DNA of 63,860 bases. Source: Myxococcales bacterium (GTDB lineage Bacteria; Myxococcota_A; UBA9042). Position numbers and translations under genes: made by a program. The notes under the pieces are model-generated. The model had not been told where the DNA came from. It was given only the letters and a program-made list of their open reading frames with translations, and ran no database searches. The DNA lies in assembly GCA_009692425.1 (NCBI GenBank), contig SHZF01000019.1:1-63860 (forward strand). Reading direction: 5' to 3'. Numbering within the stretch: position 1 is the stretch's first letter; the number at the start of each line of letters is the position of its first letter. Below are positions 1 to 63,860 of the stretch, one piece after another.

Positions 1-166
1 CGCGTGCGCTGGCCGCTTGCAGCGCGGTGCAGAGCACGTGCGCGCCCGCCGCGATGCGTGGCCAGGCTGCAGCCTGCACCGGCGTGGGCGTGTGGAACCG
101 GGCGCGGAACCACGTGGCCGTGGGCGCGTCAAAGGCGTCCAGTTCGGCGCCCGTGCGCGCAATCAC
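1..166 (-). CDS. Lhr-like DEAD/DEAH-box helicase, N-terminal fragment
   Basis: This is a partial gene that leaves the window at base 1; only about 55 codons are visible. The start is GTG at 166-164, overlapping the TGA stop of the upstream ABC ATPase in a GTGA arrangement, which suggests translational coupling. The first residues contain FDAPTATWFRARF and TPVQAAAWPRIAAGAHVL. This is the pattern that opens large Lhr-type superfamily-2 helicases: a WF..RF segment, a Q-motif-like TPxQ..AWP and IAAGxHxL just before motif I. The expected APTGSGKT does not follow in this frame; the residues are CTALQAASAR instead. A frameshift, an assembly error at the edge or a degenerate P-loop are all possible. 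Such helicases act in nucleic-acid repair or RNA metabolism. The family call is inferred from a short segment. Confidence 0.45.
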   Translation of the reverse strand, partial: MIARTGAELDAFDAPTATWFRARFHTPTPVQAAAWPRIAAGAHVLCTALQAASAR

Positions 167-939
167 GTCGTTGCCCCCTCGGCATTGGCCGGTCCACTGC
201 GGTCCATCGCCGCCAACACCTCGCGCTCAAAGGCCCGCACGTCTCCGCCAAATCCGGCCAAGGCATTCGCGTCAAGGTCGAGAGCAAAGCGACCGTGGGC
301 CAGTACGAGCGCGCGATCTGCCAGGGCCAACGTCGCCTCGGCGAGGTGGCTGGCGAGCAGCAGCGCGCGGCCCTCTGCCTGTGCCGCCTGCAGCAGTCCT
401 CGCAGCGCCAGCGCCGACCGCACGTCGAGGCCGGCGTGCGGTTCGTCCAGCAACAGCACGTCTACGCCAGACGCCAATGCGAGAGCCAGTGCGACCTTGT
501 GGACCGTTCCGCCCGACAGCGCGCGGATCGGCCGGTCGAGGTACGCGGCAAACCGCAGCGTTTCTGCACACTGCTGCAGCGCGGCATCCATCCGCGCCAC
601 ATCGACGCCGCGAAATCCTGCGAGGGCCGCGCCGTGCTCGCGGGGCGTCAGGTGGGGCACGAGGGGTGGGTGCTGCGCGACATGGACGAGGTGACGGCGG
701 GCGCGCTCCGGTTCGCGCGCCAGATCGAGGTCGCGGATGCGGACGATTCCCGCATCGAGGCGCACGTCGCCGGCCAGGCAGCCGAGGAGCGTCGACTTGC
801 CTGCGCCGTTCTCGCCCAGGACCACGGTCGCCGAGCCCGGAGCGAGGTCGAGATCGACACCGCGCAGCACGGGGACCGGCCCCCACGACTTCGCGAGCGC
901 GCGCGCAGACAAGATGGGGAGGCCAGCATGCGCGGGCAT
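163..939 (-). CDS. ABC transporter ATP-binding protein
   Basis: A 258-residue ATPase subunit, a normal length for one ABC nucleotide-binding domain. Visible motifs are Walker A GENGAGKST (about residues 42-50), the signature LSGGT (about 140), Walker B VLLLDEP and the switch His in LLASHL. The signature has LSGGT rather than LSGGQ, and the architecture is that of small CcmA/NatA-like exporter ATPases. It starts at ATG 939, immediately after the stop of the upstream membrane protein (TAG then ATG with no gap), so the two form one operon and probably one transporter. The substrate cannot be told from sequence. Its stop overlaps the start of the helicase-like gene. Confidence 0.9.
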   Translation of the reverse strand: MPAHAGLPILSARALAKSWGPVPVLRGVDLDLAPGSATVVLGENGAGKSTLLGCLAGDVRLDAGIVRIRDLDLAREPERARRHLVHVAQHPPLVPHLTPREHGAALAGFRGVDVARMDAALQQCAETLRFAAYLDRPIRALSGGTVHKVALALALASGVDVLLLDEPHAGLDVRSALALRGLLQAAQAEGRALLLASHLAEATLALADRALVLAHGRFALDLDANALAGFGGDVRAFEREVLAAMDRSGPANAEGATT

Positions 940-2214
940 CTACGGGCTCCTGCTGGCCGGCGGGCAGGCCCGCAACGTGGCTTCAGTTTGCATCCGCACG
1001 GCAATCACGCCGCCAACGCTGCCGGCCGCCGTGCCCAGCACCACCGCGAGCCAGTGCCCGGTGAGTCCCGCCAGGCCGACCAACGTCGCTGCGGGCAGCA
1101 CCAGGCGCCACGCCAGGCTCGACATCGCGAGTCCGGCCTGCGTCGGCGCCAGACCGAGCCAGCGTGCCGGCGGCCAGGCGGGCAGGGCACGGATCGCGCG
1201 GCCACCGGCGTGGGTGGCGATCACTCCGGCTCCAGCCGCAGCGGCTCCCGCGTGGGCATCGGAGCCCAGCAGGAGTGCGACGCCGCCGACGCTGCCGAGC
1301 GTGATCAGCAGGGGGTCTGGTGCGGCGCGGTGCCACGCCATCGCGAACCAGTGGGCCCCGGCCGAGGCGCGGCGGGGAACGAGCCATGCGGGCGCAGGTG
1401 AGCGATCCTCGTGGGTCAGGAACCGGACCGCGTGCGCCTCGTCGACCGCCACCAGGCCCGCGTGCAGCCACGGCCGCGCCCGGCGCCACGCCCCCGCAGC
1501 CACCCCGACTTCTGCCGCACACACGCCGATGGCGAGGCCTGCGAGCACCTGCTGCGACACAAGTCCTGACCAAGCCTGCCAGAGCGCCGCCAACATCCCG
1601 ATCGGCAAGAGCGCCGCGATCTGGGCCGCGGCGGGTGCGTACAGCAAGGGCGCCGCCGTCGCGGGTCCGAACGCGCCGCCGCCCGCCACCGTGGCCCACG
1701 CGGGCGCCACGCCCCGGCCCATCGCCGCCAAAGCGCTCGCGATCGCCGCCACGCCCAGGGCAAACGCACCCACCATGCCGGCCGCCAGCATGGCGGGCAG
1801 GGCCAGCGCTGGGGGTGCCGCCCCGTTCAGTGGTCCCACGCACAGGGCGGCGAGACCTGTCACTTCCCCTTGGAGCAGGCAGACGGCGCCCAGCGCCGCG
1901 GGCGCCACCAACGCGACCCCCAACCATTGCCCGGCGCGGCCCACGCCGTCGGCAATCTGGGCGCCCGCCGGCTGCCCCAGCAATGACCGCGCCTGGCGTT
2001 GCGTGGGCCGGGTCATCGAACCCAGTAGCACGAGCGGCCACGGCAGGCCGAGCGCGAACGCCAGCCGCAGCGCGACCTCGGGAGCCTCGCCTGCCGGCAC
2101 CACGTGGCCCCACGCCAGCCCACCGATCCCCCCGGCCAGCGCACACGCCGCGCCTGCGCCGATGCGCCAGCGCCACTCGACGGCACGGACGATGGGCGGG
2201 GGCCGCAACGACAT
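940..2214 (-). CDS. Polytopic membrane protein, probable ABC exporter permease
   Basis: A 424-residue, strongly hydrophobic protein with roughly ten Ala/Leu/Gly-rich helices and no recognised catalytic motif. The ATG at 2214 is chosen because GGAG sits about 8 bases upstream and an Arg-rich stretch precedes the first helix; the open frame runs further upstream without coding character. Its stop abuts the ATG of the ABC ATPase, so it is most simply the membrane partner of that ATPase. A loop around residues 240-290 containing DEAHAVRFLTHEDRS is the only long polar segment. Sequence alone does not place it in a named permease family, and the transporter role rests mainly on the gene pairing. 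Confidence 0.7.
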   Translation of the reverse strand: MSLRPPPIVRAVEWRWRIGAGAACALAGGIGGLAWGHVVPAGEAPEVALRLAFALGLPWPLVLLGSMTRPTQRQARSLLGQPAGAQIADGVGRAGQWLGVALVAPAALGAVCLLQGEVTGLAALCVGPLNGAAPPALALPAMLAAGMVGAFALGVAAIASALAAMGRGVAPAWATVAGGGAFGPATAAPLLYAPAAAQIAALLPIGMLAALWQAWSGLVSQQVLAGLAIGVCAAEVGVAAGAWRRARPWLHAGLVAVDEAHAVRFLTHEDRSPAPAWLVPRRASAGAHWFAMAWHRAAPDPLLITLGSVGGVALLLGSDAHAGAAAAGAGVIATHAGGRAIRALPAWPPARWLGLAPTQAGLAMSSLAWRLVLPAATLVGLAGLTGHWLAVVLGTAAGSVGGVIAVRMQTEATLRACPPASRSP

Positions 2215-2263
2215 GCCGCGACTCCTATCGCACTGCCCTGCCCGGTGGCAAGCCCCGGGCCGG

Positions 2264-2415
2264 CCAGGATTCACCAACCAACCTTCCCCGAGAGCCGAAT
2301 TCGGATGCAGTTCTATGAGCCTAGGAGGTTGGCGGTGAAGGCGTGCACCGGGTACGTCGAGCCGCCAACCGACGACGGCAACGACGCAATGCGCCGAAGC
2401 CGGCGGATCGGGGTC
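2264..2415 (+). repeat. 152-bp dispersed structured repeat, copy 1
   Basis: This intergenic element lies between the divergent permease and E1-alpha genes. It aligns without gaps to the reverse complement of 18065-18216; my hand count gives 125 of 152 identical positions. Fully conserved blocks include the palindrome CCGAATTCGG (2295-2304), GGAGGTTGGCGGT, CACCGGGTAC, CCGCCAACCGA and CGGATCGGGG. It contains an inverted repeat: GGTTGGCGG at 2327-2335 pairs with CCGCCAACC at 2362-2370 around a 26-base loop. An upstream CCAACC (2278-2283) could compete for the left arm. It ends just before the E1-alpha promoter. It could be a non-autonomous mobile element, a REP-like element or a structured RNA. 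Confidence 0.8.
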
Positions 2416-2421
2416 GGGCTC

Positions 2422-2450
2422 TTGCCGACGCTGGCGGGCTTGCCCACACT
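2422..2450 (+). promoter_or_regulatory. Predicted promoter of the E1-alpha gene
   Basis: TTGCCG at 2422-2427 and CACACT at 2445-2450 are separated by exactly 17 bp. The implied transcription start near 2457 gives a leader of about 26 bases to the ATG at 2483. The same layout recurs before several other genes in the window. It starts 7 bp after the end of repeat copy 1. Confidence 0.45.
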
Positions 2451-2482
2451 TGCGCACGCTGGCGGCCACCGCCGGGGGACGC

Positions 2483-3793
2483 ATGACGGATTCGACCCGC
2501 ATTACCGAACCTGTGGGCGCGCGCGCGCCGGTGCGAACGCGCGCCAGCGGACCTGTGCAACCCGCATTGCCGCTCTCGAGCCCGCGGCTCGACGACTTCG
2601 AGCAGGCGGGGACCGGTCCGTTTCCGCGTTTCGTGCCGGAGGACACCGCAGCGTGTCTCGACGTGTTTCGCGTGCTGCGCCCCGACGGCACGGTCATCGC
2701 GCCCGACCCAGCGTTGGAAAATGGCACGGGCGTCGCCGACGACGATGCGCTTGCGATGCTGCGCACCATGGTGCGGGTGCGCGCCCTCGACGACCGCATG
2801 CTCGGCCTGCAGCGCCAGGGGCGCATCGGCTTCTACGGCGCGGCGACGGGTCAGGAAGCGGCCACCATCGCGGCCGGCCACGCGCTCGAACTGCGCGACT
2901 GGGTGCACCCGGCGCTGCGCGAGGGTGGCATCCTGCTGCACCGCGGTTGGCCCCTGTGGAGCTATCTCGCCGCCTGCTTCGGCAACGCCGACGACACGAG
3001 TACGCGCGGCCGCCAGATGCCGTGCCACTATGGGTCGCGCCAGTACAACTACGTGACGCTGTCGTCGGTCATGGCGACCCAGTACCCGCAGGCCGTCGGC
3101 ACGGCGTACGCGATGGCGCTGCAACACGCGGCGCCCGACCGCCCCGTGTGCCTGGGCTGCATCGGCGACGGCGCGACGAGCGAGGGCGATTTCCACGCCG
3201 CGCTGACGTTTGCGGGCGTGATGCGACCACGCGGCCTCGGCCTGCCGCTCGTGCTGTACTGCCAGAACAACCAGTGGGCGATCTCGACCCCGGTCGAACG
3301 GCAGACGGCGGCTGCGTCCCTCGCCATGAAGGCCGCTGGCTACGGCTTGATTGGAGCCCGGGTCGATGGCAACGACGCGTTGGCCGTGTTGCGCGTGATG
3401 CGCGCGGCGGTGGCGTCGGCGCGCGCCGGTGGCGTGCCGGCATTCATCGAAGCCGTCACCTATCGTGTCGGTGCGCACTCGACTTCGGACGACCCGACAC
3501 GCTATCGCGACGAGGCGGTGACCCAACGCTGGAAGGCGCTCGACCCCATCGTGCGCCTCGCCGCCTACCTTGCGACGCGCGGCGTGCTGGTGCCCGGCGA
3601 TGCGGAGCGAATGGCGACCGAGGCCGACGACGAGGTGCGCGCGACGCTGGCCCAGGTCGAAAAAGTCGGTCCGCCTCCGATTGAGTGGCTGTTCGACGAC
3701 GTGTACGCCCAGGTGCCCGCGGCGCTGGCCGCCGAGCGCGAGGCACTGCGTGCGCGGCTCGCCGCAGCACCGGGGGCCGCGCACGGCTCGTGA
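2483..3793 (+). CDS. Thiamine-dependent 2-oxoacid dehydrogenase E1, alpha subunit
   Basis: A 436-residue E1-alpha of the pyruvate / branched-chain 2-oxoacid dehydrogenase type. It decarboxylates a 2-oxoacid on thiamine diphosphate and passes the acyl group to the E2 lipoyl domain. The ThDP-binding motif runs from GDGATSEGDFH (about residues 227-237) to the closing NN of CQNNQW, about 30 residues later as the family requires. YRVGAHSTSDD (about 330) is the conserved phosphorylation-loop segment. The N-terminal extension with FRVLRPDGT resembles bacterial branched-chain E1 proteins. The ATG at 2483 has GGGGG upstream; an in-frame TTG at 2450 lies inside the predicted promoter. No E1-beta, E2 or E3 gene is adjacent, which is unusual. 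Substrate choice is not decided by sequence here. Confidence 0.9.
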   Translation: MTDSTRITEPVGARAPVRTRASGPVQPALPLSSPRLDDFEQAGTGPFPRFVPEDTAACLDVFRVLRPDGTVIAPDPALENGTGVADDDALAMLRTMVRVRALDDRMLGLQRQGRIGFYGAATGQEAATIAAGHALELRDWVHPALREGGILLHRGWPLWSYLAACFGNADDTSTRGRQMPCHYGSRQYNYVTLSSVMATQYPQAVGTAYAMALQHAAPDRPVCLGCIGDGATSEGDFHAALTFAGVMRPRGLGLPLVLYCQNNQWAISTPVERQTAAASLAMKAAGYGLIGARVDGNDALAVLRVMRAAVASARAGGVPAFIEAVTYRVGAHSTSDDPTRYRDEAVTQRWKALDPIVRLAAYLATRGVLVPGDAERMATEADDEVRATLAQVEKVGPPPIEWLFDDVYAQVPAALAAEREALRARLAAAPGAAHGS

Positions 3794-3818
3794 CACGAAC
3801 AGTCGCAGGCGGCTCGCG

Positions 3819-6800
3819 ATGGTGGCAGCTTGCCCACAGCGGGAGCGGCCGGCGTCCGCGCTGCGCGTGGTGCTGGCGGCCTTCGCACTGGCGGGGTTGC
3901 TGGGTTCGCGGCCCGTTTTCGCCGGCGACGGAGCCATCTCCTGGCGCACGCTGAGCGTGGCCGGTGCCGACATCCACCACCCGGCCGGCCTCGAAGCGTT
4001 CGCCCGACGCGTCGCCGCCACCTTCGCCGATGCCCGCCAAACGCTCGAGCCGCTTTTCGACTATCGCCCCACTGCGCCTGTGCAGATCACGATCGACGAC
4101 TGGGCCGACGAGGCGAACGGGTGGGCCACGCCGTATCCGTACGACCACATCCACCTGCTGCCGTATCCGCCCGAGGGAGCCGGCGATCTGGCCGACCACG
4201 GCGACTGGGTCCGCCTGCTCGTGTTTCATGAGTACGCCCACATCTTGCACATGGCGCAAGCCTCGGGACTGCCGCGCTGGGTGAACGCCGTAGTGGGCCG
4301 CCAGTGGCTGCCCAACGTGTCGCTGCCGCGGTTTTTTCTCGAAGGGCTCGCGGCGTGGGCCGAAACACGCCACACGGGGCGCGACATCGGCGTCGCCGGG
4401 CGGGGCGGCCGAGCCGACAGCGCGCAGTTTCGCGCTCGCTGGCGGGCTGCCGTGCTCGACGGCGTCGTGCCCGATCTGGCCGAACTCACCGGTCGCCCGG
4501 TGGCGTGGCCACGCGGTGCGGCGTGGTACGTCTGGGGGACACTTCTGCTCGACCACCTGGGGCGTCGGCACGGCGCGGCGGCGATTGCAGGGTTCGTGCG
4601 CGACTACGGCAGCCGCATCGTGCCTTTTGGCGTACAGGGGACCAGCCGCGCGGCCTTTGGCGCCAGCCTGTCGCGGCGCTGGCTTGATGCGGTCGACGAA
4701 CTGCGCGGTCAGGTCGCCGTCCAAGTCGACGCCGTGTGCGGGCCCGGCAGCGCGACGGCCGTGGCGCTCGAAGGCCCCCCGGCGCCGGACACGCCCCTCG
4801 CCCGTTGCCGCAAGGCGCACGAGGGCCAGCGCCTGACCCACGACGGCGAGGAGCGCGGGCGCGTGCGCCGCTGGCCTGAGCCAACTGGATCGCTGGGCGC
4901 CGTCGTGGTCGCCCACAGTCCAGCCGACGGCCGCAGCCGCATCGAGCGGGTTGACCGGACCAGCGGGGTCGTGACACCGCTGCACACGTGCGCGCTCGAC
5001 TGCGACGAGCCGTTCGTGACGCCCGACCGGCGCTGGCTGCTATTCAGCGAGACCCGCCGCCATGCCCGCGTGTATGCCTTTCGCGAACTGGTGGCCGTCG
5101 AACTCGATGCGGCCGGGCGGGCCGTGGCGGGTACAGGTGACGGGCTCGCGCTCACGTCCGCGCTGCGCATCCGGACCCCTGAACTCGACCCCACGGGGCA
5201 GTTCGTGGTGGCGGTGCAGGTACGCGCCGCGCGCACGTCGATCGTCGCGTTGCACCTGCAGCGAGCGCTCGCCGCCGCCCGCGCCGGAGGCCCGCCGGAG
5301 CAGCCACACATACTTATTTATGCTCCTGATTTCTCCGCGACGCTCGATTCCCCGGCGGTCATCGGCGGGCGCCTGTGGTGGACGCAGGGTGCCGGCCGCG
5401 AACGCCACCTGTGGAGCGCTGACGTCGATCTGGCCCGTTCTCGCGCGAGTCGTCCGCATCGGGTGGTCGGCCTGGGTACGACCACGGCCGCCGGTGTTCG
5501 CGTGCCTGTACCCTGGGTCGGCGACCTGCATGGCGTTGCGGTGGGTGCCGGGGGCGCTGGCGGCGCAGGGGCAGCGCTCGGCGCGATCGTCGAGGTGGCA
5601 GGGACGCGACAGGCAGCCCGGCTGGCGCTCGACCCGGCGACGGGGGGCCCGGTTGGCGAGTGGACGCTGCAGTCGCAGGTCTGGACGGGGGTGCGGTCGG
5701 CCGCCGTGGGCGCAACAGGCACCGTGGCGTTGGTGTACCGCGGGCGCGGCTTCGACCTGCACGCGCTGCCCGACGCAGGCAGCGACAACCGCTTCGCTCC
5801 ACCGCACGCGGTCCCTGTGGCCCCAACGCCGGGCACCGCCACGGACGTCGGCCACGATGCGCCCCTCTACGCTCCTGAGGCTTCTCCGGGCCGCTCCGCC
5901 GCCTACTCGGCGTGGTCGACGTTGCGGCCGCGCCAGTGGACACCGGTCGTGAGTGCAGACGGCACCGTCGAGGGGACCTGGCTGGGCGCGCGCACGACGG
6001 GTCGCGACGCGTTGGATCAGTTCGCACTCGACGCCTCCAGCCAGATTCGCCTCGACGGGCGCCAGGCGACCGCGCAACTGGGCCTGCGCTGGTCGCGGCT
6101 GGAGCCTGAACTGGGCCTCGACCTCGGCTACCAACCGGGCAACGCGGCCTACCGGCGCGGCTGGTCTTGGGGTTCGACACCGACGCACCGGGCTGGCGCG
6201 CGGCTCGGCATCGCGTGGATACGGCCGGGCCTGCGCGATGCGCTGCGCGTCGAAGGGGCCGTGCGGGTGGTCCACGTCTCGTTCCAATCGCTCGATTTCA
6301 CCCGATTCGTCTTGCACGAGCCGGACGGGCCGCCCCCGTCGGGGCCGTGGAGCGGATTCGAGGGTGGCCTCGACGTCGGCGTCGGGTGGAGCCGCGCCGA
6401 ACGCTATCCGGATTCCGTCGTCGCCGAACGGCTGCACGAAGTGGGCGCGCGCGCCACGCTGGGCGACCGCCTGACGGACGTGCGCCCGACGGGCAGCGGC
6501 CGCCGCACAAAGGTGGCGCTCGAAGCCAGCACCGCTCACCACACGCCCCTCGGCTACCGGGTCGTTGCGGTGGCTGCGGGCCGCCTCGGGTTGGCGCCGC
6601 ACCATTCCGACGGCGAGCCGGCGTACGCGTTACGCGGCGAGGGGGCGGTCGATGAGTTGACCCTGTTCGGCGCCGGCAGTGGCACGGGCGCGATCGTGCG
6701 CGGGCTGCCCGGCAGCGGGCGCAGCTTTGGCGGCAATGCGCTGGGGTGGGCTTCGGTCGCCCTGCACGGGCCGCTCGCAGATCCGGGCCGCGGGTTGGAA

Positions 6801-7034
6801 GTGCTCCCGGCCTATGTGCGCCGGCTGCACTGGACAGTCTTCTGCGACGCGGGGCACGTCTTCTGGCCGCATGGCGCCTCGGAGTTGGCAGAAGGCACCG
6901 TGCTCGGCGCCGGTGGCGAACTGCGGCTGGACTACGAAGTCGGCTACCACGTGGCCGCGACGTTGCGCCTGGGCGCCGGGCACTCGTTCGGCGACGTGAA
7001 CGCCTTTGCGTACTGGCTGCGCCTCGGGCTGTAG
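3819..7034 (+). CDS. Secreted zinc metallopeptidase (MA clan) with propeller-like and beta-barrel-like C-terminal regions
   Basis: A 1071-residue exported protein. A signal peptide with hydrophobic core VVLAAFALAGLLG ends near VFAGD. The zinc site is HEYAH (about residues 137-141), followed by FLEGLAAWAE about 35 residues later, the E-ligand arrangement of gluzincins. The middle third has spaced DGRSRIERV, DRRWLLFSE and DPTGQFVVAV segments like a TolB/WD-type beta-propeller. From about residue 690 the pattern of alternating aromatic/Gly strands (LGLRWSRLEPELGLDLGY and similar) resembles an outer-membrane beta-barrel. Possible roles are surface proteolysis or self-anchored protease display. 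The ATG at 3819 was chosen because the signal peptide follows directly. A small AT-rich codon island lies at 5305-5335. Confidence 0.75.
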   Translation: MVAACPQRERPASALRVVLAAFALAGLLGSRPVFAGDGAISWRTLSVAGADIHHPAGLEAFARRVAATFADARQTLEPLFDYRPTAPVQITIDDWADEANGWATPYPYDHIHLLPYPPEGAGDLADHGDWVRLLVFHEYAHILHMAQASGLPRWVNAVVGRQWLPNVSLPRFFLEGLAAWAETRHTGRDIGVAGRGGRADSAQFRARWRAAVLDGVVPDLAELTGRPVAWPRGAAWYVWGTLLLDHLGRRHGAAAIAGFVRDYGSRIVPFGVQGTSRAAFGASLSRRWLDAVDELRGQVAVQVDAVCGPGSATAVALEGPPAPDTPLARCRKAHEGQRLTHDGEERGRVRRWPEPTGSLGAVVVAHSPADGRSRIERVDRTSGVVTPLHTCALDCDEPFVTPDRRWLLFSETRRHARVYAFRELVAVELDAAGRAVAGTGDGLALTSALRIRTPELDPTGQFVVAVQVRAARTSIVALHLQRALAAARAGGPPEQPHILIYAPDFSATLDSPAVIGGRLWWTQGAGRERHLWSADVDLARSRASRPHRVVGLGTTTAAGVRVPVPWVGDLHGVAVGAGGAGGAGAALGAIVEVAGTRQAARLALDPATGGPVGEWTLQSQVWTGVRSAAVGATGTVALVYRGRGFDLHALPDAGSDNRFAPPHAVPVAPTPGTATDVGHDAPLYAPEASPGRSAAYSAWSTLRPRQWTPVVSADGTVEGTWLGARTTGRDALDQFALDASSQIRLDGRQATAQLGLRWSRLEPELGLDLGYQPGNAAYRRGWSWGSTPTHRAGARLGIAWIRPGLRDALRVEGAVRVVHVSFQSLDFTRFVLHEPDGPPPSGPWSGFEGGLDVGVGWSRAERYPDSVVAERLHEVGARATLGDRLTDVRPTGSGRRTKVALEASTAHHTPLGYRVVAVAAGRLGLAPHHSDGEPAYALRGEGAVDELTLFGAGSGTGAIVRGLPGSGRSFGGNALGWASVALHGPLADPGRGLEVLPAYVRRLHWTVFCDAGHVFWPHGASELAEGTVLGAGGELRLDYEVGYHVAATLRLGAGHSFGDVNAFAYWLRLGL

Positions 7035-7123
7035 CGCCGGTACCAGCCTGGCGGCGCGGCTTGCGAGCACCTGCGCGTGTCCTACCTTGGGCCGCGCGGC
7101 CGTCGCCGTACGAGACCTTCCCG

Positions 7124-7513
7124 ATGCAAGCCTCCCGCCCCCTCTTCGCAGAAGTCAGTGTCCACCCGATGGCCCTTGAAAACATGGCGCAATTTCAAGC
7201 AGACGTCGTTCATGAAGTCAGCGACGCCGTGGCGCGCGAGCCGGTCGTCGTGGTCGGCATGGCCTGGAACCCCCACGTGTCCGGTGCGCGGCGGGCACTG
7301 CGGGCCGCCGGCATCGCGTACCGCTACCTCGGCTACGGCAACTACATCGGCGGCTGGCGCAAGCGGTTGGCCATCAAGCTGTGGAGCGGGTGGCCGACGT
7401 TTCCCCAGGTGTTCGTGCGCGGGACGCTGATCGGCGGCGCGAGCGACTTGAAGCGCGCGCTTGCCGACGGCACCGTGCAGCGCCTCCTGGGGGCCCCGCC
7501 GACAGGGGCCTGA
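7124..7513 (+). CDS. Glutaredoxin-fold protein lacking the active-site cysteines
   Basis: A 129-residue protein with the glutaredoxin layout: a first strand VVVVGMA, an active-site loop, the helix ARRALRAAG, then WPTFPQVFVRG with the cis-proline and GGASDL, the glutathione-carboxylate loop. The usual CPxC/CGFS is replaced by NPHVSG, so neither catalytic cysteine is present, and GGCDDL has become GGASDL. It therefore cannot work as a normal thiol-disulfide oxidoreductase; a glutathione-binding or structural role is possible. I assign it to the fold from the flanking motifs. The ATG at 7124 is the first plausible start after the peptidase stop. An alternative upstream extension in the same frame has no coding character. 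Confidence 0.75.
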   Translation: MQASRPLFAEVSVHPMALENMAQFQADVVHEVSDAVAREPVVVVGMAWNPHVSGARRALRAAGIAYRYLGYGNYIGGWRKRLAIKLWSGWPTFPQVFVRGTLIGGASDLKRALADGTVQRLLGAPPTGA

Positions 7514-7527
7514 TTCTTCGCTACACT
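7499..7527 (+). promoter_or_regulatory. Predicted promoter of the Cys-rich lipoprotein gene
   Basis: CCGACA at 7499-7504 and TACACT at 7522-7527 are 17 bp apart. The implied start near 7534 leaves about 36 bases before the ATG at 7570, with GGAGG in between. The -35 box lies inside the end of the preceding gene. Confidence 0.35.
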
Positions 7528-7569
7528 GGCCGCCGGGTGCCCGCCATGCACCCGCCCCGGAGGATTGTG

Positions 7570-8469
7570 ATGCGCTTGCCCCTTTTGCTCGGCGCCGTCG
7601 TGCTGGCGGCTGCGTGTGCGACTGCGGCGCCCAGCGGCAGCGTCCCGTTCGCGCAGGATGCGGCGGCCGGGACCGACGCCGGCACGGATGCGGTCGCCCA
7701 ACTCGATGCGACGGCGGCGGATGCCGCACGGGTGCCCGACGTCCCCGGCGCCGATGCTCCGGGCACCGATGCTCCGGGCACCGATGTCCTCGGCAAGGAT
7801 GCCGGCCTGCCCGACGCGATCGCGGCGGACGGTGCCTCGCCCGACTTTTCCACAGTGGACAGCGCGCTCGACGCTGCCAAGGACACGCCGGTCGTTGTAC
7901 CACCAGACTCGGCTACAGACCTCGCTGCCGATGTTGTCAAGGACGCTGCCCTCGATGGGGCACCCGACGCCGCGAAGGACACGCCCGCCGACGTGGCGCC
8001 CGACCTCGCCCCTGACGTGCCCAAACTCGGCGCGGACCAATGCACCAGCGAGCAGTCGTGCAATGGCCAGATGTGCCTGTCGCCGGGGCAGACGATGCCG
8101 TGCGGCATGTGCTTCCAGGTCGAGGACGGGTGCGCCGCCGACAAGGAATGCAATCCACCAGCGACCGTCTGCAAGCCGAAAAAGTGTGCGTGCGGCGGCG
8201 AGTCGACCTGCCAGGCGGGCTGCAAGGCGACGGCGGAGTGCGCCCAAGGGTTCTTCTGCGCACCCACCGGCAAGTGCGTCGAAGACGTCTGCCTCATCGT
8301 CGATCCGCCCGGTAAGGACAAAAGCTGCAAGCCGAATTTCGTATGCAAGAACGCTGCCAATCCACACTGTTTCCGCAAGACCTGCGCGAAAAGCAGCGAG
8401 TGCGAGGGCCACTGTGTGAACGGACAGTGCTACGCGGCGCCCGGGGCGTGCATCTATCCGCCCCCATGA
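7570..8469 (+). CDS. Cys-rich lipoprotein with Ala/Asp-rich linker
   Basis: A 299-residue predicted lipoprotein. The signal peptide MRLPLLLGAVVLAAAC ends in a lipobox cysteine (residue 16). Residues about 20-155 form a low-complexity linker rich in Ala, Asp, Pro, Gly and Thr, including two perfect 15-bp tandem units at 7755-7784. The C-terminal half has many cysteines in short-spaced pairs (CGMCF, KKCACGGESTC, CAQGFFCAP, CEGHCVNGQC), like Dickkopf/colipase-type or EGF-like disulfide modules common in Myxococcota surface lipoproteins. GGAGG lies about 7 bases before the ATG. Function unknown; it probably sits on the outer membrane with the Cys module displayed by the linker. Confidence 0.85.
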   Translation: MRLPLLLGAVVLAAACATAAPSGSVPFAQDAAAGTDAGTDAVAQLDATAADAARVPDVPGADAPGTDAPGTDVLGKDAGLPDAIAADGASPDFSTVDSALDAAKDTPVVVPPDSATDLAADVVKDAALDGAPDAAKDTPADVAPDLAPDVPKLGADQCTSEQSCNGQMCLSPGQTMPCGMCFQVEDGCAADKECNPPATVCKPKKCACGGESTCQAGCKATAECAQGFFCAPTGKCVEDVCLIVDPPGKDKSCKPNFVCKNAANPHCFRKTCAKSSECEGHCVNGQCYAAPGACIYPPP

Positions 8470-8653
8470 TCCCGTCCGCTTCGAACTGAACGAAGTCGTC
8501 GTGTCGGGGTCGCGCGCCGCGCCAGCCAAGGGAGCCGCGGGCATCGGCCTGTCGCGGCACTCGGCGCCCAGGTTCTGGTCCGCAGCGCCCGCGGCCTCGC
8601 CATCTCGCCAAGCCCCTCACCCCTGTGCAACACTCCGTCCCCGGAGGCCCGCC

Positions 8654-9874
8654 ATGCACGTCATCCTCGTCGCCCCGCACTTCCCCGCCAACCAGCGCCA
8701 GTTCGCCCGCGCGCTCAAACAGGTCGGCGCCTACGTCACCGGCATCGGCGAGGCCAGCGTCAACCACCTCGACGGTGAGCTGCGCGCGTGGCTCGACGCC
8801 TATGAGCAGGTGCCGTCGGTCGTCAGCGAAGACGCATTGCTGGCTGCCGTGCGGCGCATCCAACGACACAGCTGGGTCGATCGGCTCGAAGCGACCATCG
8901 AATCGCACATCATCGCGACCGCCAACGTGCGCGAGAAGACCGGCATCCCGGGGCTGAGTACCGAGAACGCCTGGCTGTGCCGCGACAAGCCGTCGATGAA
9001 GGCCTTCCTGCGCGACAACGGCATCCCGTGCGCGCAATCCGACGGCGTCGATACGGTGGCCGGCGCCAAGGCCTTCGCGGCGCGCGTGGGCTATCCGCTC
9101 ATCCTCAAGCCGCGCGCCGCGGCTGGAGCGCTCGATACCTCGCGCGTCGATACCGACGAAGAGTTGGAGCGCACCGGGCGCGCCATGGGGCTGGACCGCG
9201 GCGCGTCGATCGGCATCGAGGAGTTCATCGAAGGTCACGAGGGCTTCTATGACACGCTGACCATTGGCGGCGAAGTCCAGCTTGAGTTCATCTCCCACTA
9301 CTACCCTGGCGTGCTCGATGCGATGCGCGACCGCAGCATCCAGCCCTACCTGTTGACGACGAACCGCATCCAGTCTGCCGGGTACAACGACCTCAAGGCG
9401 TTGGGTCGCAAAGTCATCCAGACGATGGGCCTGGGCACGTGCGCGACCCACATGGAGTGGTTCTACGGGCCGCGCGGCCTGAAGTTCAGCGAAATCGGTG
9501 CGCGCCCGCCCGGCGTCGGCACGTGGGATTTGTACTGTGCTGCCAATGGCTTCGACCTGTACCGGCAGTGGGCCATGTCGGTCGTGCACGGCAAGCTCGA
9601 CGACCAGCCCAGCCGCCAGTTCGCCGCCGGCATGATCGCGCTGCGCCCCGACCGCGACGGCCACATCGTCGGGTACGACGGCGCCGAAACCGTGCAGCGC
9701 CAACTCGGCAAGTGGATCATCGACGCCCACCTGCCGCCCATCGGCGCGCGCACGCAACCCATCGAGGCCGGCTACATGGCCAACGCCTGGATGCGGATGC
9801 GCCACCCCGACTACGACGCCCTGCGCAAGATGCTCGAATACGTCGGCCAGACCATCAAAGTGCGGGCGCGGTAG
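8654..9874 (+). CDS. ATP-grasp family ligase, first of a tandem pair
   Basis: A 406-residue protein. The N-terminal Rossmann-like segment starts HVILVAPHFPANQ. The ATP-grasp core shows CRDKPSMKAFLRDNG (A-domain), YPLILKPRAAAGA (ATP-binding Lys), IEEFIEGHE and, for Mg2+ binding, FSEIGARPPG. It ends with a C-terminal domain typical of carbamoyl-phosphate-synthetase-L-like or PurT-like ATP-grasp enzymes. Such enzymes form amide, peptide or ester bonds through an acyl-phosphate. GGAGG sits 6 bases before the ATG. The next gene begins 6 bases after its stop and is a clear paralogue, so the two products may work in sequence or as a complex. The substrate is not recognisable. Confidence 0.85.
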   Translation: MHVILVAPHFPANQRQFARALKQVGAYVTGIGEASVNHLDGELRAWLDAYEQVPSVVSEDALLAAVRRIQRHSWVDRLEATIESHIIATANVREKTGIPGLSTENAWLCRDKPSMKAFLRDNGIPCAQSDGVDTVAGAKAFAARVGYPLILKPRAAAGALDTSRVDTDEELERTGRAMGLDRGASIGIEEFIEGHEGFYDTLTIGGEVQLEFISHYYPGVLDAMRDRSIQPYLLTTNRIQSAGYNDLKALGRKVIQTMGLGTCATHMEWFYGPRGLKFSEIGARPPGVGTWDLYCAANGFDLYRQWAMSVVHGKLDDQPSRQFAAGMIALRPDRDGHIVGYDGAETVQRQLGKWIIDAHLPPIGARTQPIEAGYMANAWMRMRHPDYDALRKMLEYVGQTIKVRAR

Positions 9875-9880
9875 CAGGGC

Positions 9881-11098
9881 ATGCGCGTCGTCTTCCTGAG
9901 CCCGCATTTCCCTCACGAGATGCCCCAGTTCACGCGCGGTCTCGCGGAGGTCGGGGCCGAGGTCTGGGGGCTCGCGGACGCGCCGCAGGACGCGCTGCCC
10001 CAGGATGTGAGGCGCCACCTCGCCGGCTACCTGCGCGTATCGCGCCTGCTCGACGAGGAACGCACGCTGCTCGAGGTGCTGCCCGACCTGCAGCGCCTGC
10101 GCCCCGACCGCATCGAGTGCCTGTGGGAGGTCGGTGTCGTGCTCGCCGCGCGGCTGCGGGAGGCGTTGGGCGTGCCGGGGCAGTCCGTCGAAGACGCCAT
10201 GGCGTTTCGCGACAAGGAACTGATGAAGCAGCGCCTCGACCGCGCCGGCCTGCGCGTGCCCCACCACGCCAAGGTGCGCGGTGCCCGCGACGCGGTGGAG
10301 GCGGCCGAGCGCATCGGCTTCCCCATCATCATCAAGCCGATCGATGGTGCCGGCACGCGCGACACCTTTCGGGTCGATTCGATGGCCGAACTGCAGGCCA
10401 TCCTGCCGCGTGTGGCCCACGTCGCCGAAGCCTCTGTGGAGGAATTTATCGATGGCGAGGAGTTCACCTACGACACGGTGGCCGTCGATTCCAAGCCGGT
10501 GTTCGAGTCGATCGCGCAGTACCACCCCAAGCCCTTGATCGCGCGCAATGAGCAGTGGGTGAGCCCGGCGCAGGTCCTGTACCGCACGCCGCACCAACCC
10601 GCTTTCGAAGACGCCATCGCCTTCGGGCGCCAGGTGCTGCTGGCGATGGGGCGCGGCACCGGCTTCAGCCACATGGAGTGGTTTCGCAAGCCAACCGGCG
10701 AGATCGTGTTCGGCGAGATAGCCGCGCGTGCGCCCGGCGGCCGTCTGGTCGACCAGATGAACATCGCCAACGACTTCGACGTGTGCCGCGAGTGGGCGCG
10801 CACCGTATGCTGGCGCAGCTTCGAGGGCATACCCCAGCGGCGCTACCACGTGACGTGCGTGTTCAAGCGTGCCCACGGCGAAGGCCGCATCCGCCGCATC
10901 GAGGGGCTCGAAGACGTGCGGCGTCGGCTTGGGTCGTGGCTGGTGTCTGAGGAATTGCTGCCGGTCGGCTCGTGGCGGCGGGATTGGAAGCAGACCCTCT
11001 TGTCCGATGGTTGCCTGATCGCGCGCCATCCCGACTACGCCACGTGCATCGAGATGCAGGATCTGCTCGTGCGTGGTGTGCGTATGCTGGCAGGGTAG
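9881..11098 (+). CDS. ATP-grasp family ligase, second of a tandem pair
   Basis: A 405-residue paralogue of the preceding gene, sharing the opening VVFLSPHFPHEMPQF and the core order FRDKELMKQRLDRAG, FPIIIKPIDGAGTRD, VEEFIDGEEFTYD, HMEWF and FGEIAARAPGG. The ATP-binding lysine and the acidic Mg2+ ligands are present, so it should be active. The pair shows a rather low, domain-wide similarity, consistent with old duplication and different substrates. It is the last gene of the plus-strand run and ends 4 bases from the convergent membrane-protein gene, leaving no room for an ordinary terminator. Role unknown; no peptide precursor or transporter gene is adjacent. Confidence 0.85.
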   Translation: MRVVFLSPHFPHEMPQFTRGLAEVGAEVWGLADAPQDALPQDVRRHLAGYLRVSRLLDEERTLLEVLPDLQRLRPDRIECLWEVGVVLAARLREALGVPGQSVEDAMAFRDKELMKQRLDRAGLRVPHHAKVRGARDAVEAAERIGFPIIIKPIDGAGTRDTFRVDSMAELQAILPRVAHVAEASVEEFIDGEEFTYDTVAVDSKPVFESIAQYHPKPLIARNEQWVSPAQVLYRTPHQPAFEDAIAFGRQVLLAMGRGTGFSHMEWFRKPTGEIVFGEIAARAPGGRLVDQMNIANDFDVCREWARTVCWRSFEGIPQRRYHVTCVFKRAHGEGRIRRIEGLEDVRRRLGSWLVSEELLPVGSWRRDWKQTLLSDGCLIARHPDYATCIEMQDLLVRGVRMLAG

Positions 11099-11102
11099 GG
11101 TA

Positions 11103-12920
11103 CTAGACGGCGACCTGGCGCTGGGGGCTCGCCGTCACGGCGACCTGCGTCGGCACGGCGCAACTCGGTTTCCTGACCGTCGGTGTGTGCCGTGGTCGAT
11201 TCGCTCGAACGCCAGCGCGTGCTGCAGAGGGTGCTGGCGTACCTGTTCGGCTAGCCACTTCTGGAGCAACGGGTGGCGTACCTGTCCGAGTCGCGGCCGG
11301 GTCGCACGTCGGCCACACTGCAGGCACGTCCGTCGGTGCGCGCTGCCCGGGTCGGGCGGTCAGACGGAGCCGCCAGCCGGCGTGACCGCGCAGGTGCGGA
11401 TTGCTCTTGTAGAACGCACAGATCGAGGCCCGGTTCGCCGCAAACGCTGGGCCGCGCCGCAAGAGCACGACTGCGAGGCCGTCCTGCCAAGCGAGTTGGA
11501 ACTGACTCGGGTCCGGCGGCGGCACCTGCAAGTAGTCGCGGTGACGCTGCACGAACACGTCGAGCCGGTGCTTTTCGAACAGCGCGGCATGGCCGGGGGC
11601 GCGCACCTGCATCGCAATGCCATCTTCGACGACGCCTTGGCCCGCCAGCAACCAGCGGCCGTCGAGGTACACCTGTTGGCGCGGCGCCAGGTGCCAGGCG
11701 AGGTAGCCGCCCCAAGCGTCGGGGTTGAACAGGCGGCCCGTCAGTTTCGTTTCGTGCAGGAACGCCGTGGCGAGCACCGGGAACACGCGGCCGTCGACTG
11801 CAGGTCCGCCGGCGTGGGACACCAGCGCCAGCACCCCGCCCACCGCACACGCCAAGGCCGCAGCCGCCGAGGCCAGCGCCGCCACGGTTGCGCCCGCGCG
11901 GAGCAGCGGCAGCGGCCGCGCCAACACGAAAAGCAGCGTCACGAACAGGAATGCCGTCATGCGTCGGGTCGCCGCGGCGTGCGCCACCGCGACCAGGGCG
12001 GCCAGCGTACCCGGAGCGTCGGCAGTCCCCCGCGCTCGCACGGCCGTCCATATGGCGCGGGCGGCCAGCGCTCCAAACACCGCCAGCAGCATGGGCTGGG
12101 TGCGGGCCACGTCGAAGGCAAGCAGCGGCTGCCACTCGTCCGAAAGTGCACCGTTGATGGCCTGCGACCGGAGCACATAGCCGACGATGTCCAGCCCGAG
12201 CGGCTGGCATAGCCCGGCAGCCCCAAGGGCGACGGTACGCAGCGCGGGCTCCCGCCAGGGTCTGGTTTTCAGGAGCAACTCGCGCCAAGGCGAGGCCCGG
12301 ATCGTGGAACGGTGCGCGACCACAACCTCAGCGAGCCCGAGCCCTGCATACATCGGCGCGATGACGGCGCTCGAGTGGGTGTTCGCCCACAGCACCGTCA
12401 GCAGGGTCCACCCCAGCGTCCGTGCGCGACTCCACGGCGCCGCGTCGCCGACACCCAGGCCGACGACGGCCAGCGCGAAAAGCCACGCCAAGGCATGGGG
12501 TCGCGGCGTCAGGTGGGGCAGCACGAGCAGCGTCCAGCCCGCCACGAGCAGCGCCGTCGCCGGCGGGCCGAGCCGGTGTTGGCGACCCAACCGCACCAAC
12601 AGCGCCACACAGCCCGCGGCCACCAGCGCAAGCAACCCCTTGAGCGCGTTCAGGCCGCCCATGTCGGCGACGGCGCCGATGACGAGTTGGGCGAGCCACT
12701 CATGGGGCTGGTCGCCGCCGCGATCGGTCCACACGAAAGGGTCCGGCGTCGGGAGCGCGCGGCCGTGCTCGAGCATCCAGCGCCCCACGGCGGCGTGCAT
12801 GGGGACGTCGGAATTGTCGATGGGCGCCCACGTCGCCCCCACAAGCAGCAGCCCGGCGAGCCACGGCAGCGGCACGCTCCAGGGTGGCGGGGCGGCGGTC
12901 AGCGGATCGGCTGCAGACAT
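11103..12920 (-). CDS. Large polytopic membrane protein, GT-C glycosyltransferase-like
   Basis: A 605-residue protein with about ten hydrophobic helices followed by a soluble C-terminal part. Near the N-terminus an extracytoplasmic loop after the first helix carries DNSDVPMHAAVGRWMLEHG and PHEWLAQ. The D-x-x-x-H and HEWL pattern is common in uncharacterised GT-C-type membrane proteins. After the last helix there is LTGRLFNPDAWGGYLAWHL and YLDGRWLLAG, also typical of that group. The last 80 residues are low-complexity (Thr/Pro/Arg/Ala-rich) and may be disordered. ATG at 12920 follows the peroxiredoxin stop by 48 bases. Possible role: transfer of a lipid-linked sugar at the envelope; this is inference from topology only. 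Confidence 0.6.
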   Translation of the reverse strand: MSAADPLTAAPPPWSVPLPWLAGLLLVGATWAPIDNSDVPMHAAVGRWMLEHGRALPTPDPFVWTDRGGDQPHEWLAQLVIGAVADMGGLNALKGLLALVAAGCVALLVRLGRQHRLGPPATALLVAGWTLLVLPHLTPRPHALAWLFALAVVGLGVGDAAPWSRARTLGWTLLTVLWANTHSSAVIAPMYAGLGLAEVVVAHRSTIRASPWRELLLKTRPWREPALRTVALGAAGLCQPLGLDIVGYVLRSQAINGALSDEWQPLLAFDVARTQPMLLAVFGALAARAIWTAVRARGTADAPGTLAALVAVAHAAATRRMTAFLFVTLLFVLARPLPLLRAGATVAALASAAAALACAVGGVLALVSHAGGPAVDGRVFPVLATAFLHETKLTGRLFNPDAWGGYLAWHLAPRQQVYLDGRWLLAGQGVVEDGIAMQVRAPGHAALFEKHRLDVFVQRHRDYLQVPPPDPSQFQLAWQDGLAVVLLRRGPAFAANRASICAFYKSNPHLRGHAGWRLRLTARPGQRAPTDVPAVWPTCDPAATRTGTPPVAPEVASRTGTPAPSAARAGVRANRPRHTPTVRKPSCAVPTQVAVTASPQRQVAV

Positions 12921-12968
12921 TGGGCGACTTTGCCATGGCGGTGGGGGCGCGACAATGCGGCGGGGCCC

Positions 12969-13769
12969 CTATTTGCCCATCAACGCCTTCAAGTCCGCCA
13001 GCACCACCTTCGCATGGTCGTACTCGAGAAACGCGATCGAAGCCTCCGGGTACAGCAGCGTCCAGGTGCCGGTCGGGTCCAATACCACGGTGATCCGGTT
13101 CGCGAAGAACTGGGTCTTCGTCTTGGCTGCCCCGTACCACAGCGCCAGTTCGCGTTGCGTGTCGCTCCACAGGGCGAACTTGAAGCTCTCGACTTCCTTG
13201 AATTTCGCGTTTTTGGCCGGGGCATCGAACGAGACACCGACCACTTGCACGCCCAACACATTGAACTCGCCCTGGAGGTCGCGGAACCCGCAACCCTCAG
13301 CCGTTCAACCCGACGTCTGGGCCGCCGGGTAGAACCACATCACGGTCCACTTTCCCACGAGGTCGGCGGGGTCGATGAGGTAGCCGGTCGAGTCCTTGAC
13401 GGCGACCGTTTTCGGCAGGGCCTTGGGCTCCGGTGCCGCCAGGCCTGACGTCGCGATGATGGGCTTGGGCACGTCTGCAGGACCCACGTCGATGCCGGGG
13501 GCCGCGGCGTCGGGACTCGCCACGTCGATGGGCGCGGCCGCATCGGCCACCGTTGCCACGGCCGGAACGACTTCTTGTGCAGCGGCCACCGCGTCCGCCG
13601 CCGCGCCATCCGCCGAGCGATCCGCGGAGTCCGCCACCACCACCGCGCCGCCAACACCGGCAGTCGTCGGCGGGATGGGCGCCGCGCAGCCACCCAACGC
13701 CCAAAGCGCGGCCCAGCCCACGGCCCTTGCTGTGGTCGATCGGGTCGCTGCCCACCTTGCCGTTCGCAT
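12969..13769 (-). CDS. Selenocysteine-containing peroxiredoxin lipoprotein (UGA read-through)
   Basis: A 266-residue protein if the in-frame UGA at 13307-13305 is read as Sec155. Upstream of it the frame encodes a lipoprotein signal (WAALWALGGC), an Ala/Asp/Pro linker and the Prx strand WTVMWFYPAAQTSG. Downstream, in the same frame, it continues TAEGCGFRDLQGEF, then VQVVGVSFDAP and a complete thioredoxin-fold C-terminus ending DLKALMGK. In Bcp/PrxQ proteins this is FYP..xTPGCTxEAC: the peroxidatic Cys is exactly where UGA stands, and a Cys follows at +5. A hairpin fitting a bacterial SECIS starts right after the UGA. Start ATG 13769 has GGAG upstream and a good promoter. The enzyme would reduce peroxides on the cell surface or in the periplasm. 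SelA/SelB genes are not in this window. Confidence 0.85.
13272..13300 (-). promoter_or_regulatory. Candidate bacterial SECIS hairpin for Sec insertion
   Basis: In transcript direction the eight bases GGTTGCGG (13295-13288) pair completely with CCGCGACC (13284-13277) around the loop GTT. A lower CTG/CAG helix (13300-13298 with 13274-13272) extends it across one mismatch. The apical loop begins 17 bases after the UGA and its first base is G. This matches the known bacterial SECIS design: a short stem, a small loop with a guanine among its first bases and about 16-37 bases from the UGA. Confidence 0.7.
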
Positions 13770-14146
13770 CGTTTGCTCCTCCCGCCCCTGCCGAGGCACC
13801 AGGAGCGAACCGTACCTGTCGCGGCGAGCGGGGGCAATTGAAATGCGACGCTGGCGAATGCGTCCCTGCGGCTTTGTCCCCACCCAACACCTCCGCGATA
13901 CCGCAGGCTCGCCACCAGCCTGACCTGCCGGCACCGCAAGGTCCTGTGCCGATGTTGGAATCCGCGACAGTGTTCGTGGCCCCGCAGCGCTACTGCTGCC
14001 ATCCACGACCACTCGTTTTCGGGCGCCTGCGGGGTTGCGTATGGCTGTAGCCTACATGAGCGCTACCAGTTCGACAGCGGCGATCCTGCCGACCAGTCGG
14101 TGCGCGCGGAGGTGGCGGTGAGGCCAAGTTGTGGCTGTGAAACGGC
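13770..14146. other. Intergenic stretch upstream of the peroxiredoxin gene
   Basis: 377 bases without a recognised gene. The proximal part holds the peroxiredoxin promoter. On the plus strand about 40 codons ending near 14138 (YQFDSGDPADQSVRAEVAV and SCGCE) look weakly coding but have no convincing start and run into the antisense of the next gene; they may be a gene scrap. I see no clear terminator hairpin. Confidence 0.4.
13809..13837 (-). promoter_or_regulatory. Predicted promoter of the seleno-peroxiredoxin gene
   Basis: On the minus strand TTGCCC (13837-13832) and TACGGT (13814-13809) are separated by 17 bp. The implied start near 13802 gives a leader of about 33 bases that contains GGAGGAG before the ATG at 13769. 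Confidence 0.45.
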
Positions 14147-16609
14147 CTACCCCTTGATCCGCAAGTTCCCCGCATCATACATCGGCCGCAGCGACACCCT
14201 CGCCGCCACCCGCCGCCCCGCCACCTCGACCGTCCACACTTGGGCCTCGATCCAGGCCGGATCGATGGGCACGTCGGCTTCGATGAGCGCCAGCCCGACC
14301 GCGCCACCCAGCGTGAAGCCATACGACGCCGAGCGCACGTAGCCCGCGCGCCGCTCGCCGCACCACACGACTTCGGCGTGGAAAAGCAGCGGCTCGGGGT
14401 CCAGCAACAGCACCTGCACCAGCCGGCGCCGCTGCGGGCCCTTGCGCGCCAAGGTCGCTTCCTTGCCGAGAAAGCCGTCGGGCTTGTTCAGGTCCACCGC
14501 GAAGCCGAGCCCCGCCTGCCAGACGTCGTCGGTGTTGTCGATGTCGTGGCCATAGTCGCGGTAGCCCTTCTCCATGCGCAGGCTGCCGAGCGCCTTCAGC
14601 CCGGCGTGGCGCAGTCCGACCGGTGCGCCCGCCGCCAGCAGTTGGTCGTAGACATGGCCCGCCTGCTCGACCGGAATGTACAACTCGTAGCCCAACTCAC
14701 CCACATACGTGATCCGCACGCACGTCGCACGCGCAAAGCCGATGTCGATCTCGCGGACGCCGCGGAACGGCAGCGCAGCATCGGACACATCGGCCGACGT
14801 CACCTTGGCCAGCACTTCTCGTGCGCGCGGCCCTTGCACGTTCAACTGGGCCAGCGCGCCGGTAACGTCGGTGACGAACGCGTGGGCATCGCTTGGAATG
14901 TGCCGCTTTAGCCACCACTGCACATGGCGGTGCGCGGTGTCGGTCGCCACGACGAGGAAGCGGTCGGCGGCGAGCTTGGTCACGGTCAGGTCGGCCTCCA
15001 GCGTGCCGCCTTCGTTGAGCCACTGGGTGTAGGTGATGACTCCGATCTCGCCATCGACGCGGTTGGCCGACACGTGGTCGAGCCAGCGCCCGGCGTCGCG
15101 CCCCTGGACCAGGAACTTGGCCATGAACGACATGTCGATCAGCACCACGGCCTCGCGTGCGGCGACGTGTTCCGCCCGCCACCACTCGAACCAGTGCTGG
15201 CGGCCCCACGACAGTTGGCCCCGCTCGGCGGCGTGACCGGGCGGCGCAAACCAGTCGGCGCCTTCCCAACCGCTGACATCTCGAAAATAAGCGCCTTTTG
15301 CCGCGAGCCGGTCGTGCAGTGCCGACACCTTCGCACCGCGCGCGGTCTGCGGTGCCATCGTGGGATAATGGCAGCGGTACACCATGCCCAGCATCTCGAC
15401 CGTGCGCGTGCGGCGGTAGGCGGGGTTGGCTTGGTACGGATGCAGCCGCGCGATGTCCATGCCGGTGATGTCGACGTCGGCGCGGCCGTGCACAATCCAG
15501 TGGGCGAGCACACGGCCGAGCCCGCCGCCGGTCAGGATGCCGATGGAGTTGAGGCCGGCGGCGACGAAGAAGTTCCGCAGTTCCGGGGCTTCGCCGACGA
15601 TGGGGCGCAGGTCGGGCGTGAAGCTCTCGGGGCCACAGAAGAACTTGCGGATGCCGGCGTCGAGGCTCGCAGGCACGCGCGCCATCGCCTTTTCGACGTA
15701 GGGGCCCATGCGGTCCCAGTCGGGGCGGATTTCGCCAAACGAGAAGTCGGCCGGAACACCGTCCACCTTCCACGGCGCGCACACCGGCTCGAACAGGCCG
15801 ATCATCAGCCCGCCGACCTCTTCGCGGTAGTAGCCGTACGACGCCGGGTCTTCGAGCACGGGCCAGTCGTTGCCGATGCCGGCGATGCGCTCCGTGATGA
15901 GGTAGTAGTGCTCTGCCGACTGCAGCGGCACCGACACGCCAGCCAAGGCACCGAACTGGCGCGCCCACATGCCACAGCAGTTCACGACGACGTCGCACGC
16001 AATGTCGCCCGCCGCCGTACGCACTCCCGTCACCGCGCCGCCCGATTGCAGCACGCCCGTGGCCGGCGTCTCCTCAAGAATTCGCACACCCAACGCGCGC
16101 GCGCCCTTGGCCAACGCCATGGTGACATCGACGGGGTTCACGCGGCCGTCACCGGGCACATAGAAGCCGGCCAGCAGGTCGTCGGTGCGCGCCAGCGGAA
16201 AGCGCTCGCCGACCTCGCGTGGCGAGATTTCGTGGACCTCGATGCCGCAGCAGCGGTTGAACGCAGACACCCGCCGGTACTCCTCGAGCCGATCCGCGTC
16301 GCCGGCCACTTCGATGAAGCCGACAGGTTTGAAGCCGGTGGCCTGGCCGGTCTCGGCCTCCAGACGCCCGTAGAGGTCGCGCGTGTACTTGCGCAGTTCG
16401 GTCGAGGTCTCCGAGGTTGAGCCGAACGTGACCATCAGGCCCGCGGCGTGCCAGGTCGTGCCCGAGGTGACGCGGTCCCGTTCGAGCACCACGACGTCGC
16501 GGCAGCCCAGGTGCGCCAGATGGTAGGCGACCGAGCAGCCGATGATGCCGCCGCCGACGACGACGACGCGGGCCTGGGAGGGGACGCTGCCTGCCGTTGC
16601 CGACGTCAT
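14147..16609 (-). CDS. FAD-dependent N-methylglycine (dimethylglycine/sarcosine) dehydrogenase-like protein with GcvT domains
   Basis: An 820-residue two-part enzyme. The N-terminal half is a DAO-type FAD oxidoreductase: VVVVGGGIIGCSVAYHLAHL (dinucleotide fold) and SGTTWHAAGL, where the His of the TWHAAG motif is the usual covalent-flavin site in dimethylglycine and sarcosine dehydrogenases. The C-terminal half is a GcvT/aminomethyltransferase fold: LIDMSFMAKFLVQG, LNVQGPRAREVL, ITYVGELGYELYIP and the final AGYVRSASYGFTLGG. Together they oxidatively demethylate an N-methyl amine and pass the one-carbon unit to tetrahydrofolate. Length fits dimethylglycine dehydrogenase. The ATG at 16609 overlaps the sodC stop (ATGA), so the two are co-translated. 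The exact substrate is not fixed by what I can see. Confidence 0.85.
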   Translation of the reverse strand: MTSATAGSVPSQARVVVVGGGIIGCSVAYHLAHLGCRDVVVLERDRVTSGTTWHAAGLMVTFGSTSETSTELRKYTRDLYGRLEAETGQATGFKPVGFIEVAGDADRLEEYRRVSAFNRCCGIEVHEISPREVGERFPLARTDDLLAGFYVPGDGRVNPVDVTMALAKGARALGVRILEETPATGVLQSGGAVTGVRTAAGDIACDVVVNCCGMWARQFGALAGVSVPLQSAEHYYLITERIAGIGNDWPVLEDPASYGYYREEVGGLMIGLFEPVCAPWKVDGVPADFSFGEIRPDWDRMGPYVEKAMARVPASLDAGIRKFFCGPESFTPDLRPIVGEAPELRNFFVAAGLNSIGILTGGGLGRVLAHWIVHGRADVDITGMDIARLHPYQANPAYRRTRTVEMLGMVYRCHYPTMAPQTARGAKVSALHDRLAAKGAYFRDVSGWEGADWFAPPGHAAERGQLSWGRQHWFEWWRAEHVAAREAVVLIDMSFMAKFLVQGRDAGRWLDHVSANRVDGEIGVITYTQWLNEGGTLEADLTVTKLAADRFLVVATDTAHRHVQWWLKRHIPSDAHAFVTDVTGALAQLNVQGPRAREVLAKVTSADVSDAALPFRGVREIDIGFARATCVRITYVGELGYELYIPVEQAGHVYDQLLAAGAPVGLRHAGLKALGSLRMEKGYRDYGHDIDNTDDVWQAGLGFAVDLNKPDGFLGKEATLARKGPQRRRLVQVLLLDPEPLLFHAEVVWCGERRAGYVRSASYGFTLGGAVGLALIEADVPIDPAWIEAQVWTVEVAGRRVAARVSLRPMYDAGNLRIKG

Positions 16610-17280
16610 TTGGCGGCCGCCGGGGGAACGGGAGCGGGTGCTGGGGCCAGTGCCGGAGTGGGCGCTGAAGTGGGCGCTAAAGTCGGCACTGCCGGCGCCG
16701 CGCCGATGACGCCGCACCCGATGCGTGCGCCCGCGTTGCCGGCAGGCTGGCCGCCGTCGTCGGTTTTGGCGTGGATGATGACTCCGCGCCCGAGCACCGC
16801 GTTCTTGGCCGTGAGGCTTGCCAGCGTCAGCGTCACCTCGAGGTCGGCGACTCCGTTGGCGTCGGCCGTCAGGTTGCCGAGGTCACCGGCGTGGCGCTGC
16901 GGCTTGTCCGTCAGGCCGTGGTCGTGGCCGTCCGGGTTGAAGTGCCCGCCCGCCGAACTCGCGTCGGGCTTGCTGCAGTCGCCGAAGTCGTGGACGTGAA
17001 AGCCATGCTGCGCGCCCGGCGTCAGCCCTTCGACGTGGGCCGTGACCTTGAGCTCCTTGCCCTCCTGCACGAACCGCACGCTGCCCTTGACGGCCGCGCC
17101 CGACGCCGCCACCAGCCAGGCCACGGCGGTCGTCACCGGCGCAGACTTCGCGGGCTTCGCGGCCGCAGCCGGGTACTTGGCCGTCTTGCTGGGCACGCCA
17201 TTGGCGACGCCGGCACCCAGCACACAGAAGACGGCAACGACACCAAGCGAGGCCTGGATGGCAGATGAGCAATAGCTCAT
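16606..17280 (-). CDS. sodC: Cu/Zn superoxide dismutase, exported
   Basis: A 224-residue SodC. A signal peptide (QASLGVVAVFCVLGAGVANG) is followed by a Lys/Ala linker and the dismutase domain. Metal ligands are visible in HGFHVHDFGDC, AGGHFNPDGHDHG and the HAGDLGN segment; the disulfide cysteines are in GDC and RIGCGVIG. The end is a Pro/Ala/Thr-rich tail (APTSAPTPALAPAPAPVPP), which may span the cell wall or tether the protein. It converts superoxide to peroxide and oxygen in the periplasm or at the surface. ATG 17280 has GGAG about 8 bases upstream. The same frame is open upstream into a truncated cyclase, so a fused ORF exists; I separate them because the signal peptide belongs at an N-terminus. 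Confidence 0.9.
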   Translation of the reverse strand: MSYCSSAIQASLGVVAVFCVLGAGVANGVPSKTAKYPAAAAKPAKSAPVTTAVAWLVAASGAAVKGSVRFVQEGKELKVTAHVEGLTPGAQHGFHVHDFGDCSKPDASSAGGHFNPDGHDHGLTDKPQRHAGDLGNLTADANGVADLEVTLTLASLTAKNAVLGRGVIIHAKTDDGGQPAGNAGARIGCGVIGAAPAVPTLAPTSAPTPALAPAPAPVPPAAAK

Positions 17281-17976
17281 GGAGACTCCTCGGGTGCGTG
17301 AGGCGGCACCTCTGCAATGTGGGTGGCAGCGACGAGCGACGAGACCAAGAACGCGCGGCACCGGTAGCCCGGCGACGCACATATAGGCGTCGCCGATCGT
17401 CTTGATTTTTTCGACGCCGTGGCGGTCAGCAAGCCCGTAAAAATGCGTAAAAATGCCGTTGAGCAGCCCTACCAGGTCATCCGGTTCCACGCGGGCCGAC
17501 ATGGCGGTGAAGCCAGCGAGGTCGCAGAACAGCACCGAAGTCTCGTCGAAGCGCTCTGCAATGATGCCCGGCTTGTGCTTCAGGCGCTCGGCAATCTCGA
17601 TCGGCAAGATGTTGAGCAGCAACCGATCCGACTGGCGCAGCGCCATGCCGAGCTTCTGGGTCAGGTCGTGGACGGCGTCGAGCATCCGGTTGATGGCGTC
17701 GGTCATGCTCGAAAGTTCGTCGTGGCCATCGACGGGAACGCGTACGCCCGCGTTCGGCGCCGCGGCCACCTTGCCCACCTGCAGCGAAACGCGCGCGAGA
17801 CGATCGAGCACCAGGCGCTTGAGCGTCGCCAGCGTGGCCAGCCCGAAGATCGCGCCGGTGAGCAGCACGGAGCGCAGCGGCAGGTACAGGCCGGCGACGA
17901 GCGTGTCGGTGATGAAGGCCAGAACCGTAAGCACGCAGGCGCGCAGCGAAGTCCACCGCGGCGCGCGTTCCGTCAT
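17281..17976 (-). pseudogene. Truncated class III adenylate/guanylate cyclase, broken next to sodC
   Basis: The frame begins with two membrane helices (LRACVLTVLAFITDTLVAGL and LLTGAIFGLATLATL), a HAMP-like segment (DGHDELSSMTDAINRMLDAV), the pre-cyclase linker LLLNILPIEIAERLK and the cyclase start VLFCDLAGFTAMSA. It runs to IKTIGDAYMCVAGLPVPR, then leaves the family at about 17352. The remaining two thirds of the catalytic domain, including the transition-state Asn/Arg region, are missing. The frame continues without a stop through about 24 unrelated codons into sodC. It is best read as a deletion or recombination scar and cannot be an active cyclase. A promoter-like sequence still precedes it. 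Confidence 0.75.
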
Positions 17977-18025
17977 CGCTCAACCCCGCCAACGCGCCGG
18001 CCGACGTCGGGGGCGGGCGCGAGGG

Positions 18026-18054
18026 AGTGTAGGGGCGGGCGCGGCGGACGTCCA
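18026..18054 (-). promoter_or_regulatory. Predicted promoter of the truncated cyclase
   Basis: On the minus strand TGGACG (18054-18049) and TACACT (18031-18026) are 17 bp apart. The implied start near 18019 lies about 43 bases before the ATG at 17976. Because the cyclase is broken, it may now serve sodC and the gene after it. Confidence 0.35.
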
Positions 18055-18064
18055 TGCGCTTCGC

Positions 18065-18216
18065 GGCCCCGATCCGCGGCCTTCGGCGCATTTCGTTGTT
18101 GTCGTCATCGGTTGGCGGTTCGATGTACCCGGTGTGCGCGTCGACCGCCAACCTCCTGAACGCAGACAACTGCGCCCGAATTCGGCGTTCGGGAAAGGTT
18201 GGCTGGTGGATCCTGG
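18065..18216 (-). repeat. 152-bp dispersed structured repeat, copy 2
   Basis: The reverse-complement partner of 2264-2415, with no gaps between copies. The hairpin is kept: GGTTGGCGGT and ACCGCCAACC form a perfect 10-bp stem (18110-18119 with 18144-18153). The base that changes between copies in the right arm still pairs, as A-T here and as G-T in copy 1. The CCGAATTCGG palindrome and the upstream CCAACC are also kept. It sits between a scrap of coding sequence and the promoter of the truncated cyclase. Its position matches copy 1, since both end about 5-15 bp before promoter-like sequence oriented away from the element. Confidence 0.8.
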
Positions 18217-18380
18217 GCGGAGTGCGCGGCGTCGACGTAGTGGATGCACAGGGCGAGGGCGCCGTGCTCGTCGAGCAGGTCGACCAGGTACGCCCAGGTG
18301 TTGCTGAGCTTGAAGTCCTCGGCCGCGCCGGGCGCTTCGGTGCGCGGCTCGGCGATGAGCGCCGGCCGTGCCCGCGTCGC
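18217..18380 (-). pseudogene. Gene scrap of unknown origin abutting repeat copy 2
   Basis: Between the ABC permease stop and repeat copy 2 the minus strand reads like real protein for about 45 codons. It includes EAPGAAEDFKLSNTWAYLVD and LLDEHGALALCIHYVDAAHS, with normal high-GC codon use. There is no credible start, and the frame runs straight into the repeat, where the coding pattern ends. It is most likely the remaining C-proximal piece of a gene cut by the event that placed the repeat here. I do not recognise the family. Confidence 0.4.
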
Positions 18381-19220
18381 TCAATCCCCCAACACCCGCC
18401 GCCGCAACAACCCGTGCGCAAACCCCGCAGTCACCACCAGCCCCACGCCCGCCGTCAGCGCCAGCCCCACCATCGGCCCCGCGACGTCGCCGCCGATCAG
18501 CAGCGCCCGGTATACGCTGGCCAGGTGGAACAGGGGATTGACCTGCATCACCAGGTGCAGCCAGGGCCCCGCGGCCTCGACCGGAAAGTACGTGCCGCTG
18601 GTCAGGCTCAGCGGAAATCCGACCAGGAACACGGCGTAGTTCATGTGGTCGATGCTCGGCACGAGGGCGGTGAAGATGAGCGCCGCCGCCGCGAAGGCCC
18701 ACGCCGCGACAAAACCCAGCAACGGCAGCACGGCCAACCACGGCCAGTGGAGGTCGAGTACGCCGAGCGCGCAGCCCAGGCCCAACACGCCAGCGACCAC
18801 GGCGGCGTTCATCGTGCCGCGCAGGCCTGCCCACAGGATTTCGCCCCACACCACATGGCGGACTTCGACTTGGCTCGCGAGCATGCCGTCCCACGTCTTC
18901 TGGTAGAACATGCGCACGTAGCTGCCGTAGAGCGCTTCGTAGTACGACGAGGTGAAGACCGCGTAGGCGAGCAGGCCCGGCGCCATCCACGTCGCGTAGT
19001 CGACCGTGCGGCCGTCGATGGCGATGCCGCCGACGTGCGCCCCGAGACCCAACCCAAACGCGAAAAAGCTGACCACAGGCTCCATCGCCGGCGGCACGAA
19101 CGACGTCTTCCAGTTGCGGCGCCAGACACGAAAGTTGCGGGCCAGCACGGCGCGACTGCGCCAGTCGGGCAGGCTGGCGAGGTGCGGGACCCACACGGCT
19201 TTGGGGTTGGCTGCGCTCAT
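18381..19220 (-). CDS. ABC-2 type exporter permease (NodJ/DrrB-like)
   Basis: A 279-residue membrane protein with six helices and the ABC-2 pattern: a cytoplasmic start (NFRVWRRNWKTSFVPPAMEP), then VSFFAFGLGLGAHVG, LLAYAVFTSSYYEALYGSYVR and FYQKTWDGMLASQV. Late in the protein VGFPLSLTSGTYFPVEAAGP and NPLFHLASVYRALL are the signature region of NodJ/DrrB-type permeases. ATG 19220 overlaps the TGA of the ATPase gene (ATGA), so both subunits are co-translated. These transporters export hydrophobic or lipid-linked molecules, and drug or glycolipid export is typical for the family. The substrate here is unknown. Confidence 0.9.
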   Translation of the reverse strand: MSAANPKAVWVPHLASLPDWRSRAVLARNFRVWRRNWKTSFVPPAMEPVVSFFAFGLGLGAHVGGIAIDGRTVDYATWMAPGLLAYAVFTSSYYEALYGSYVRMFYQKTWDGMLASQVEVRHVVWGEILWAGLRGTMNAAVVAGVLGLGCALGVLDLHWPWLAVLPLLGFVAAWAFAAAALIFTALVPSIDHMNYAVFLVGFPLSLTSGTYFPVEAAGPWLHLVMQVNPLFHLASVYRALLIGGDVAGPMVGLALTAGVGLVVTAGFAHGLLRRRVLGD

Positions 19221-20254
19221 GGCGGCACGACTGCGGCGCCGCGCGCGTCTTGTTGGCGCTGCAGCAGCAGGAACAGGTCTTCGAGCGTCGCGCGGCGCAG
19301 TTCGAACGGGACGCCGTCGAGCGCCAGCGTGAGCGCGGCCAGGTCCGCCGCCTTCACCGGCACATGCCACTCGCTCAAGATGCACGCTGGCGCCGCACCG
19401 GTCCGCTCGGCCCCACCCACGAGGTCGCGCTCGCCCACACGATCGCGCTCGCCCGTCCACGCACGCACGCGCTCGCGCGCCAACGGCCCGTCGGGCACCA
19501 CCGCCACGTGCTCGCCCAACACCTCGCCCAGCAACTGGCGCGGCACGCCGTGTGCGACGGCCTTGCCCTGGGACATCACGAGGACTTCATCGGAAAGCTT
19601 TTCTGCCTCGTCCATGTAGTGCGTCGTCAGGATGATGCCCAGGCCGTCGGCGCGCAGGCGGTCCACCAGTTGCCAGACTTCGACCCGCGCCGCCGGGTCG
19701 AGGCCCGTGGTCGGCTCGTCGAGGAACAGCACGTCGGGGGAATGCACCAGCGCCCGCGCAATCAGCGCCCGCCGTTTGAAGCCGCCCGACAACTGCTGGG
19801 GCGATTTCGCCGCGTGCTCGCGCAGGCCGAACTGGTCGAGCAGGCGGCCGATGCGATCGGCGACGTTGGCCGGGCGCGGCCGAAAGTAGGTGGCGTACAC
19901 CTCGAGGTTGGCGAGCACGTCGAGGTCGGAGTCGAGCGTGTCGTCTTGGGTGACGACGCCGATGCGGCGCTTGACGAGGTCGCGGTGGCTGGAGAGATCG
20001 AGTCCACCGTAGCGGATCGTGCCGACGTCGGGGTCGAGAAAGCCGTACAGCATCCGCAGGGTCGTCGTCTTGCCCGCGCCGTTAGGCCCGAGCAGGCCGA
20101 GCACGCTGCCGCGCCGGCACGTGAGGTCGAGGCCATCGACGACGGGCTTGCCAGCGAAGCGCTTGGCCAGGCCGCGGGCTTCGAGCAACGGAGCCGAAGG
20201 GTCGAACCGCGGGTCCGGCGGCGCCGTGGGCCGGGAGTCGAGGGGGATGGTCAT
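19217..20254 (-). CDS. ABC-2 type exporter ATP-binding protein (NodI/DrrA-like)
   Basis: A 345-residue ATPase. It has Walker A GPNGAGKTTT (about residues 58-67), the Q-loop VVTQDD, the signature QLSGGFKRRALIARAL, Walker B VLFLDEPTTGLDP and the switch His in ILTTHYMDEAE. After the nucleotide-binding domain there is a C-terminal accessory domain ending DLFLLLQRQQ, as in DrrA/NodI proteins. ATG 20254 overlaps the stop of rlmN and its own stop overlaps the permease start, giving a tightly coupled rlmN-ATPase-permease string. It powers the permease encoded next. The linkage to rlmN, a ribosome methylase, is interesting because both families are tied to antibiotic tolerance; that connection is inference. 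Confidence 0.92.
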   Translation of the reverse strand: MTIPLDSRPTAPPDPRFDPSAPLLEARGLAKRFAGKPVVDGLDLTCRRGSVLGLLGPNGAGKTTTLRMLYGFLDPDVGTIRYGGLDLSSHRDLVKRRIGVVTQDDTLDSDLDVLANLEVYATYFRPRPANVADRIGRLLDQFGLREHAAKSPQQLSGGFKRRALIARALVHSPDVLFLDEPTTGLDPAARVEVWQLVDRLRADGLGIILTTHYMDEAEKLSDEVLVMSQGKAVAHGVPRQLLGEVLGEHVAVVPDGPLARERVRAWTGERDRVGERDLVGGAERTGAAPACILSEWHVPVKAADLAALTLALDGVPFELRRATLEDLFLLLQRQQDARGAAVVPP

Positions 20255-21351
20255 GACGGCGCGTCCCGCGTGCTGCTGGCGCCGCGCAGCCTGCCCGCCA
20301 ACTGCCCACAGGCGCCGCCGACCTCGCGCCCGTGGGGGTGTCGCACCAGCGCGCGCACGCCGGCGGCCTGCATCTCCGCACGGAAGGCTTCGACCGCCGC
20401 CATCGTCGGCGTGCGCAGCGCGGCGTCCGGTCCCGGGTTGGCCACGATCAAGTTGAGGCGCGCGGGCAGCCCTGCCAGCCACCCGGCGAGCAGGCGGGCG
20501 TCGGCGGCCGAGTCGTTCCACCCGTCAAACAGCACATACTCGACGAGCACGTCGCGCCCGGCCGGAAGGTGGCTTTGCAGCGCGCGTTTCAACTCCGCCA
20601 GCGGCCAGCGCCGATTGACCGGCATGGCAAAGCTGCGCCGCTCGTCGTCGGGCGCGTTCAGGCTCACGGCGAGGTGGGCGCGGCACGTCGCGAAGAAGGT
20701 GGGCAGTTGCGCCACCACGCCGACGGTGCTCACCGTGCACGAGCGCCAGCCGAGGCCGAACGCGCGGTCATCCTGCAGCACGGCGAGCGCGGCGGCGACG
20801 GCGGCCAGGTTGTCGAATGGCTCTCCCATGCCCATGAAGACGACGTTGCCGACGGGCGGTCGCGTGCCCCGGATGGCCTGCCACGCCGCGCGCGCCAGGC
20901 GGAACTGGGCGACGATCTCGCCAGATCCCAAGGCGCGCTGCAGGCCCAGTCGGCCGGTTTCGCAGAAGCGGCACGCAAACGCACAGCCGGCCTGGCTCGA
21001 CAGGCACACTGTCGTGCGATCGCCGCCCGGCGCCGGGATGACGACCGTCTCGATCGCCTGGCCATCGGCGGTGGTGAGGCCCAGGCGCAGGGTGCCGTCG
21101 GCGGCCAGCGCGTGTTCGGCCAGGCGCAGGGTCGTCGGCGGGGCCACGGCGACTGCTGCGGCGCTGCGGGCGGCGCGTCCGAGCGCGGCGAGGCCCGTGG
21201 CCCAAGGTTGCTCCTCGACCAGCACGGCACGCCACAGTGCGGCCAGCGCGGCGTCGGCCTGGCTGGGGCGCAGGCCGTGGCTCGCAAGAGCGCGCGCCGC
21301 CAGGTCGAAGGGCAGGGCGTCGAGGGCGGCGGGAGGAGCGGGCGTCGGCAT
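20251..21351 (-). CDS. rlmN: 23S rRNA (adenine-C2) methyltransferase of the RlmN/Cfr radical-SAM family
   Basis: A 366-residue radical-SAM enzyme. The CxxxCxxC cluster motif is visible in GCAFACRFCETG (about residues 140-151). FMGMGEPFDN is the SAM-binding GGE-like segment, and STVGVV and HLAVSLNAPDDERR are conserved RlmN blocks. The second catalytic cysteine of the family lies near the end in GREVGGACGQLAG. The enzyme methylates A2503 of 23S rRNA and, in many species, A37 of some tRNAs. I favour RlmN over Cfr because it is a single chromosomal copy of normal length in house-style DNA, but motifs alone do not separate them strictly. ATG 21351 is chosen because the longer frame upstream lacks coding character and contains the promoter. 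Confidence 0.88.
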   Translation of the reverse strand: MPTPAPPAALDALPFDLAARALASHGLRPSQADAALAALWRAVLVEEQPWATGLAALGRAARSAAAVAVAPPTTLRLAEHALAADGTLRLGLTTADGQAIETVVIPAPGGDRTTVCLSSQAGCAFACRFCETGRLGLQRALGSGEIVAQFRLARAAWQAIRGTRPPVGNVVFMGMGEPFDNLAAVAAALAVLQDDRAFGLGWRSCTVSTVGVVAQLPTFFATCRAHLAVSLNAPDDERRSFAMPVNRRWPLAELKRALQSHLPAGRDVLVEYVLFDGWNDSAADARLLAGWLAGLPARLNLIVANPGPDAALRTPTMAAVEAFRAEMQAAGVRALVRHPHGREVGGACGQLAGRLRGASSTRDAPS

Positions 21352-21361
21352 GGCGGCGTGC

Positions 21362-21390
21362 AGTGTGCTGGCAGGCGTGGATGCGGGCAA
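21362..21390 (-). promoter_or_regulatory. Predicted promoter of rlmN and the exporter genes
   Basis: On the minus strand TTGCCC (21390-21385) and CACACT (21367-21362) are 17 bp apart. The implied start falls within about five bases of the ATG at 21351, so the transcript would be nearly leaderless. Confidence 0.35.
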
Positions 21391-21404
21391 GACCAGTCGA
21401 ATGC

Positions 21405-21429
21405 GGGTTTGCCGCGTGTGGGTTTGCCG
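21405..21429 (+). repeat. Paired GGGTTTGCCG direct repeats between divergent genes
   Basis: Two exact copies of GGGTTTGCCG (21405-21414 and 21420-21429) are offset by 15 bp. They lie in the gap between the divergent rlmN and hydrolase genes, upstream of the rlmN -35 box. They could be an operator, or chance in GC-rich DNA. Confidence 0.25.
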
Positions 21430-21517
21430 AGGCGCGGCACCGTGTGCGATCGTGCCGGGTGCGCTGGCAGGTGATCGAGACGCGCCACCCACCCGCGCAG
21501 CCAGCACGGAGGACGTC

Positions 21518-22597
21518 ATGACGAGTCAGTCACCCCGCGCCCGCAGGTTGGCGCTTGCTGCTGCGCCCTTGGCGCTCTGCGTCCTGCTGGCCCGCTGCGC
21601 CGTGAATCCCGTGCCGACGCCGGCCGCCCCGCAGGCCACCGCTTCGACCGACGCTGCGGCTGCAGTCGACAGCGTGCAGTACGATGGCGCGGTGCTGGCA
21701 ACGCCGGCCGACGCGGCCCCCACGGACGGGGCGGCCGCTGCAGATGCCAAGCCCACGTCTGCCGTCCCCGTCGTCGGCTTCCTGGCGGTGACGGCCACGG
21801 ACGCCGCCACCGATCCGCAGTTCGGCGACCACGTCACGGCCAGCCTGTCGAACACGCTTGGCAGCGGGCGCCTGGTCGTGTTCCTGGCGGGCACCGGCGC
21901 CACGCCCAAGGACTACGAGGCCCTCGCGACCGAAGCCGCGCGCGTGGGCCACCGCGTCCTAGCGCTGGCCTACCCGAACAACCCCTCGGTCGCGTCGCTG
22001 TGCGGCGAGGATTCGACTTGTTACGAGTACGTCCGCCATGAGGTGCTCGACGGCCAGAACCGCTCGCCCAAGATCGCCATCCAGTCGGTCGACAGCATCC
22101 AGCATCGCCTGGTCGCCGCGCTGCAGTACCTCGCCAAGGCGCGGCCCGCCGAGGGCTGGGGCAGCTTCGTGCAGGGTTCGGCACTACAATGGTCGCTGAT
22201 CACGGTCGCGGGGCATTCGCAGGGCGCCGGGCACGCCGCGTTCATCGGCCGGCAGTACAGCGTGGCGCGCGTCGCGATGTTTGCCGGTGTCGTCGATGCC
22301 ACGGCGATGGGTCCCGCCGCATGGGTCAACAACCTGCACGCGACGCCGGCTGCCAAGTATTTCGGCTTCGTGCATACCGCCGACCCCGTTTACGCCAAGG
22401 TGAGCGCGAACTGGACGGCGCTCGGTCTCGGCGCCACCCGTACCGACGTCGGCAAGACGCCGGGGCCGTGGAACACCGCGCAGGCCCTCGTCACGAGCGC
22501 GCCCGCCGTGGTGCCGCACAACGCCGTTGCCGTGGATGGGCTCACGGCGAGCATCGCGAACGTCGCGCTGGTGTGGCGGCATGTGGTGGGGTTGTGA
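21518..22597 (+). CDS. Alpha/beta-hydrolase-fold lipoprotein
   Basis: A 359-residue predicted lipoprotein. The signal ALCVLLARC ends in a lipobox Cys, followed by an Ala/Asp/Thr linker to about residue 85. The hydrolase domain opens LVVFLAGTGATPKDY, where the GTG region would form the oxyanion hole. The nucleophile elbow is VAGHSQGAGHAAF (GxSxG, about residue 230). Later VHTADPVY supplies an Asp and VVPHNAV a His in suitable positions for the triad. CGEDSTCYEYVRHEV before the elbow carries two cysteines, probably a disulfide. It resembles surface esterase/lipase-like proteins of Myxococcota. GGAGG precedes the ATG by about 5 bases. Substrate unknown. Confidence 0.8.
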   Translation: MTSQSPRARRLALAAAPLALCVLLARCAVNPVPTPAAPQATASTDAAAAVDSVQYDGAVLATPADAAPTDGAAAADAKPTSAVPVVGFLAVTATDAATDPQFGDHVTASLSNTLGSGRLVVFLAGTGATPKDYEALATEAARVGHRVLALAYPNNPSVASLCGEDSTCYEYVRHEVLDGQNRSPKIAIQSVDSIQHRLVAALQYLAKARPAEGWGSFVQGSALQWSLITVAGHSQGAGHAAFIGRQYSVARVAMFAGVVDATAMGPAAWVNNLHATPAAKYFGFVHTADPVYAKVSANWTALGLGATRTDVGKTPGPWNTAQALVTSAPAVVPHNAVAVDGLTASIANVALVWRHVVGL

Positions 22598-22670
22598 GTT
22601 CGGCATCGTGATGCGGTGATGCGCGCAGTTCAGGCAGCTGGCGCGGACTACCGCGTCGGACGTCGCCAAC

Positions 22671-24392
22671 CTACCGCATGTACAAGTATCCCTGTGCCTG
22701 GCCCCCGCTCCAGTCGTTCGCCGCGTTGCGCGCATTCGAGTCGGCCCCGAAGTTGTGCCAGTACTTGTTGCCGCCGGGCGCCGCCGTCGGCCCCAGGATG
22801 AGGCGGTTCTGGCCGGTACCGCCGTAGCCATTCTGCATGCCGTTGACGGTGAACGAGAACGAGGTGTCCTCCCAGCCCGAGTGCGCGGCGTACAGGCAGC
22901 CCGACCACTTCGCGCCGGTCGTCAGGTTCTCGCACGACTGCAGGGGATGGTTGTCGTAGGTGTAGAGCTTGAATGGTTTGTTTCCCCAGCGGATTTTCAG
23001 TTTGTGGTCCTCGCCATAGTCGGCGCCCTTGGTCAGGTTGTGGATCATCATCTCGACGGGCGCCTGCTCGCTGTACCACTTGCCGCAGAAACTGGCGTTC
23101 TGGAGCTTGGCGTGGTCGAGGTACACCGCGCCCTCCTTGATGATGAGGACGTTGGAGCCGCCGGCGACCTCGTCGATCCAGCCGCAGCGCGTCCAGCCGC
23201 CGCCATCGGTGGCCTGATCACAATACGCCTGGAATGGCGCCGCGCCGCTGCCCAGTCCGTCGGTGTCGAGCCAATACAGTCCGCTGGCGACCTGCCCGCC
23301 CGCCAGCACTTCCTTGCAATTCTTGGCCGCGCTCTCGAGCGTTTCGCCGGGCTTGCCGACGCACTTGCCCCCGCTGCACGTCTTGCCGTCGGCGCACGCG
23401 CTGCCGCTGCCCGTGCACGCGCCGACATCGCCGCAGTCGTCGGCGATGGGGGCACCGCACGCGGCGTCCTTGGCCGCTTTGCACTGGCCGAGGCACGAAC
23501 TGATGCGCCGCCACACCAGGCCGTCGCAGAAATACAGGCGCTTGGTCGTCGTATCGAGGACCACACGGCCGACCTGCGTGCCACCGCACGTCGCCGCCTT
23601 GACGTCGACCCCCGCGAACTGGCCGCCCTGGATCGGCGAGTCGCCCAGGTCGAGCTTGCCGGCGACCCCCAACGTACCCGTCACCGCGCCGCCCTTGACC
23701 GAGAGGAAGCTGTTGGCGACGTCGGCCGCGAGGTGGTTCAGGCCCACACAGCCTTTGCAACCGAGCGTCTTGGCCTCGTCGGCCGAAGCGGCGCTGTCGG
23801 CGTTCTTCGCGACGTTGGCGAATTCGGCGGACTTGGCATTCTTTGCGTTCTCCGCCAGTTCCGCGCTTTTTGCCGTCAGCGCTTCCTTGGCGGCGCCTCC
23901 CTTGCTGTCGGAACCGGCATACGCAAAGCCGACCTTGGCCGACGTCACTGCACCGTCGGCGAGCGCATCGGTGCCCACGCAGCCGGTGCACTGCAGCCCC
24001 GCGGCCTGCTTGGCGTACCATGCGCGCGGCACCCAACCGAGCGGCAGCTTCGCCAGTTCGGGGTCCGTGCCGACCTTGACCGCGAGCCACAGCGGCTTCC
24101 CGGCGGTGAGCAGGGCTTCGGGGATCGTCTTGCCCTCGATGCCGCCCAGCGTCTCGGCGAAAAAGCCGCCCGCGATGGTGACGTCGATCGACTCCTCCCA
24201 CACCGGAGCCTTGGCGTCGGCGGCGTCGAAAAGGCGGAAGAAGACGACGTAGGCGCCATCGGCAGCGGGCCCGCCATTGGACGTGCGCAGGATGCCTTGG
24301 ACGGGCAGGGTAGCAGCCGTGGCGGCGACGGGCAGCAGGACCGCAGTCAGAACGGCTGCGGCGAAGCGGTTGCCGGAGATGGGGCTGGCCAT
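22671..24392 (-). CDS. Exported fibrinogen-like-domain protein with hexad-repeat stalk
   Basis: A 573-residue secreted protein. A signal peptide (FAAAVLTAVLLPVAATAA) leads into an N-terminal domain starting LPVQGILRTSNGGPAADGAY that is shared with the protein at 37256-39154. Next comes a stalk of AKxAEx hexads (KSAELAENAKNAKSAEFANV and on), a paired CxxC region (LGCKGCVG), a short Cys-rich linker and a C-terminal fibrinogen-like domain recognised by YCDQATDGGGWTRCGW. That domain usually binds sugars or other ligands with calcium. AGGAGG is 5 bases before the ATG. The protein looks like a surface or extracellular adhesin, with shaft and head built from separate modules. The binding partner is unknown. 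Confidence 0.8.
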   Translation of the reverse strand: MASPISGNRFAAAVLTAVLLPVAATAATLPVQGILRTSNGGPAADGAYVVFFRLFDAADAKAPVWEESIDVTIAGGFFAETLGGIEGKTIPEALLTAGKPLWLAVKVGTDPELAKLPLGWVPRAWYAKQAAGLQCTGCVGTDALADGAVTSAKVGFAYAGSDSKGGAAKEALTAKSAELAENAKNAKSAEFANVAKNADSAASADEAKTLGCKGCVGLNHLAADVANSFLSVKGGAVTGTLGVAGKLDLGDSPIQGGQFAGVDVKAATCGGTQVGRVVLDTTTKRLYFCDGLVWRRISSCLGQCKAAKDAACGAPIADDCGDVGACTGSGSACADGKTCSGGKCVGKPGETLESAAKNCKEVLAGGQVASGLYWLDTDGLGSGAAPFQAYCDQATDGGGWTRCGWIDEVAGGSNVLIIKEGAVYLDHAKLQNASFCGKWYSEQAPVEMMIHNLTKGADYGEDHKLKIRWGNKPFKLYTYDNHPLQSCENLTTGAKWSGCLYAAHSGWEDTSFSFTVNGMQNGYGGTGQNRLILGPTAAPGGNKYWHNFGADSNARNAANDWSGGQAQGYLYMR

Positions 24393-24417
24393 GGCGGCCT
24401 CCTGAAAGGGGACGTGC

Positions 24418-24446
24418 AGCGTACCCCCGCGGTGCCGAGTTGGCAA
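24418..24446 (-). promoter_or_regulatory. Predicted promoter of the fibrinogen-like protein gene
   Basis: On the minus strand TTGCCA (24446-24441) and TACGCT (24423-24418) are 17 bp apart. The implied start near 24411 leaves about 19 bases, which include the AGGAGG, before the ATG at 24392. Confidence 0.45.
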
Positions 24447-24460
24447 AGAAGTTGGCAGGT

Positions 24461-25105
24461 TCAACAGAAGTTCTGCGTCACGAGCACTCGGCCGTCCGCC
24501 GTCACGACCACACCGATGCCCTCCGTGCGCCATTGTGGCCGCAACAGATTCGCGCGGTGCGGCGGGCTGTTGAGCCACCCGTCGACTGCCCGCACGGCCA
24601 GCGCGTCGGGTCCGCGCGCGCCGAGCTTCTCCTCGCGGCCGTCGGTCCAGCGCCGCACGACCTCCCAACGCGATACGAGCGCGAGGTTTTCGGCGCCGGT
24701 CAGCGTACGTTGCGCATCGAGCGGGACCCGGCAGTGAAAGCCCGCCTTCGCATAGCGCTGGCCGAAGCTCTCCCCGTCCGGCGAGTCGTGGGCAAAGTAG
24801 CCCCGTGCGGCCATGTCGCGGCTGTGGCCGAGCGCGATGGCAGCGGGGGCGTCGTTCCACGCCAGCGTCGTCAAGCCATGCCTGCGGCGGGCGCGGTTGA
24901 CCTCGCGGTGGACGCGGCGGGCGAGGTCGGCGGCGTCGGGCGGAGCGGACGGGTCCAAGTGTGGCGCGTCGGCTGGGTCACCGCCGTCGGTGCGCTCGGC
25001 GCCTCCGCATGCGGCTGCCACGGCAACACCGAGCACGGCGAGCGCGGCAAACTCCCAGGCACGCCGGGAGGGCAACGGACGACAGGAGTGCGCGCTCGAC
25101 GGCAT
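24461..25105 (-). CDS. CAP/SCP-domain lipoprotein
   Basis: A 214-residue predicted lipoprotein with lipobox AVAAAC after a hydrophobic core. The mature part begins with an Asp/Pro linker, then a CAP (SCP/PR-1/YkwD-like) domain: the first helix VHREVNRARRRHGL, HSRDMAARGYFAHDSPDGES, AGFHCR, GAENLALV and WLNSPPHRANLLRPQW, ending VLVTQNFC. The cavity histidines (AHDSP, PPHRAN) and Glu (GAEN) of the family are all present. Family members bind lipids, metals or cell-wall components outside the cell; no enzyme activity is certain. ATG 25105 has GGAG 5 bases upstream; an in-frame TTG at 25141 is the alternative. It lies head-to-tail before the fibrinogen-like gene. Confidence 0.88.
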   Translation of the reverse strand: MPSSAHSCRPLPSRRAWEFAALAVLGVAVAAACGGAERTDGGDPADAPHLDPSAPPDAADLARRVHREVNRARRRHGLTTLAWNDAPAAIALGHSRDMAARGYFAHDSPDGESFGQRYAKAGFHCRVPLDAQRTLTGAENLALVSRWEVVRRWTDGREEKLGARGPDALAVRAVDGWLNSPPHRANLLRPQWRTEGIGVVVTADGRVLVTQNFC

Positions 25106-25239
25106 GCACACTCCGTACACCCGAACGAGCCCGATCCGCAAGCCGATTGAGTGCGGGGACCGAAGCGCCTACGATTCCGAAACCGGCAAGTCCGGCACGC
25201 TGATTTGGGCTCCGCGCCGACCCGGTGCTGGCGTACGCA

Positions 25240-25462
25240 CGCTGGTCGGCGCTGCTGACGCGCAATCCGGCTTCGGCGGCGAAGGAGTCGCCGGCGCCGT
25301 GTCCGATGGACTGCGCCAAGCCGTGCGGCAACTGTGCGTGCGACCCCCGGGGAGAGCCAAGCGAGTTGCCCGAAGCACTGCGGGCAGTGCGGCGCCGGGG
25401 TTTGCTCGGCCTGCCCCGACGACGACGCATTGAAATTCTGCGCGGCGGACTGCAGCAAGTAG
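25240..25462 (+). pseudogene. Frameshifted remnant of a Cys-repeat protein
   Basis: One frame reads CPMDCAKPCGNCACDP, and a second frame continues GESQASCPKHCGQCGAGVCSACPDDDALKFCAADCSK before a TAG at 25460-25462. Joined by a one-base slip at the run CCCCCGGGG (25344-25352), they make a coherent CPxDC..CG.C.CDPGE repeat. This is the same kind found intact in the lipoprotein at 58192-59502. No start or signal peptide is visible upstream, so this is the tail of a damaged gene, or a real gene with a sequencing slip. The following 380 bases up to the MopE-type gene hold nothing I recognise. Confidence 0.55.
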
Positions 25463-25845
25463 GCGCCGAGTCGTTCCCGCGCATTCTGGCGCGCGCGCCG
25501 CCTGCGACGTATCCTGCGGCCCGTGCCAGGAGCGTGTGCGCCCCGGCCGGCATTCCGCTGCGCCGAGCCCGCCCCAACTCGGAGCGACGCGTTCAACCCT
25601 CGGGGGGCTGTGTGCAGTCTTTGCCCGTGCCCCTAGAGCATCAATCAAACACCCCTCAGTCGCCCGGCTGCGGATCCGCTGCGCGTGCCGGCGTTGCTCC
25701 TCCTCGACGCCGCGCTACTGAACCATCGTCGTCGCGCCTTGGCCTGCTAGCATCTACTTGGTGGGCTCGGTCGGGTTTTCTGATTGACGCGCTAGCCATC
25801 GCCGCCCGGCGCTCCCCGGTCGCGCAGATTCCGCCAGCCACTGCG

Positions 25846-27519
25846 GTGAGCGCGGTCGGGTTGCACCTGCTGACCGGGCTGCACCTGCTGGTGGGGATGC
25901 CTGCGCTGGCCGCGCCGGCCCCGCATGGCGGCTGCCCGATGCCGCCGAATTCTGTCGTCATCACGGAGATCTCCACGGGGCCGGCCGCCGCGCCGCGCTG
26001 GGTGGAGTTGAGGAATCCTGGCACCTATTCGATTTCCTTGAACAAGGTCTATCTCGTCGTCGATGACCTGCCGTCGGACCCCGAATTCGCCCCGTCGTGG
26101 AACTTGGGTGCCCTGCTGCCCGAATTGCCGGCTGGGGAGTCCGTCGCGTTCGGCCATGTGCCGGCCAATCTGTCGAACCCGGCGACCGTACTGCTCAAGC
26201 TGAAAGTCGTCGACCTCGGTGCGTCGTTCTCGCTGCCGCCGTGCAAGGGCAAGATCGCGATCGACGGCCCGGCCGGCATCGTGGACGACGTGGAGTATGT
26301 CGTCTGCCTCGGATCGGGTGAGGTGAAGCCCGCGTTGTATGGCCTGGAGCCCCAGTTGACCGACATCTGCAAGAACGACAAGTGCCAGGCGGGCAGCGGA
26401 CCCTGGTGCGTGCAGCCGGGGGAGGCGGCTGCGACCGGCACGCCCGGCAAGACGAACGCGCCGTGCGACCTCGACGGCGACGGCTATACGAGCGCGGCGG
26501 GGGACTGCAACGACCAGAGCAAGGCCGTCTTCCCCGGCGCGCTCGAGGTGTGCAACGGGCAGGACGACGACTGCAACGGGCAGACCGACGACGACCTGAC
26601 GCTGCCTCCCGGTCAGTGTCTGAGCCTCGGCGTCTGCAAGGGGCCGCAGGTGGTGAAGTGCGACGGCAAGGAGGGCTTTACCTGCAACTATCCGCCGGGC
26701 TTCGAGAGCGTCGCGGAGACTGTGTGCGACAACCTCGACAACGATTGCGATGGCCAGACCGACGAAGGCTTGCGCAATGCGTGCGGCGCGTGCGGTCCGG
26801 TGCCGGTGGAGGTGTGCAACGACCTCGACGACGACTGCGACGGCAACACCGACGAAGACGTCAGCCTCGCGCCCGGTGCTTGCGGCGCCGCAGGGGTGTG
26901 CGCCCTGGCCAAGGGGCAATGCGGACCCGACGGTCTGCCACAGTGCGCATTGCCGCCGGCGTGGCAGGCAACCGAGACGGCGTGCGACCTGCAAGACAAC
27001 GACTGCGACGGCCAGACCGATGAGGGCCTCGGCGTCGGCAATCCGTGCCAGGCAGGCGTCGGCAAGTGTGCGGTGGTGGGCGCTTGGGCGTGCGGGGCGG
27101 GCGGGGCGAAGGTGTGCAAGGGCGTGCCGCGACTTCCCGCGCCTGCCGAACTGTGCGGCAACGCGGTCGACGACGACTGCGACGGGCAGACCGACGAGAG
27201 TTTCGACCTCGGCGCGACGTGCCAGGTCGGCGTCGGAATGTGTCGCGTGACGGGCAAGGTCGTCTGCGGTGCAAACAGGTTGGGCGCAGCGTGTGGGGTG
27301 CAACCGCTCAAGCCGGCAGCGACCGAGGCGTGCGGCAACCGGTTCGACGACGACTGCGACGGTGCGACCGATGAGGCGGGGTGCACGGGCGTGGTCGACG
27401 ATGGCTGCGGCGCGAGCAGGCGGCCACCCGAACCGTGGGGTCTCGGCGGCGGACTTGCGGCCGTATGCTGCGCGGTGGCGATCGGGTGGCGGGTCTGCAG
27501 GCGACGCTGGCCCGGGTGA
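25846..27519 (+). CDS. MopE-type repeat protein with lamin-tail-like domain and MYXO-CTERM-like anchor
   Basis: A 557-residue exported protein. A hydrophobic signal ends near GMPALAAPA. Next a lamin-tail-like beta domain runs from NSVVITEISTGPAAAPRWVE to about residue 195. Then come repeated MopE/metal-binding modules: CNGQDDDCNGQTDDD, CDNLDNDCDGQTDEG, CNDLDDDCDGNTDED, CDLQDNDCDGQTDEG, CGNAVDDDCDGQTDES and CGNRFDDDCDGATDE. The Asp-rich loops probably bind Ca2+ or Cu. The end is DDGCGASRR, a membrane helix (GLGGGLAAVCCAVAIGW) and RVCRRRWPG, a Cys/helix/Arg sorting tail like MYXO-CTERM. The start is uncertain: GTG 25846 gives a signal peptide but has no clear ribosome site, and an ATG occurs about 50 bases later. 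Confidence 0.8.
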   Translation: MSAVGLHLLTGLHLLVGMPALAAPAPHGGCPMPPNSVVITEISTGPAAAPRWVELRNPGTYSISLNKVYLVVDDLPSDPEFAPSWNLGALLPELPAGESVAFGHVPANLSNPATVLLKLKVVDLGASFSLPPCKGKIAIDGPAGIVDDVEYVVCLGSGEVKPALYGLEPQLTDICKNDKCQAGSGPWCVQPGEAAATGTPGKTNAPCDLDGDGYTSAAGDCNDQSKAVFPGALEVCNGQDDDCNGQTDDDLTLPPGQCLSLGVCKGPQVVKCDGKEGFTCNYPPGFESVAETVCDNLDNDCDGQTDEGLRNACGACGPVPVEVCNDLDDDCDGNTDEDVSLAPGACGAAGVCALAKGQCGPDGLPQCALPPAWQATETACDLQDNDCDGQTDEGLGVGNPCQAGVGKCAVVGAWACGAGGAKVCKGVPRLPAPAELCGNAVDDDCDGQTDESFDLGATCQVGVGMCRVTGKVVCGANRLGAACGVQPLKPAATEACGNRFDDDCDGATDEAGCTGVVDDGCGASRRPPEPWGLGGGLAAVCCAVAIGWRVCRRRWPG

Positions 27520-27602
27520 TCCTGGTCAAGCCGCCGCTGCCGGCCCCGACACCCGTGTTGCCGGCCTCGACGCCTGGAGTGCCGTCCCCGTAGGATGTAG
27601 CC

Positions 27603-28628
27603 ATGCGTGCGCTCCACCTCCGCGACTCGTTTGGCCTCGACCACCTCCATCTGGTTGATGTGCCCGAGCCCGAACCGGGTCCCGGCGAAGTGCGGGTGCG
27701 GCTGCGGGCCGCCTCGCTCAACTATCGAGACCTGCTGATGGTTGGCGGCCTCTACAATCCGCGTCAACCGCTGCCGCTCGTGCCGCTGTCGGACGGCGTC
27801 GGCATCATCGATGCGGTGGGTCCCGGCGTGGCGGGCGCACTCCTGGGCGAGCGGGTGGCCGGCTGTTTTGCGCAAGGATGGCTCGATGGCCTGCCCGACC
27901 GCACCACGCTCGGCCAGACGCTAGGTGGACCGCTGCCGGGCGTGGCGCAGGAGGCCGTCGTGTTGCGCTCCAACGGCGTGGTCTCCGTGCCGGCGCACCT
28001 GACCGACGTCGAGGCCGCGACGCTGCCGTGCGCGGCGTTGACCGCCTGGACGGCGTTGCACGAGCACGGCCACGTGCAGCCTGGCCAGACCGTGCTCGTG
28101 CAGGGGACGGGCGGCGTAGCCCTGTTCGCGCTGCAGTTTGCGCGCCAAGCCGGTGCCCGCGTCATCGCGACCAGCGGCAGCCCAGACAAGGCCGACCGGT
28201 TGCGTGCGCTCGGTGCTGCGGAGGTGCTCGACCACCGCACGGAGCCGCAGTGGGGCCGGCGCGTGCGGGAGTGGACGGGCGGAGCGGGCGTGGACCACGT
28301 CGTCGAAGTCGGCGGCGGCAATACCCTGGCCGAGTCCTTGCGAGCGGTGCGGCCCGGAGGGCACGTCGCGCTGATCGGCGTGCTCGGTGGGGCGACGGCC
28401 GACGTCAGCCTGCTGCCCATCGTGATGAATGCCGTTCGCGTGCAAGGCGTGCTGGTGGGGCACCGTGCGGCGTTTCAGCGCATGATGGCGACCCTCGGCC
28501 TGGGAGGAATGCGGCCGGTCGTCGATTCCGTGTGGCCGTGGACCCAGGCGCGCGATGCGTTGGGCCACCTGCGCGGTGCCGGCCATTTCGGCAAGGTGTG
28601 TCTGGCGTTTGACGGAGCGACCCGATGA
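27603..28628 (+). CDS. Zinc-free medium-chain quinone oxidoreductase / alcohol dehydrogenase family protein
   Basis: A 341-residue MDR enzyme. The catalytic domain shows LNYRDLLMVGGLYN and LSDGVGIIDAVGPGV. The coenzyme domain has VLVQGTGGVALFALQFARQAGARVIATSGS, the NADPH-type Rossmann motif, and later VDHVVEVGGGNTLAESL and GHVALIGVLGG. The zinc ligands of alcohol dehydrogenases (GHE and the four-Cys lobe) are absent, so it belongs with NADPH:quinone reductases and related zinc-free enzymes. It transfers hydride from NADPH to an unknown quinone or enone. Its stop overlaps the ATG of the S41 protease (ATGA), so the two are translationally coupled although functionally unlike. Confidence 0.88.
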   Translation: MRALHLRDSFGLDHLHLVDVPEPEPGPGEVRVRLRAASLNYRDLLMVGGLYNPRQPLPLVPLSDGVGIIDAVGPGVAGALLGERVAGCFAQGWLDGLPDRTTLGQTLGGPLPGVAQEAVVLRSNGVVSVPAHLTDVEAATLPCAALTAWTALHEHGHVQPGQTVLVQGTGGVALFALQFARQAGARVIATSGSPDKADRLRALGAAEVLDHRTEPQWGRRVREWTGGAGVDHVVEVGGGNTLAESLRAVRPGGHVALIGVLGGATADVSLLPIVMNAVRVQGVLVGHRAAFQRMMATLGLGGMRPVVDSVWPWTQARDALGHLRGAGHFGKVCLAFDGATR

Positions 28629-30445
28629 GCCCGCACGTTCGACCGTTCGCTTGCACACTGGCCGTCGCGCTGCTGCTGCCGCTGGTTGCCGCAGCGCAAG
28701 TCGAGCGCGTCGATGCCGCGTGGGAAGGGCTGGCCTTCGACCCACGTGCCTTCGACGAAGTCGTGCGGTTGACGGAGCAGATGCACGTCGTGCCCAAGGT
28801 GCCCGAGCATGCGTGGGTGCGGGCAGCCGAAGGCGGTCTGCGCGGGGGCGGCCTGCGCGGCTTTGTGCTGCCGGTTGCGTTTCTCGACCGCGAACGGGCG
28901 TCGGCTGACGGGCGCCTTGCGTTGGCGGGTCCGATCACTGCGGTCGCGTGCGCGGTGCACGGTGTGGCCCCGTTCGCCATCTGGCAGCCAGAACGGGAAC
29001 AGGCCGGCGCGGCGACGACCCTGCAAGACCTGCGCCAACGTCGCCAACAACGGCGCGACCTGGCGCGACGGGCCCGAGCGGCGTGGACCGGCGTCCCATT
29101 TGGCCGGCCCGGCTTCGAATGTGCGATGAACTGGGCGCGCCACCGGTTCGACTGGCCGGAGCCGCTCGTGCCCGAAACCGCGCCGCCCGCCCAGCCCGCC
29201 CTGCCGGCTCTGCCGACACCGACGGCCGCCGCCAGCGCCGACCCGCCTCCGGACCCCGCAGTCGAGCGCCGCCAGTTGGGGCTGAAGGCCTGGCGCCTGG
29301 CAGCCGACTTCTTCTTGCACGCCCTCGACGCTCACAGCACGATCTTGCCCGGCCGCCTGTTCGATGCCATCGACAAGGAAGCGGGCGGCACGGAACTCGT
29401 CGGTGTGGGGCTCGACGTCGTGCGCGAGAGCGGCGCGTGGGTCGTGCGGCGGCTGGCGGCCGATGGACCTGCCGAAAAAGCGGGGGTGCGTGCCGGCGAC
29501 GTGCTGCTGGCGGTCGGTGGCGAGCCGGCGGACGCATGGACCGACCGCCAACTGGGCGACGCGCTCAGTGGCGCGGACGGCAGTGCCGTGGTGCTGAAGG
29601 TCCAGTCCGCGCGCTCCCGTCCCCGCAACGTGACGGCCGTGCGCCAGGCCGTAGAGCAGTCGAGCGTCGTCGGATCACTGTTCGGCGAGGGCACCGGCGT
29701 GGGGGTGCTGCGGTTGCCCCAATTCGCGACCAACACGGCGCGCGACGCCCGTCGCGAATTGGCCAATCTGGGGCGCGAGGCCCGCGGCGGCCTGCAGGCG
29801 GTCGTGCTCGACATGCGCGGCAATCCCGGCGGCTGGGTCGAGGAAGCCGTCGCCACCGCCGACGCGCTGCTCGGCGAGGGCATCGTCGTCCGGGTGCAGA
29901 CGCGCGACGGCGAGGTCGAGCGGCCGGAAGCGAAAGCCGACCCCGACGATTTCACGTTGCCGATGGCGGTGCTCGTCGACACGCGCTGCAAGTCGGCGTG
30001 CGAACTCTTGACGGCGGCGCTGCAAGACCACGGCCGTGTGCTCGTCGTCGGCCAGCCGACGTTTGGCAAGGGGTCGGTGCAGAAGGTGCTCGAGTCGAAG
30101 CGCGGCGACTGGTACGTGATCCTGACCATCGCGCAGTACCTGAGCCCCAACGGGCGCGCACTGCAGGCGAGCGGCGTGCGGCCCGACGTGGAATTGCCCG
30201 GGCTCGCCGCGTCAGGTCAGGCGCTGCGGGAGGTCGACTTCATGGATGCGCTCGACGCCGCCGCCGCCAACATGCCAGCGGTGCCCAATCCGCTGCAGGG
30301 CGCCGACCTGACTGCGTGCGTGGCGAAGTTGCAGCGTGACTCGGCTGGCTGGCGCGAGGCGCGGCGCAAGAAGGACGGGCCGCTGCTGGCGGCGGTGGAC
30401 CATGCGCGGTGTCTGGGGTCTGGTACGGTTCGGCAGAAACCCTGA
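28625..30445 (+). CDS. S41-family C-terminal processing protease with PDZ domain
   Basis: A 606-residue exported protease of the CtpA/Prc group. It starts with a signal peptide (CTLAVALLLPLVAAAQ), an N-terminal region of about 200 residues with a Pro/Ala linker, and a helical segment before the PDZ domain. The PDZ core is visible as DGPAEKAGVRAGDVLLAVGG (about residue 285). The S41 core has VGVLRLPQFATNTARDARRE, AVVLDMRGNPGGW and the catalytic Ser in CKSACELL. The catalytic Lys is in QPTFGKGSVQK, 25-30 residues later. A substrate-binding tail with YLSPNGRALQASGVRPD follows. It trims or degrades periplasmic proteins from their C-termini. The N-terminal part is longer than in standard CtpA and unrecognised. 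Confidence 0.9.
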   Translation: MSPHVRPFACTLAVALLLPLVAAAQVERVDAAWEGLAFDPRAFDEVVRLTEQMHVVPKVPEHAWVRAAEGGLRGGGLRGFVLPVAFLDRERASADGRLALAGPITAVACAVHGVAPFAIWQPEREQAGAATTLQDLRQRRQQRRDLARRARAAWTGVPFGRPGFECAMNWARHRFDWPEPLVPETAPPAQPALPALPTPTAAASADPPPDPAVERRQLGLKAWRLAADFFLHALDAHSTILPGRLFDAIDKEAGGTELVGVGLDVVRESGAWVVRRLAADGPAEKAGVRAGDVLLAVGGEPADAWTDRQLGDALSGADGSAVVLKVQSARSRPRNVTAVRQAVEQSSVVGSLFGEGTGVGVLRLPQFATNTARDARRELANLGREARGGLQAVVLDMRGNPGGWVEEAVATADALLGEGIVVRVQTRDGEVERPEAKADPDDFTLPMAVLVDTRCKSACELLTAALQDHGRVLVVGQPTFGKGSVQKVLESKRGDWYVILTIAQYLSPNGRALQASGVRPDVELPGLAASGQALREVDFMDALDAAAANMPAVPNPLQGADLTACVAKLQRDSAGWREARRKKDGPLLAAVDHARCLGSGTVRQKP

Positions 30446-30559
30446 AAACGCCACGGTTGTGCGCTTGGCGTCCGCTCCACCACGCGCCAGGTAGTGCCGG
30501 CAGGGGCTGAAGTTGGCGCGGCTGCCACTACTTGCCGTCGCAAACCGCGACCTTTGCCG

Positions 30560-31843
30560 CTACGGGCCACCCACCGGCACCGTCGGAATGATGAAAAGCG
30601 CCGTCTTTGCCTGGGGGCTCGCCTGGCTGTCCTTGACCTCGGCCGAAAAGAAAAACCCCTTCAGCGTCAGTTGCGACAGCGGCACCTTGAACTCCAGCAC
30701 CAGAGACGCGTCTGTCACGCTGCCCGACACGGCGCCATCCTTGGTGACGGTCAACCCTTGCGGCAGCCCGGACTTGGGCAGGAAATTCTTCACCGCGCCG
30801 GGCAACGGCACCTCTTGCCACGTGTACGGCTTCTTGCCGCCTTTGGCTTCCAGCTTTGCGGTGTAGGGCACCGGCACCTTATCGACCACGATGATGAGCG
30901 GCAGCACGATGACCTTCGCAATGAAAAGATTGAGTTCCTGGGCACCCACGACCTGCAGCGGCGCCAGCTTGACGGGCAGGTCGAACGTCTTCGTCGCCGT
31001 CAGCGTCGGCGCGCTGTTGTCGAGCACCTTCACGTCAAAAGTCTGCGGCGCGTCGCTCGTCGCGGTGCCGGCCAAGCTCCCGTCGCTGCCCAGCGCGAGG
31101 CCGGTCGGCAACTGCCCCTTCACGATGCCCCAGAAATACGGCGGTGTGCCGCCCTGTGCCGCCAGCGTCACCTTGTAGGGCTCGCCCTCGACCGCGGCCT
31201 TCAGCGGCGACGTCGTCGTGACCACGAGGCCGCCGTCCTTGACGTCGAGCACCAGCACCGCCGTCGCCTTCTGCTTCTGGGCGTCCTCGACCTGGACCTG
31301 GAACGAGTGGCTGCCGGTCGCCTTCGCGCTGCCGTCGAGAACGCCCGACGTGGCCAGGGTGAGGCCTTCGAGCAGCTTGCCCTGACTAAGCGTCCACGCG
31401 TACGGCAGAGTGCCCCCGCTCGCTTCGAGCGCGGCCTTGTATGCGATGCCCACGAGCGCCGGCGGCAACGCCTGGGTGAGGACCGCGAGCGGCGTCGATT
31501 GGCACTTGCCGGCCACGCACGCCAGGCCCGCCGCGCACGCCTGCGTCGCGCTGCACTCCACGCACTGGCCGTCGAGGCAGGTCGTGCCGGTCGCGCAGGG
31601 CTGGGCCACAAAGCCGGTGCCCTTCTCGTTGCAGACCCAGCGCTCGCCCTGGTGGCAGCCGGTAGACCCGGCCGGGCAACCGATGGTCGTCTCGGCAATC
31701 TTGGCACCGTCCGCGGCAGTCCCTGCGTCCGTTGCCGCGTCCGACCCACCCGCGACCGGTTCGTCGCCGCAACTGGCTGTGCCGATGCCCGCAGCAGCCA
31801 CGGCGAGGGCTGCCGCGGCCGCACGCATTCTTCCCATCACCAT
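30560..31843 (-). CDS. Lipoprotein with Cys-rich segment and putative-Ig (cadherin-like) repeats
   Basis: A 427-residue predicted lipoprotein: AVAAAGIGTASC lipobox, an Ala/Asp linker, then a Cys-rich module (CPAGSTGCHQGERWVC, CATGTTCLDGQCVEC, CAAGLACVAGKC). Three beta repeats follow, of the LPPALVGIAYKAALEASGGTLPYAWTLSQGKLLEGLTL type, the G.PYxxxLxAxGGxxPYxWxxxxGxLPxGL pattern of putative-Ig domains. These are stiff extracellular spacers or adhesive modules. The ATG at 31843 has GAGG upstream and lies 15 bases after the cyclase stop, so it is the last gene of the OmpA-FecR-cyclase operon. Convergent to the S41 protease; the 114-base gap shows no obvious terminator. Confidence 0.85.
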   Translation of the reverse strand: MVMGRMRAAAAALAVAAAGIGTASCGDEPVAGGSDAATDAGTAADGAKIAETTIGCPAGSTGCHQGERWVCNEKGTGFVAQPCATGTTCLDGQCVECSATQACAAGLACVAGKCQSTPLAVLTQALPPALVGIAYKAALEASGGTLPYAWTLSQGKLLEGLTLATSGVLDGSAKATGSHSFQVQVEDAQKQKATAVLVLDVKDGGLVVTTTSPLKAAVEGEPYKVTLAAQGGTPPYFWGIVKGQLPTGLALGSDGSLAGTATSDAPQTFDVKVLDNSAPTLTATKTFDLPVKLAPLQVVGAQELNLFIAKVIVLPLIIVVDKVPVPYTAKLEAKGGKKPYTWQEVPLPGAVKNFLPKSGLPQGLTVTKDGAVSGSVTDASLVLEFKVPLSQLTLKGFFFSAEVKDSQASPQAKTALFIIPTVPVGGP

Positions 31844-31858
31844 GCGAAACCTCGTTGC

Positions 31859-34048
31859 CTACTTCGACAGCAACTCGTGCACACCATCCCAGCCTGGCGC
31901 TGGAGGATGCGCTTCGAGTTCAGCCAACCGATCGACCAGCATCACCGCCGGCCCATCGCCCGCCGCCGCGAGCGGTTCGAGCACGCCGCGCGCCTTGGGG
32001 AAGTCGATCGCGTGCAGCGCGCTCAACCCCGCCTCGTAGGCCTGCACTGTCGCGAGGCGGGCCGCGTCTACCTTGCCCGGCAGCCCGACCAGTTCGTAGA
32101 CCGCGATGCCCTGCTTCTTGCCCTTGACCATGACGAGGTCGAGCTTGCGAAACACGGCGCCGTCGGCCGCCAGCCGCGCCGTCTCAGACCCGACCATCAT
32201 CACCGTCCTGTAGTACTTGTTAGCGCCTTCGAGTCGCGCAGCGAGGTTCACGGCGTCACCCAGCATCGTGTAGTCGAAGCGGCGGGCCGAACCCATGTTG
32301 CCGACGACGGCGATGCCCGAGTTCAGGCCGATGCGCGCGTTGATTTCGGGGATGCCGCGCGACCGCCACACCGCCTTCATGTCCTCCAGTTTCTCGTTGC
32401 AGCGCACGGCCGCCCGGCACGCCCGCACCGCGTGGTCGGGTTGGTCCAGCGGGGCGCCAAACATCGCCACAATCGCGTCGCCGATGTACTTGTCGACTGT
32501 GCCGCCCTCGTCAAGGATCACGTCGGTCATCGCGCCGAGGTACTCGTTGAGCAAGGTGGTCAGTTCGGCCGGGTCGAGTTTCTCGGACAGGGTGGTGAAG
32601 CCCGCCACGTCAGAAAAGAACGCCGTGATTTCCCGCCGCTGCCCGCCCAGCTTGAGTGCATCGGGGTTCGACACCAGCTCCTCGACGACGGCCGGCGACA
32701 GATAGAACTGGAAGGCATTGCGAATCTGCTGGCGCGACGCTTCGGCCCGGCCAACCCGCAGTGCGATTTCGCCCGTGACCGGCAGCAGGAAGCCGATCGC
32801 CGCCGGCACGATCGGCACCAGCCAGCCGTGGCTCAGGCCATAGATGCCGAGGCCCGTCCAAGCCGCAGTTGCCGACAACGCCAGCGCGATGACGAGCCCC
32901 GTGTGGGTCACGCGGCGCCAGGCGAGGTACAGCACGAGGCACAGCGCCACGAGGCTCCATGCCAGGCACCGCGGCGTTGCGCCCCCAGTCTGCGTGTGCT
33001 GGCCGGTCAGCAGGTTCATGGCCGCCGTGATGTGCACGTAGGTTCCCGGCAGGTCGGAGCGCAGCGGCGTCTGTCGGCGATCGGCCGCACCCACCGCCGA
33101 CACGCCGATGAAGAGGATGCGGCCCGCGAGCGCCCGCTTCAGCACGGGGTCGTCGTCCTTGGCTTCCAGCACGTCGATGACGGAAACATGTTTTATTTTG
33201 CCAACATGCACCCACCGCAACAACGGTTCGCCGGAGTCGACCGCCACCACCGCCTTGCCGAGCGCTGCGGCCCGTGCGGGAAGGGCGACCTGGACAGCCG
33301 CCAGCGCCAGGCTCGCGATGTTCTTCTGGCCGGCACGTGCAACGTAACTGTAGCGCCTCATGATCCCATCGTCGGCGTAGGGCACAACGAGCCCAGCCTG
33401 CGTGCGCGCCGCCATTGCCAACTCAGGAATGCTGCCGCGCGGCGAGTCGTACACCACGTCCGGCGTGACCTCGACCGGAATGCCCGGCACCGGCTGCAGT
33501 TCCGCCACCTCGCCGCCCGACAGCGAATCGCCCAACAGCCTACCGTCGGTCACGCCCAGCACCACGCAGCCCGCCTCCGCGATGGCCTTGCTCAGCTGTC
33601 GATCGGCATCGCGGAACGCGGCCTGCTTGTCCAGTTCGTCGGCGAGCGCCACCCCCTCGGGCACGTCGACGAGCGGCGTGTCGCGGATGCGGTCGGCCAC
33701 GGTCAGCGCCAGGTCCGCATCGGCGCGACTGCTCGGCTCGGGGAAAAAGGCGTCGAGTGCGATGACCGACGGTCCGAAAAGCGCGAGCTTGTGCACGAGT
33801 TGCGCCCAGGTGGCGCGCGGGAACGGCCAGCGCATCGACAGCCCCTGCAGCGTGCCGTCGTCGATGTCTACGAACACGACGCTGTCGTCGGTGGCACCAC
33901 GCGGCACGACATCGCGCACGAGCAGGTCGTACATCGGTCGATCCAGGGCGCCGGGGTCCTGTCCGAGGGCAGCCCAGGTGCCGGGCAGCATGGCAATGCC
34001 GCCGAGCAGGACCGTCATGAGTTCGTTGCGCTTGCCTGCCGCCGCCAT
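31859..34048 (-). CDS. CHASE2-domain class III adenylate/guanylate cyclase
   Basis: A 729-residue membrane sensor cyclase. After an N-terminal helix, residues about 30-335 form a CHASE2 sensor (VVFVDIDDGTLQGL, RWPFPRATWAQLVHKL, VIALDAFFPEPS, and RILFIGVSAVGAADRRQTPL near the end). Three helices (LVALCLVLYLAWRR, IALALSATAAWTGLGIYGL, VPAAIGFLLPVTG) lead to the cyclase domain: ITAFFSDVAGFTTLSE, the GTVDKYIGDAIVAMFGAP metal site, and FDYTMLGDAVNLAARLEG with the Asn/Arg catalytic residues. All appear intact, in contrast to the broken copy at 17281-17976. It should make cAMP or cGMP in response to an extracytoplasmic signal. GGGGAGG precedes the ATG. It sits in an operon with FecR- and OmpA-type genes. 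Confidence 0.93.
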   Translation of the reverse strand: MAAAGKRNELMTVLLGGIAMLPGTWAALGQDPGALDRPMYDLLVRDVVPRGATDDSVVFVDIDDGTLQGLSMRWPFPRATWAQLVHKLALFGPSVIALDAFFPEPSSRADADLALTVADRIRDTPLVDVPEGVALADELDKQAAFRDADRQLSKAIAEAGCVVLGVTDGRLLGDSLSGGEVAELQPVPGIPVEVTPDVVYDSPRGSIPELAMAARTQAGLVVPYADDGIMRRYSYVARAGQKNIASLALAAVQVALPARAAALGKAVVAVDSGEPLLRWVHVGKIKHVSVIDVLEAKDDDPVLKRALAGRILFIGVSAVGAADRRQTPLRSDLPGTYVHITAAMNLLTGQHTQTGGATPRCLAWSLVALCLVLYLAWRRVTHTGLVIALALSATAAWTGLGIYGLSHGWLVPIVPAAIGFLLPVTGEIALRVGRAEASRQQIRNAFQFYLSPAVVEELVSNPDALKLGGQRREITAFFSDVAGFTTLSEKLDPAELTTLLNEYLGAMTDVILDEGGTVDKYIGDAIVAMFGAPLDQPDHAVRACRAAVRCNEKLEDMKAVWRSRGIPEINARIGLNSGIAVVGNMGSARRFDYTMLGDAVNLAARLEGANKYYRTVMMVGSETARLAADGAVFRKLDLVMVKGKKQGIAVYELVGLPGKVDAARLATVQAYEAGLSALHAIDFPKARGVLEPLAAAGDGPAVMLVDRLAELEAHPPAPGWDGVHELLSK

Positions 34049-34077
34049 CGCGCGCCTCCCCGCCCCTTCCGATGCGA

Positions 34078-35267
34078 CTACTTAACGACGAAACTGTACG
34101 TGCGCGACGGCATGCCCGTGTTGTCGCCGTTGTCCAGGGCGGCCACGCGCCAGAACCAGTGCCCGGCCGGCAGTTCCGCCGGCAGCGCCAGTTCCGCTGT
34201 TGGCGTGCTCAACACGCGCAGCGCGGTGGCCAACTCGCCGTCCCGGCCGATGTCGACATTGTAGCTCTTGGCGCCTTCGACCGGGTTCCACGTCAGCTTG
34301 ACGGTGCGCTCGACCGCGCCGTGCAGCGGAGCCGTGATCACGGGAGCCATCAGCAGGTCGCGCGGCGGCGAAGCCTTGCCCACGCTGTCGACGTCTGCCG
34401 TCTTGCCGGCCCCGACCACTACGCTTTCCTTTGCGCCGACCTCGGACTTCAGCTCGACCTTGCCCTCCAGCGTTTCGACCGAGGTCGTGCCCGTCGGCGA
34501 GTTGCCCACCCGGAACTTCGTGCCGCGCACGCCTGCGACCGCGGTCTTCGTCACGATGTCGAAGGTCGAACCGCTGCCCTTGGGGTCCGCGACCGCTTCG
34601 ACCTTGCCCTTGATCAGGTCGATGCGCACGGCCCGCTTCAGGTCGGCCGTCAACTCGACGCGGCCCAGCTTGATGATCGAACCTGGCAACAGCGACACGA
34701 GGCTGCCGTCGGCCAGCGCCAACCGCGCGACGGCGCCCTTGTCGGTCGAGACATGGTCGCCTTGCGTCAGTGTCGTGCCCGCCACCGCGGTGGTCAGCTT
34801 GAGGACGTCGGGCCCGACATCGACCTTGCCCGTCATCGCCTGCACGAGCGCCACGGGGCGCGGCGTCGGCTCGCGGTAGACGATGGTCAGTTCGGCCGGC
34901 GTGCCGGGGGCGGACGTCGGCACGATCGTGGAAATGCGCGCTTCGGGCACGCCTGCCGTCACGAGCAGCTTGCTCCAGGCCGTCGCGATCGTCGCGCCAT
35001 CGCCCCGCTTGTCCGACGCCACGCGCACGGCAATCGTCACGCTGCGGATCGTGGTGCGCTCCTTCAAGGCCGCAGCCACCGCGTTCGCGCACGCCAGGTT
35101 CGCCCCGGCGAGGTCGGCACGCGCGGGCAGCGGATTGGTCGACTTGACCTGCCCGCCATCGAGCCGCACGCCACAAGGGTCGGCGGCCACGGCCGTACGC
35201 GCGCCGAGACTCGCCGCCAGCGCGACGGCGCTCGCCACTGCCAGGGCCACGACGGTTGTTGTGCGGG

Positions 35268-35271
<4 letters not shown>
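34078..35271 (-). CDS. FecR-domain exported protein
   Basis: A 397-residue periplasmic or surface protein with signal peptide ending ARTAVAA. The N-terminal third (VRLDGGQVKSTNPLPARADL and ATIATAWSKLLV) is an LysM/OmpA-like accessory region of unclear type. The FecR core is visible as GTTLTQGDHVSTDKGAVARL, LADGSLVSLLPGSIIK and the closing TAVAGVRGTKFRVG, EGKVEL segment. The last 100 residues (LTWNPVEGAKSYNVDIG, WRVAALDNGDN) are a fibronectin-III-like domain. FecR-plus-Fn3 proteins co-occur with CHASE2 cyclases and OmpA-type proteins in many bacteria as sensory envelope modules. ATG 35271 overlaps the OmpA stop (ATGA), with GGAG about 7 bases upstream. Confidence 0.88.
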
Positions 35272-37217
<1,946 letters not shown>

Positions 37218-37255
37218 GCGGTCTGCCCCGCCCCTGAAACGTCGCACCCTCGACC

Positions 37256-39154
37256 TCACAAGCCGTACTGACCCTTCGTGCGGGCGAACTCCGCCAACAC
37301 TTCGACGTCGGTCAACAGGCGCGTGTAGAAGCGTGCGGCCGCGATGCCCCCCTTCCAGTAGCTGCCGCTGCCCTCGTGGCCCCAGCCGATCGTCGATACG
37401 GTCGAACTCTGCGAATTCGGGTGGCTGCCGAGTGTGCCGACCCCAACCGGCGCGCCGTTTACGCCCCAGCGCCAGCCGTTCGGGACGCCGACATCGTAGC
37501 CAAAGTGCACCATCTTCCACTGGCCCGCCGGTACCGGGCCGGACCACGAACTGCCCCCGCTGGCAGGGTGATCGACGCAACAGCCGCCGTTGTTGACGCG
37601 GAAAAACCAGGTGTCAGCCTGCCACTTTCCGAACCACACCAAGTCGCCCGCGTTGGCGGTGACGGCGTCGCGGTTTACGTAGAGGCCGCCCGTGTTGTTG
37701 TCGCTTGTCGGAACCTGCGAGTAGAGCCAGTAAACGCCGGTGAACTTTTGCGTGTTCAGCTTCGCGTTGGCGAACTGGGCTCCGGCGCCCGTGCCGTCGA
37801 AGACCATCGTCGGGATGCCGCCCAAGGTTCCGTGCGCCAAACCATTGACGAACTGCGCATTTGCTGCGTTGCCGCTCACGTCGAGCCACTGCGTGCCGCT
37901 GCCCGGCCAGCTGTCCTTGCGGCTGGCGTCGAACCACATCGCCAAACCGTCCAGTTCCACGGCGACCGCGCTGACGAGGATCGACTGGGCGCCGTCGAGA
38001 CTGATCACCTCGACGTCTTTGGCGCCGGCCGACGTCTGCGCGGGCACGACGACTTGGGCCTGGGTCGAGGAGAGCACCTTGACCGTCGTTGCCTTGACGC
38101 CACCGATGACGACCGTCATGCCGTCCGCGAAGTTGGTGCCCGACAGCAACAGCGTCTGGCCGCCCGCCGTGGTGGCGACGGAAGGGTTCACCCCGTAAAT
38201 ATGCGGGGTTGTCGCGTTGTCGAGCTGGCGCCAGTCCTTGCCGTCGCAGACCTGCAGGTGCTTGCCGGTCCAGCGCAGCGTGCCGTCGACCGCGGGGCCG
38301 CAGTCGGCCTCCAGCTTGCCGATGCGCACGAACCCCGCCGCCGCCAGGGATCCGACGCTCGTCGCTCCCGTGATGTCGACTGTGCCATCGACCTTGCCGC
38401 CCTTGGCTGACAGGAAAAGCGCCGTCGTTGCGGGTGCCAATTGGGCCGGCACCACGCACCCCGTGCACTCGAGCTTCTTGGCCACCTGCGCTTCGATCGC
38501 GAGCGTCGCGGTGTCGGCATTCTTGGCCACCTCGGCATTCTTGGCGAAGTCTGCGGCCTTGGCGCTCTCGGCCAGCGCGGCAACAGTCGCAAGCTTGGCC
38601 AGGTCGGCGACCTTGGCGGCGTCGGCGGTCTTGGCGACTTCGGCGGTCTTGGCGAATTCGGCCAGTTTGGCGGTGTCGGCGACGGCCGCAGCGTGGGCGA
38701 ACCAGGCGCGCGCGACCGCCCGCACCGGCACACGCGGCAGTTCGGCGTCTCCTCCCACCTGCACGCCGAGCCAGAGTGGCTGCCCGCTGAGCAACAGCGC
38801 GTCGGGAATCGCGGCCGTGGCGCCCAGGTCGAGCGTGAAGAACCCTCCGCTGACCTGAAGTTGCTTGATCAGTTCCTGCCACACCGGCTGCGCGGCATCG
38901 GCTTTCTCGTACAGCGCCGCGACGATCACATATGTGCCGTCGGGCACGGGACCGCCGGCTGCCGAACGCAACAAGCCCTGAGCGGGCAGGGTGGCAGAAT
39001 GTGCAGGGGTTGTGAGAGCGAGCAGGCCCGCCAGCGCCACCATGCCGCAGGATTTGACGCCGAAGCGACCGGCGGCGCACCGGCGAGCGCGGTCGGGTCG
39101 CGTTCCGGGCGGCAAAATGTTGCAAGGAAACATGTGCAACCCCCGTCGGCTCAT
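37256..39154 (-). CDS. Exported adhesin-like protein: hexad stalk, IPT/TIG domain and LamG-like head
   Basis: A protein of 625-632 residues. After a signal peptide (VALAGLLALTTPAHSA) the first domain (LPAQGLLRSAAGGPVPDGTY) matches the fibrinogen-like protein at 22671-24392. The stalk is a longer run of AKxAxx hexads (AKLAEFAKTAEVAKTADAAK) closed by LECTGCV. An IPT/TIG domain follows (VNPSVATTAGGQTLLLSGTN), then a laminin-G/concanavalin-like domain (LAMWFDASRKDSWPGSG, AAARFYTRLLTDVEVLAEF). The architecture suggests a fibre with an exchangeable binding head. Two starts are possible: ATG 39154 or ATG 39133, the latter with GGGGG upstream. It ends 38 bases before the OmpA gene. Confidence 0.78.
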   Translation of the reverse strand: MSRRGLHMFPCNILPPGTRPDRARRCAAGRFGVKSCGMVALAGLLALTTPAHSATLPAQGLLRSAAGGPVPDGTYVIVAALYEKADAAQPVWQELIKQLQVSGGFFTLDLGATAAIPDALLLSGQPLWLGVQVGGDAELPRVPVRAVARAWFAHAAAVADTAKLAEFAKTAEVAKTADAAKVADLAKLATVAALAESAKAADFAKNAEVAKNADTATLAIEAQVAKKLECTGCVVPAQLAPATTALFLSAKGGKVDGTVDITGATSVGSLAAAGFVRIGKLEADCGPAVDGTLRWTGKHLQVCDGKDWRQLDNATTPHIYGVNPSVATTAGGQTLLLSGTNFADGMTVVIGGVKATTVKVLSSTQAQVVVPAQTSAGAKDVEVISLDGAQSILVSAVAVELDGLAMWFDASRKDSWPGSGTQWLDVSGNAANAQFVNGLAHGTLGGIPTMVFDGTGAGAQFANAKLNTQKFTGVYWLYSQVPTSDNNTGGLYVNRDAVTANAGDLVWFGKWQADTWFFRVNNGGCCVDHPASGGSSWSGPVPAGQWKMVHFGYDVGVPNGWRWGVNGAPVGVGTLGSHPNSQSSTVSTIGWGHEGSGSYWKGGIAAARFYTRLLTDVEVLAEFARTKGQYGL

Positions 39155-39200
39155 CGACCTGGTGTCCGTGCGGCGTGCGCCGTCAGCCCGATGAGCACCC

Positions 39201-39216
39201 ACTTCGGCGGCGAAGT
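39201..39216 (-). other. Short palindromic hairpin at the stop of the 654-residue membrane-protein gene
   Basis: ACTTCG at 39201-39206 and CGAAGT at 39211-39216 form a perfect 6-bp stem with a 4-base loop, starting at the gene's stop codon. There is no T-run, so a role in transcript 3'-end stability or attenuation before the adhesin gene is only a guess. Confidence 0.25.
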
Positions 39217-41180
39217 TACTCGTTCCAGCCGCCGCTGTCGAACACAACGGAGGTTGCCGCGGCTTGGGTTGCAGTCCGGTTTCCGGCTGCTGCATCGGCA
39301 CGCAGCGCCGCAAGCGCGGCCCGTCGGTCGCGCAAGGGACGCAGGCTCCACGCATCGCCGGGGTTCGGGCCGTCCAGTTGGGGCTCCATGCCGAGATCGG
39401 TCCACATCGCCTCGACCTCGCGCAGCAATGCAGCCTGATCCCAGCCGAGACCGAGAGCGGCGACCGCCTTCGCCAGAGTCTCCGCCAGCGCGCTCGCGCT
39501 CAGCCATGTGCCGCGTCCCTCCATGGCGCGCTTGACGGCACACGCTGCCAGGCGCCGCACGTCGCGCAGGATGCCTTGGCGCGCGTGCTCTGCCACCGCC
39601 TGGCGCGCGGCCACCGCCAGGATCAGCGTGCCGGGCGCCAGCACGCAGAATACAGCCCCGAGGCCAAGGTCCAGACCTTGGATCGGAAGATCGCCGCGTC
39701 CGCCGGCCAGCGCCGCCGCCATGACCGCGACTGTCGCATATGGGCCTCCTGCCAGACGCATCGCGCCATCGACGTGATCGCGTGTCAGGCCCGGCACGTT
39801 GACGGCGAGTCGCTCCGGGCGCAGCGGGCGCTCCGGATTGTCGCCCAGGTACTCCGTGTCAGGGTTGTCCAAGGGCACTTCTGCTGAAGCGAGAGCCTCA
39901 GGTGGCAGCACGAAGTCGATTTCGCCCGCGTCCGACACCTCGATGTCGCCGCCGAGCCGGGCCATCAGCCGCGTCCCCACCGAGAGTGCCTCGCTCGGGT
40001 CGAGCGCGAAGTCCAGCGAGATCTCCGCAGCCGAAACACGACCCTGCTGCGCCTTTGCGCGGCCGAGCACCTGGGGGCCGATGCGCTCGTCGCCGGGGCG
40101 CCCGACGAACGCGCGGTTGAGCGCACGCACGAGCCGGATGGCCAGGTCGTTCGTGGGCACCCAGCGCTCCCAGTCTGCCACGCGCCGGGCCTCGCGCAGC
40201 CAGCGCGCCGGGCCAATGTCGCGTGCGGGTTCGCCAAGATGACGCGCGGCGTGCCACAAGCCGCGCAGCCAGATGCCGACGACCGCCAGGCCGCCCAAGA
40301 CGATGGCCACGACGACCGCGATGGCGGCGGCCGCCAACAGGAACACGCAGCCTTCGCCATCGACGTCGAACGAGAGGCCCGACAGCCACGAATCGCCCGA
40401 CGACGACGTGGTGTCCGACAACGACGCGCCATTGCGCGTGGTCCTGGGCGCCCTGGACAGGCGCCGCCCTACGGCTCCATCGGGCCCGCGTGCGGCCACA
40501 TCCATGCGCGGGTGGCGCCGCCAGGCAAAGAATTGTACCGCCCAGGCACCGAGTTGGCTGACGAGAAAAACTGCAACGATCGCACCGATCCCGACCGCCG
40601 CCGCCTGCAGCCGGCCCATGTCGTCGCGCGCCCGCCACACCGCCGTCAAGGACGCAACGCCGGTCAATACGCCGACGACCACCCACCAGGTCGCGCCCAC
40701 GTTGGCGAGGACGGCCGCGACCCACAAGGCCACGCGCTGTGGCCACGCGTGCCAACCGGTGCGCGCGGCGCTGGCGATGTCGGTGGCCGGAAAATCGTGC
40801 CGCAGCTCGCCACCCCGCGTGACGCGTAACCGACAGCGCAGCCGCCGCCTCCACTCGTCGAGCAGCGCGGTGGCCACTTCGACCGCCACCCCTGCGCGCC
40901 CGGCGAGTCCTTCGGCGGTCACCTCGCGCACGACGCCGTGGGTCGCGGCGGGCAGCAGGTCGGCGACGGCCCACCGTTCCAACTTGCGCACGGACGCCTC
41001 GAAGCGGCCGCCCGGCGTACCGTCAATGGGGGGCGTCTCGGGCAGCGACGGCATCCAGTCGCGACCGCGCCCGGGCACAGGTCGCTGGTGGGCGGCGACG
41101 CGCAGGCCGACCCAGCGCGCAAGCAGCGGGGCGAGCAGCAGGGTGGCGAGCAGGATGGGGAGGAGGTCGCGCTCGTGCAT
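39216..41180 (-). CDS. Large membrane protein of unknown function
   Basis: A 654-residue protein I cannot place in a named family. An N-terminal helix (LLPILLATLLLAPLLARWVG) is followed by a basic soluble segment of about 90 residues (VTAEGLAGRAGVAVEVATAL, RLRVTRGGELRHDF) shaped like a winged-helix domain. Then come four or more helices in pairs (LWVAAVLANVGATWWVVVGV, AVGIGAIVAVFLVSQLGAW, LLAAAAIAVVVAIVLGGLAV), and a long acidic soluble region with a late pair of helices (YATVAVMAAALAGG, GLGAVFCVLAPGTLILAVA). The C-terminus repeats a helix-turn-helix-like pattern. ATG 41180 is favoured because the frame upstream lacks coding character. Possible role: an envelope sensor; this is inference. Confidence 0.7.
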   Translation of the reverse strand: MHERDLLPILLATLLLAPLLARWVGLRVAAHQRPVPGRGRDWMPSLPETPPIDGTPGGRFEASVRKLERWAVADLLPAATHGVVREVTAEGLAGRAGVAVEVATALLDEWRRRLRCRLRVTRGGELRHDFPATDIASAARTGWHAWPQRVALWVAAVLANVGATWWVVVGVLTGVASLTAVWRARDDMGRLQAAAVGIGAIVAVFLVSQLGAWAVQFFAWRRHPRMDVAARGPDGAVGRRLSRAPRTTRNGASLSDTTSSSGDSWLSGLSFDVDGEGCVFLLAAAAIAVVVAIVLGGLAVVGIWLRGLWHAARHLGEPARDIGPARWLREARRVADWERWVPTNDLAIRLVRALNRAFVGRPGDERIGPQVLGRAKAQQGRVSAAEISLDFALDPSEALSVGTRLMARLGGDIEVSDAGEIDFVLPPEALASAEVPLDNPDTEYLGDNPERPLRPERLAVNVPGLTRDHVDGAMRLAGGPYATVAVMAAALAGGRGDLPIQGLDLGLGAVFCVLAPGTLILAVAARQAVAEHARQGILRDVRRLAACAVKRAMEGRGTWLSASALAETLAKAVAALGLGWDQAALLREVEAMWTDLGMEPQLDGPNPGDAWSLRPLRDRRAALAALRADAAAGNRTATQAAATSVVFDSGGWNE

Positions 41181-41344
41181 GGGCGCAGCGTACGGCAGGC
41201 GCGCCGGGCTGGACAGGTAGGCGGGGTCCCAGGATCCACCACCGGCCCCACCCGCGTGGCAATACTGAACTGCGATCACTTGGCGCTGCATAGGCCAGCG
41301 GAAGGAGATTGCAACGGTGAATTGTGAAGATTCATGGGTGCCGG

Positions 41345-41373
41345 TTGCATCGCCCGACGCAAGTCACTAAAGT
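41345..41373 (+). promoter_or_regulatory. Predicted promoter of the giant Cys-repeat lipoprotein
   Basis: TTGCAT at 41345-41350 and TAAAGT at 41368-41373 are 17 bp apart, one of the best matches in the window to the general sigma-70 pattern. The implied start near 41380 gives a leader of about 59 bases to the ATG at 41439. The rest of the 258-base divergent gap is more AT-rich than its surroundings and shows no other structure. Confidence 0.5.
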
Positions 41374-41438
41374 CTCTGCGGGCCGGATTCGCTTCGCACT
41401 CAGTACCTGTCGCAATCGATCGCCAGTCTGGAGCCCAG

Positions 41439-44400
41439 ATGAACGCCCAAGTCCGTAGGTCTGCCGCACATTGCGGCGTCGTTGTGTTTTTTGCCCTGTT
41501 CGCTCTCGCCGGTTGCAGCGACGACACCACCGTCGAAGGTGGGCAACCCACCGACACGACGGCCACGGGAGACGCTGCCCTCGACGGGGCCGTTGCCGCG
41601 GGCGACGCCGCCGGCAGCAACGACAGTGCCGTCGTGGGTTCCGACGCCACCCGCGGCAATGACGCTGACAATGCCGCTGACAATGCCGATGCCGGCGCCG
41701 ATGCCGGCGCCGATGCCGTCGTCGGCCCGGATGTGGGCGTGCTCGACACCGCCCCGAGTTGCACGGCGGACTCCTGCGACGACAAGAATCCGTGCACGGA
41801 CGACAAGTGCGAGGCGAGCGGGTGCACCCACGCCAACAACACCGCGCCGTGCGACGACAGCAGCGCGTGCTCCGCGGGCGACGCGTGCAAGGATGGCGCG
41901 TGCGTCGGCGGCAAGGCCTTGGAGTGTGACGACAAGAATGGTTGCACGACGGACAGTTGCGACACGGCCAAGGGCTGCGTCGCTGTTTCCGCAAACGCCA
42001 CGCCGTGCGACGATGCCGACGCGTGCACGACCGCCGACGCCTGCAAGGACAGCGCGTGCAAGGGCGGCGCCGCACCGGACTGCAACGACAAGAGCGTCTG
42101 CACGACCGACAGCTGCGACAAGGGCAAAGGCTGCGTATATGTAGCGTTTGATGCGACGCCGTGCGATGACGGCGACGGCTGCACGAGCGGCGACACCTGC
42201 AAGGATAGCAAGTGCGGCGCGGGCGGCCCGCTGACGTGCGACGACAAGAACCCGTGCACCGACGACACGTGCGACCCCAAGGCGGGCTGCGCTTTCGCCA
42301 ACAACACAGCGCCGTGCTCCGATGGCAACGCGTGCACCGGTGGCGATGCGTGCAAGGGCGGCGCGTGCGCGGCGGGCTCGCAGGCCGTCCTCTGCGACGA
42401 CAAGAACCCGTGTACGAATGACACGTGCGCTGCGGCGAGCGGCACCTGTCTTTACCTGCCCAATGCCGCGACGTGCAGCGACGGCGATGCTTGCACCAGC
42501 GGCGACCTGTGCGCGGGCGGCGCGTGCAACGGCCTGTCGGGCGCGTGTGCGGCGTGCACGACGGACTCCCAGTGCAACGACAAGAACCCGTGCACAGTTG
42601 ACGCGTGCGGCGTCGACGGAACCTGCAGCGCGACCGCGTTGATTCCCGTGCCGCTGGCCCTCGCCGTCACATGCGACGACGGCAACTCTTGCACCGGAAT
42701 CGACCTGTGCAGTGGCGGCAAGTGCGCCGGCCCGGCCACGAAGTGCGACGACGGCAACCCGTGCACAGACGACGGCTGCGTGCCTTCGCTGGGCTGCACT
42801 TCTGCAAACAATACGGCACCGTGCGACGACGGGCAGGCCTGTAGCACGAAGGACGTCTGCACGGGCGGCAAGTGCGGCGGCGGCGACCTGGTGGCGTGCG
42901 ACTGCAAGGCAGACGGCGAGTGCGACGACAAGAACCCGTGCACCGACGACGCCTGCGCCAACGGCAAGTGCGGCTCCAAGCCGAGCGGCGCCGACAAGGC
43001 CTGCGAAGACGGCAACGCGTGCACGGCAAGTGACAAGTGCAAGAACGGCGTGTGCCTGGCCGGCCCAGCGCTCGACTGCAACGACGGCAATCCGTGCACC
43101 GACGACGCCTGCGACCTGAAGAGCGGCAAGTGCGTCAAAGCGGCCAACACCACGCCGTGCAACGACAGCGATGCCTGTACGGTCAACGACGCTTGCAAGC
43201 TGGGTGCGTGCACGGGCGGCGCGGCGACGTTCTGCGACGACAAGAACGGGTGCACGACCGACACGTGCGACAAGACGCTCGGCTGCCAGTTCGGCGCCAA
43301 CACGGCGGCGTGCGACGACGGCAACGCGTGCACGACGCTCGACACCTGCGCAGCCAAGGCCTGCAAGGGCGGCGCGGCGCCGGAGTGCGACGACAAGAAC
43401 GGCTGCACCACCGACAGTTGCGACCCCAAGGTGGGCTGCCTGTTTACGCCGAACGCCGCAATTTGCGACGACAACAATGCGTGCACGCTCACTGACCTGT
43501 GCTCGGGCGGCAAATGCGTCGGCGGGAGCGTCAAGGCGTGCGACGACAAGAACCCGTGCACGCAAGACAACTGCGACCCGGCGACCGGCTGCGTCACCAC
43601 GAACACGATCGCGGCGTGCGACGACAGCGATGCCTGCACCACGCTCGACACGTGCGCGGCCGGTGCCTGCAAAGGTGGCGAGGCACCGAACTGCAACGAC
43701 GCAAACCCTTGCACGGCCGACAGCTGTGACAAGGCCAAGGGGTGCAGCAATCCGGCGGTGGGCGACGGCGCGGAGTGCAAGGACAGCTTCTGCGACAAGC
43801 TGACGTTCGTCGACGCGGGCACCTGCTTCAAGTCGATCTGCCTGCCGGGCACGAAGGCCAAGTGCGACGACGGAAACCCGTGCACCGACGACGTCTGCAA
43901 TGGCAAGAACGGCTGCTCCAAGTCGAACAGCACCGGGAAGTGTGACGACAACAACGCGTGCACTGGCGGCGACGTCTGCGCGGGCGGGGCGTGCGTGCCC
44001 GGCAAGGCCATCGGTTGCGACGATGGCAATGCGTGCAGCAACGACAACTGCGACATCCAGAAGGGCTGCCTGCACGCCAACGCAACGGATGACTCTGTCT
44101 GCATCAGCGCGTCGTGCACGGGCCTCGTCTACGCGGCCCAGAACATCTGTACGGGCGGCAGCTGCGGGCCGACGGCTGGCAAGAAGCAGTGCGACGACAA
44201 GGACCCGTGCACCGACGACTCCTGCTCGCCGACTGCGGGCTGCGTGTCGAAGGACAACACGGCGCCATGCGACGACGGAAACCAGTGCACGACCAACGAC
44301 GGCTGCCTGCAGGGCGTGTGCAACGGCGGCGCGTTGAAACCTTGCAACGACAAGAACCCGTGCACGGACGACAAGTGCGTCGCCGCGAGCGGGTGCGTGG

Positions 44401-46967
44401 CGGGCAACAACACGGCGCCGTGCGACGACAGCAGCGTGTGCAGCCAGAACGACGTGTGCGGCAACGCGAAGTGCAATCCAGGTGCTGCGGTCGTGTGCGA
44501 CGACAAGAATCCGTGCACCAACGAGAGTTGTGATGCGCTCATGGGCTGCGTCGTGGTCAACAATACGCTGGACTGCAACGACGGCAACGACTGCAACGCC
44601 GGCGACGTGTGCGGCAAAGGCGTGTGCAAAGGCTCGGGCGGCCTCGACTGCGACGACAAGAACGCGTGCACGGTCGATACCTGCGCTGCGCTGTCCGGCT
44701 GCAAGAACACGGCACTCGGCGACGGCACCAAGTGCACGGCCGCGCTGTGCGGCCCCAACGGATTCGTGGGCGCGGCGGTGTGCGGCGCGGGCACGTGCAA
44801 GACGACGCCAGCGGTCCAGAGTTGCGAGGACAACAACACCTGCACGACGGACCTGTGCAACGCCGGCCAAGGCTGTCTGCACCCGGTCAACACGGCGCCG
44901 TGCGACGACAGCAACGCGTGCACGAACAACGACGCGTGCAGCGGCGGGGCGTGCAGCGGCGGCAAGGAGGCGTGCGACGACAAGAATGTGTGCAGCGACG
45001 ACACGTGCAACCCGAAGTCGGGCTGCGTGTTCACGGCGAACACCGCAGTGTGCAACGATGCCAACCCGTGCACGGTCGGCGACATCTGCGGCGACAAGGC
45101 TTGCACAGGCCCGGCGCCGGCCAAGTGTGACGACAAGAACGTGTGCACCGACGACACCTGCAACGCGAAGTCGGGCTGCGTGTTCAACAACAACACGCTC
45201 GGCTGCGTCGATGGCGATGCGTGCACCGGCAAGGACACGTGTTCGGCCGGCGCGTGTGCGGGCGCGGCGGTGACCTGCAACGACAGCAAGCTCTGCACGA
45301 ACGACTCGTGCGACTCCAAGCAGGGCTGCGTGTTCACCCCCAACACCGTGCCCTGCGACGACGGCAACGCGTGCACCGACAGCGACGCGTGCGCGGCCGG
45401 CGTGTGCGTGCCCGGCGCGGCCAAGGTGTGCAATGACGGCAACGGCTGCACCGACGACGCCTGCGACCCCGCCAAAGGCTGCACGGTGAAGAACAACGTG
45501 GCTCCCTGCAACGATGGCAGCGCGTGTACGACGGTCGATGCCTGCTCGGGCGGCGCGTGCGTCGGCTCGGTGCCGCCGAACTGCGATGACAAGCTCGAGT
45601 GCACGGTCGACACGTGCGTGCCGGCAACCGGCTGTGTCAGCACCACGAAACCGTACGGGACCAGTTGTTCGACGCAAGCTGCGGGCCTCGTGGGACCGTT
45701 CTGCGCTGGCAACCTGTGCACCGGCTTCGACATCAAGGTCACGATTGCCGACACCGTCGCCAACCAGGGAGAGCTCAAGGCGATCGACCGCTACGCCCAC
45801 AACAACGGCAAGGTGTACGTCGCGGGCTGGCAGAACTCGATGAACCCCGCGGAAGGCATGGTCAACGGCGTCGTCGTGGGGCCGCTCGGGCTGGCGGCAG
45901 CCGGAAAGTACGCGCAGACCTCGAGACTCAACGACTTGCGGCAGCGCCTGGCGGTCGGCGGCCGCTCGAACAACAGCGCGGCAGTGCATATGATTCTCGA
46001 CGCGGCGACGGGACTCTACAGTCCGGGCACGCTCGACCTGCGGGTGTCGCGACCGCAACTGGCGCTCGACATGTCGACGCCGCAAGCCGGCTCCGAGCGC
46101 TACTGGTACGGCGGCATGGCGAACCCCGGGCAGGAGTTGCGGTCGTCGGTCGCGCGCATCTCCTTCAGCGACAACCAGTGGGGCAACTCGACGCGGCTGC
46201 TCGTGCGGGTCAACGTGGCGCAGGCCTGTGACAACAACCTTGCCGTAGAGGTGCGCGACATCTACGCAGCTGCCGACAACGCCGTGTGGTTCGCCGGCGT
46301 CCAGTACACCCAGGTCAACAACGTTGCTGTGGCGACGCGCTCCGTGGTCGGCTACTACGATGGCAACAACCACAAGAGTTGCGACGTGGGGTCGAGCTAC
46401 TCCGGCGAAATCTATACCGAGAACGCGAACAGCCCGAACGACTTCTCGGCGCTGCTCGCCCCCACGGGTACGCCGGCGTTGGGCGAGTTCCGCGCGGTCC
46501 ACGGCGTGGGCAGCAATCGCATGTTGGTCGGCGGCGCGCTGGGCACGCTTTATTCGTTCGACGGTGCGACGTGGAAGCAATTGACGCCCGCCTACACCGG
46601 CATGCCGGTCGCGTGGAGCACCGCGTTCGACATCAAGTCCATCCGCATCGTTGGCAACGAGGGCTGGGTCACGGGGCTGTACGCGTACACCGCGGCGAGC
46701 CTGGCGTGCCGCGCAGTCTTCCTGCTGCACGGCACCTGGGCGGCCAACACCGGCTGGACCTGGGACAAGCAGTGGGTCTCGACGAGCCTGCTCGCGACGT
46801 GCTCCGTGGCGGCGCCGGCAGAAACCCAGGCGAACAGCGTCTGGATCGACGCGACCGGCGGCGCCTTGTTCCTGGTCGGCTCGCAGGGCACGGACCTGGG
46901 CGGCGTGATCGTGCAGCAGTATCCGGCGCTGCAGCGGCCGCTCATCGTGCGGGTGCCGTTGAAGTAG
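41439..46967 (+). CDS. Giant Cys-repeat lipoprotein (Dictyostelium-type CTDC repeats)
   Basis: An 1842-residue predicted lipoprotein and the largest gene here. Signal FFALFALAGC ends in a lipobox Cys, then an Asp/Ala linker to about residue 105. The next 1300 residues are some 46 tandem Cys units by my count, alternating a CDDKNPCTDDxC form (followed by xxGCxxxNNTAP) with a one-residue-longer CDDGNACTxxDxC form (followed by xxGxCxGG). The pattern resembles the Cys-rich repeats of Dictyostelium extracellular proteins. The last 400 residues (KVTIADTVANQGELKAIDRY, VYVAGWQNSMNPAEG) form a non-repeat beta-rich domain. The repeats should form a rigid disulfide-locked rod, holding the final domain far from the membrane. 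GGAG precedes the ATG. Confidence 0.88.
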   Translation: MNAQVRRSAAHCGVVVFFALFALAGCSDDTTVEGGQPTDTTATGDAALDGAVAAGDAAGSNDSAVVGSDATRGNDADNAADNADAGADAGADAVVGPDVGVLDTAPSCTADSCDDKNPCTDDKCEASGCTHANNTAPCDDSSACSAGDACKDGACVGGKALECDDKNGCTTDSCDTAKGCVAVSANATPCDDADACTTADACKDSACKGGAAPDCNDKSVCTTDSCDKGKGCVYVAFDATPCDDGDGCTSGDTCKDSKCGAGGPLTCDDKNPCTDDTCDPKAGCAFANNTAPCSDGNACTGGDACKGGACAAGSQAVLCDDKNPCTNDTCAAASGTCLYLPNAATCSDGDACTSGDLCAGGACNGLSGACAACTTDSQCNDKNPCTVDACGVDGTCSATALIPVPLALAVTCDDGNSCTGIDLCSGGKCAGPATKCDDGNPCTDDGCVPSLGCTSANNTAPCDDGQACSTKDVCTGGKCGGGDLVACDCKADGECDDKNPCTDDACANGKCGSKPSGADKACEDGNACTASDKCKNGVCLAGPALDCNDGNPCTDDACDLKSGKCVKAANTTPCNDSDACTVNDACKLGACTGGAATFCDDKNGCTTDTCDKTLGCQFGANTAACDDGNACTTLDTCAAKACKGGAAPECDDKNGCTTDSCDPKVGCLFTPNAAICDDNNACTLTDLCSGGKCVGGSVKACDDKNPCTQDNCDPATGCVTTNTIAACDDSDACTTLDTCAAGACKGGEAPNCNDANPCTADSCDKAKGCSNPAVGDGAECKDSFCDKLTFVDAGTCFKSICLPGTKAKCDDGNPCTDDVCNGKNGCSKSNSTGKCDDNNACTGGDVCAGGACVPGKAIGCDDGNACSNDNCDIQKGCLHANATDDSVCISASCTGLVYAAQNICTGGSCGPTAGKKQCDDKDPCTDDSCSPTAGCVSKDNTAPCDDGNQCTTNDGCLQGVCNGGALKPCNDKNPCTDDKCVAASGCVAGNNTAPCDDSSVCSQNDVCGNAKCNPGAAVVCDDKNPCTNESCDALMGCVVVNNTLDCNDGNDCNAGDVCGKGVCKGSGGLDCDDKNACTVDTCAALSGCKNTALGDGTKCTAALCGPNGFVGAAVCGAGTCKTTPAVQSCEDNNTCTTDLCNAGQGCLHPVNTAPCDDSNACTNNDACSGGACSGGKEACDDKNVCSDDTCNPKSGCVFTANTAVCNDANPCTVGDICGDKACTGPAPAKCDDKNVCTDDTCNAKSGCVFNNNTLGCVDGDACTGKDTCSAGACAGAAVTCNDSKLCTNDSCDSKQGCVFTPNTVPCDDGNACTDSDACAAGVCVPGAAKVCNDGNGCTDDACDPAKGCTVKNNVAPCNDGSACTTVDACSGGACVGSVPPNCDDKLECTVDTCVPATGCVSTTKPYGTSCSTQAAGLVGPFCAGNLCTGFDIKVTIADTVANQGELKAIDRYAHNNGKVYVAGWQNSMNPAEGMVNGVVVGPLGLAAAGKYAQTSRLNDLRQRLAVGGRSNNSAAVHMILDAATGLYSPGTLDLRVSRPQLALDMSTPQAGSERYWYGGMANPGQELRSSVARISFSDNQWGNSTRLLVRVNVAQACDNNLAVEVRDIYAAADNAVWFAGVQYTQVNNVAVATRSVVGYYDGNNHKSCDVGSSYSGEIYTENANSPNDFSALLAPTGTPALGEFRAVHGVGSNRMLVGGALGTLYSFDGATWKQLTPAYTGMPVAWSTAFDIKSIRIVGNEGWVTGLYAYTAASLACRAVFLLHGTWAANTGWTWDKQWVSTSLLATCSVAAPAETQANSVWIDATGGALFLVGSQGTDLGGVIVQQYPALQRPLIVRVPLK

Positions 46968-47015
46968 GCGCGCCGCGCCTTGCCACGTCGGCGTGCGACC
47001 GGGCACGCTACGGCA

Positions 47016-48485
47016 ATGAACACCCGCATTGCCGTGCCCTTCGCAGTCGCCGTGTGGGCCTGTTCCAGCCCGCCGACCGCGACTGCTGGCGCTCCGCACG
47101 CGGCTCTTGGCACTGCGCAATCGGGTCCCAGTGGCACGGACTTCACGCCCTATGCCGCGGTCGCCGCGCGCCTGCTGGCGGACGCGCGCGCCGACACCGG
47201 CGGCTGGCTCAAGCTCGCCAGCCTGTGCGACGACATCGGCCACCGCCTGACCGGCTCGCCCGCACTCGAACGGGCCGTGCATTGGGCCGTGGCGCGCATG
47301 ACGGCGGACGGGCACGCCAACGTCCGCGCCGAACCGGTCGAGGTCCAGCGCTGGCTGCGCGGTGCCGAGGCGCTCGACCTCGTGGAGCCGCGTGTGCAGA
47401 CGCTCCAGGTGGTTGGGCTGGGCAACACGGTCGGCACGCCCGCCGGTGGCATCCAAGCGGAAGTGGTCATGGCGCACGACGAGGCTGGGCTGGCTGCGCT
47501 TGGCGATCGGGTGCGCGGGCGCATCGTCCTGTTCGACAATCCGATGCCGCCGTGGAGCGAGGAGCAAGGCTCTCAATACGGGCCGACCGTGCGTTTTCGC
47601 GTGCGTGGCCCCGTGCTGGCGGGTCGGCTCGGCGCGGTGGGCGTGCTCGTGCGCTCGGTGACGGCCCACAGCCTGGCGACGCTGCACACGGGCGTCACGG
47701 TCTACGACCCCTCCGTTGCCCCGATCCCGGCCGCCGCGGTGACGCCAGAGACGAGCGCGTGGCTGGCGCGGCTGTGCGATCAAGGGCAGCGCGTGGTCGT
47801 GCGGCTGCAGTTGGACGCGCGCGTGGCTGGCCTGGTCCAGAGCGCGAACGTCATCGGCGAACTGCGCGGGCGGGAGCGGCCCGACGAGATCGTGGTCATC
47901 GGCGGCCACCTAGACTCGTGGGACGTCGGCCAAGGTGCCCACGACGACGGAGCGGGCGTCGTCGCGGCGATGCAGGCGTTGACGCTGTTGCGGCGCGCCC
48001 GACTCGTGCCGCGTCGCACCGTGCGCGTGGTGCTGTGGACGAACGAGGAGAACGGCCTCGCCGGTGCCCGCGCCTATGCGCGCGACCACGCCACCGAGAT
48101 GCCGCAGCACGTTGCCGCGATCGAGGCCGATTCCGGGGGCTTTCCGCCCGCCGGCCTTGGCATCGGCGTCACGCCGGCCGATGCCCGAGAGATCGCGCTG
48201 CACCACGTGCGCGGCCTCGTGCAGTTGCTCGCCCCGGTCGGGCCGCAGCGCGCGCACCCCGACAGCCACGGTGCCGACGTCGGCCCGCTGCTGGACCAAG
48301 GCGTGCCGGCGCTGGACCTCGCCACGCGGGCGCCGACGTATTTCGACATCCACCACACGCACGCCGACACGCTCGACAAGGTCGATCCGCGCGCGCTGCA
48401 GGACCTGACGGCGGCGATGGCGACGTGGGCGTGGGCGCTCGCCGAGTGGCCGGGTCGCCTCGACAAGCCCGGGCCGGGACCGTAG
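47016..48485 (+). CDS. M28-family zinc metallopeptidase, exported (carboxypeptidase Q-like)
   Basis: A 489-residue predicted lipoprotein or secreted peptidase (VPFAVAVWACSS at the N-terminus). A PA-like inserted domain (about 150-270) is followed by the M28 core with the full dinuclear zinc site: VIGGHLDSWD (His), GAHDDGAG (bridging Asp), WTNEENGLAG (catalytic Glu and ligand), IEADSGGF (Asp) and HHTHADTLDK (final His). This arrangement and order match the carboxypeptidase Q / aminopeptidase subgroup, which removes terminal residues from peptides outside the cytoplasm. The ATG at 47016 lacks a strong ribosome site; an upstream in-frame TTG is less likely. It lies 48 bases after the giant lipoprotein and may share its transcript. 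Confidence 0.9.
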   Translation: MNTRIAVPFAVAVWACSSPPTATAGAPHAALGTAQSGPSGTDFTPYAAVAARLLADARADTGGWLKLASLCDDIGHRLTGSPALERAVHWAVARMTADGHANVRAEPVEVQRWLRGAEALDLVEPRVQTLQVVGLGNTVGTPAGGIQAEVVMAHDEAGLAALGDRVRGRIVLFDNPMPPWSEEQGSQYGPTVRFRVRGPVLAGRLGAVGVLVRSVTAHSLATLHTGVTVYDPSVAPIPAAAVTPETSAWLARLCDQGQRVVVRLQLDARVAGLVQSANVIGELRGRERPDEIVVIGGHLDSWDVGQGAHDDGAGVVAAMQALTLLRRARLVPRRTVRVVLWTNEENGLAGARAYARDHATEMPQHVAAIEADSGGFPPAGLGIGVTPADAREIALHHVRGLVQLLAPVGPQRAHPDSHGADVGPLLDQGVPALDLATRAPTYFDIHHTHADTLDKVDPRALQDLTAAMATWAWALAEWPGRLDKPGPGP

Positions 48486-48505
48486 CGATCCAGGGGCCCG
48501 GCAGG

Positions 48506-50992
48506 CTATCCGCCACGGCCCGGTACCGGCGGCCCAAGGCAGCCGGGAACCTTCTCGAACTGGCACCACCCGAACTGGCACGAGTCCTTGGTGCACGGGT
48601 TCTTGTCGTCGCACGGCAGGCCGTCGCCGCACTTCGTCGCCACGCACCCGGCGAGGGCTGAGTTCTTGCACACGCCGCTCGGTTGCTGGCACGCGTCTTG
48701 CGTGCACGGGTTGCCATCGTTGCACGTCACGGCCTTCCAGAAGCACAGCCCGTCCTGGCACAGGTCGCCGGTGCACATGTTGCCGTCGCCACAGTCCTGC
48801 ACCGACTGGCACTTCTTCAGGCAATTCGAGATCTTCTCGTACTTGCACCCACCCGTCTCCGGGTCGCAGTAGTCATTCGTGCACGGATCCTTGTCTTCGC
48901 ACTGGCCGGGCTTACACAGGTTCACGCCGCAGCCCAAGATCGGCGCGTACTTGCACTGGCCCGTCAGCTTGTCGCAGGCATCCGACGTGCACGCATTGTT
49001 GTCGCTGCACACCTTGTCGTAGACCTGACACTTGCCATTCGTACAGTAGTCCGTCGTGCACGCGTTGCCGTCCGTGCACTGCTCACTGTTCTGGCACAGC
49101 TTCTGCTCGCAGCCCGGCACCGGCGTGTAGTAGCACTTGCCGGAATCCGGCGCGCAGGCATCCAGCGTGCACGGGTTCGCATCGATGCACGTCAGCGCAT
49201 AGTTCATGCACTTGTTCTGCACGCAGTAGTCGGTCGTGCACGCATTCTTGTCGTTGCACTCCGTATTGGCCGTGCACCAGCCCGGTTGGCCGCAGTCCGG
49301 GATCGCGGTGGTGGCGCAAGTGCCCGTGAAGAAGTTGCAGACGTCTTGTGTGCACGTGTTCTTATCGTCGCACTGCGTGTTCACCGTGCACGGCGGCTTG
49401 CAGCCTTCGATCTGCTTGGCAGCACATTTGCCCGAGTCTGGCATGCACGCATCGACCGTGCACGGATTGCCGTCATCGCACACGATGCTCTGGTGCACGC
49501 ACTTGCCGCCCAGGCAGAAGTCCTTCGTGCAGGCCTTCTTGTCGTTGCAGCCCGTATCGCCGGTGCACTCGACGCCACAGCCCGGGATCGGCAGGTTCAT
49601 GCACTGAGCCTGGCCGTTCGACAACACCGCGCACACGTCTTGCGTGCACTTGTTGCCGTCGTCGCAGTCGGTCGGGCCCTGGCAGCCGCCACAGCCGGGG
49701 ATCGCCTTGAACACGCACTTGCCCGTGTCTTTCTGGCACGCTTCGGCCGTGCACGGGTTGCCGTCGTTGCACAAAACCGCCTCATGGTAGCACTTTTCTT
49801 TGGCGCAACTGTCGCTCGTGCACGGGTTGCTGTCGTTGCACTGGTCGGCGAACAGGCACACCGGTTGGCAGCCCGGGTCCTTGAAGTGGATGCACTTGCC
49901 GTTGTCGCACGCGTCCTTCGTGCACGCGTCGTTGTCCTGACACTGGGCGGCGTTCGCGCACTCCGCGCCGCAACCGGGCACGAGTTTGAACACGCACTGG
50001 CCCGTCACCGGATCGCACGAGTCGAGCGTGCACAAGTTGGCATCGACGCACGTGATGCCGGCGTAGCTACAGTTGCCGTCCTGGCACGCCTCCGATGTGC
50101 ACGCGTTGTTGTCGTTGCAGTCGCCCGCCGTCTTGCACTGGCCGCCGCAGCCGGGCGTCAGCTTGAACACGCACTTGCCGCCCTCGCACACATCGACCGT
50201 GCAAGGGTTGCCGTCGACGCAATCGAACGGGAAGTTGCATTCCGGCCCGCAGCCCGGGATCGGCGTGTTCACGCACATGCCCGTCGAGCCGCATTTGTCG
50301 AGCGTGCAGTCTTTGTTGTCGTTGCATTCCTTGGCCGACTTGCAGCCCATCGTGCCGCAGTTCGGGATCGCTTCGTAGTGGCACAGGCCCGTCTTGGGGC
50401 TGCACTGGTCGTTCGTGCAATTGTCGTTGTCGCTGCAGTCCGCGTCCGTCTTGCAGTTCGCGCTGCCGCATTGGGGAATCTTCTTCGACACGCAGCCCCC
50501 GCTGGCCGGGTCGCACGCCTCGACCGTGCACGGGTCGCCGTCGTCGAGGCAGGCGACGCCCATGCCGACGCACGCGCCCTGGAGACACTGGGTGGAGCCA
50601 CACGGGCTCGTTGCGCCTCCGCCGCCGCCGGGTCCGCCGCAGGGCGTGCCGTCTTTGACGTTGGCGACTTCACACTTGCCGACGTTGATGCGGCACTTCG
50701 ACAGTTGGCACGCGCTAGGCGGCACCGGGCAGTCCTTGTCGGCTTTGCAGCCGGTCGGGCCGGGGCCTGCGTCAAACGACGTGCCGTCGTCCGTCACGCC
50801 CACGTCGTTGATCGGGTGGCCGCCGTCGTTGCCGCCCGCGTCGCCGGCTCCACCCAATTCCGCGCTGGCGCCGTCGCTGGAGACCCCAAGTCCGTCGAGC
50901 ACCGGCGGCCCCTGCACCTCGGCATCGGTGCCGCACGCGGCGCTGGCTGCCAAGAATAACAGGCTAAAACTTCGCCAAAAATTGCAGCGCAT
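48506..50992 (-). CDS. Cys-repeat lipoprotein, second large CTDC-type protein
   Basis: An 828-residue predicted lipoprotein: the signal FSLLFLAASAAC ends in a lipobox Cys, then an Asp/Gly-rich linker. From about residue 95 it is a tandem array of about 21 units by hand count of the CNDGNPCTxDxC type. Their intervening text (xxGKCVFKAIPGCGG and similar) differs from that of the giant protein at 41439, so the two arrays diverged separately. There is no extra C-terminal domain; it ends in CLGPPVPGRGG after the last units. The start at ATG 50992 has GAGG 5 bases upstream; ATG 51013 is an alternative. It is convergent with the M28 gene (20-base gap). Probable role: a disulfide-rich surface rod. 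Confidence 0.87.
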   Translation of the reverse strand: MRCNFWRSFSLLFLAASAACGTDAEVQGPPVLDGLGVSSDGASAELGGAGDAGGNDGGHPINDVGVTDDGTSFDAGPGPTGCKADKDCPVPPSACQLSKCRINVGKCEVANVKDGTPCGGPGGGGGATSPCGSTQCLQGACVGMGVACLDDGDPCTVEACDPASGGCVSKKIPQCGSANCKTDADCSDNDNCTNDQCSPKTGLCHYEAIPNCGTMGCKSAKECNDNKDCTLDKCGSTGMCVNTPIPGCGPECNFPFDCVDGNPCTVDVCEGGKCVFKLTPGCGGQCKTAGDCNDNNACTSEACQDGNCSYAGITCVDANLCTLDSCDPVTGQCVFKLVPGCGAECANAAQCQDNDACTKDACDNGKCIHFKDPGCQPVCLFADQCNDSNPCTSDSCAKEKCYHEAVLCNDGNPCTAEACQKDTGKCVFKAIPGCGGCQGPTDCDDGNKCTQDVCAVLSNGQAQCMNLPIPGCGVECTGDTGCNDKKACTKDFCLGGKCVHQSIVCDDGNPCTVDACMPDSGKCAAKQIEGCKPPCTVNTQCDDKNTCTQDVCNFFTGTCATTAIPDCGQPGWCTANTECNDKNACTTDYCVQNKCMNYALTCIDANPCTLDACAPDSGKCYYTPVPGCEQKLCQNSEQCTDGNACTTDYCTNGKCQVYDKVCSDNNACTSDACDKLTGQCKYAPILGCGVNLCKPGQCEDKDPCTNDYCDPETGGCKYEKISNCLKKCQSVQDCGDGNMCTGDLCQDGLCFWKAVTCNDGNPCTQDACQQPSGVCKNSALAGCVATKCGDGLPCDDKNPCTKDSCQFGWCQFEKVPGCLGPPVPGRGG

Positions 50993-51082
50993 GGTGGCCT
51001 CATAGGGCCGCATCGCGGGAGCCCCAACCCGACAATCTACGAATCGCGCTGCTCAGGCTCAATGCGAAAGTTGCGGCTGGGC

Positions 51083-51111
51083 TTGCCGTGCCAGATCCGG
51101 AGCCCTATCTT
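51083..51111 (+). promoter_or_regulatory. Predicted promoter of the 51185 lipoprotein gene
   Basis: TTGCCG at 51083-51088 and TATCTT at 51106-51111 are 17 bp apart. The implied start near 51118 leaves about 67 bases before the ATG at 51185. Confidence 0.45.
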
Positions 51112-51184
51112 CGGCCTGCCCGTTCCACCGCGACGGCTCCCCTGTACTGCCTTGGCAATGACTTGCTGATCGTGAAGGTTTGTG

Positions 51185-52507
51185 ATGGCTGCTCTTGCCC
51201 TGTCGTTTTTTGCGGCTCTGCGAGATCGACGCTCGTGCGGCCGCTCGTTCACAGGCGCGTGGTTGGGCGGGCTGTGCGTGCTGGCCGCCTGCGCGCGGAC
51301 GCCCCCAGACCCCACGCTGCCAACCCCACCGGCTGGCCCCGCTGCGGCCAGGACCAGTTCCGCTCCGCCCCAGTCTCCGTCCACGCCGGCCGGCTCCGGC
51401 GAGGCGGCCAATGCAGCCGCCGCGGAGGCAGCGCTGCCGCCCGACCCTGCGTTCGACCTGCCCGCCGGACGCACATTGGGCGACCTGTTGCCCCCGCTGC
51501 CGGCCGCCGTCCCGCGCGTCGCCCTTGGCCCCGCTGCCGACCTCGCGCAGCCCGAGGTGAGTTGCGCCGACCAGGCTCCCGACGGGTTTGCACTTGCGCG
51601 TCGGATCGACATCGCATTGCCACCTGGCGCGACACCCACCGCGACGCCGGCCGGCATGCTCGAAGTCTGCCTGTTCCAGACCGGCACGGAGCGCGCGAGC
51701 CCGCACGCCAGCGGCGGCCGCGCGTTCCACCTGGTTGCAGCCTGGCCCGGCAAGGTCGTGACCCGGTTGGGCGTCCACGAACTCGATCGGCCAGCGCGCA
51801 CGCTGCCGCCCGAGCGCCGCGCCGCCGGCCACGATGCGACGAGTTGGGGCGGGCTCATCGCAACGGGCCATCCGGGTGCGCCGGCGCTGGCCGTCGTCAG
51901 CGCGCGCTTCTGCGACGGCGAACTCGGCGAACAGTGGCACTGGCGCCGCGAAGCATACGTGTTGCGTACGGGCCGCGGCGAGCCCACATGGCAGCGACTC
52001 GATGGCCTTGCGTTCGAGACCTTCGATGCCGCGCACCTCGACGCACTGTGCCGGGGCAAGTCCGACTCCAGTCCCGCCGACCGCGCCGCCGGGGCCCTGC
52101 AACTCGCCTGCGACCGGCTCCAACGGGACGACGACGCGCGCGCCGCTGCAGCCGTTGCTCGCGCTGAGCAGAGGACGCGTCGGCTGCGGGGCGCCATGCC
52201 GCCGGGACCCTTGCCGCAAGACGACCCCGACCCTCAGGCGGCCTGGCTGGCGCAGGCGCGCCGCCTGCTCGACAAGGGCAAGGCCCACGAGGCGTTCGAG
52301 GTGCTGTTGCGGGTCGACATGGCATGCGGTGAGGCCGTCGATGTTGCCCACGAGCAGATGGCTGCGGCAGTTCGCGCCGCTGGCCTCGCACCGGCACGGC
52401 CGCAGCCCGCCCAAGGCCTTGCCGAGCTATGTGAGCCGTTGCCGGACAAGCCGGCCCCGAAGCGCCCGCGCACCGACGAGCGGCGTCCCCCACCCGCGCC
52501 GCGCTGA
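51185..52507 (+). CDS. Lipoprotein of unknown function
   Basis: A 440-residue predicted lipoprotein. The signal GLCVLAAC ends in a lipobox Cys at about residue 35, with an unusually long N-region before it, then a Pro/Ala/Thr linker to about 105. The remaining region has two parts. One is a beta-rich domain with scattered cysteines (VSCADQAPDGFALARRIDIA, VCLFQTG, SARFCDGELGEQW). The other is a helical end rich in Ala and Arg (QAAWLAQARRLLDKGKAHEAF). I do not recognise a family. AAGG precedes the ATG, and a GTG three bases earlier is an equal alternative. Probably the first gene of a short operon with the two genes that follow within 2 bases. Confidence 0.78.
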   Translation: MAALALSFFAALRDRRSCGRSFTGAWLGGLCVLAACARTPPDPTLPTPPAGPAAARTSSAPPQSPSTPAGSGEAANAAAAEAALPPDPAFDLPAGRTLGDLLPPLPAAVPRVALGPAADLAQPEVSCADQAPDGFALARRIDIALPPGATPTATPAGMLEVCLFQTGTERASPHASGGRAFHLVAAWPGKVVTRLGVHELDRPARTLPPERRAAGHDATSWGGLIATGHPGAPALAVVSARFCDGELGEQWHWRREAYVLRTGRGEPTWQRLDGLAFETFDAAHLDALCRGKSDSSPADRAAGALQLACDRLQRDDDARAAAAVARAEQRTRRLRGAMPPGPLPQDDPDPQAAWLAQARRLLDKGKAHEAFEVLLRVDMACGEAVDVAHEQMAAAVRAAGLAPARPQPAQGLAELCEPLPDKPAPKRPRTDERRPPPAPR

Positions 52508-52509
52508 GC

Positions 52510-53502
52510 ATGGCCCCAAGCGCAACATCGCTGACGTTCTTTTCGGAATTGGACGCACCCGCGTTCGTGGCGTTGACCGCGCGCCCCGAAGTCCGGCACG
52601 CCTTGCAGGCGTCGGGGTCCGGAGTCGCCGTCGCGCTGGTCGACCTTTCTGCAGACCGGGCCGCGGCACTGCGGTGCCTGGAGGAGGCCGGCATCGCCTG
52701 GACGGCATGGCTCGTCCTCGACATCGCTGACGGCTACTGGCTGGGGGCCGACAACGCCGACCTGGCGGCGCAGCGCTGGCGCGATGTGCAGGTGTGGGCG
52801 GCGCGCGAAGGCCTGCGCGTCCAAGCCGTCGGCCTGGACATCGAGCCGCCCCATCGCGATGCGGTTGCGCTCTATGCGACGCCGGGTCGCACCCTGTGGC
52901 GCCTTGTGCGCGGGCGGCGCGCGGCGGCCGACCTCGACGCGGCCCAGCGGACCTACGCCGAACTCGTCCAGGCAATCCGGGCGACCGGTGCCCGCGTCGA
53001 GACGTACCAACTGCCCCTCTTGCACGACGAGCGCGCCGCCCGTTCGCGCCTCGCCCAGCGCAGCCTCGGCCTGGTCGACGTGCAGGCCGACCGCGAAGTG
53101 GTCATGCTGTATCGCAGCGCGTTGGCCCCGCCCTTCGGCGACTGGCTGATCGACGCGTACGGCCCGGGTTGCGAGGCGATCGCCCTCGGCATCACCGGCG
53201 GCGGCGTGGCGTCGCTCGATCCGTGGCTGGGCGCCCGCCGCCTCGATGGGCCCGCGCTGACCCGCGAGGTGCTGCGGGCCCGCCAGCACACGCCCCACCT
53301 GTACGTGTTTTCGCTCGAAGGCTGCGTGGCGCATGGCACGTTTGCAGCAGCGTGTGCCGCGGCGGTGGCGCCCATGCCCAGCGCCACCCCGGCGTCGTCC
53401 TGGGCGCGCCTCGGTCGGCGCGTCGTTCAGGTGGCCTTGGCCGCGGAGCCGGTGCGCCATCGCGTGCGGCAGGCGCTTGCCCGCACCCGTGGCGCGCCCT
53501 AG
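52510..53502 (+). CDS. Putative TIM-barrel-like protein of unknown function
   Basis: A 330-residue soluble protein starting 2 bases after the preceding stop. Alternating strands and helices (VAVALVDLS, AWLVLDIADGYWLG, AVGLDIEPPHRDA, ETYQLPLLHDERAA, LGLVDVQADREVVMLY, AIALGITGGGV, HLYVFSLEG) fit a beta/alpha barrel. Acidic residues at strand ends (LDIEPP) recall glycoside-hydrolase-like barrels, but I cannot name a family. No signal peptide is visible. The tight spacing to the upstream lipoprotein gene suggests a shared function, possibly at the envelope. Confidence 0.7.
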   Translation: MAPSATSLTFFSELDAPAFVALTARPEVRHALQASGSGVAVALVDLSADRAAALRCLEEAGIAWTAWLVLDIADGYWLGADNADLAAQRWRDVQVWAAREGLRVQAVGLDIEPPHRDAVALYATPGRTLWRLVRGRRAAADLDAAQRTYAELVQAIRATGARVETYQLPLLHDERAARSRLAQRSLGLVDVQADREVVMLYRSALAPPFGDWLIDAYGPGCEAIALGITGGGVASLDPWLGARRLDGPALTREVLRARQHTPHLYVFSLEGCVAHGTFAAACAAAVAPMPSATPASSWARLGRRVVQVALAAEPVRHRVRQALARTRGAP

Positions 53503-53505
53503 TCT
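53477..53505 (+). promoter_or_regulatory. Predicted promoter of the 53551 gene
   Basis: TTGCCC at 53477-53482 and TAGTCT at 53500-53505 are 17 bp apart. It overlaps the stop codon of the preceding gene; the implied start near 53512 gives a leader of about 39 bases to ATG 53551. Confidence 0.4.
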
Positions 53506-53550
53506 TGCTGGCGCGACCCGCCCCCGTTGCGCGCGCTGCCGGCGACTTCC

Positions 53551-54540
53551 ATGCCCCAGTCCGGACCATCTGAAACCGTACGATTCTGGTGGATTTCCAC
53601 GTCACGTCGGCATTGGCTGTTGTGCGTACTGGCGACCGCATGGTTGGCGGGCCTGGGCACCCAGTGGTTTCGCATCGCGCGCGATCTGGCAGGCGCACAC
53701 CGCGTGCTGGGGCGCAGCGCCGAAACGGCCTATGTGCCGCCAGTTGCGGCCCTGCGCGTCGCCTCGCTGGGCCACCAGTCGTTCCTGGCCGACCTGCTGT
53801 TCCTGCGCGCGGCCCACTACTTCATCGACCACCTGATCACCGACTCCCAACTGCCTTGGCTCGACCTCTACCTGACCGCAATCTGGGGACTCGACGCCCA
53901 CAACGCCTCGACGTACCGCTGGGGCAGCCAGGTCATCAAGTTCGGCCAGCGCATCGACGACGAGGTGAGCCACCGTGCCAACCGCTACGCGCGCATGGGC
54001 CTGGCCACCTTTCCGGACGACCCCTGGCTCGCGCACGAGGTCGCCTTCAACCTGCGCTATGGCCTATCGACGCGCAGTCCCGAAGAAAAACAGCAGCGGC
54101 GCGCCTTGGCGCTGCGCTACCTCGACCTCGCCTACGCGTCGTCCAACTTCAACTTCGACCCGAACTACTTGGCAAACCAGTACTTGCGCGCCGGGCGTGC
54201 AGAGGACTCCGTGCAGGCCGCCTTGGCGACGTACTCCGCAGGCACCGCCGGGGAGCGCCGCAACCTGCGCAAGCTGCTCATTGACCGCGACAAGCAAACC
54301 TATGCGCAGGAATTGGCCTGGATGGAAGTCATGCGTGCCCGCGACTGGAAGTACTTGGACGACACCATGGCCTGGTTCGTCGGGCCGAAACGCATCCCGG
54401 CGCCGCCGCTGAATGCCGCAGACCTCGATGCGTGGGCGCGCGAAGCGGAGACGCCCGCCGCCGTGACCGAGGGGCTCGGCGTGACCCGGTGGCGTGCTCC
54501 CGGTGGGTTGGGGCTGCCGAGCGACCCGACACCGCAGTAG
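53551..54540 (+). CDS. Membrane-anchored helical-repeat (TPR-like) protein
   Basis: A 329-residue protein with one N-terminal membrane helix (WLLCVLATAWLAGLGTQWF) and a helical soluble part facing the periplasm. The segments SLGHQSFLADLLFLRAAHYF, DDPWLAHEVAFNLRYGLST and RRALALRYLDLAYASSN are spaced like tetratricopeptide-type hairpins, a form common in Myxococcota envelope proteins. No enzymatic motif is seen. The ATG at 53551 follows the predicted promoter; an in-frame TTG at 53527 is less likely. The 275-base region after it up to alaS holds a small ORF and is otherwise empty. Confidence 0.72.
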   Translation: MPQSGPSETVRFWWISTSRRHWLLCVLATAWLAGLGTQWFRIARDLAGAHRVLGRSAETAYVPPVAALRVASLGHQSFLADLLFLRAAHYFIDHLITDSQLPWLDLYLTAIWGLDAHNASTYRWGSQVIKFGQRIDDEVSHRANRYARMGLATFPDDPWLAHEVAFNLRYGLSTRSPEEKQQRRALALRYLDLAYASSNFNFDPNYLANQYLRAGRAEDSVQAALATYSAGTAGERRNLRKLLIDRDKQTYAQELAWMEVMRARDWKYLDDTMAWFVGPKRIPAPPLNAADLDAWAREAETPAAVTEGLGVTRWRAPGGLGLPSDPTPQ

Positions 54541-54599
54541 GTGGTCGTCCGGCCGGCCGGCTCATTTCGAGCCGAATCAAAATCAAACAGATATCGGCA

Positions 54600-54713
54600 T
54601 CAATTGCACGGGGCGAAGAATTTGGCCTTGAGCTTGTCTTGCATTGCCTTGTTGTTATTGACCTGCACGATGCCGTTGACGGTCATCAGCCCGCGCCACA
54701 CGTTCGACTTCAT
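54600..54713 (-). other. Small ORF or gene remnant, 37 codons
   Basis: In the gap before the alaS stop, the minus strand has an ATG at 54713 followed by 36 codons to TGA at 54602-54600. The peptide begins MKSNVWRGLMTVNGIVQV and ends KAKFFAPCN. Codon use is markedly less GC-rich than in neighbours. It could be the tail of a lost gene, since a stop codon lies two codons before the ATG. A weak call; no family recognised. Confidence 0.3.
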
Positions 54714-54815
54714 GGCGACCGGCTACTGGTGATGCGCCTGGGGCGCTACGGCGAGGTGTCTAGTTGGTGCGGGTGGGGCGGCGAGTTGTCAAGCACAGGC
54801 TGTGACCTCGCACGC

Positions 54816-57566
54816 TTACGGGGCCAGGCGGGCCGCCACGGCGCCGAAGAACGCCTCGGCGACGGCCCCGGTGTCCTCCTGGGCGGCCACACCGGCTTGG
54901 GCCAGATCGGGCCGGCCGCCGCCCTTGCCGCCGAAGCGAGGAGCCAGTTCTGCAACGAGCGCGCCCGCCGGTGCCCGCGCCACTGCCGCGGGAGAGGCCG
55001 CCACCAGCAAGAGCGCCCGGCCCCCGTCGAGGCCACTGAACAAGCCGACCACCGCCGCCCCGTGCTGCGAACGGGCGTCGTCGGCGAGCGAGCGCAGGGC
55101 CGCCGCATCGCCGCCCGCCACAAGTTGGAAGCGGACCTTCAGCCCGCCGATCTCGCGATCCTGCACCGCATTGCCAGCGCCGCCGCCGGATTGGGCCCGC
55201 AGGGCCGCATGCTTCCACTTTTCGATCTCCTGACCGGCGCTCTTCAGTTCCGTCAGAAGCCGCTCAACGCGCTCGCCGAGCAGGGAAGCCGGCGCATTCA
55301 GGCGGCGCGCCAGTGTGTCGAGCACGGCGGTCTGGTCGGCCACCCAGCGCAGCGCGGCGAGGTGGCAGACTGCCTCGATCCGCCGCACGCCCGACGACAC
55401 GGCCTCCTCGCCGACGATCTTGCACAGGCCGATGTCGCCTGTGTGGTGCACGTGCGTGCCGCCGCACAGTTCGATCGAGTCGCCCAACTGCATCATGCGC
55501 ACGACATCGCCGTACTTGTCGCCGAAAAATGCCAGGGCACCACTGGCGACGGCGTCGTCCATCGATGTCTCGCGCACGATGGCCGCAGCGTTCGCCAGCG
55601 CACGCTCGTTGACGTGGCGCTCGATGGCGGCCACTTCCGCTGGCGTCACCGGCGCGAAGTGGGCAAAGTCGAACCGCAGTCGCCCTGGCGCGACCAAGGA
55701 GCCGCGCTGTTTGACGTGGCCGCCGAGCACGTCGCGCAGCGCCTTGTGCAGCAGGTGGGTCGCCGAATGGTGTGCGCGCACGCTCGCCCGGTGTGCGGCG
55801 TCGACGGTCACGGTGACGGCCTCGCCGACGCGGAGCAGACCCGCATCGATCTGGAGCCGGTGCAAGTGCAGGCCGCTCACGTGCTTGCGCGTATCGACCA
55901 CGCGGGCCACGCCGCCCGCCCACGCGAGCACTCCCGGGTCGCCGATCTGGCCCCCGCCTTCGCCGTAGCACGGCGTCACATCGAGCACTGCCCAGCCATC
56001 GGCCGCCGGGCAGGGTTCGCCATCGCTGCCGATGGCCGCCGCCAACTCGGCCGTGCGCTCACCGTCCGCGACCAGGGCAATCACCCGCGCCGCCGTCGTG
56101 TCGTGGGCGTGACCGACGAATTGCGTCGCCAGACCGCTATCGGCGAGTTCGGTCATCAGGCGATCGACGTCGTCGGCGCCGGCCTTCCACGATGCCCGCC
56201 CGCGCGCCCGCTGCGCCGCCATGGCGACATCGAACTCTTCTATATCAATGCTGAATCCGTGCTCTGCCGCGATCAACGCCGTGAGGTCCGTCGGGAATCC
56301 GTGACTGTCGTGCAGCGTGAAGACGAGGTCACCCGCCAGGACGCGCGCCGTGCCCGCCGCATCGATGTGTGCCATTGCGGCCTCGATGAGCGTCTCGCCG
56401 GCCGCGAGCGTCTGCTGGAAGCGCAATTCTTCCATCTTCGTCACGCGCTCGATCAGTGCCCGCTGCGCCACAAGTTCGGGGAAGGCATCGCCGGCCAGCT
56501 CCGTCACGAGGCCAGCGATGTCGAACAGGAAGGGCCGCTCGAGTCCCAACTTGCGACCCCACCGGATCGCCCGCCGCAGCACACGCCGCAGCACATAACC
56601 GCGCCCGAGAGAGTCGGGGTAGATGCCCTCGGCGATCAGGAACGCCGTCGCCCGCGCATGGTCGGCAATCACCCGAAAGGCGACGTCGCGTTCGACGGCC
56701 GCGTCGCCGCTGATCACGTTCTCAGCGTCGAAGCGGCCACCATACGCCTGGCCAGCCAACTGCTCCGTACGCGCGATCAGCCGCGCAAACAGGTCAGTGC
56801 CATAATTCGAGTTCGCGCCCTGCACCACCGCAGCGATGCGTTCCAACCCCATGCCGGTGTCGACGCACGGGGCGGGCAGGGGCGTCAGCACGCCATCCTG
56901 ACGGTCGTACTGCATGAACACGAGGTTCCACACCTCCATGTAGCGCCCGTCGTCGGCCGCGACGGTGCACGCGCTTCCCTGGCCGGGGTCGAGGTCGAAG
57001 TATATTTCGGTGCATGGGCCGCAGGGGCCGCTGTCGCCCATGGCCCAGAAGTTGTCCTTTTCGCCCAGCGGCACGATGCGCTCGAACGGAAGTCCAGCCA
57101 ATTCGTGCCAGAGATCACGGGCTTCGAGGTCGGCCGGCATCCGCTCGTTGCCGCCGAAATACGTCGCGCACAGGCGCTGCGGGTCGATGCCGAGGTCTCC
57201 CACGAGGAAGGTCCAAGCATGTTGGATCGCGCCTCGCTTGAAGTAGTCGCCGAACGAGAAGTTGCCAAGCATCTCGAACAGCGTGTGGTGGCGCTTCGTG
57301 CGGCCGACGTTTTCGAGATCGTTGTGCTTGCCGGAAACGCGCAGGCACTTCTGCGTCGAGCACGCGGTCGCGAATGGCGCGGGGCGGGCGCCCGTGAAGA
57401 AGTCCTTGAACTGCACCATGCCCGCATTCACGAACAATAACGTGGGGTCGGCGGGCGGCAGCAGGGAGTGCGACGCGACGCGGGCGTGGCCGTGCTTGGC
57501 GAAATAGTCGAGAAAGCGCGCGCGGATGGCGGCGACAGTGTGCGGGCGCGAGTCGAGCGGTGGCAT
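54816..57566 (-). CDS. alaS: Alanyl-tRNA synthetase
   Basis: A 916-residue AlaRS. It charges tRNA-Ala through alanyl-adenylate and edits mischarged Ser/Gly. The class II catalytic core is clear: FLDYFAKHGHARVASHSLLP, PTLLFVNAGMVQFKDFFTG, SFGDYFKRGAIQHAWTFL and CVDTGMGLERI. The editing-domain zinc site is seen in HHSATHLLHKAL (about residue 597) and CGGTHVHHTGDIG (about 700). The C-Ala domain ends with FGGKGGGRPDLAQAG, the family's usual tail. Length is near the normal 875-880 plus a small extension. ATG 57566 is chosen because the family's first conserved block starts about 15 residues in; a GTG at 57626 would add 20 residues. Confidence 0.97.
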   Translation of the reverse strand: MPPLDSRPHTVAAIRARFLDYFAKHGHARVASHSLLPPADPTLLFVNAGMVQFKDFFTGARPAPFATACSTQKCLRVSGKHNDLENVGRTKRHHTLFEMLGNFSFGDYFKRGAIQHAWTFLVGDLGIDPQRLCATYFGGNERMPADLEARDLWHELAGLPFERIVPLGEKDNFWAMGDSGPCGPCTEIYFDLDPGQGSACTVAADDGRYMEVWNLVFMQYDRQDGVLTPLPAPCVDTGMGLERIAAVVQGANSNYGTDLFARLIARTEQLAGQAYGGRFDAENVISGDAAVERDVAFRVIADHARATAFLIAEGIYPDSLGRGYVLRRVLRRAIRWGRKLGLERPFLFDIAGLVTELAGDAFPELVAQRALIERVTKMEELRFQQTLAAGETLIEAAMAHIDAAGTARVLAGDLVFTLHDSHGFPTDLTALIAAEHGFSIDIEEFDVAMAAQRARGRASWKAGADDVDRLMTELADSGLATQFVGHAHDTTAARVIALVADGERTAELAAAIGSDGEPCPAADGWAVLDVTPCYGEGGGQIGDPGVLAWAGGVARVVDTRKHVSGLHLHRLQIDAGLLRVGEAVTVTVDAAHRASVRAHHSATHLLHKALRDVLGGHVKQRGSLVAPGRLRFDFAHFAPVTPAEVAAIERHVNERALANAAAIVRETSMDDAVASGALAFFGDKYGDVVRMMQLGDSIELCGGTHVHHTGDIGLCKIVGEEAVSSGVRRIEAVCHLAALRWVADQTAVLDTLARRLNAPASLLGERVERLLTELKSAGQEIEKWKHAALRAQSGGGAGNAVQDREIGGLKVRFQLVAGGDAAALRSLADDARSQHGAAVVGLFSGLDGGRALLLVAASPAAVARAPAGALVAELAPRFGGKGGGRPDLAQAGVAAQEDTGAVAEAFFGAVAARLAP

Positions 57567-57571
57567 GGCGT

Positions 57572-57715
57572 TCACGGCGCCGACGGGCGTGCCGGCAAAC
57601 AGGCGCGAGTGTAGCGAGCCCACCACGGCGCCGCTATCAGGGCGAGACCGACCAGGGCGAGACCGACCAAGGCGAGATCGACCGGCGCGCTCGGCAGCTC
57701 ATGGGCACTTGGCAC
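57572..57715 (-). other. Possible small membrane peptide upstream of alaS
   Basis: A 47-codon frame from GTG 57715 to TGA 57574-57572, ending 5 bases before the alaS ATG. It encodes one hydrophobic helix built from LALVG units (DLALVGLALVGLALIAAPWW) because of a 15-bp tandem repeat, then RYTRACLPARPSAP. There is no ATG in frame. A TACACT (57613-57608) that could be the alaS -10 box lies inside it, so the stretch may instead be plain upstream DNA. Confidence 0.25.
57640..57684 (+). repeat. Three 15-bp tandem units upstream of alaS
   Basis: GGGCGAGACCGACCA occurs twice exactly (57640-57654, 57655-57669), followed by a third unit AGGCGAGATCGACCG (57670-57684) with three changes. It lies about 75-120 bases before the alaS start, so it may alter spacing of upstream regulatory sites. 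Confidence 0.75.
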
Positions 57716-57952
57716 AGCCGACGGGCTTCGACGAGCAGCCGTTGCCGACCTTGCACGCCTTGGCCGGGCACGTCACGGCCTTGCACGTCGTCGAGAGGGG
57801 CGGCGTCGATGCCTCCGCTTGCCGAACCGGGGCCCCAGCGTCGGGGCCGCCGCCTAATCGTCGCCACAACCCCCAAACAGCGCGAGCGCAGCCACGACAG
57901 CGCATCCACCTGCGCCCCGGTCCGCTCCCCCGATTCCATGCCGCGTCGCCAT
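57699..57952 (-). pseudogene. Frameshifted small Cys-rich lipoprotein gene
   Basis: An ATG at 57952 with GAGG upstream begins a lipoprotein signal, AVVAALALFGGC, then GDD and a TAG stop. In another frame the sequence immediately continues GGGPDAGAPVRQAEASTPPL, STTCKAVTCPAKACKVGNGC and SSKPVGCAKCP before a TGA at 57701-57699. Joining the frames around 57855-57868 gives one normal small lipoprotein of about 83 residues with an Ala/Asp linker and a Cys-rich end, exactly the local style. Either a one-base indel disabled it or the assembled sequence has an error. Function unknown. Confidence 0.6.
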
Positions 57953-58191
57953 GAGCGCCTCGCCTCCCGGTGCCCGTCAGTATCGCGCGGCCGCGTTGGA
58001 TACAGCCAGCGACTTGAGCCCCGCGACCGAAACAGCCACCATGTGCGCGCGGATCGGATTCCGTCAGGTAGAAAGTCCCCTTGCCCCCTGCGGCGGTCCG
58101 CAGCCGCGGCCCCCACGAGATGCCCATGCGGACCAGGGTTTTCCGTTCGATGCTTGTGCGGGAATCCGCACGCGCATCTCTCCACTCGCCG

Positions 58192-59502
58192 ATGGCCACT
58201 GTTCGCTGCCCTGTGCTGCTGGGTTGCGCCCTCGTTGCTGCAGGGTTCGGGGCCTGCAGCGCGCAGGCTCCGGGTGCGGCCAGCGGCGCTGCGGTGACCA
58301 AGCCGGTTTTCAAGCCGCTGGCCGATGCCGGGACCGCAGCGCCGCTCGCCGACGCGGGCAGCGCCACCGACAGCGCGGGCGGCGACGCGAAGGGCAAGGA
58401 CGCGGCGACTGTACCAAGCGACGGCGGCACCGCTCCCGATCTGGCAGTAGCTGACGCGACCCCCGACGCAGGCGCGGCAGACAGTGTGGGCCCGCAAGAG
58501 GTTGCCAGCGGCGACGGACCCGTTGCGTCGGATGCGACACCGTTTCCCGAACCGTCTCCCGACACTGGCGCGACGCTGGACGGACCAGAGGCCGATGGTG
58601 CGATCGACTCCGCAGCGTCGTGCGGCGACAAGGAGTGCGGGCCCGCCGAGTCCTGTTCCAGTTGCCCGCAAGACTGCGGCAAGTGCCCGGAGGTATGTGG
58701 CAACGGCTCTTGCGGCGCGGGCGAGGACTGCAAGGCGTGCGCCGCCGACTGCGGCAAGTGCCCCGAGGCCTGCGGAGACGGCAACTGTGGCGGTGGTGAG
58801 ACGTGCACGACGTGCCCGGCCGATTGTGGCAAGTGCCCGACCGGGTGCGGCAACGGCAAGTGTGATCAGCCCGCCGAAAACTGCCAGGGGTGTCCCGCCG
58901 ACTGCGGAGCCTGCCCGGGTGCCTGCGACCCGTTGACGCAGTCCGGCTGCGACGGCGCCCAGCAATGTTACCCGGCGCCACCGACCCAGACCTTCTGCGC
59001 TCCGTTCGGCAAGTTGGCCAAGGGGGTCGGGTGCGACGCCAGCGACGCGTGCCAAAAGGGCCTGCTGTGCGTTGGTTCCGTGTGCCGGCTGCTGTGCGAC
59101 TACGCCGGCAAGAACGGCGGCCTTGGCTGCGTCGCGCCGGCCAAGTGCGTCGAACTCTCAAACGGCACGAAGCCACTGGGCTGGAACCTCGGCGCCTGTC
59201 TCGGCGGCGACACCTGCAACCTGCTGACGAACCTTGGCTGTCCGCCGGGCCAGGCGTGCGTGTCGTTCCAGACGACAAAGTTGTGCGGCAAGGCGGGAAT
59301 CGGCGGCACCGGCGTCGTGTGCCAGGGCACGCAAGACTGCCTGGCAACGCATCTGTGTGTCGGAGGCGGCGCGGCAGGCACCTGCAAGCTGCGCTGCCAC
59401 GCGGGCGGCGGATCGCCCAAGTGTCCTCTGGGCGCGTGCGGCCAGGTCACGCTGGGGCAGGGCGGGCCGGTGGCGGGCGACTCTCTTGGCGTCTGCCAGT
59501 AG
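58192..59502 (+). CDS. Cys-rich lipoprotein with CGDGxCxxGE repeats
   Basis: A 436-residue predicted lipoprotein. Signal LLGCALVAAGFGAC ends in a lipobox Cys; an Ala/Asp/Pro/Ser linker runs to about residue 142. Then come four or five tandem units of the CGNGSCGAGEDCKACAADCG / CGDGNCGGGETCTTCPADCG type, followed by a second Cys-rich part with different spacing (CDPLTQSGCDGAQQCYPAPP, CNLLTNLGCPPGQACV). Both modules are typical Myxococcota disulfide repeats. The start is uncertain: ATG 58192 leaves a good signal peptide but a weak ribosome site, while in-frame ATGs upstream would add about 20-35 residues. A small hairpin (58156-58171) lies just before the start. Confidence 0.83.
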   Translation: MATVRCPVLLGCALVAAGFGACSAQAPGAASGAAVTKPVFKPLADAGTAAPLADAGSATDSAGGDAKGKDAATVPSDGGTAPDLAVADATPDAGAADSVGPQEVASGDGPVASDATPFPEPSPDTGATLDGPEADGAIDSAASCGDKECGPAESCSSCPQDCGKCPEVCGNGSCGAGEDCKACAADCGKCPEACGDGNCGGGETCTTCPADCGKCPTGCGNGKCDQPAENCQGCPADCGACPGACDPLTQSGCDGAQQCYPAPPTQTFCAPFGKLAKGVGCDASDACQKGLLCVGSVCRLLCDYAGKNGGLGCVAPAKCVELSNGTKPLGWNLGACLGGDTCNLLTNLGCPPGQACVSFQTTKLCGKAGIGGTGVVCQGTQDCLATHLCVGGGAAGTCKLRCHAGGGSPKCPLGACGQVTLGQGGPVAGDSLGVCQ

Positions 59503-59507
59503 TCGCA

Positions 59508-62042
59508 ATGCCCCGCCACACCGACGTCAGCCGACCGCTGACACTGGCACCGCTGCCGATCGACCGGGCGCTTCCGGCGTTGGCGCGGGCGCTCGACGAT
59601 TGCGGCGCTGCGGTGCTGGTGGCGGAGCCGGGAGCCGGCAAGACGACGCGCGTGCCGCCCTGGTTGCTCGACCGTGTCGATGGCGAGGTCTGGGTCGTGC
59701 AGCCGCGCCGGATGGCCGCCGTGCTCGCCGCGGGCAGGGTCGCGGACGAGCGCGGCGAACCACCGGGCCGCACGGTGGGCTGGAGCGTGCGTTTCGATGA
59801 GGTGGGCAGCCGCGCCACACGGTTGTGGTACGCGACCGACGGCGTGTTCTTGCGGCGCCTGCTCGCCGACCCTGGACTCACAGGCATCGGCGCGGTCGTC
59901 CTCGACGAACTGCATGAGCGGCGGCTCGCGACCGACCTCGCGCTCGGGCTCGCGCAACGTGTGCGAGTCCGGCGCGGGCTCCAGGTGGTCGCGATGTCGG
60001 CGACACTCGACCCTGGACCCGTCGCAGCGTTCCTGGGCGGGGCGCCGGTCGTGCGTTGCGAGGGGCGCACGCACGCCGTCGCTGTGCAGTTCGCGCCCGC
60101 GCCGGACGCCCGCCCGCTCGAAGTCCGCGTACGCACTGCGGTGCGCGAGTTGTTCGAAGCGGGGCTGGGGCCGCGGGCCGAAGGGGCCGACGTGCTCGTG
60201 TTCCTGCCCGGAGCGGCGGAAATCCAACGGTGCGCCGTTGCCCTGGCTGCGCTGGCCGACGAGCATGGCTACGATCTGGCCTCCCTGCACGGCGCCATGG
60301 ACATCGCCGCCCAACAGCGGGCGCTCGCCCCCGGACCGCGGCCGCGCGCAATCCTGGCCACGAACCTTGCCGAGACGTCGGTCACCTTGCCGCGCGTCGC
60401 CGCCGTCGTCGACTCGGGCCTGCACCGGCGCGCCGGCTTCGCGTCCTGGAGCGGACTGCCGACGCTGCAACTGACCACGATCTCGCAGGCGGCTGCCGTC
60501 CAGCGCGCGGGCCGGGCCGGGCGCGTGCGGCCAGGGCGCTGCAGCCGACTCTATACCCAACACGAACACGATGGTTGGCCCGCGTTCGATGCGCCCGAGA
60601 TCGCAAGAGCGGACCTCGCGGACGTGGCGCTCCTGCTGGCGGCGCTGGACCTGGACGGCACCGCGCGCGACGACGTGTGGTTGACCCCTCCTCCACCGGG
60701 CGCGCTGGCCCGGGCCCACTGCCTGCTCGCAAGATTGGGTGCGCTTGACGCGCAGGCACGGTTGACAGCATTGGGCCGCCAGATGCTGCGCCTGCCGGTG
60801 CACCCGCGCCTGGCCCGGCTCGCGCTTGCCGCGGCGAAGCGAGGAGTTGCCGCAGACGGCGCCCGCGTGGTGGCGCTGCTCGCAGACGGGGCGCGACTGC
60901 CGCAGCGGGCCCCCGGCGACCTCGCGCACGGGTATTCTGATCTTGCCATGTTGGCGGATTCGCGCGCTCCCGAACATGGTCGCAGTGAGGTGCGCCGGAC
61001 CGAGGCACAGTTGCTGCGACTGCTCGGGCCCACCCATGGGCCCGCGCCGGCAGCGGCCGACCGCGACGCGGCACTGGCCTACGCCGCCCTGCTCGCCTAC
61101 CCCGACCGCGTCGCCCGGCGCCGCCAACCGCGTGGGGCCGAACTGCAGATGGCGGGAGGCGTCGCCGTGCGCCTCGATGCGGCCTCGCACGTCACGGAGG
61201 CTGTCTGGCTGGTCGTGCTCGACGCGGAAGAGAGGCGGGACGCGCGTGGCTTGACGACATTGGCGCGGGTTGCGTGCGGTATCGAAGCCGATTGGCTGCT
61301 CGAAGCCTTTGCGAGCACGGTCGAGGCGACGACGACGCTCGCGTGGGACGATGCCCACGGCCGCGTCGACGAGGTGGACCGCCTCGTCTGGGAAGGGCTC
61401 GTGCTCAACGAAACCCGCCGCCCGGCGCCGCCGACCGCAGCCGCGAGTGCCGTATTGGCCCATGCCGTGCGGGCCAACGGGACGGGTGCGCTGTGGCCGG
61501 AGTCGGCACGCAAGACCCTGCGTGGGCGCCTCGCCGTGTTGGGCACCGCCAGCCAGACCGCGCCACCTGCGGGACTGGACGATGTCCGAGCCGACGCGAT
61601 CGTCATCTCCGCTTGCGAAGCCAAGACCCGCTTGAGCGAACTCGCGGGCTCTGACTGGTGCGGTCGTGCGTTGCACGACCTCGACCCTTCCGGCCAATTG
61701 CGCCGGCGGCTCGATGTCGAGGCGCCCGTTCACGTCAGGCTGCCAGGCGGCCGCAGCGTGGCGCTGTGCTACGACCCCGATAAACCACCGTGGCTGGCCA
61801 CGCGAATCCAGGACCTGTTTGGGCTCGCGGACGGTCCGAGCGTCGGCGCCGGCCGCGTCCCCGTCGTGCTGCACTTGCTCTCGCCAGCCGGGCGTCCGGT
61901 ACAGATCACCAGCGATCTCGCTGGGTTCTGGAAGAGACACTGGCCCACCCTGCGCCGGGAACTCCAGCGGCGCTACCCGAAACACGCCTGGCCCGAGGAT
62001 CCGTGCCAGGCCACGCCCCGCTTGCCCGGCAACAATCGGTAG
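59508..62042 (+). CDS. hrpB: ATP-dependent RNA helicase HrpB
   Basis: An 844-residue DEAH/RHA helicase of normal HrpB length. Motif I is AEPGAGKTTRVP (about residue 40). Ia is VVQPRRMAAV, II is LDELHERRL (about 131), III is MSATLD, IV/V is ATNLAETSVTLP and VI is QRAGRAGRVRPG. The helicase-associated region (ALGRQMLRLPVHPRLARLAL) and the HrpB-specific C-terminal domain (GSDWCGRALHDLDPSGQ, FWKRHWPTLRRELQRRYPKH) complete the family architecture. It remodels RNA or RNP; the precise bacterial role is poorly known. It starts 5 bases after the preceding stop and is followed by an inverted repeat and a strong promoter for the next gene. Confidence 0.95.
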   Translation: MPRHTDVSRPLTLAPLPIDRALPALARALDDCGAAVLVAEPGAGKTTRVPPWLLDRVDGEVWVVQPRRMAAVLAAGRVADERGEPPGRTVGWSVRFDEVGSRATRLWYATDGVFLRRLLADPGLTGIGAVVLDELHERRLATDLALGLAQRVRVRRGLQVVAMSATLDPGPVAAFLGGAPVVRCEGRTHAVAVQFAPAPDARPLEVRVRTAVRELFEAGLGPRAEGADVLVFLPGAAEIQRCAVALAALADEHGYDLASLHGAMDIAAQQRALAPGPRPRAILATNLAETSVTLPRVAAVVDSGLHRRAGFASWSGLPTLQLTTISQAAAVQRAGRAGRVRPGRCSRLYTQHEHDGWPAFDAPEIARADLADVALLLAALDLDGTARDDVWLTPPPPGALARAHCLLARLGALDAQARLTALGRQMLRLPVHPRLARLALAAAKRGVAADGARVVALLADGARLPQRAPGDLAHGYSDLAMLADSRAPEHGRSEVRRTEAQLLRLLGPTHGPAPAAADRDAALAYAALLAYPDRVARRRQPRGAELQMAGGVAVRLDAASHVTEAVWLVVLDAEERRDARGLTTLARVACGIEADWLLEAFASTVEATTTLAWDDAHGRVDEVDRLVWEGLVLNETRRPAPPTAAASAVLAHAVRANGTGALWPESARKTLRGRLAVLGTASQTAPPAGLDDVRADAIVISACEAKTRLSELAGSDWCGRALHDLDPSGQLRRRLDVEAPVHVRLPGGRSVALCYDPDKPPWLATRIQDLFGLADGPSVGAGRVPVVLHLLSPAGRPVQITSDLAGFWKRHWPTLRRELQRRYPKHAWPEDPCQATPRLPGNNR

Positions 62043-62055
62043 CGTGCTCGCTGGA

Positions 62056-62100
62056 CGGGGCCGCTTTTTTCGGGACCTTGGGCTTGTCCCGCCGGCCCCG
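62056..62100 (+). other. Nested inverted repeat after hrpB
   Basis: CGGGGCCG (62056-62063) pairs with CGGCCCCG (62093-62100), and inside it CGGGAC (62071-62076) pairs with GTCCCG (62086-62091). A T6 run lies on the left side between the helices, not after the stem, so it is not a standard terminator read forward. It overlaps the -35 box of the next promoter and could couple 3'-end formation with promoter control. Confidence 0.4.
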
Positions 62101-62113
62101 CTTGTGGTATACG
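62084..62113 (+). promoter_or_regulatory. Predicted promoter of the Asp-rich lipoprotein gene
   Basis: TTGTCC at 62084-62089 and TATACG at 62108-62113 are 18 bp apart, the most sigma-70-like -10 box in the window. The implied start near 62120 gives a leader of about 92 bases to the ATG at 62212. Confidence 0.5.
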
Positions 62114-62211
62114 CGCGCAACCTTGCCGCCCGCCACCGGTGGCGCGCCGGGTTCGAGACAAGACAACCCATTCGATCCGACACCTTCGCCGCGTGCGGCG
62201 TGGAGAACCCC

Positions 62212-63498
62212 ATGAAGTTGACTTCTTCCCTTCGCACGGCCGTTGCGCTCGTTGCGATCACCGCGCTGGGCGCGTGCGCGTCGGCAGCCCCGGCTGGCGG
62301 CGGTGGCACAGCCGCGGGCACGGGCACGGGCACCGGAACCGGTACGGGCACCGGCACGACGGCGGGCAAGATCACGATCAGCGGCCAGCTCAAGGGCGCC
62401 CCCGGCGTCAAGTACACTTATGTCTCGTTCCACGCGTCGAACGGCAAGGGCAAGCCGGCCACGATCGTGCGCGCGCCGGTCGCCGCCGACGGCAAATACT
62501 CGGCGTCGGTCGATCGCAACAAGTCCTACGTCGGCGTGATCGAGTCCGGCGGCAAGGTCGTGGGCCAGCTCAAGTTCAAGGAGAGCGCCAAGGACACGAA
62601 GACGACTGGCACCCAGCTGCCGGTGCCGAAGGCCAAGGCGACGGCGCTTGAAGGCGACATCATCATCGTGATCCTGCTTTTGGCCGACGATGCGGCGGAT
62701 GGCGAGCCCGGCGACGAGTTCGGCGCCGAGACGAACCCGCTCACGCTCGTCGACTGGGACGGCGACGGCAAGAATGACTACGAAGACGACGACGACGATG
62801 GCGATGCCTCCCCCGATGACGTCGACAAGGACGACGACGGCGACGGCATCGACGATGACCAGGAAGATTTCGACCTCGACGGCGACGGCGAGTGTGACTG
62901 GTACGACGAGGACATCGACGGCGACGGCAAGCTCAACGCGAGCGACGACGACGACGACAACGACGGCACGAAAGACGAAGCCGAAGACGACGACGGCGGC
63001 GACATAGACGGCGACGGCATCACGAACAAGGACGATACCGACGACGACGGCGACGGCGTGCTCGACACCGAAGACCCCGATGACGACGGCGACGGCACAC
63101 CCGACGCCGTCGGTGATGCGGACGGCGACGGCAAGATGGACAAGGACGACGACGACGACGACAACGACGGCCTGCCGGACGCGACGGACCTCGACGACGA
63201 CAACGACGGCATCGAAGACACGGCCGAAGACGAAGACGGCGATGCCGACGACGACGGCGTGCCCGACGCCACCGACGACGATGACGACAACGACGGCACG
63301 AAAGACGCCGAAGACAAGGACGACGACAACGACGGCATCGACGATCAGGTCGAGGAATGCGACGGCGACATCGACGACGACGGCCTCAAGGACGCCGACG
63401 ACGAGGACGACGACGACGACGGCACGAAAGACGCCGATGACACCGACGACGACGGCGACGGCACGCCAGACACCGAAGACAAGGACTGCGCCGCGTAG
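62212..63498 (+). CDS. Asp-rich lipoprotein with thrombospondin-type-3 calcium repeats
   Basis: A 428-residue predicted lipoprotein: AVALVAITALGAC lipobox, a Gly/Thr microsatellite linker coded by GGCACG-type repeats, a small beta domain (KITISGQLKGAPGVKYTYVS, NKSYVGVIESGGKVVGQLKF) and, from about residue 180, an extremely acidic array. Its units are DDDNDGxxD and DDDGDGxxD (for example DWDGDGKNDYEDDDDDGD), the thrombospondin-type-3 pattern that coordinates Ca2+ and rigidifies only when calcium is bound. It ends ...EDKDCAA. It may be a calcium-dependent stalk or a calcium store on the cell surface. GGAG precedes the ATG by 6 bases. Confidence 0.88.
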   Translation: MKLTSSLRTAVALVAITALGACASAAPAGGGGTAAGTGTGTGTGTGTGTTAGKITISGQLKGAPGVKYTYVSFHASNGKGKPATIVRAPVAADGKYSASVDRNKSYVGVIESGGKVVGQLKFKESAKDTKTTGTQLPVPKAKATALEGDIIIVILLLADDAADGEPGDEFGAETNPLTLVDWDGDGKNDYEDDDDDGDASPDDVDKDDDGDGIDDDQEDFDLDGDGECDWYDEDIDGDGKLNASDDDDDNDGTKDEAEDDDGGDIDGDGITNKDDTDDDGDGVLDTEDPDDDGDGTPDAVGDADGDGKMDKDDDDDDNDGLPDATDLDDDNDGIEDTAEDEDGDADDDGVPDATDDDDDNDGTKDAEDKDDDNDGIDDQVEECDGDIDDDGLKDADDEDDDDDGTKDADDTDDDGDGTPDTEDKDCAA

Positions 63499-63529
63499 TC
63501 GGCCGCCGCCGTCGGGGTCAGCTGTTTGG

Positions 63530-63558
63530 TTGACCCTGCCACGCACGCGGACTAGGCT
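63530..63558 (+). promoter_or_regulatory. Predicted promoter of the final partial gene
   Basis: TTGACC at 63530-63535 and TAGGCT at 63553-63558 are 17 bp apart. The implied start near 63565 leaves about 79 bases before the ATG at 63644. Confidence 0.4.
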
Positions 63559-63643
63559 GCGTCGCAGGGTCCGTCCGTGCCGTCCGCTGGGTCCATGTGG
63601 TGTGGCTGGGCGGTAGCGGCAGGTGGACCCGAGCGGCGGGCAC

Positions 63644-63860
63644 ATGGGCAAACACACGAGTCATACCGCGTGCCGGGTGTTGGCGATGGCGGTCGCCGCG
63701 CTCGGGACCTGTGCTTTTGTGGGCACGGCGGAAGCGGGCAGGCGGCCTTTCCTGTGGGTCTACGACACCGAGGTGCTCGCCGAACGCGGCGTCGAACTCG
63801 AGCAGTGGATCACCCAGCGCATCATGCGCACGCCCGCGGATGCGAACGACATCTGGTGGG
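63644..63860 (+). CDS. Exported outer-membrane-type protein, N-terminal fragment
   Basis: A partial gene cut by the window end; 72 codons are visible. A signal peptide (VLAMAVAALGTCAFVGTAEA) is followed by GRRPFLWVYDTEVLAERGVE and LEQWITQRIM. The phrase FLWVYDT..L..G..ELEQWI is a start seen in uncharacterised outer-membrane beta-barrel proteins, so the mature protein may be a barrel, but too little is present to be certain. Confidence 0.6.
   Translation, partial: MGKHTSHTACRVLAMAVAALGTCAFVGTAEAGRRPFLWVYDTEVLAERGVELEQWITQRIMRTPADANDIWW

Follow-up and report, generated by a model that had tools for sequence, protein, structure and literature searches.

Selenocysteine in a lipoprotein-type peroxiredoxin

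The minus strand of the window (the whole stretch of DNA that was analysed, 63,860 nucleotides from the draft assembly of a Myxococcales bacterium) very probably encodes a single UGA-decoded selenoprotein, a peroxiredoxin of the PrxQ/Bcp type that carries a lipoprotein-type signal, is tethered in the cell envelope and cycles between Sec155 and Cys160 (Table 1). The order of parts in the read-through product is signal peptide, Cys28, Ala/Asp-rich linker and AhpC-TSA domain, and the translated frame around the TGA codon reads WFYPAAQTSG-U-TAEGCGFRDLQGEF. When the sequence was read again, the frame and its coordinates, the TGA at 13307-13305, its place as codon 155, the signal peptide and the Ala/Asp linker were all as an earlier note on this DNA had described them. 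The joined protein matches the Pfam AhpC-TSA model with a score of 1.7e-23, compared to 0.22 for the 5' half alone and 1.4e-13 for the other half. When the window was scanned on both strands for read-through, four candidates with codon-like composition on either side of a stop remained, and the selenoperoxidase gene is the only one of them whose hairpin at the SECIS position exceeds 6 bp. TGA terminates other genes within the window, so the genetic code is standard. Automatic annotation probably splits this gene, and those of its clade, into two at the UGA.

Table 1. Features of the selenoperoxidase gene and its flanking genes, in positions of the window.
Feature	Position	Strand	Details and basis
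Selenoprotein CDS	12969..13769	(-)	266 residues; ATG 13769-13767, TAG stop 12971-12969; one in-frame TGA
Shine-Dalgarno-like GGGAGGAG	13776..13783	(-)	6 nt upstream of ATG; from sequence
Signal peptidase II-type signal peptide and lipobox (predicted)	13686..13769	(-)	residues 1-27, then Cys28; ALGG before the cleavage site, C after it; pattern and 18 homologues
Ala/Asp-rich linker	13416..13685	(-)	residues 29-118; mostly low confidence or disordered to about residue 100
PrxQ/Bcp-type peroxiredoxin domain	12972..13415	(-)	residues 119-266; Pfam AhpC-TSA, AlphaFold2, Foldseek
Sec155 TGA codon, peroxidatic position	13305..13307	(-)	TGA in 19/19 aligned relatives and in 49 Sec tree rows
Cys160 codon, predicted resolving Cys	13290..13292	(-)	in the helix of Sec155; model and alignment
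SECIS hairpin	13277..13295	(-)	stem GGUUGCGG 13295-13288, loop GUU 13287-13285, stem CCGCGACC 13284-13277
Flanking gene, dimethylglycine/sarcosine dehydrogenase-like (DAO + GCV_T)	14147-16717	(-)	
Flanking gene, 605-residue protein	11103-12920	(-)	no Pfam match

Conservation of the TGA codon and the selenocysteine machinery

A read error can be dismissed, since at least 49 non-identical relatives, from Myxococcota and related metagenome bins, have TGA at the same codon. Among 53 relatives searched, 18 other genomes contain close homologues that each have a single internal TGA, the ordinary Cys paralogues in the same search being mostly at or below 40% identity, and alignment of each homologue placed the TGA at the identical codon in 19/19. 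Dozens of TGA matches came from a 237-genome sample of the phylum, and across 84,980 scanned genomes there were 42 TGA loci (some of them repeats of the same genes), mostly from Myxococcota bins of lakes, sea and sediment. Downstream of the TGA, the reading frame and the active-site residues are conserved in the relatives. The earlier note had allowed that TGC or TGT at this site in close homologues would expose a sequencing error, but the close homologues have TGA; it had also placed the TGA where PrxQ/Bcp enzymes have their peroxidatic Cys, and Cys is indeed the residue found there in homologues and in reverted forms. Public metagenome-assembled genomes labelled Klebsiella pneumoniae or Bifidobacterium breve (loci L068, L069, L079 and L102) carry Myxococcota-type genes of the clade, and their labels look wrong.

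The genome of the organism (4.94 Mb, 96% complete) contains selA, selB, two selD and two tRNA-Sec (selC) genes, all scoring over curated cut-offs, which answers the earlier proposal to look for the four sel genes. Among relatives, selA was found in 47/49 carriers of the selenoperoxidase gene versus 39/62 non-carriers (Fisher p = 2e-5), an association that is supporting evidence only, given the relatedness of the genomes and the non-random choice of non-carriers; the two carriers with no selA match, G039 and G171, are draft genomes. The two tRNA-Sec genes (L001 at C68:6545-6637 and L002 at C7:4466-4558) differ from each other, and the same search found one each in the 18 relatives that had a match; the pair is due either to duplication or to a contaminating contig of the draft genome. 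One SelD (L019), the second, lies behind a flavin/NADH-dehydrogenase-like domain in a single open frame. Formate dehydrogenase alpha was considered as a further selenoprotein of the same genome and rejected, as no match scored above the cut-off and an internal stop was absent.

A SECIS hairpin under selection

The hairpin, which as DNA is GGTTGCGG-GTT-CCGCGACC, begins 9 nt after the UGA and presents its GTT loop at 17 nt. The perfect 8-bp stem and the GTT loop are as the earlier note gave them, but the distance of 17 bases that it assigned to the stem belongs to the loop. Published rules for bacterial SECIS elements specify a loop of 3-9 nt, an upper stem of 4-16 bp and G in the first two loop positions (PMC13188914), together with a spacing of 16-37 nt and a minimum free energy of at most -7.5 kcal/mol (PMC13188914); here the loop is 3 nt, the stem 8 bp, the first loop base G and the spacing 17 nt. 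The folding energy is -24.3 kcal/mol for a 60-nt stretch from the UGA and -27.7 kcal/mol for a 58-nt stretch, and the fold of the 58-nt region has z = -3.5, so that the RNA-folding check proposed for the hairpin returned a stable fold that obeys the bacterial rules. The exact hairpin occurs at one site in the genome, which is the selenoperoxidase gene; sites in the same genome with two or three mismatches to it were not commoner than those of a reversed-pattern control, and an Rfam scan of the region at a permissive threshold gave chance matches only and no SECIS family.

Synonymous codon choice in the relatives is loose before and after the hairpin and frozen across it. The glycine codons at +4 and +6 are GGT in 18/18 and GGG in 18/18, choices made for only 19% and 16%, respectively, of the glycines elsewhere in the same genes. 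All Sec forms (43/43) combine GGT with GGG, and no Cys form that encodes the identical GxG[FY]R peptide does so (0/15; p = 3.4e-14, a value that is only nominal because the rows are related). L136 and L137, which belong to the lipoprotein clade but have TGC in place of the TGA, read GGC TGC GGY TAC CGC GAT and have lost the element, in genomes that retain selA. These three comparisons (frozen codons, Sec against Cys forms, and reverted forms) imply selection on the RNA and not on the protein only. Compensatory base changes were found in L036 and L038, and are few because the stem hardly varies. The comparative evidence strongly supports decoding of the UGA, in a selenocysteine context, by way of a selected SECIS element: SelB with Sec-tRNA would bind the hairpin just past the UGA and selenocysteine would be inserted at residue 155, a step likewise strongly supported by comparison.

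Peroxiredoxin fold and predicted catalytic cycle

The PrxQ fold of the domain is well supported, with a mean pLDDT of 94.4 in the AlphaFold2 model and Bcp/PrxQ enzymes as its nearest structures in Foldseek, BcpB (5epf) at the top. Scores against NCBIfam models are below their cut-offs (70.8 versus 140 bits for the PrxQ-type NF006960, 57.2 versus 260 bits for a further model of these families, and 26.9 versus 270 bits for PrxU), so the protein is not filed under the named PrxQ or PrxU models. Across 19 members, the active-site motif P-x3-T-x2-U is kept, with T152, G154, U155 and R225 invariant and P148 nearly so. U155 and C160 share one helix in the model; C160 is the +5 cysteine that had been reported as retained, and Cys28 and C160 are the only Cys residues of the mature protein.

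These features of the protein, together with PrxQ biochemistry, are the basis on which a peroxidase cycle with an intramolecular bond, here a U155-C160 selenenylsulfide, may be inferred. Sec155 would attack peroxide and become a selenenic acid, which Cys160 in the same helix would resolve as an Se-S bond, as in the PrxQ family. An envelope thiol donor would then regenerate the enzyme, a DsbD/CcdA-type relay being a candidate; one protein of the genome scores over the DsbD_TM cut-off. The resolving Cys is missing from L036 and from a sub-group with ESRG or EGRG (L039, L074 and L082), where the Se-S mechanism is thus impossible and another thiol would be needed. The latter three form a Sec sub-clade with a short linker in which ESRG/EGRG replaces EGCG; the long form (L052 and L053) is present as well in the bins that carry L074 and L082.

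Gene neighbourhoods, compared as a clue to a redox partner, had nothing in common beyond groups of close relatives, and no link to the peroxidase was detected for either of the genes that flank it. About 3 kb away (window 16606-17352, minus strand) is the gene for a Cu/Zn superoxide dismutase, an H2O2-producing enzyme that is probably exported; the arrangement is not conserved in relatives. The dismutase is joined in-frame (16606-17976, minus strand) to HAMP and a guanylate-cyclase domain that is cut short (positions 3-70 of the 183-position profile), and the superoxide dismutase part has its own likely start; the longer frame looks like the outcome of a truncation or frameshift upstream of the dismutase.

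Predicted export signal, linker and probable location

The signal sequence with its predicted cleavage site is MRTARWAATRSTTARAVGWAALWALGG followed by CAAP. By pattern, a short hydrophobic N-terminal stretch that ends in Cys can be assigned in 19/19 aligned members, and by eye nearly all additional members have the same N-terminus, the exceptions being L084 and L135, which show no clear lipobox; in L084 the upstream frame looks shifted. A few homologues have an atypical -3 residue in the lipobox (HVAC, NLAC). Cys28 hardly varies across the alignment, and its lone exception is an alignment artefact of the short L039. The linker is of variable length and rich in Ala, Asp, Ser, Thr and Gly, and residues 1-100 of the full-length AlphaFold2 model have low confidence, as expected of a signal and linker. 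In the sister clade, most Cys relatives start right at the domain, and a few more distant Cys paralogues have signals.

Export as a lipoprotein is likely from these sequence features. The signal peptide would take the chain over the inner membrane, where Cys28 would be lipidated, and the disordered Ala/Asp linker would let the enzyme extend from the membrane, probably the outer one. The Lys at +2 of Myxococcus inner-membrane lipoproteins is absent in 18/19 members, which favours the outer membrane as the probable site of the lipid anchor; the +7 residue of the window protein is Pro, not the Ala of secreted Myxococcus lipoproteins. Of the cell-surface placement suggested earlier, the lipid anchor is what the signal argues for; the enzyme may face either the periplasm or the outside.

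Alternative explanations

Gene callers would stop the first open reading frame at the TGA, and the window belongs to a draft assembly; both facts suit a reading in which the TGA is a true stop between two genes or in a pseudogene, or else a sequencing or assembly artefact. Such a reading is scarcely credible, because the same TGA recurs in independent assemblies from many genera and families and because the conserved frame and active-site residues beyond it refute the two-gene, pseudogene and error versions alike, while the selection on the hairpin codons opposes both a stop and an artefact. It is very improbable, too, that the UGA is read as another amino acid, or that read-through chiefly acts to switch from a short to a long product and back in response to selenium or stress: a 154-residue fragment would form when selenium is absent, but TGA ends other genes of the window, the residue that substitutes for it in homologues and reverted forms is Cys, and the presence of selABCD tells against another amino acid and against a switch.

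The two remaining alternatives accept the selenocysteine, and each is unlikely. A Sec-peroxiredoxin without a lipid anchor, soluble in the periplasm after cleavage of a secretion signal or in the cytosol if the start is misplaced, would accommodate the differences in lipobox between members and the two members in which no clear lipobox is seen; against it are the hydrophobic stretch that ends in Cys in all 19 aligned members despite the divergence of the linker, the near invariance of Cys28 and, as regards a misplaced start, the good ribosome-binding site of the start codon. An exported Sec protein that is not chiefly a peroxidase, with a thiol-disulfide or signalling role in the envelope, would fit the loss of the resolving Cys in some members, the lack of a conserved partner gene nearby and the hypothetical nature of any extracytoplasmic electron supply, but the peroxidase motif is kept, the nearest structures are those of Bcp/PrxQ peroxidases and a CxxC/UxxC motif is absent. 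The preferred reading remains an envelope-tethered selenoperoxidase.

Relation to known selenoproteins and evolutionary history

Sec peroxiredoxin is biochemically known from Eubacterium acidaminophilum. The family (Prx, TxxU, COG1225 Bcp / PF00578) is listed in surveys of selenoproteins (PMC1794560, PMC9312934, PMC13188914), and Anaeromyxobacter, a myxobacterium, was listed with three Sec peroxiredoxins in 2006 (PMC1794560); the family is known from deltaproteobacteria. The protein described here resembles the known Sec peroxiredoxins in fold family, in TxxU at the peroxidatic position and in having a UGA with a downstream SECIS, and differs in its added lipoprotein-type signal, its long low-complexity linker, its distinct clade and its nearly invariant hairpin. 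With Cys-type PrxQ/Bcp, a thioredoxin-dependent thiol peroxidase, it shares the fold, the active-site helix and the +5 resolving Cys, and the Cys-type sister clade shares the peptide EGCGFRD with the Sec clade; the Cys type has Cys for Sec and no SECIS codons, and the sister clade mostly has no export signal. The hairpin is like the E. coli fdhF SECIS in the letters GGTTGC[A/G]GGT and in GU in the loop, but the fdhF stem-loop is GGTTGCAGGTCTGCACC at 11 nt after the UGA, whereas the stem here is longer and uninterrupted, with a 3-nt loop, and starts at 9 nt. Prx-SUH, the UGC-type Prx-like and the ResA-like WAxxUGC families also combine a thioredoxin-like fold with a catalytic Sec, but in different motifs (CxxU, UGC and UxxC), and the best score of a homologue against the Prx-SUH model was 24 bits, compared to a cut-off of 298.

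A literature search for exported or lipoprotein Sec-peroxiredoxins and for Myxococcota selenoproteins found nothing relevant, two recent discovery papers being outside its coverage; the searched reviews make no mention of a lipid-anchored clade with a fixed SECIS, no NCBIfam model scored it above cut-off, and no lipoprotein NiFeSe hydrogenase was found in the literature as a precedent. The suggestion that fusion to a lipoprotein signal is new holds to the extent that the searched literature yielded no description of a lipoprotein clade, but Sec-peroxiredoxins themselves are known. A large Sec group in Myxococcota has apparently gone unrecognised so far.

In a maximum-likelihood tree of 80 domains, which covers the sequences of this search and not the Sec-peroxiredoxins of Geobacter and Clostridia, all 49 Sec rows fall into a single group together with the two reverted Cys rows (support 100/99), next to a Cys clade, for the most part without signals, from Acidobacteriota, Planctomycetota, Bdellovibrionota and Myxococcaceae. 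Read most simply, the tree implies that selenocysteine was gained once, together with or close to the acquisition of the export signal, and was lost once among the sampled rows, with a direction of change that is only inferred because the tree is midpoint-rooted.

A broader interpretation can be offered tentatively, at somewhat less than even confidence: Myxococcota of this clade may share a Sec peroxidase that is anchored in the outer membrane, perhaps on its outward side, and that clears extracytoplasmic peroxides including those of membrane lipids; selenocysteine would have arisen once, at about the time that the enzyme moved from cytosol to envelope, and the hairpin would have been kept nearly letter for letter since then, decaying after reversion to Cys. 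The finding raises the question of why selenium was gained upon the exit of a peroxidase from the cytoplasm, and which reductant serves it there. It also supplies a natural experiment on the SECIS element, in which one peptide motif is encoded with and without selenocysteine, the letters of the hairpin being frozen in the one case, free in the other, and decayed in the reversion.
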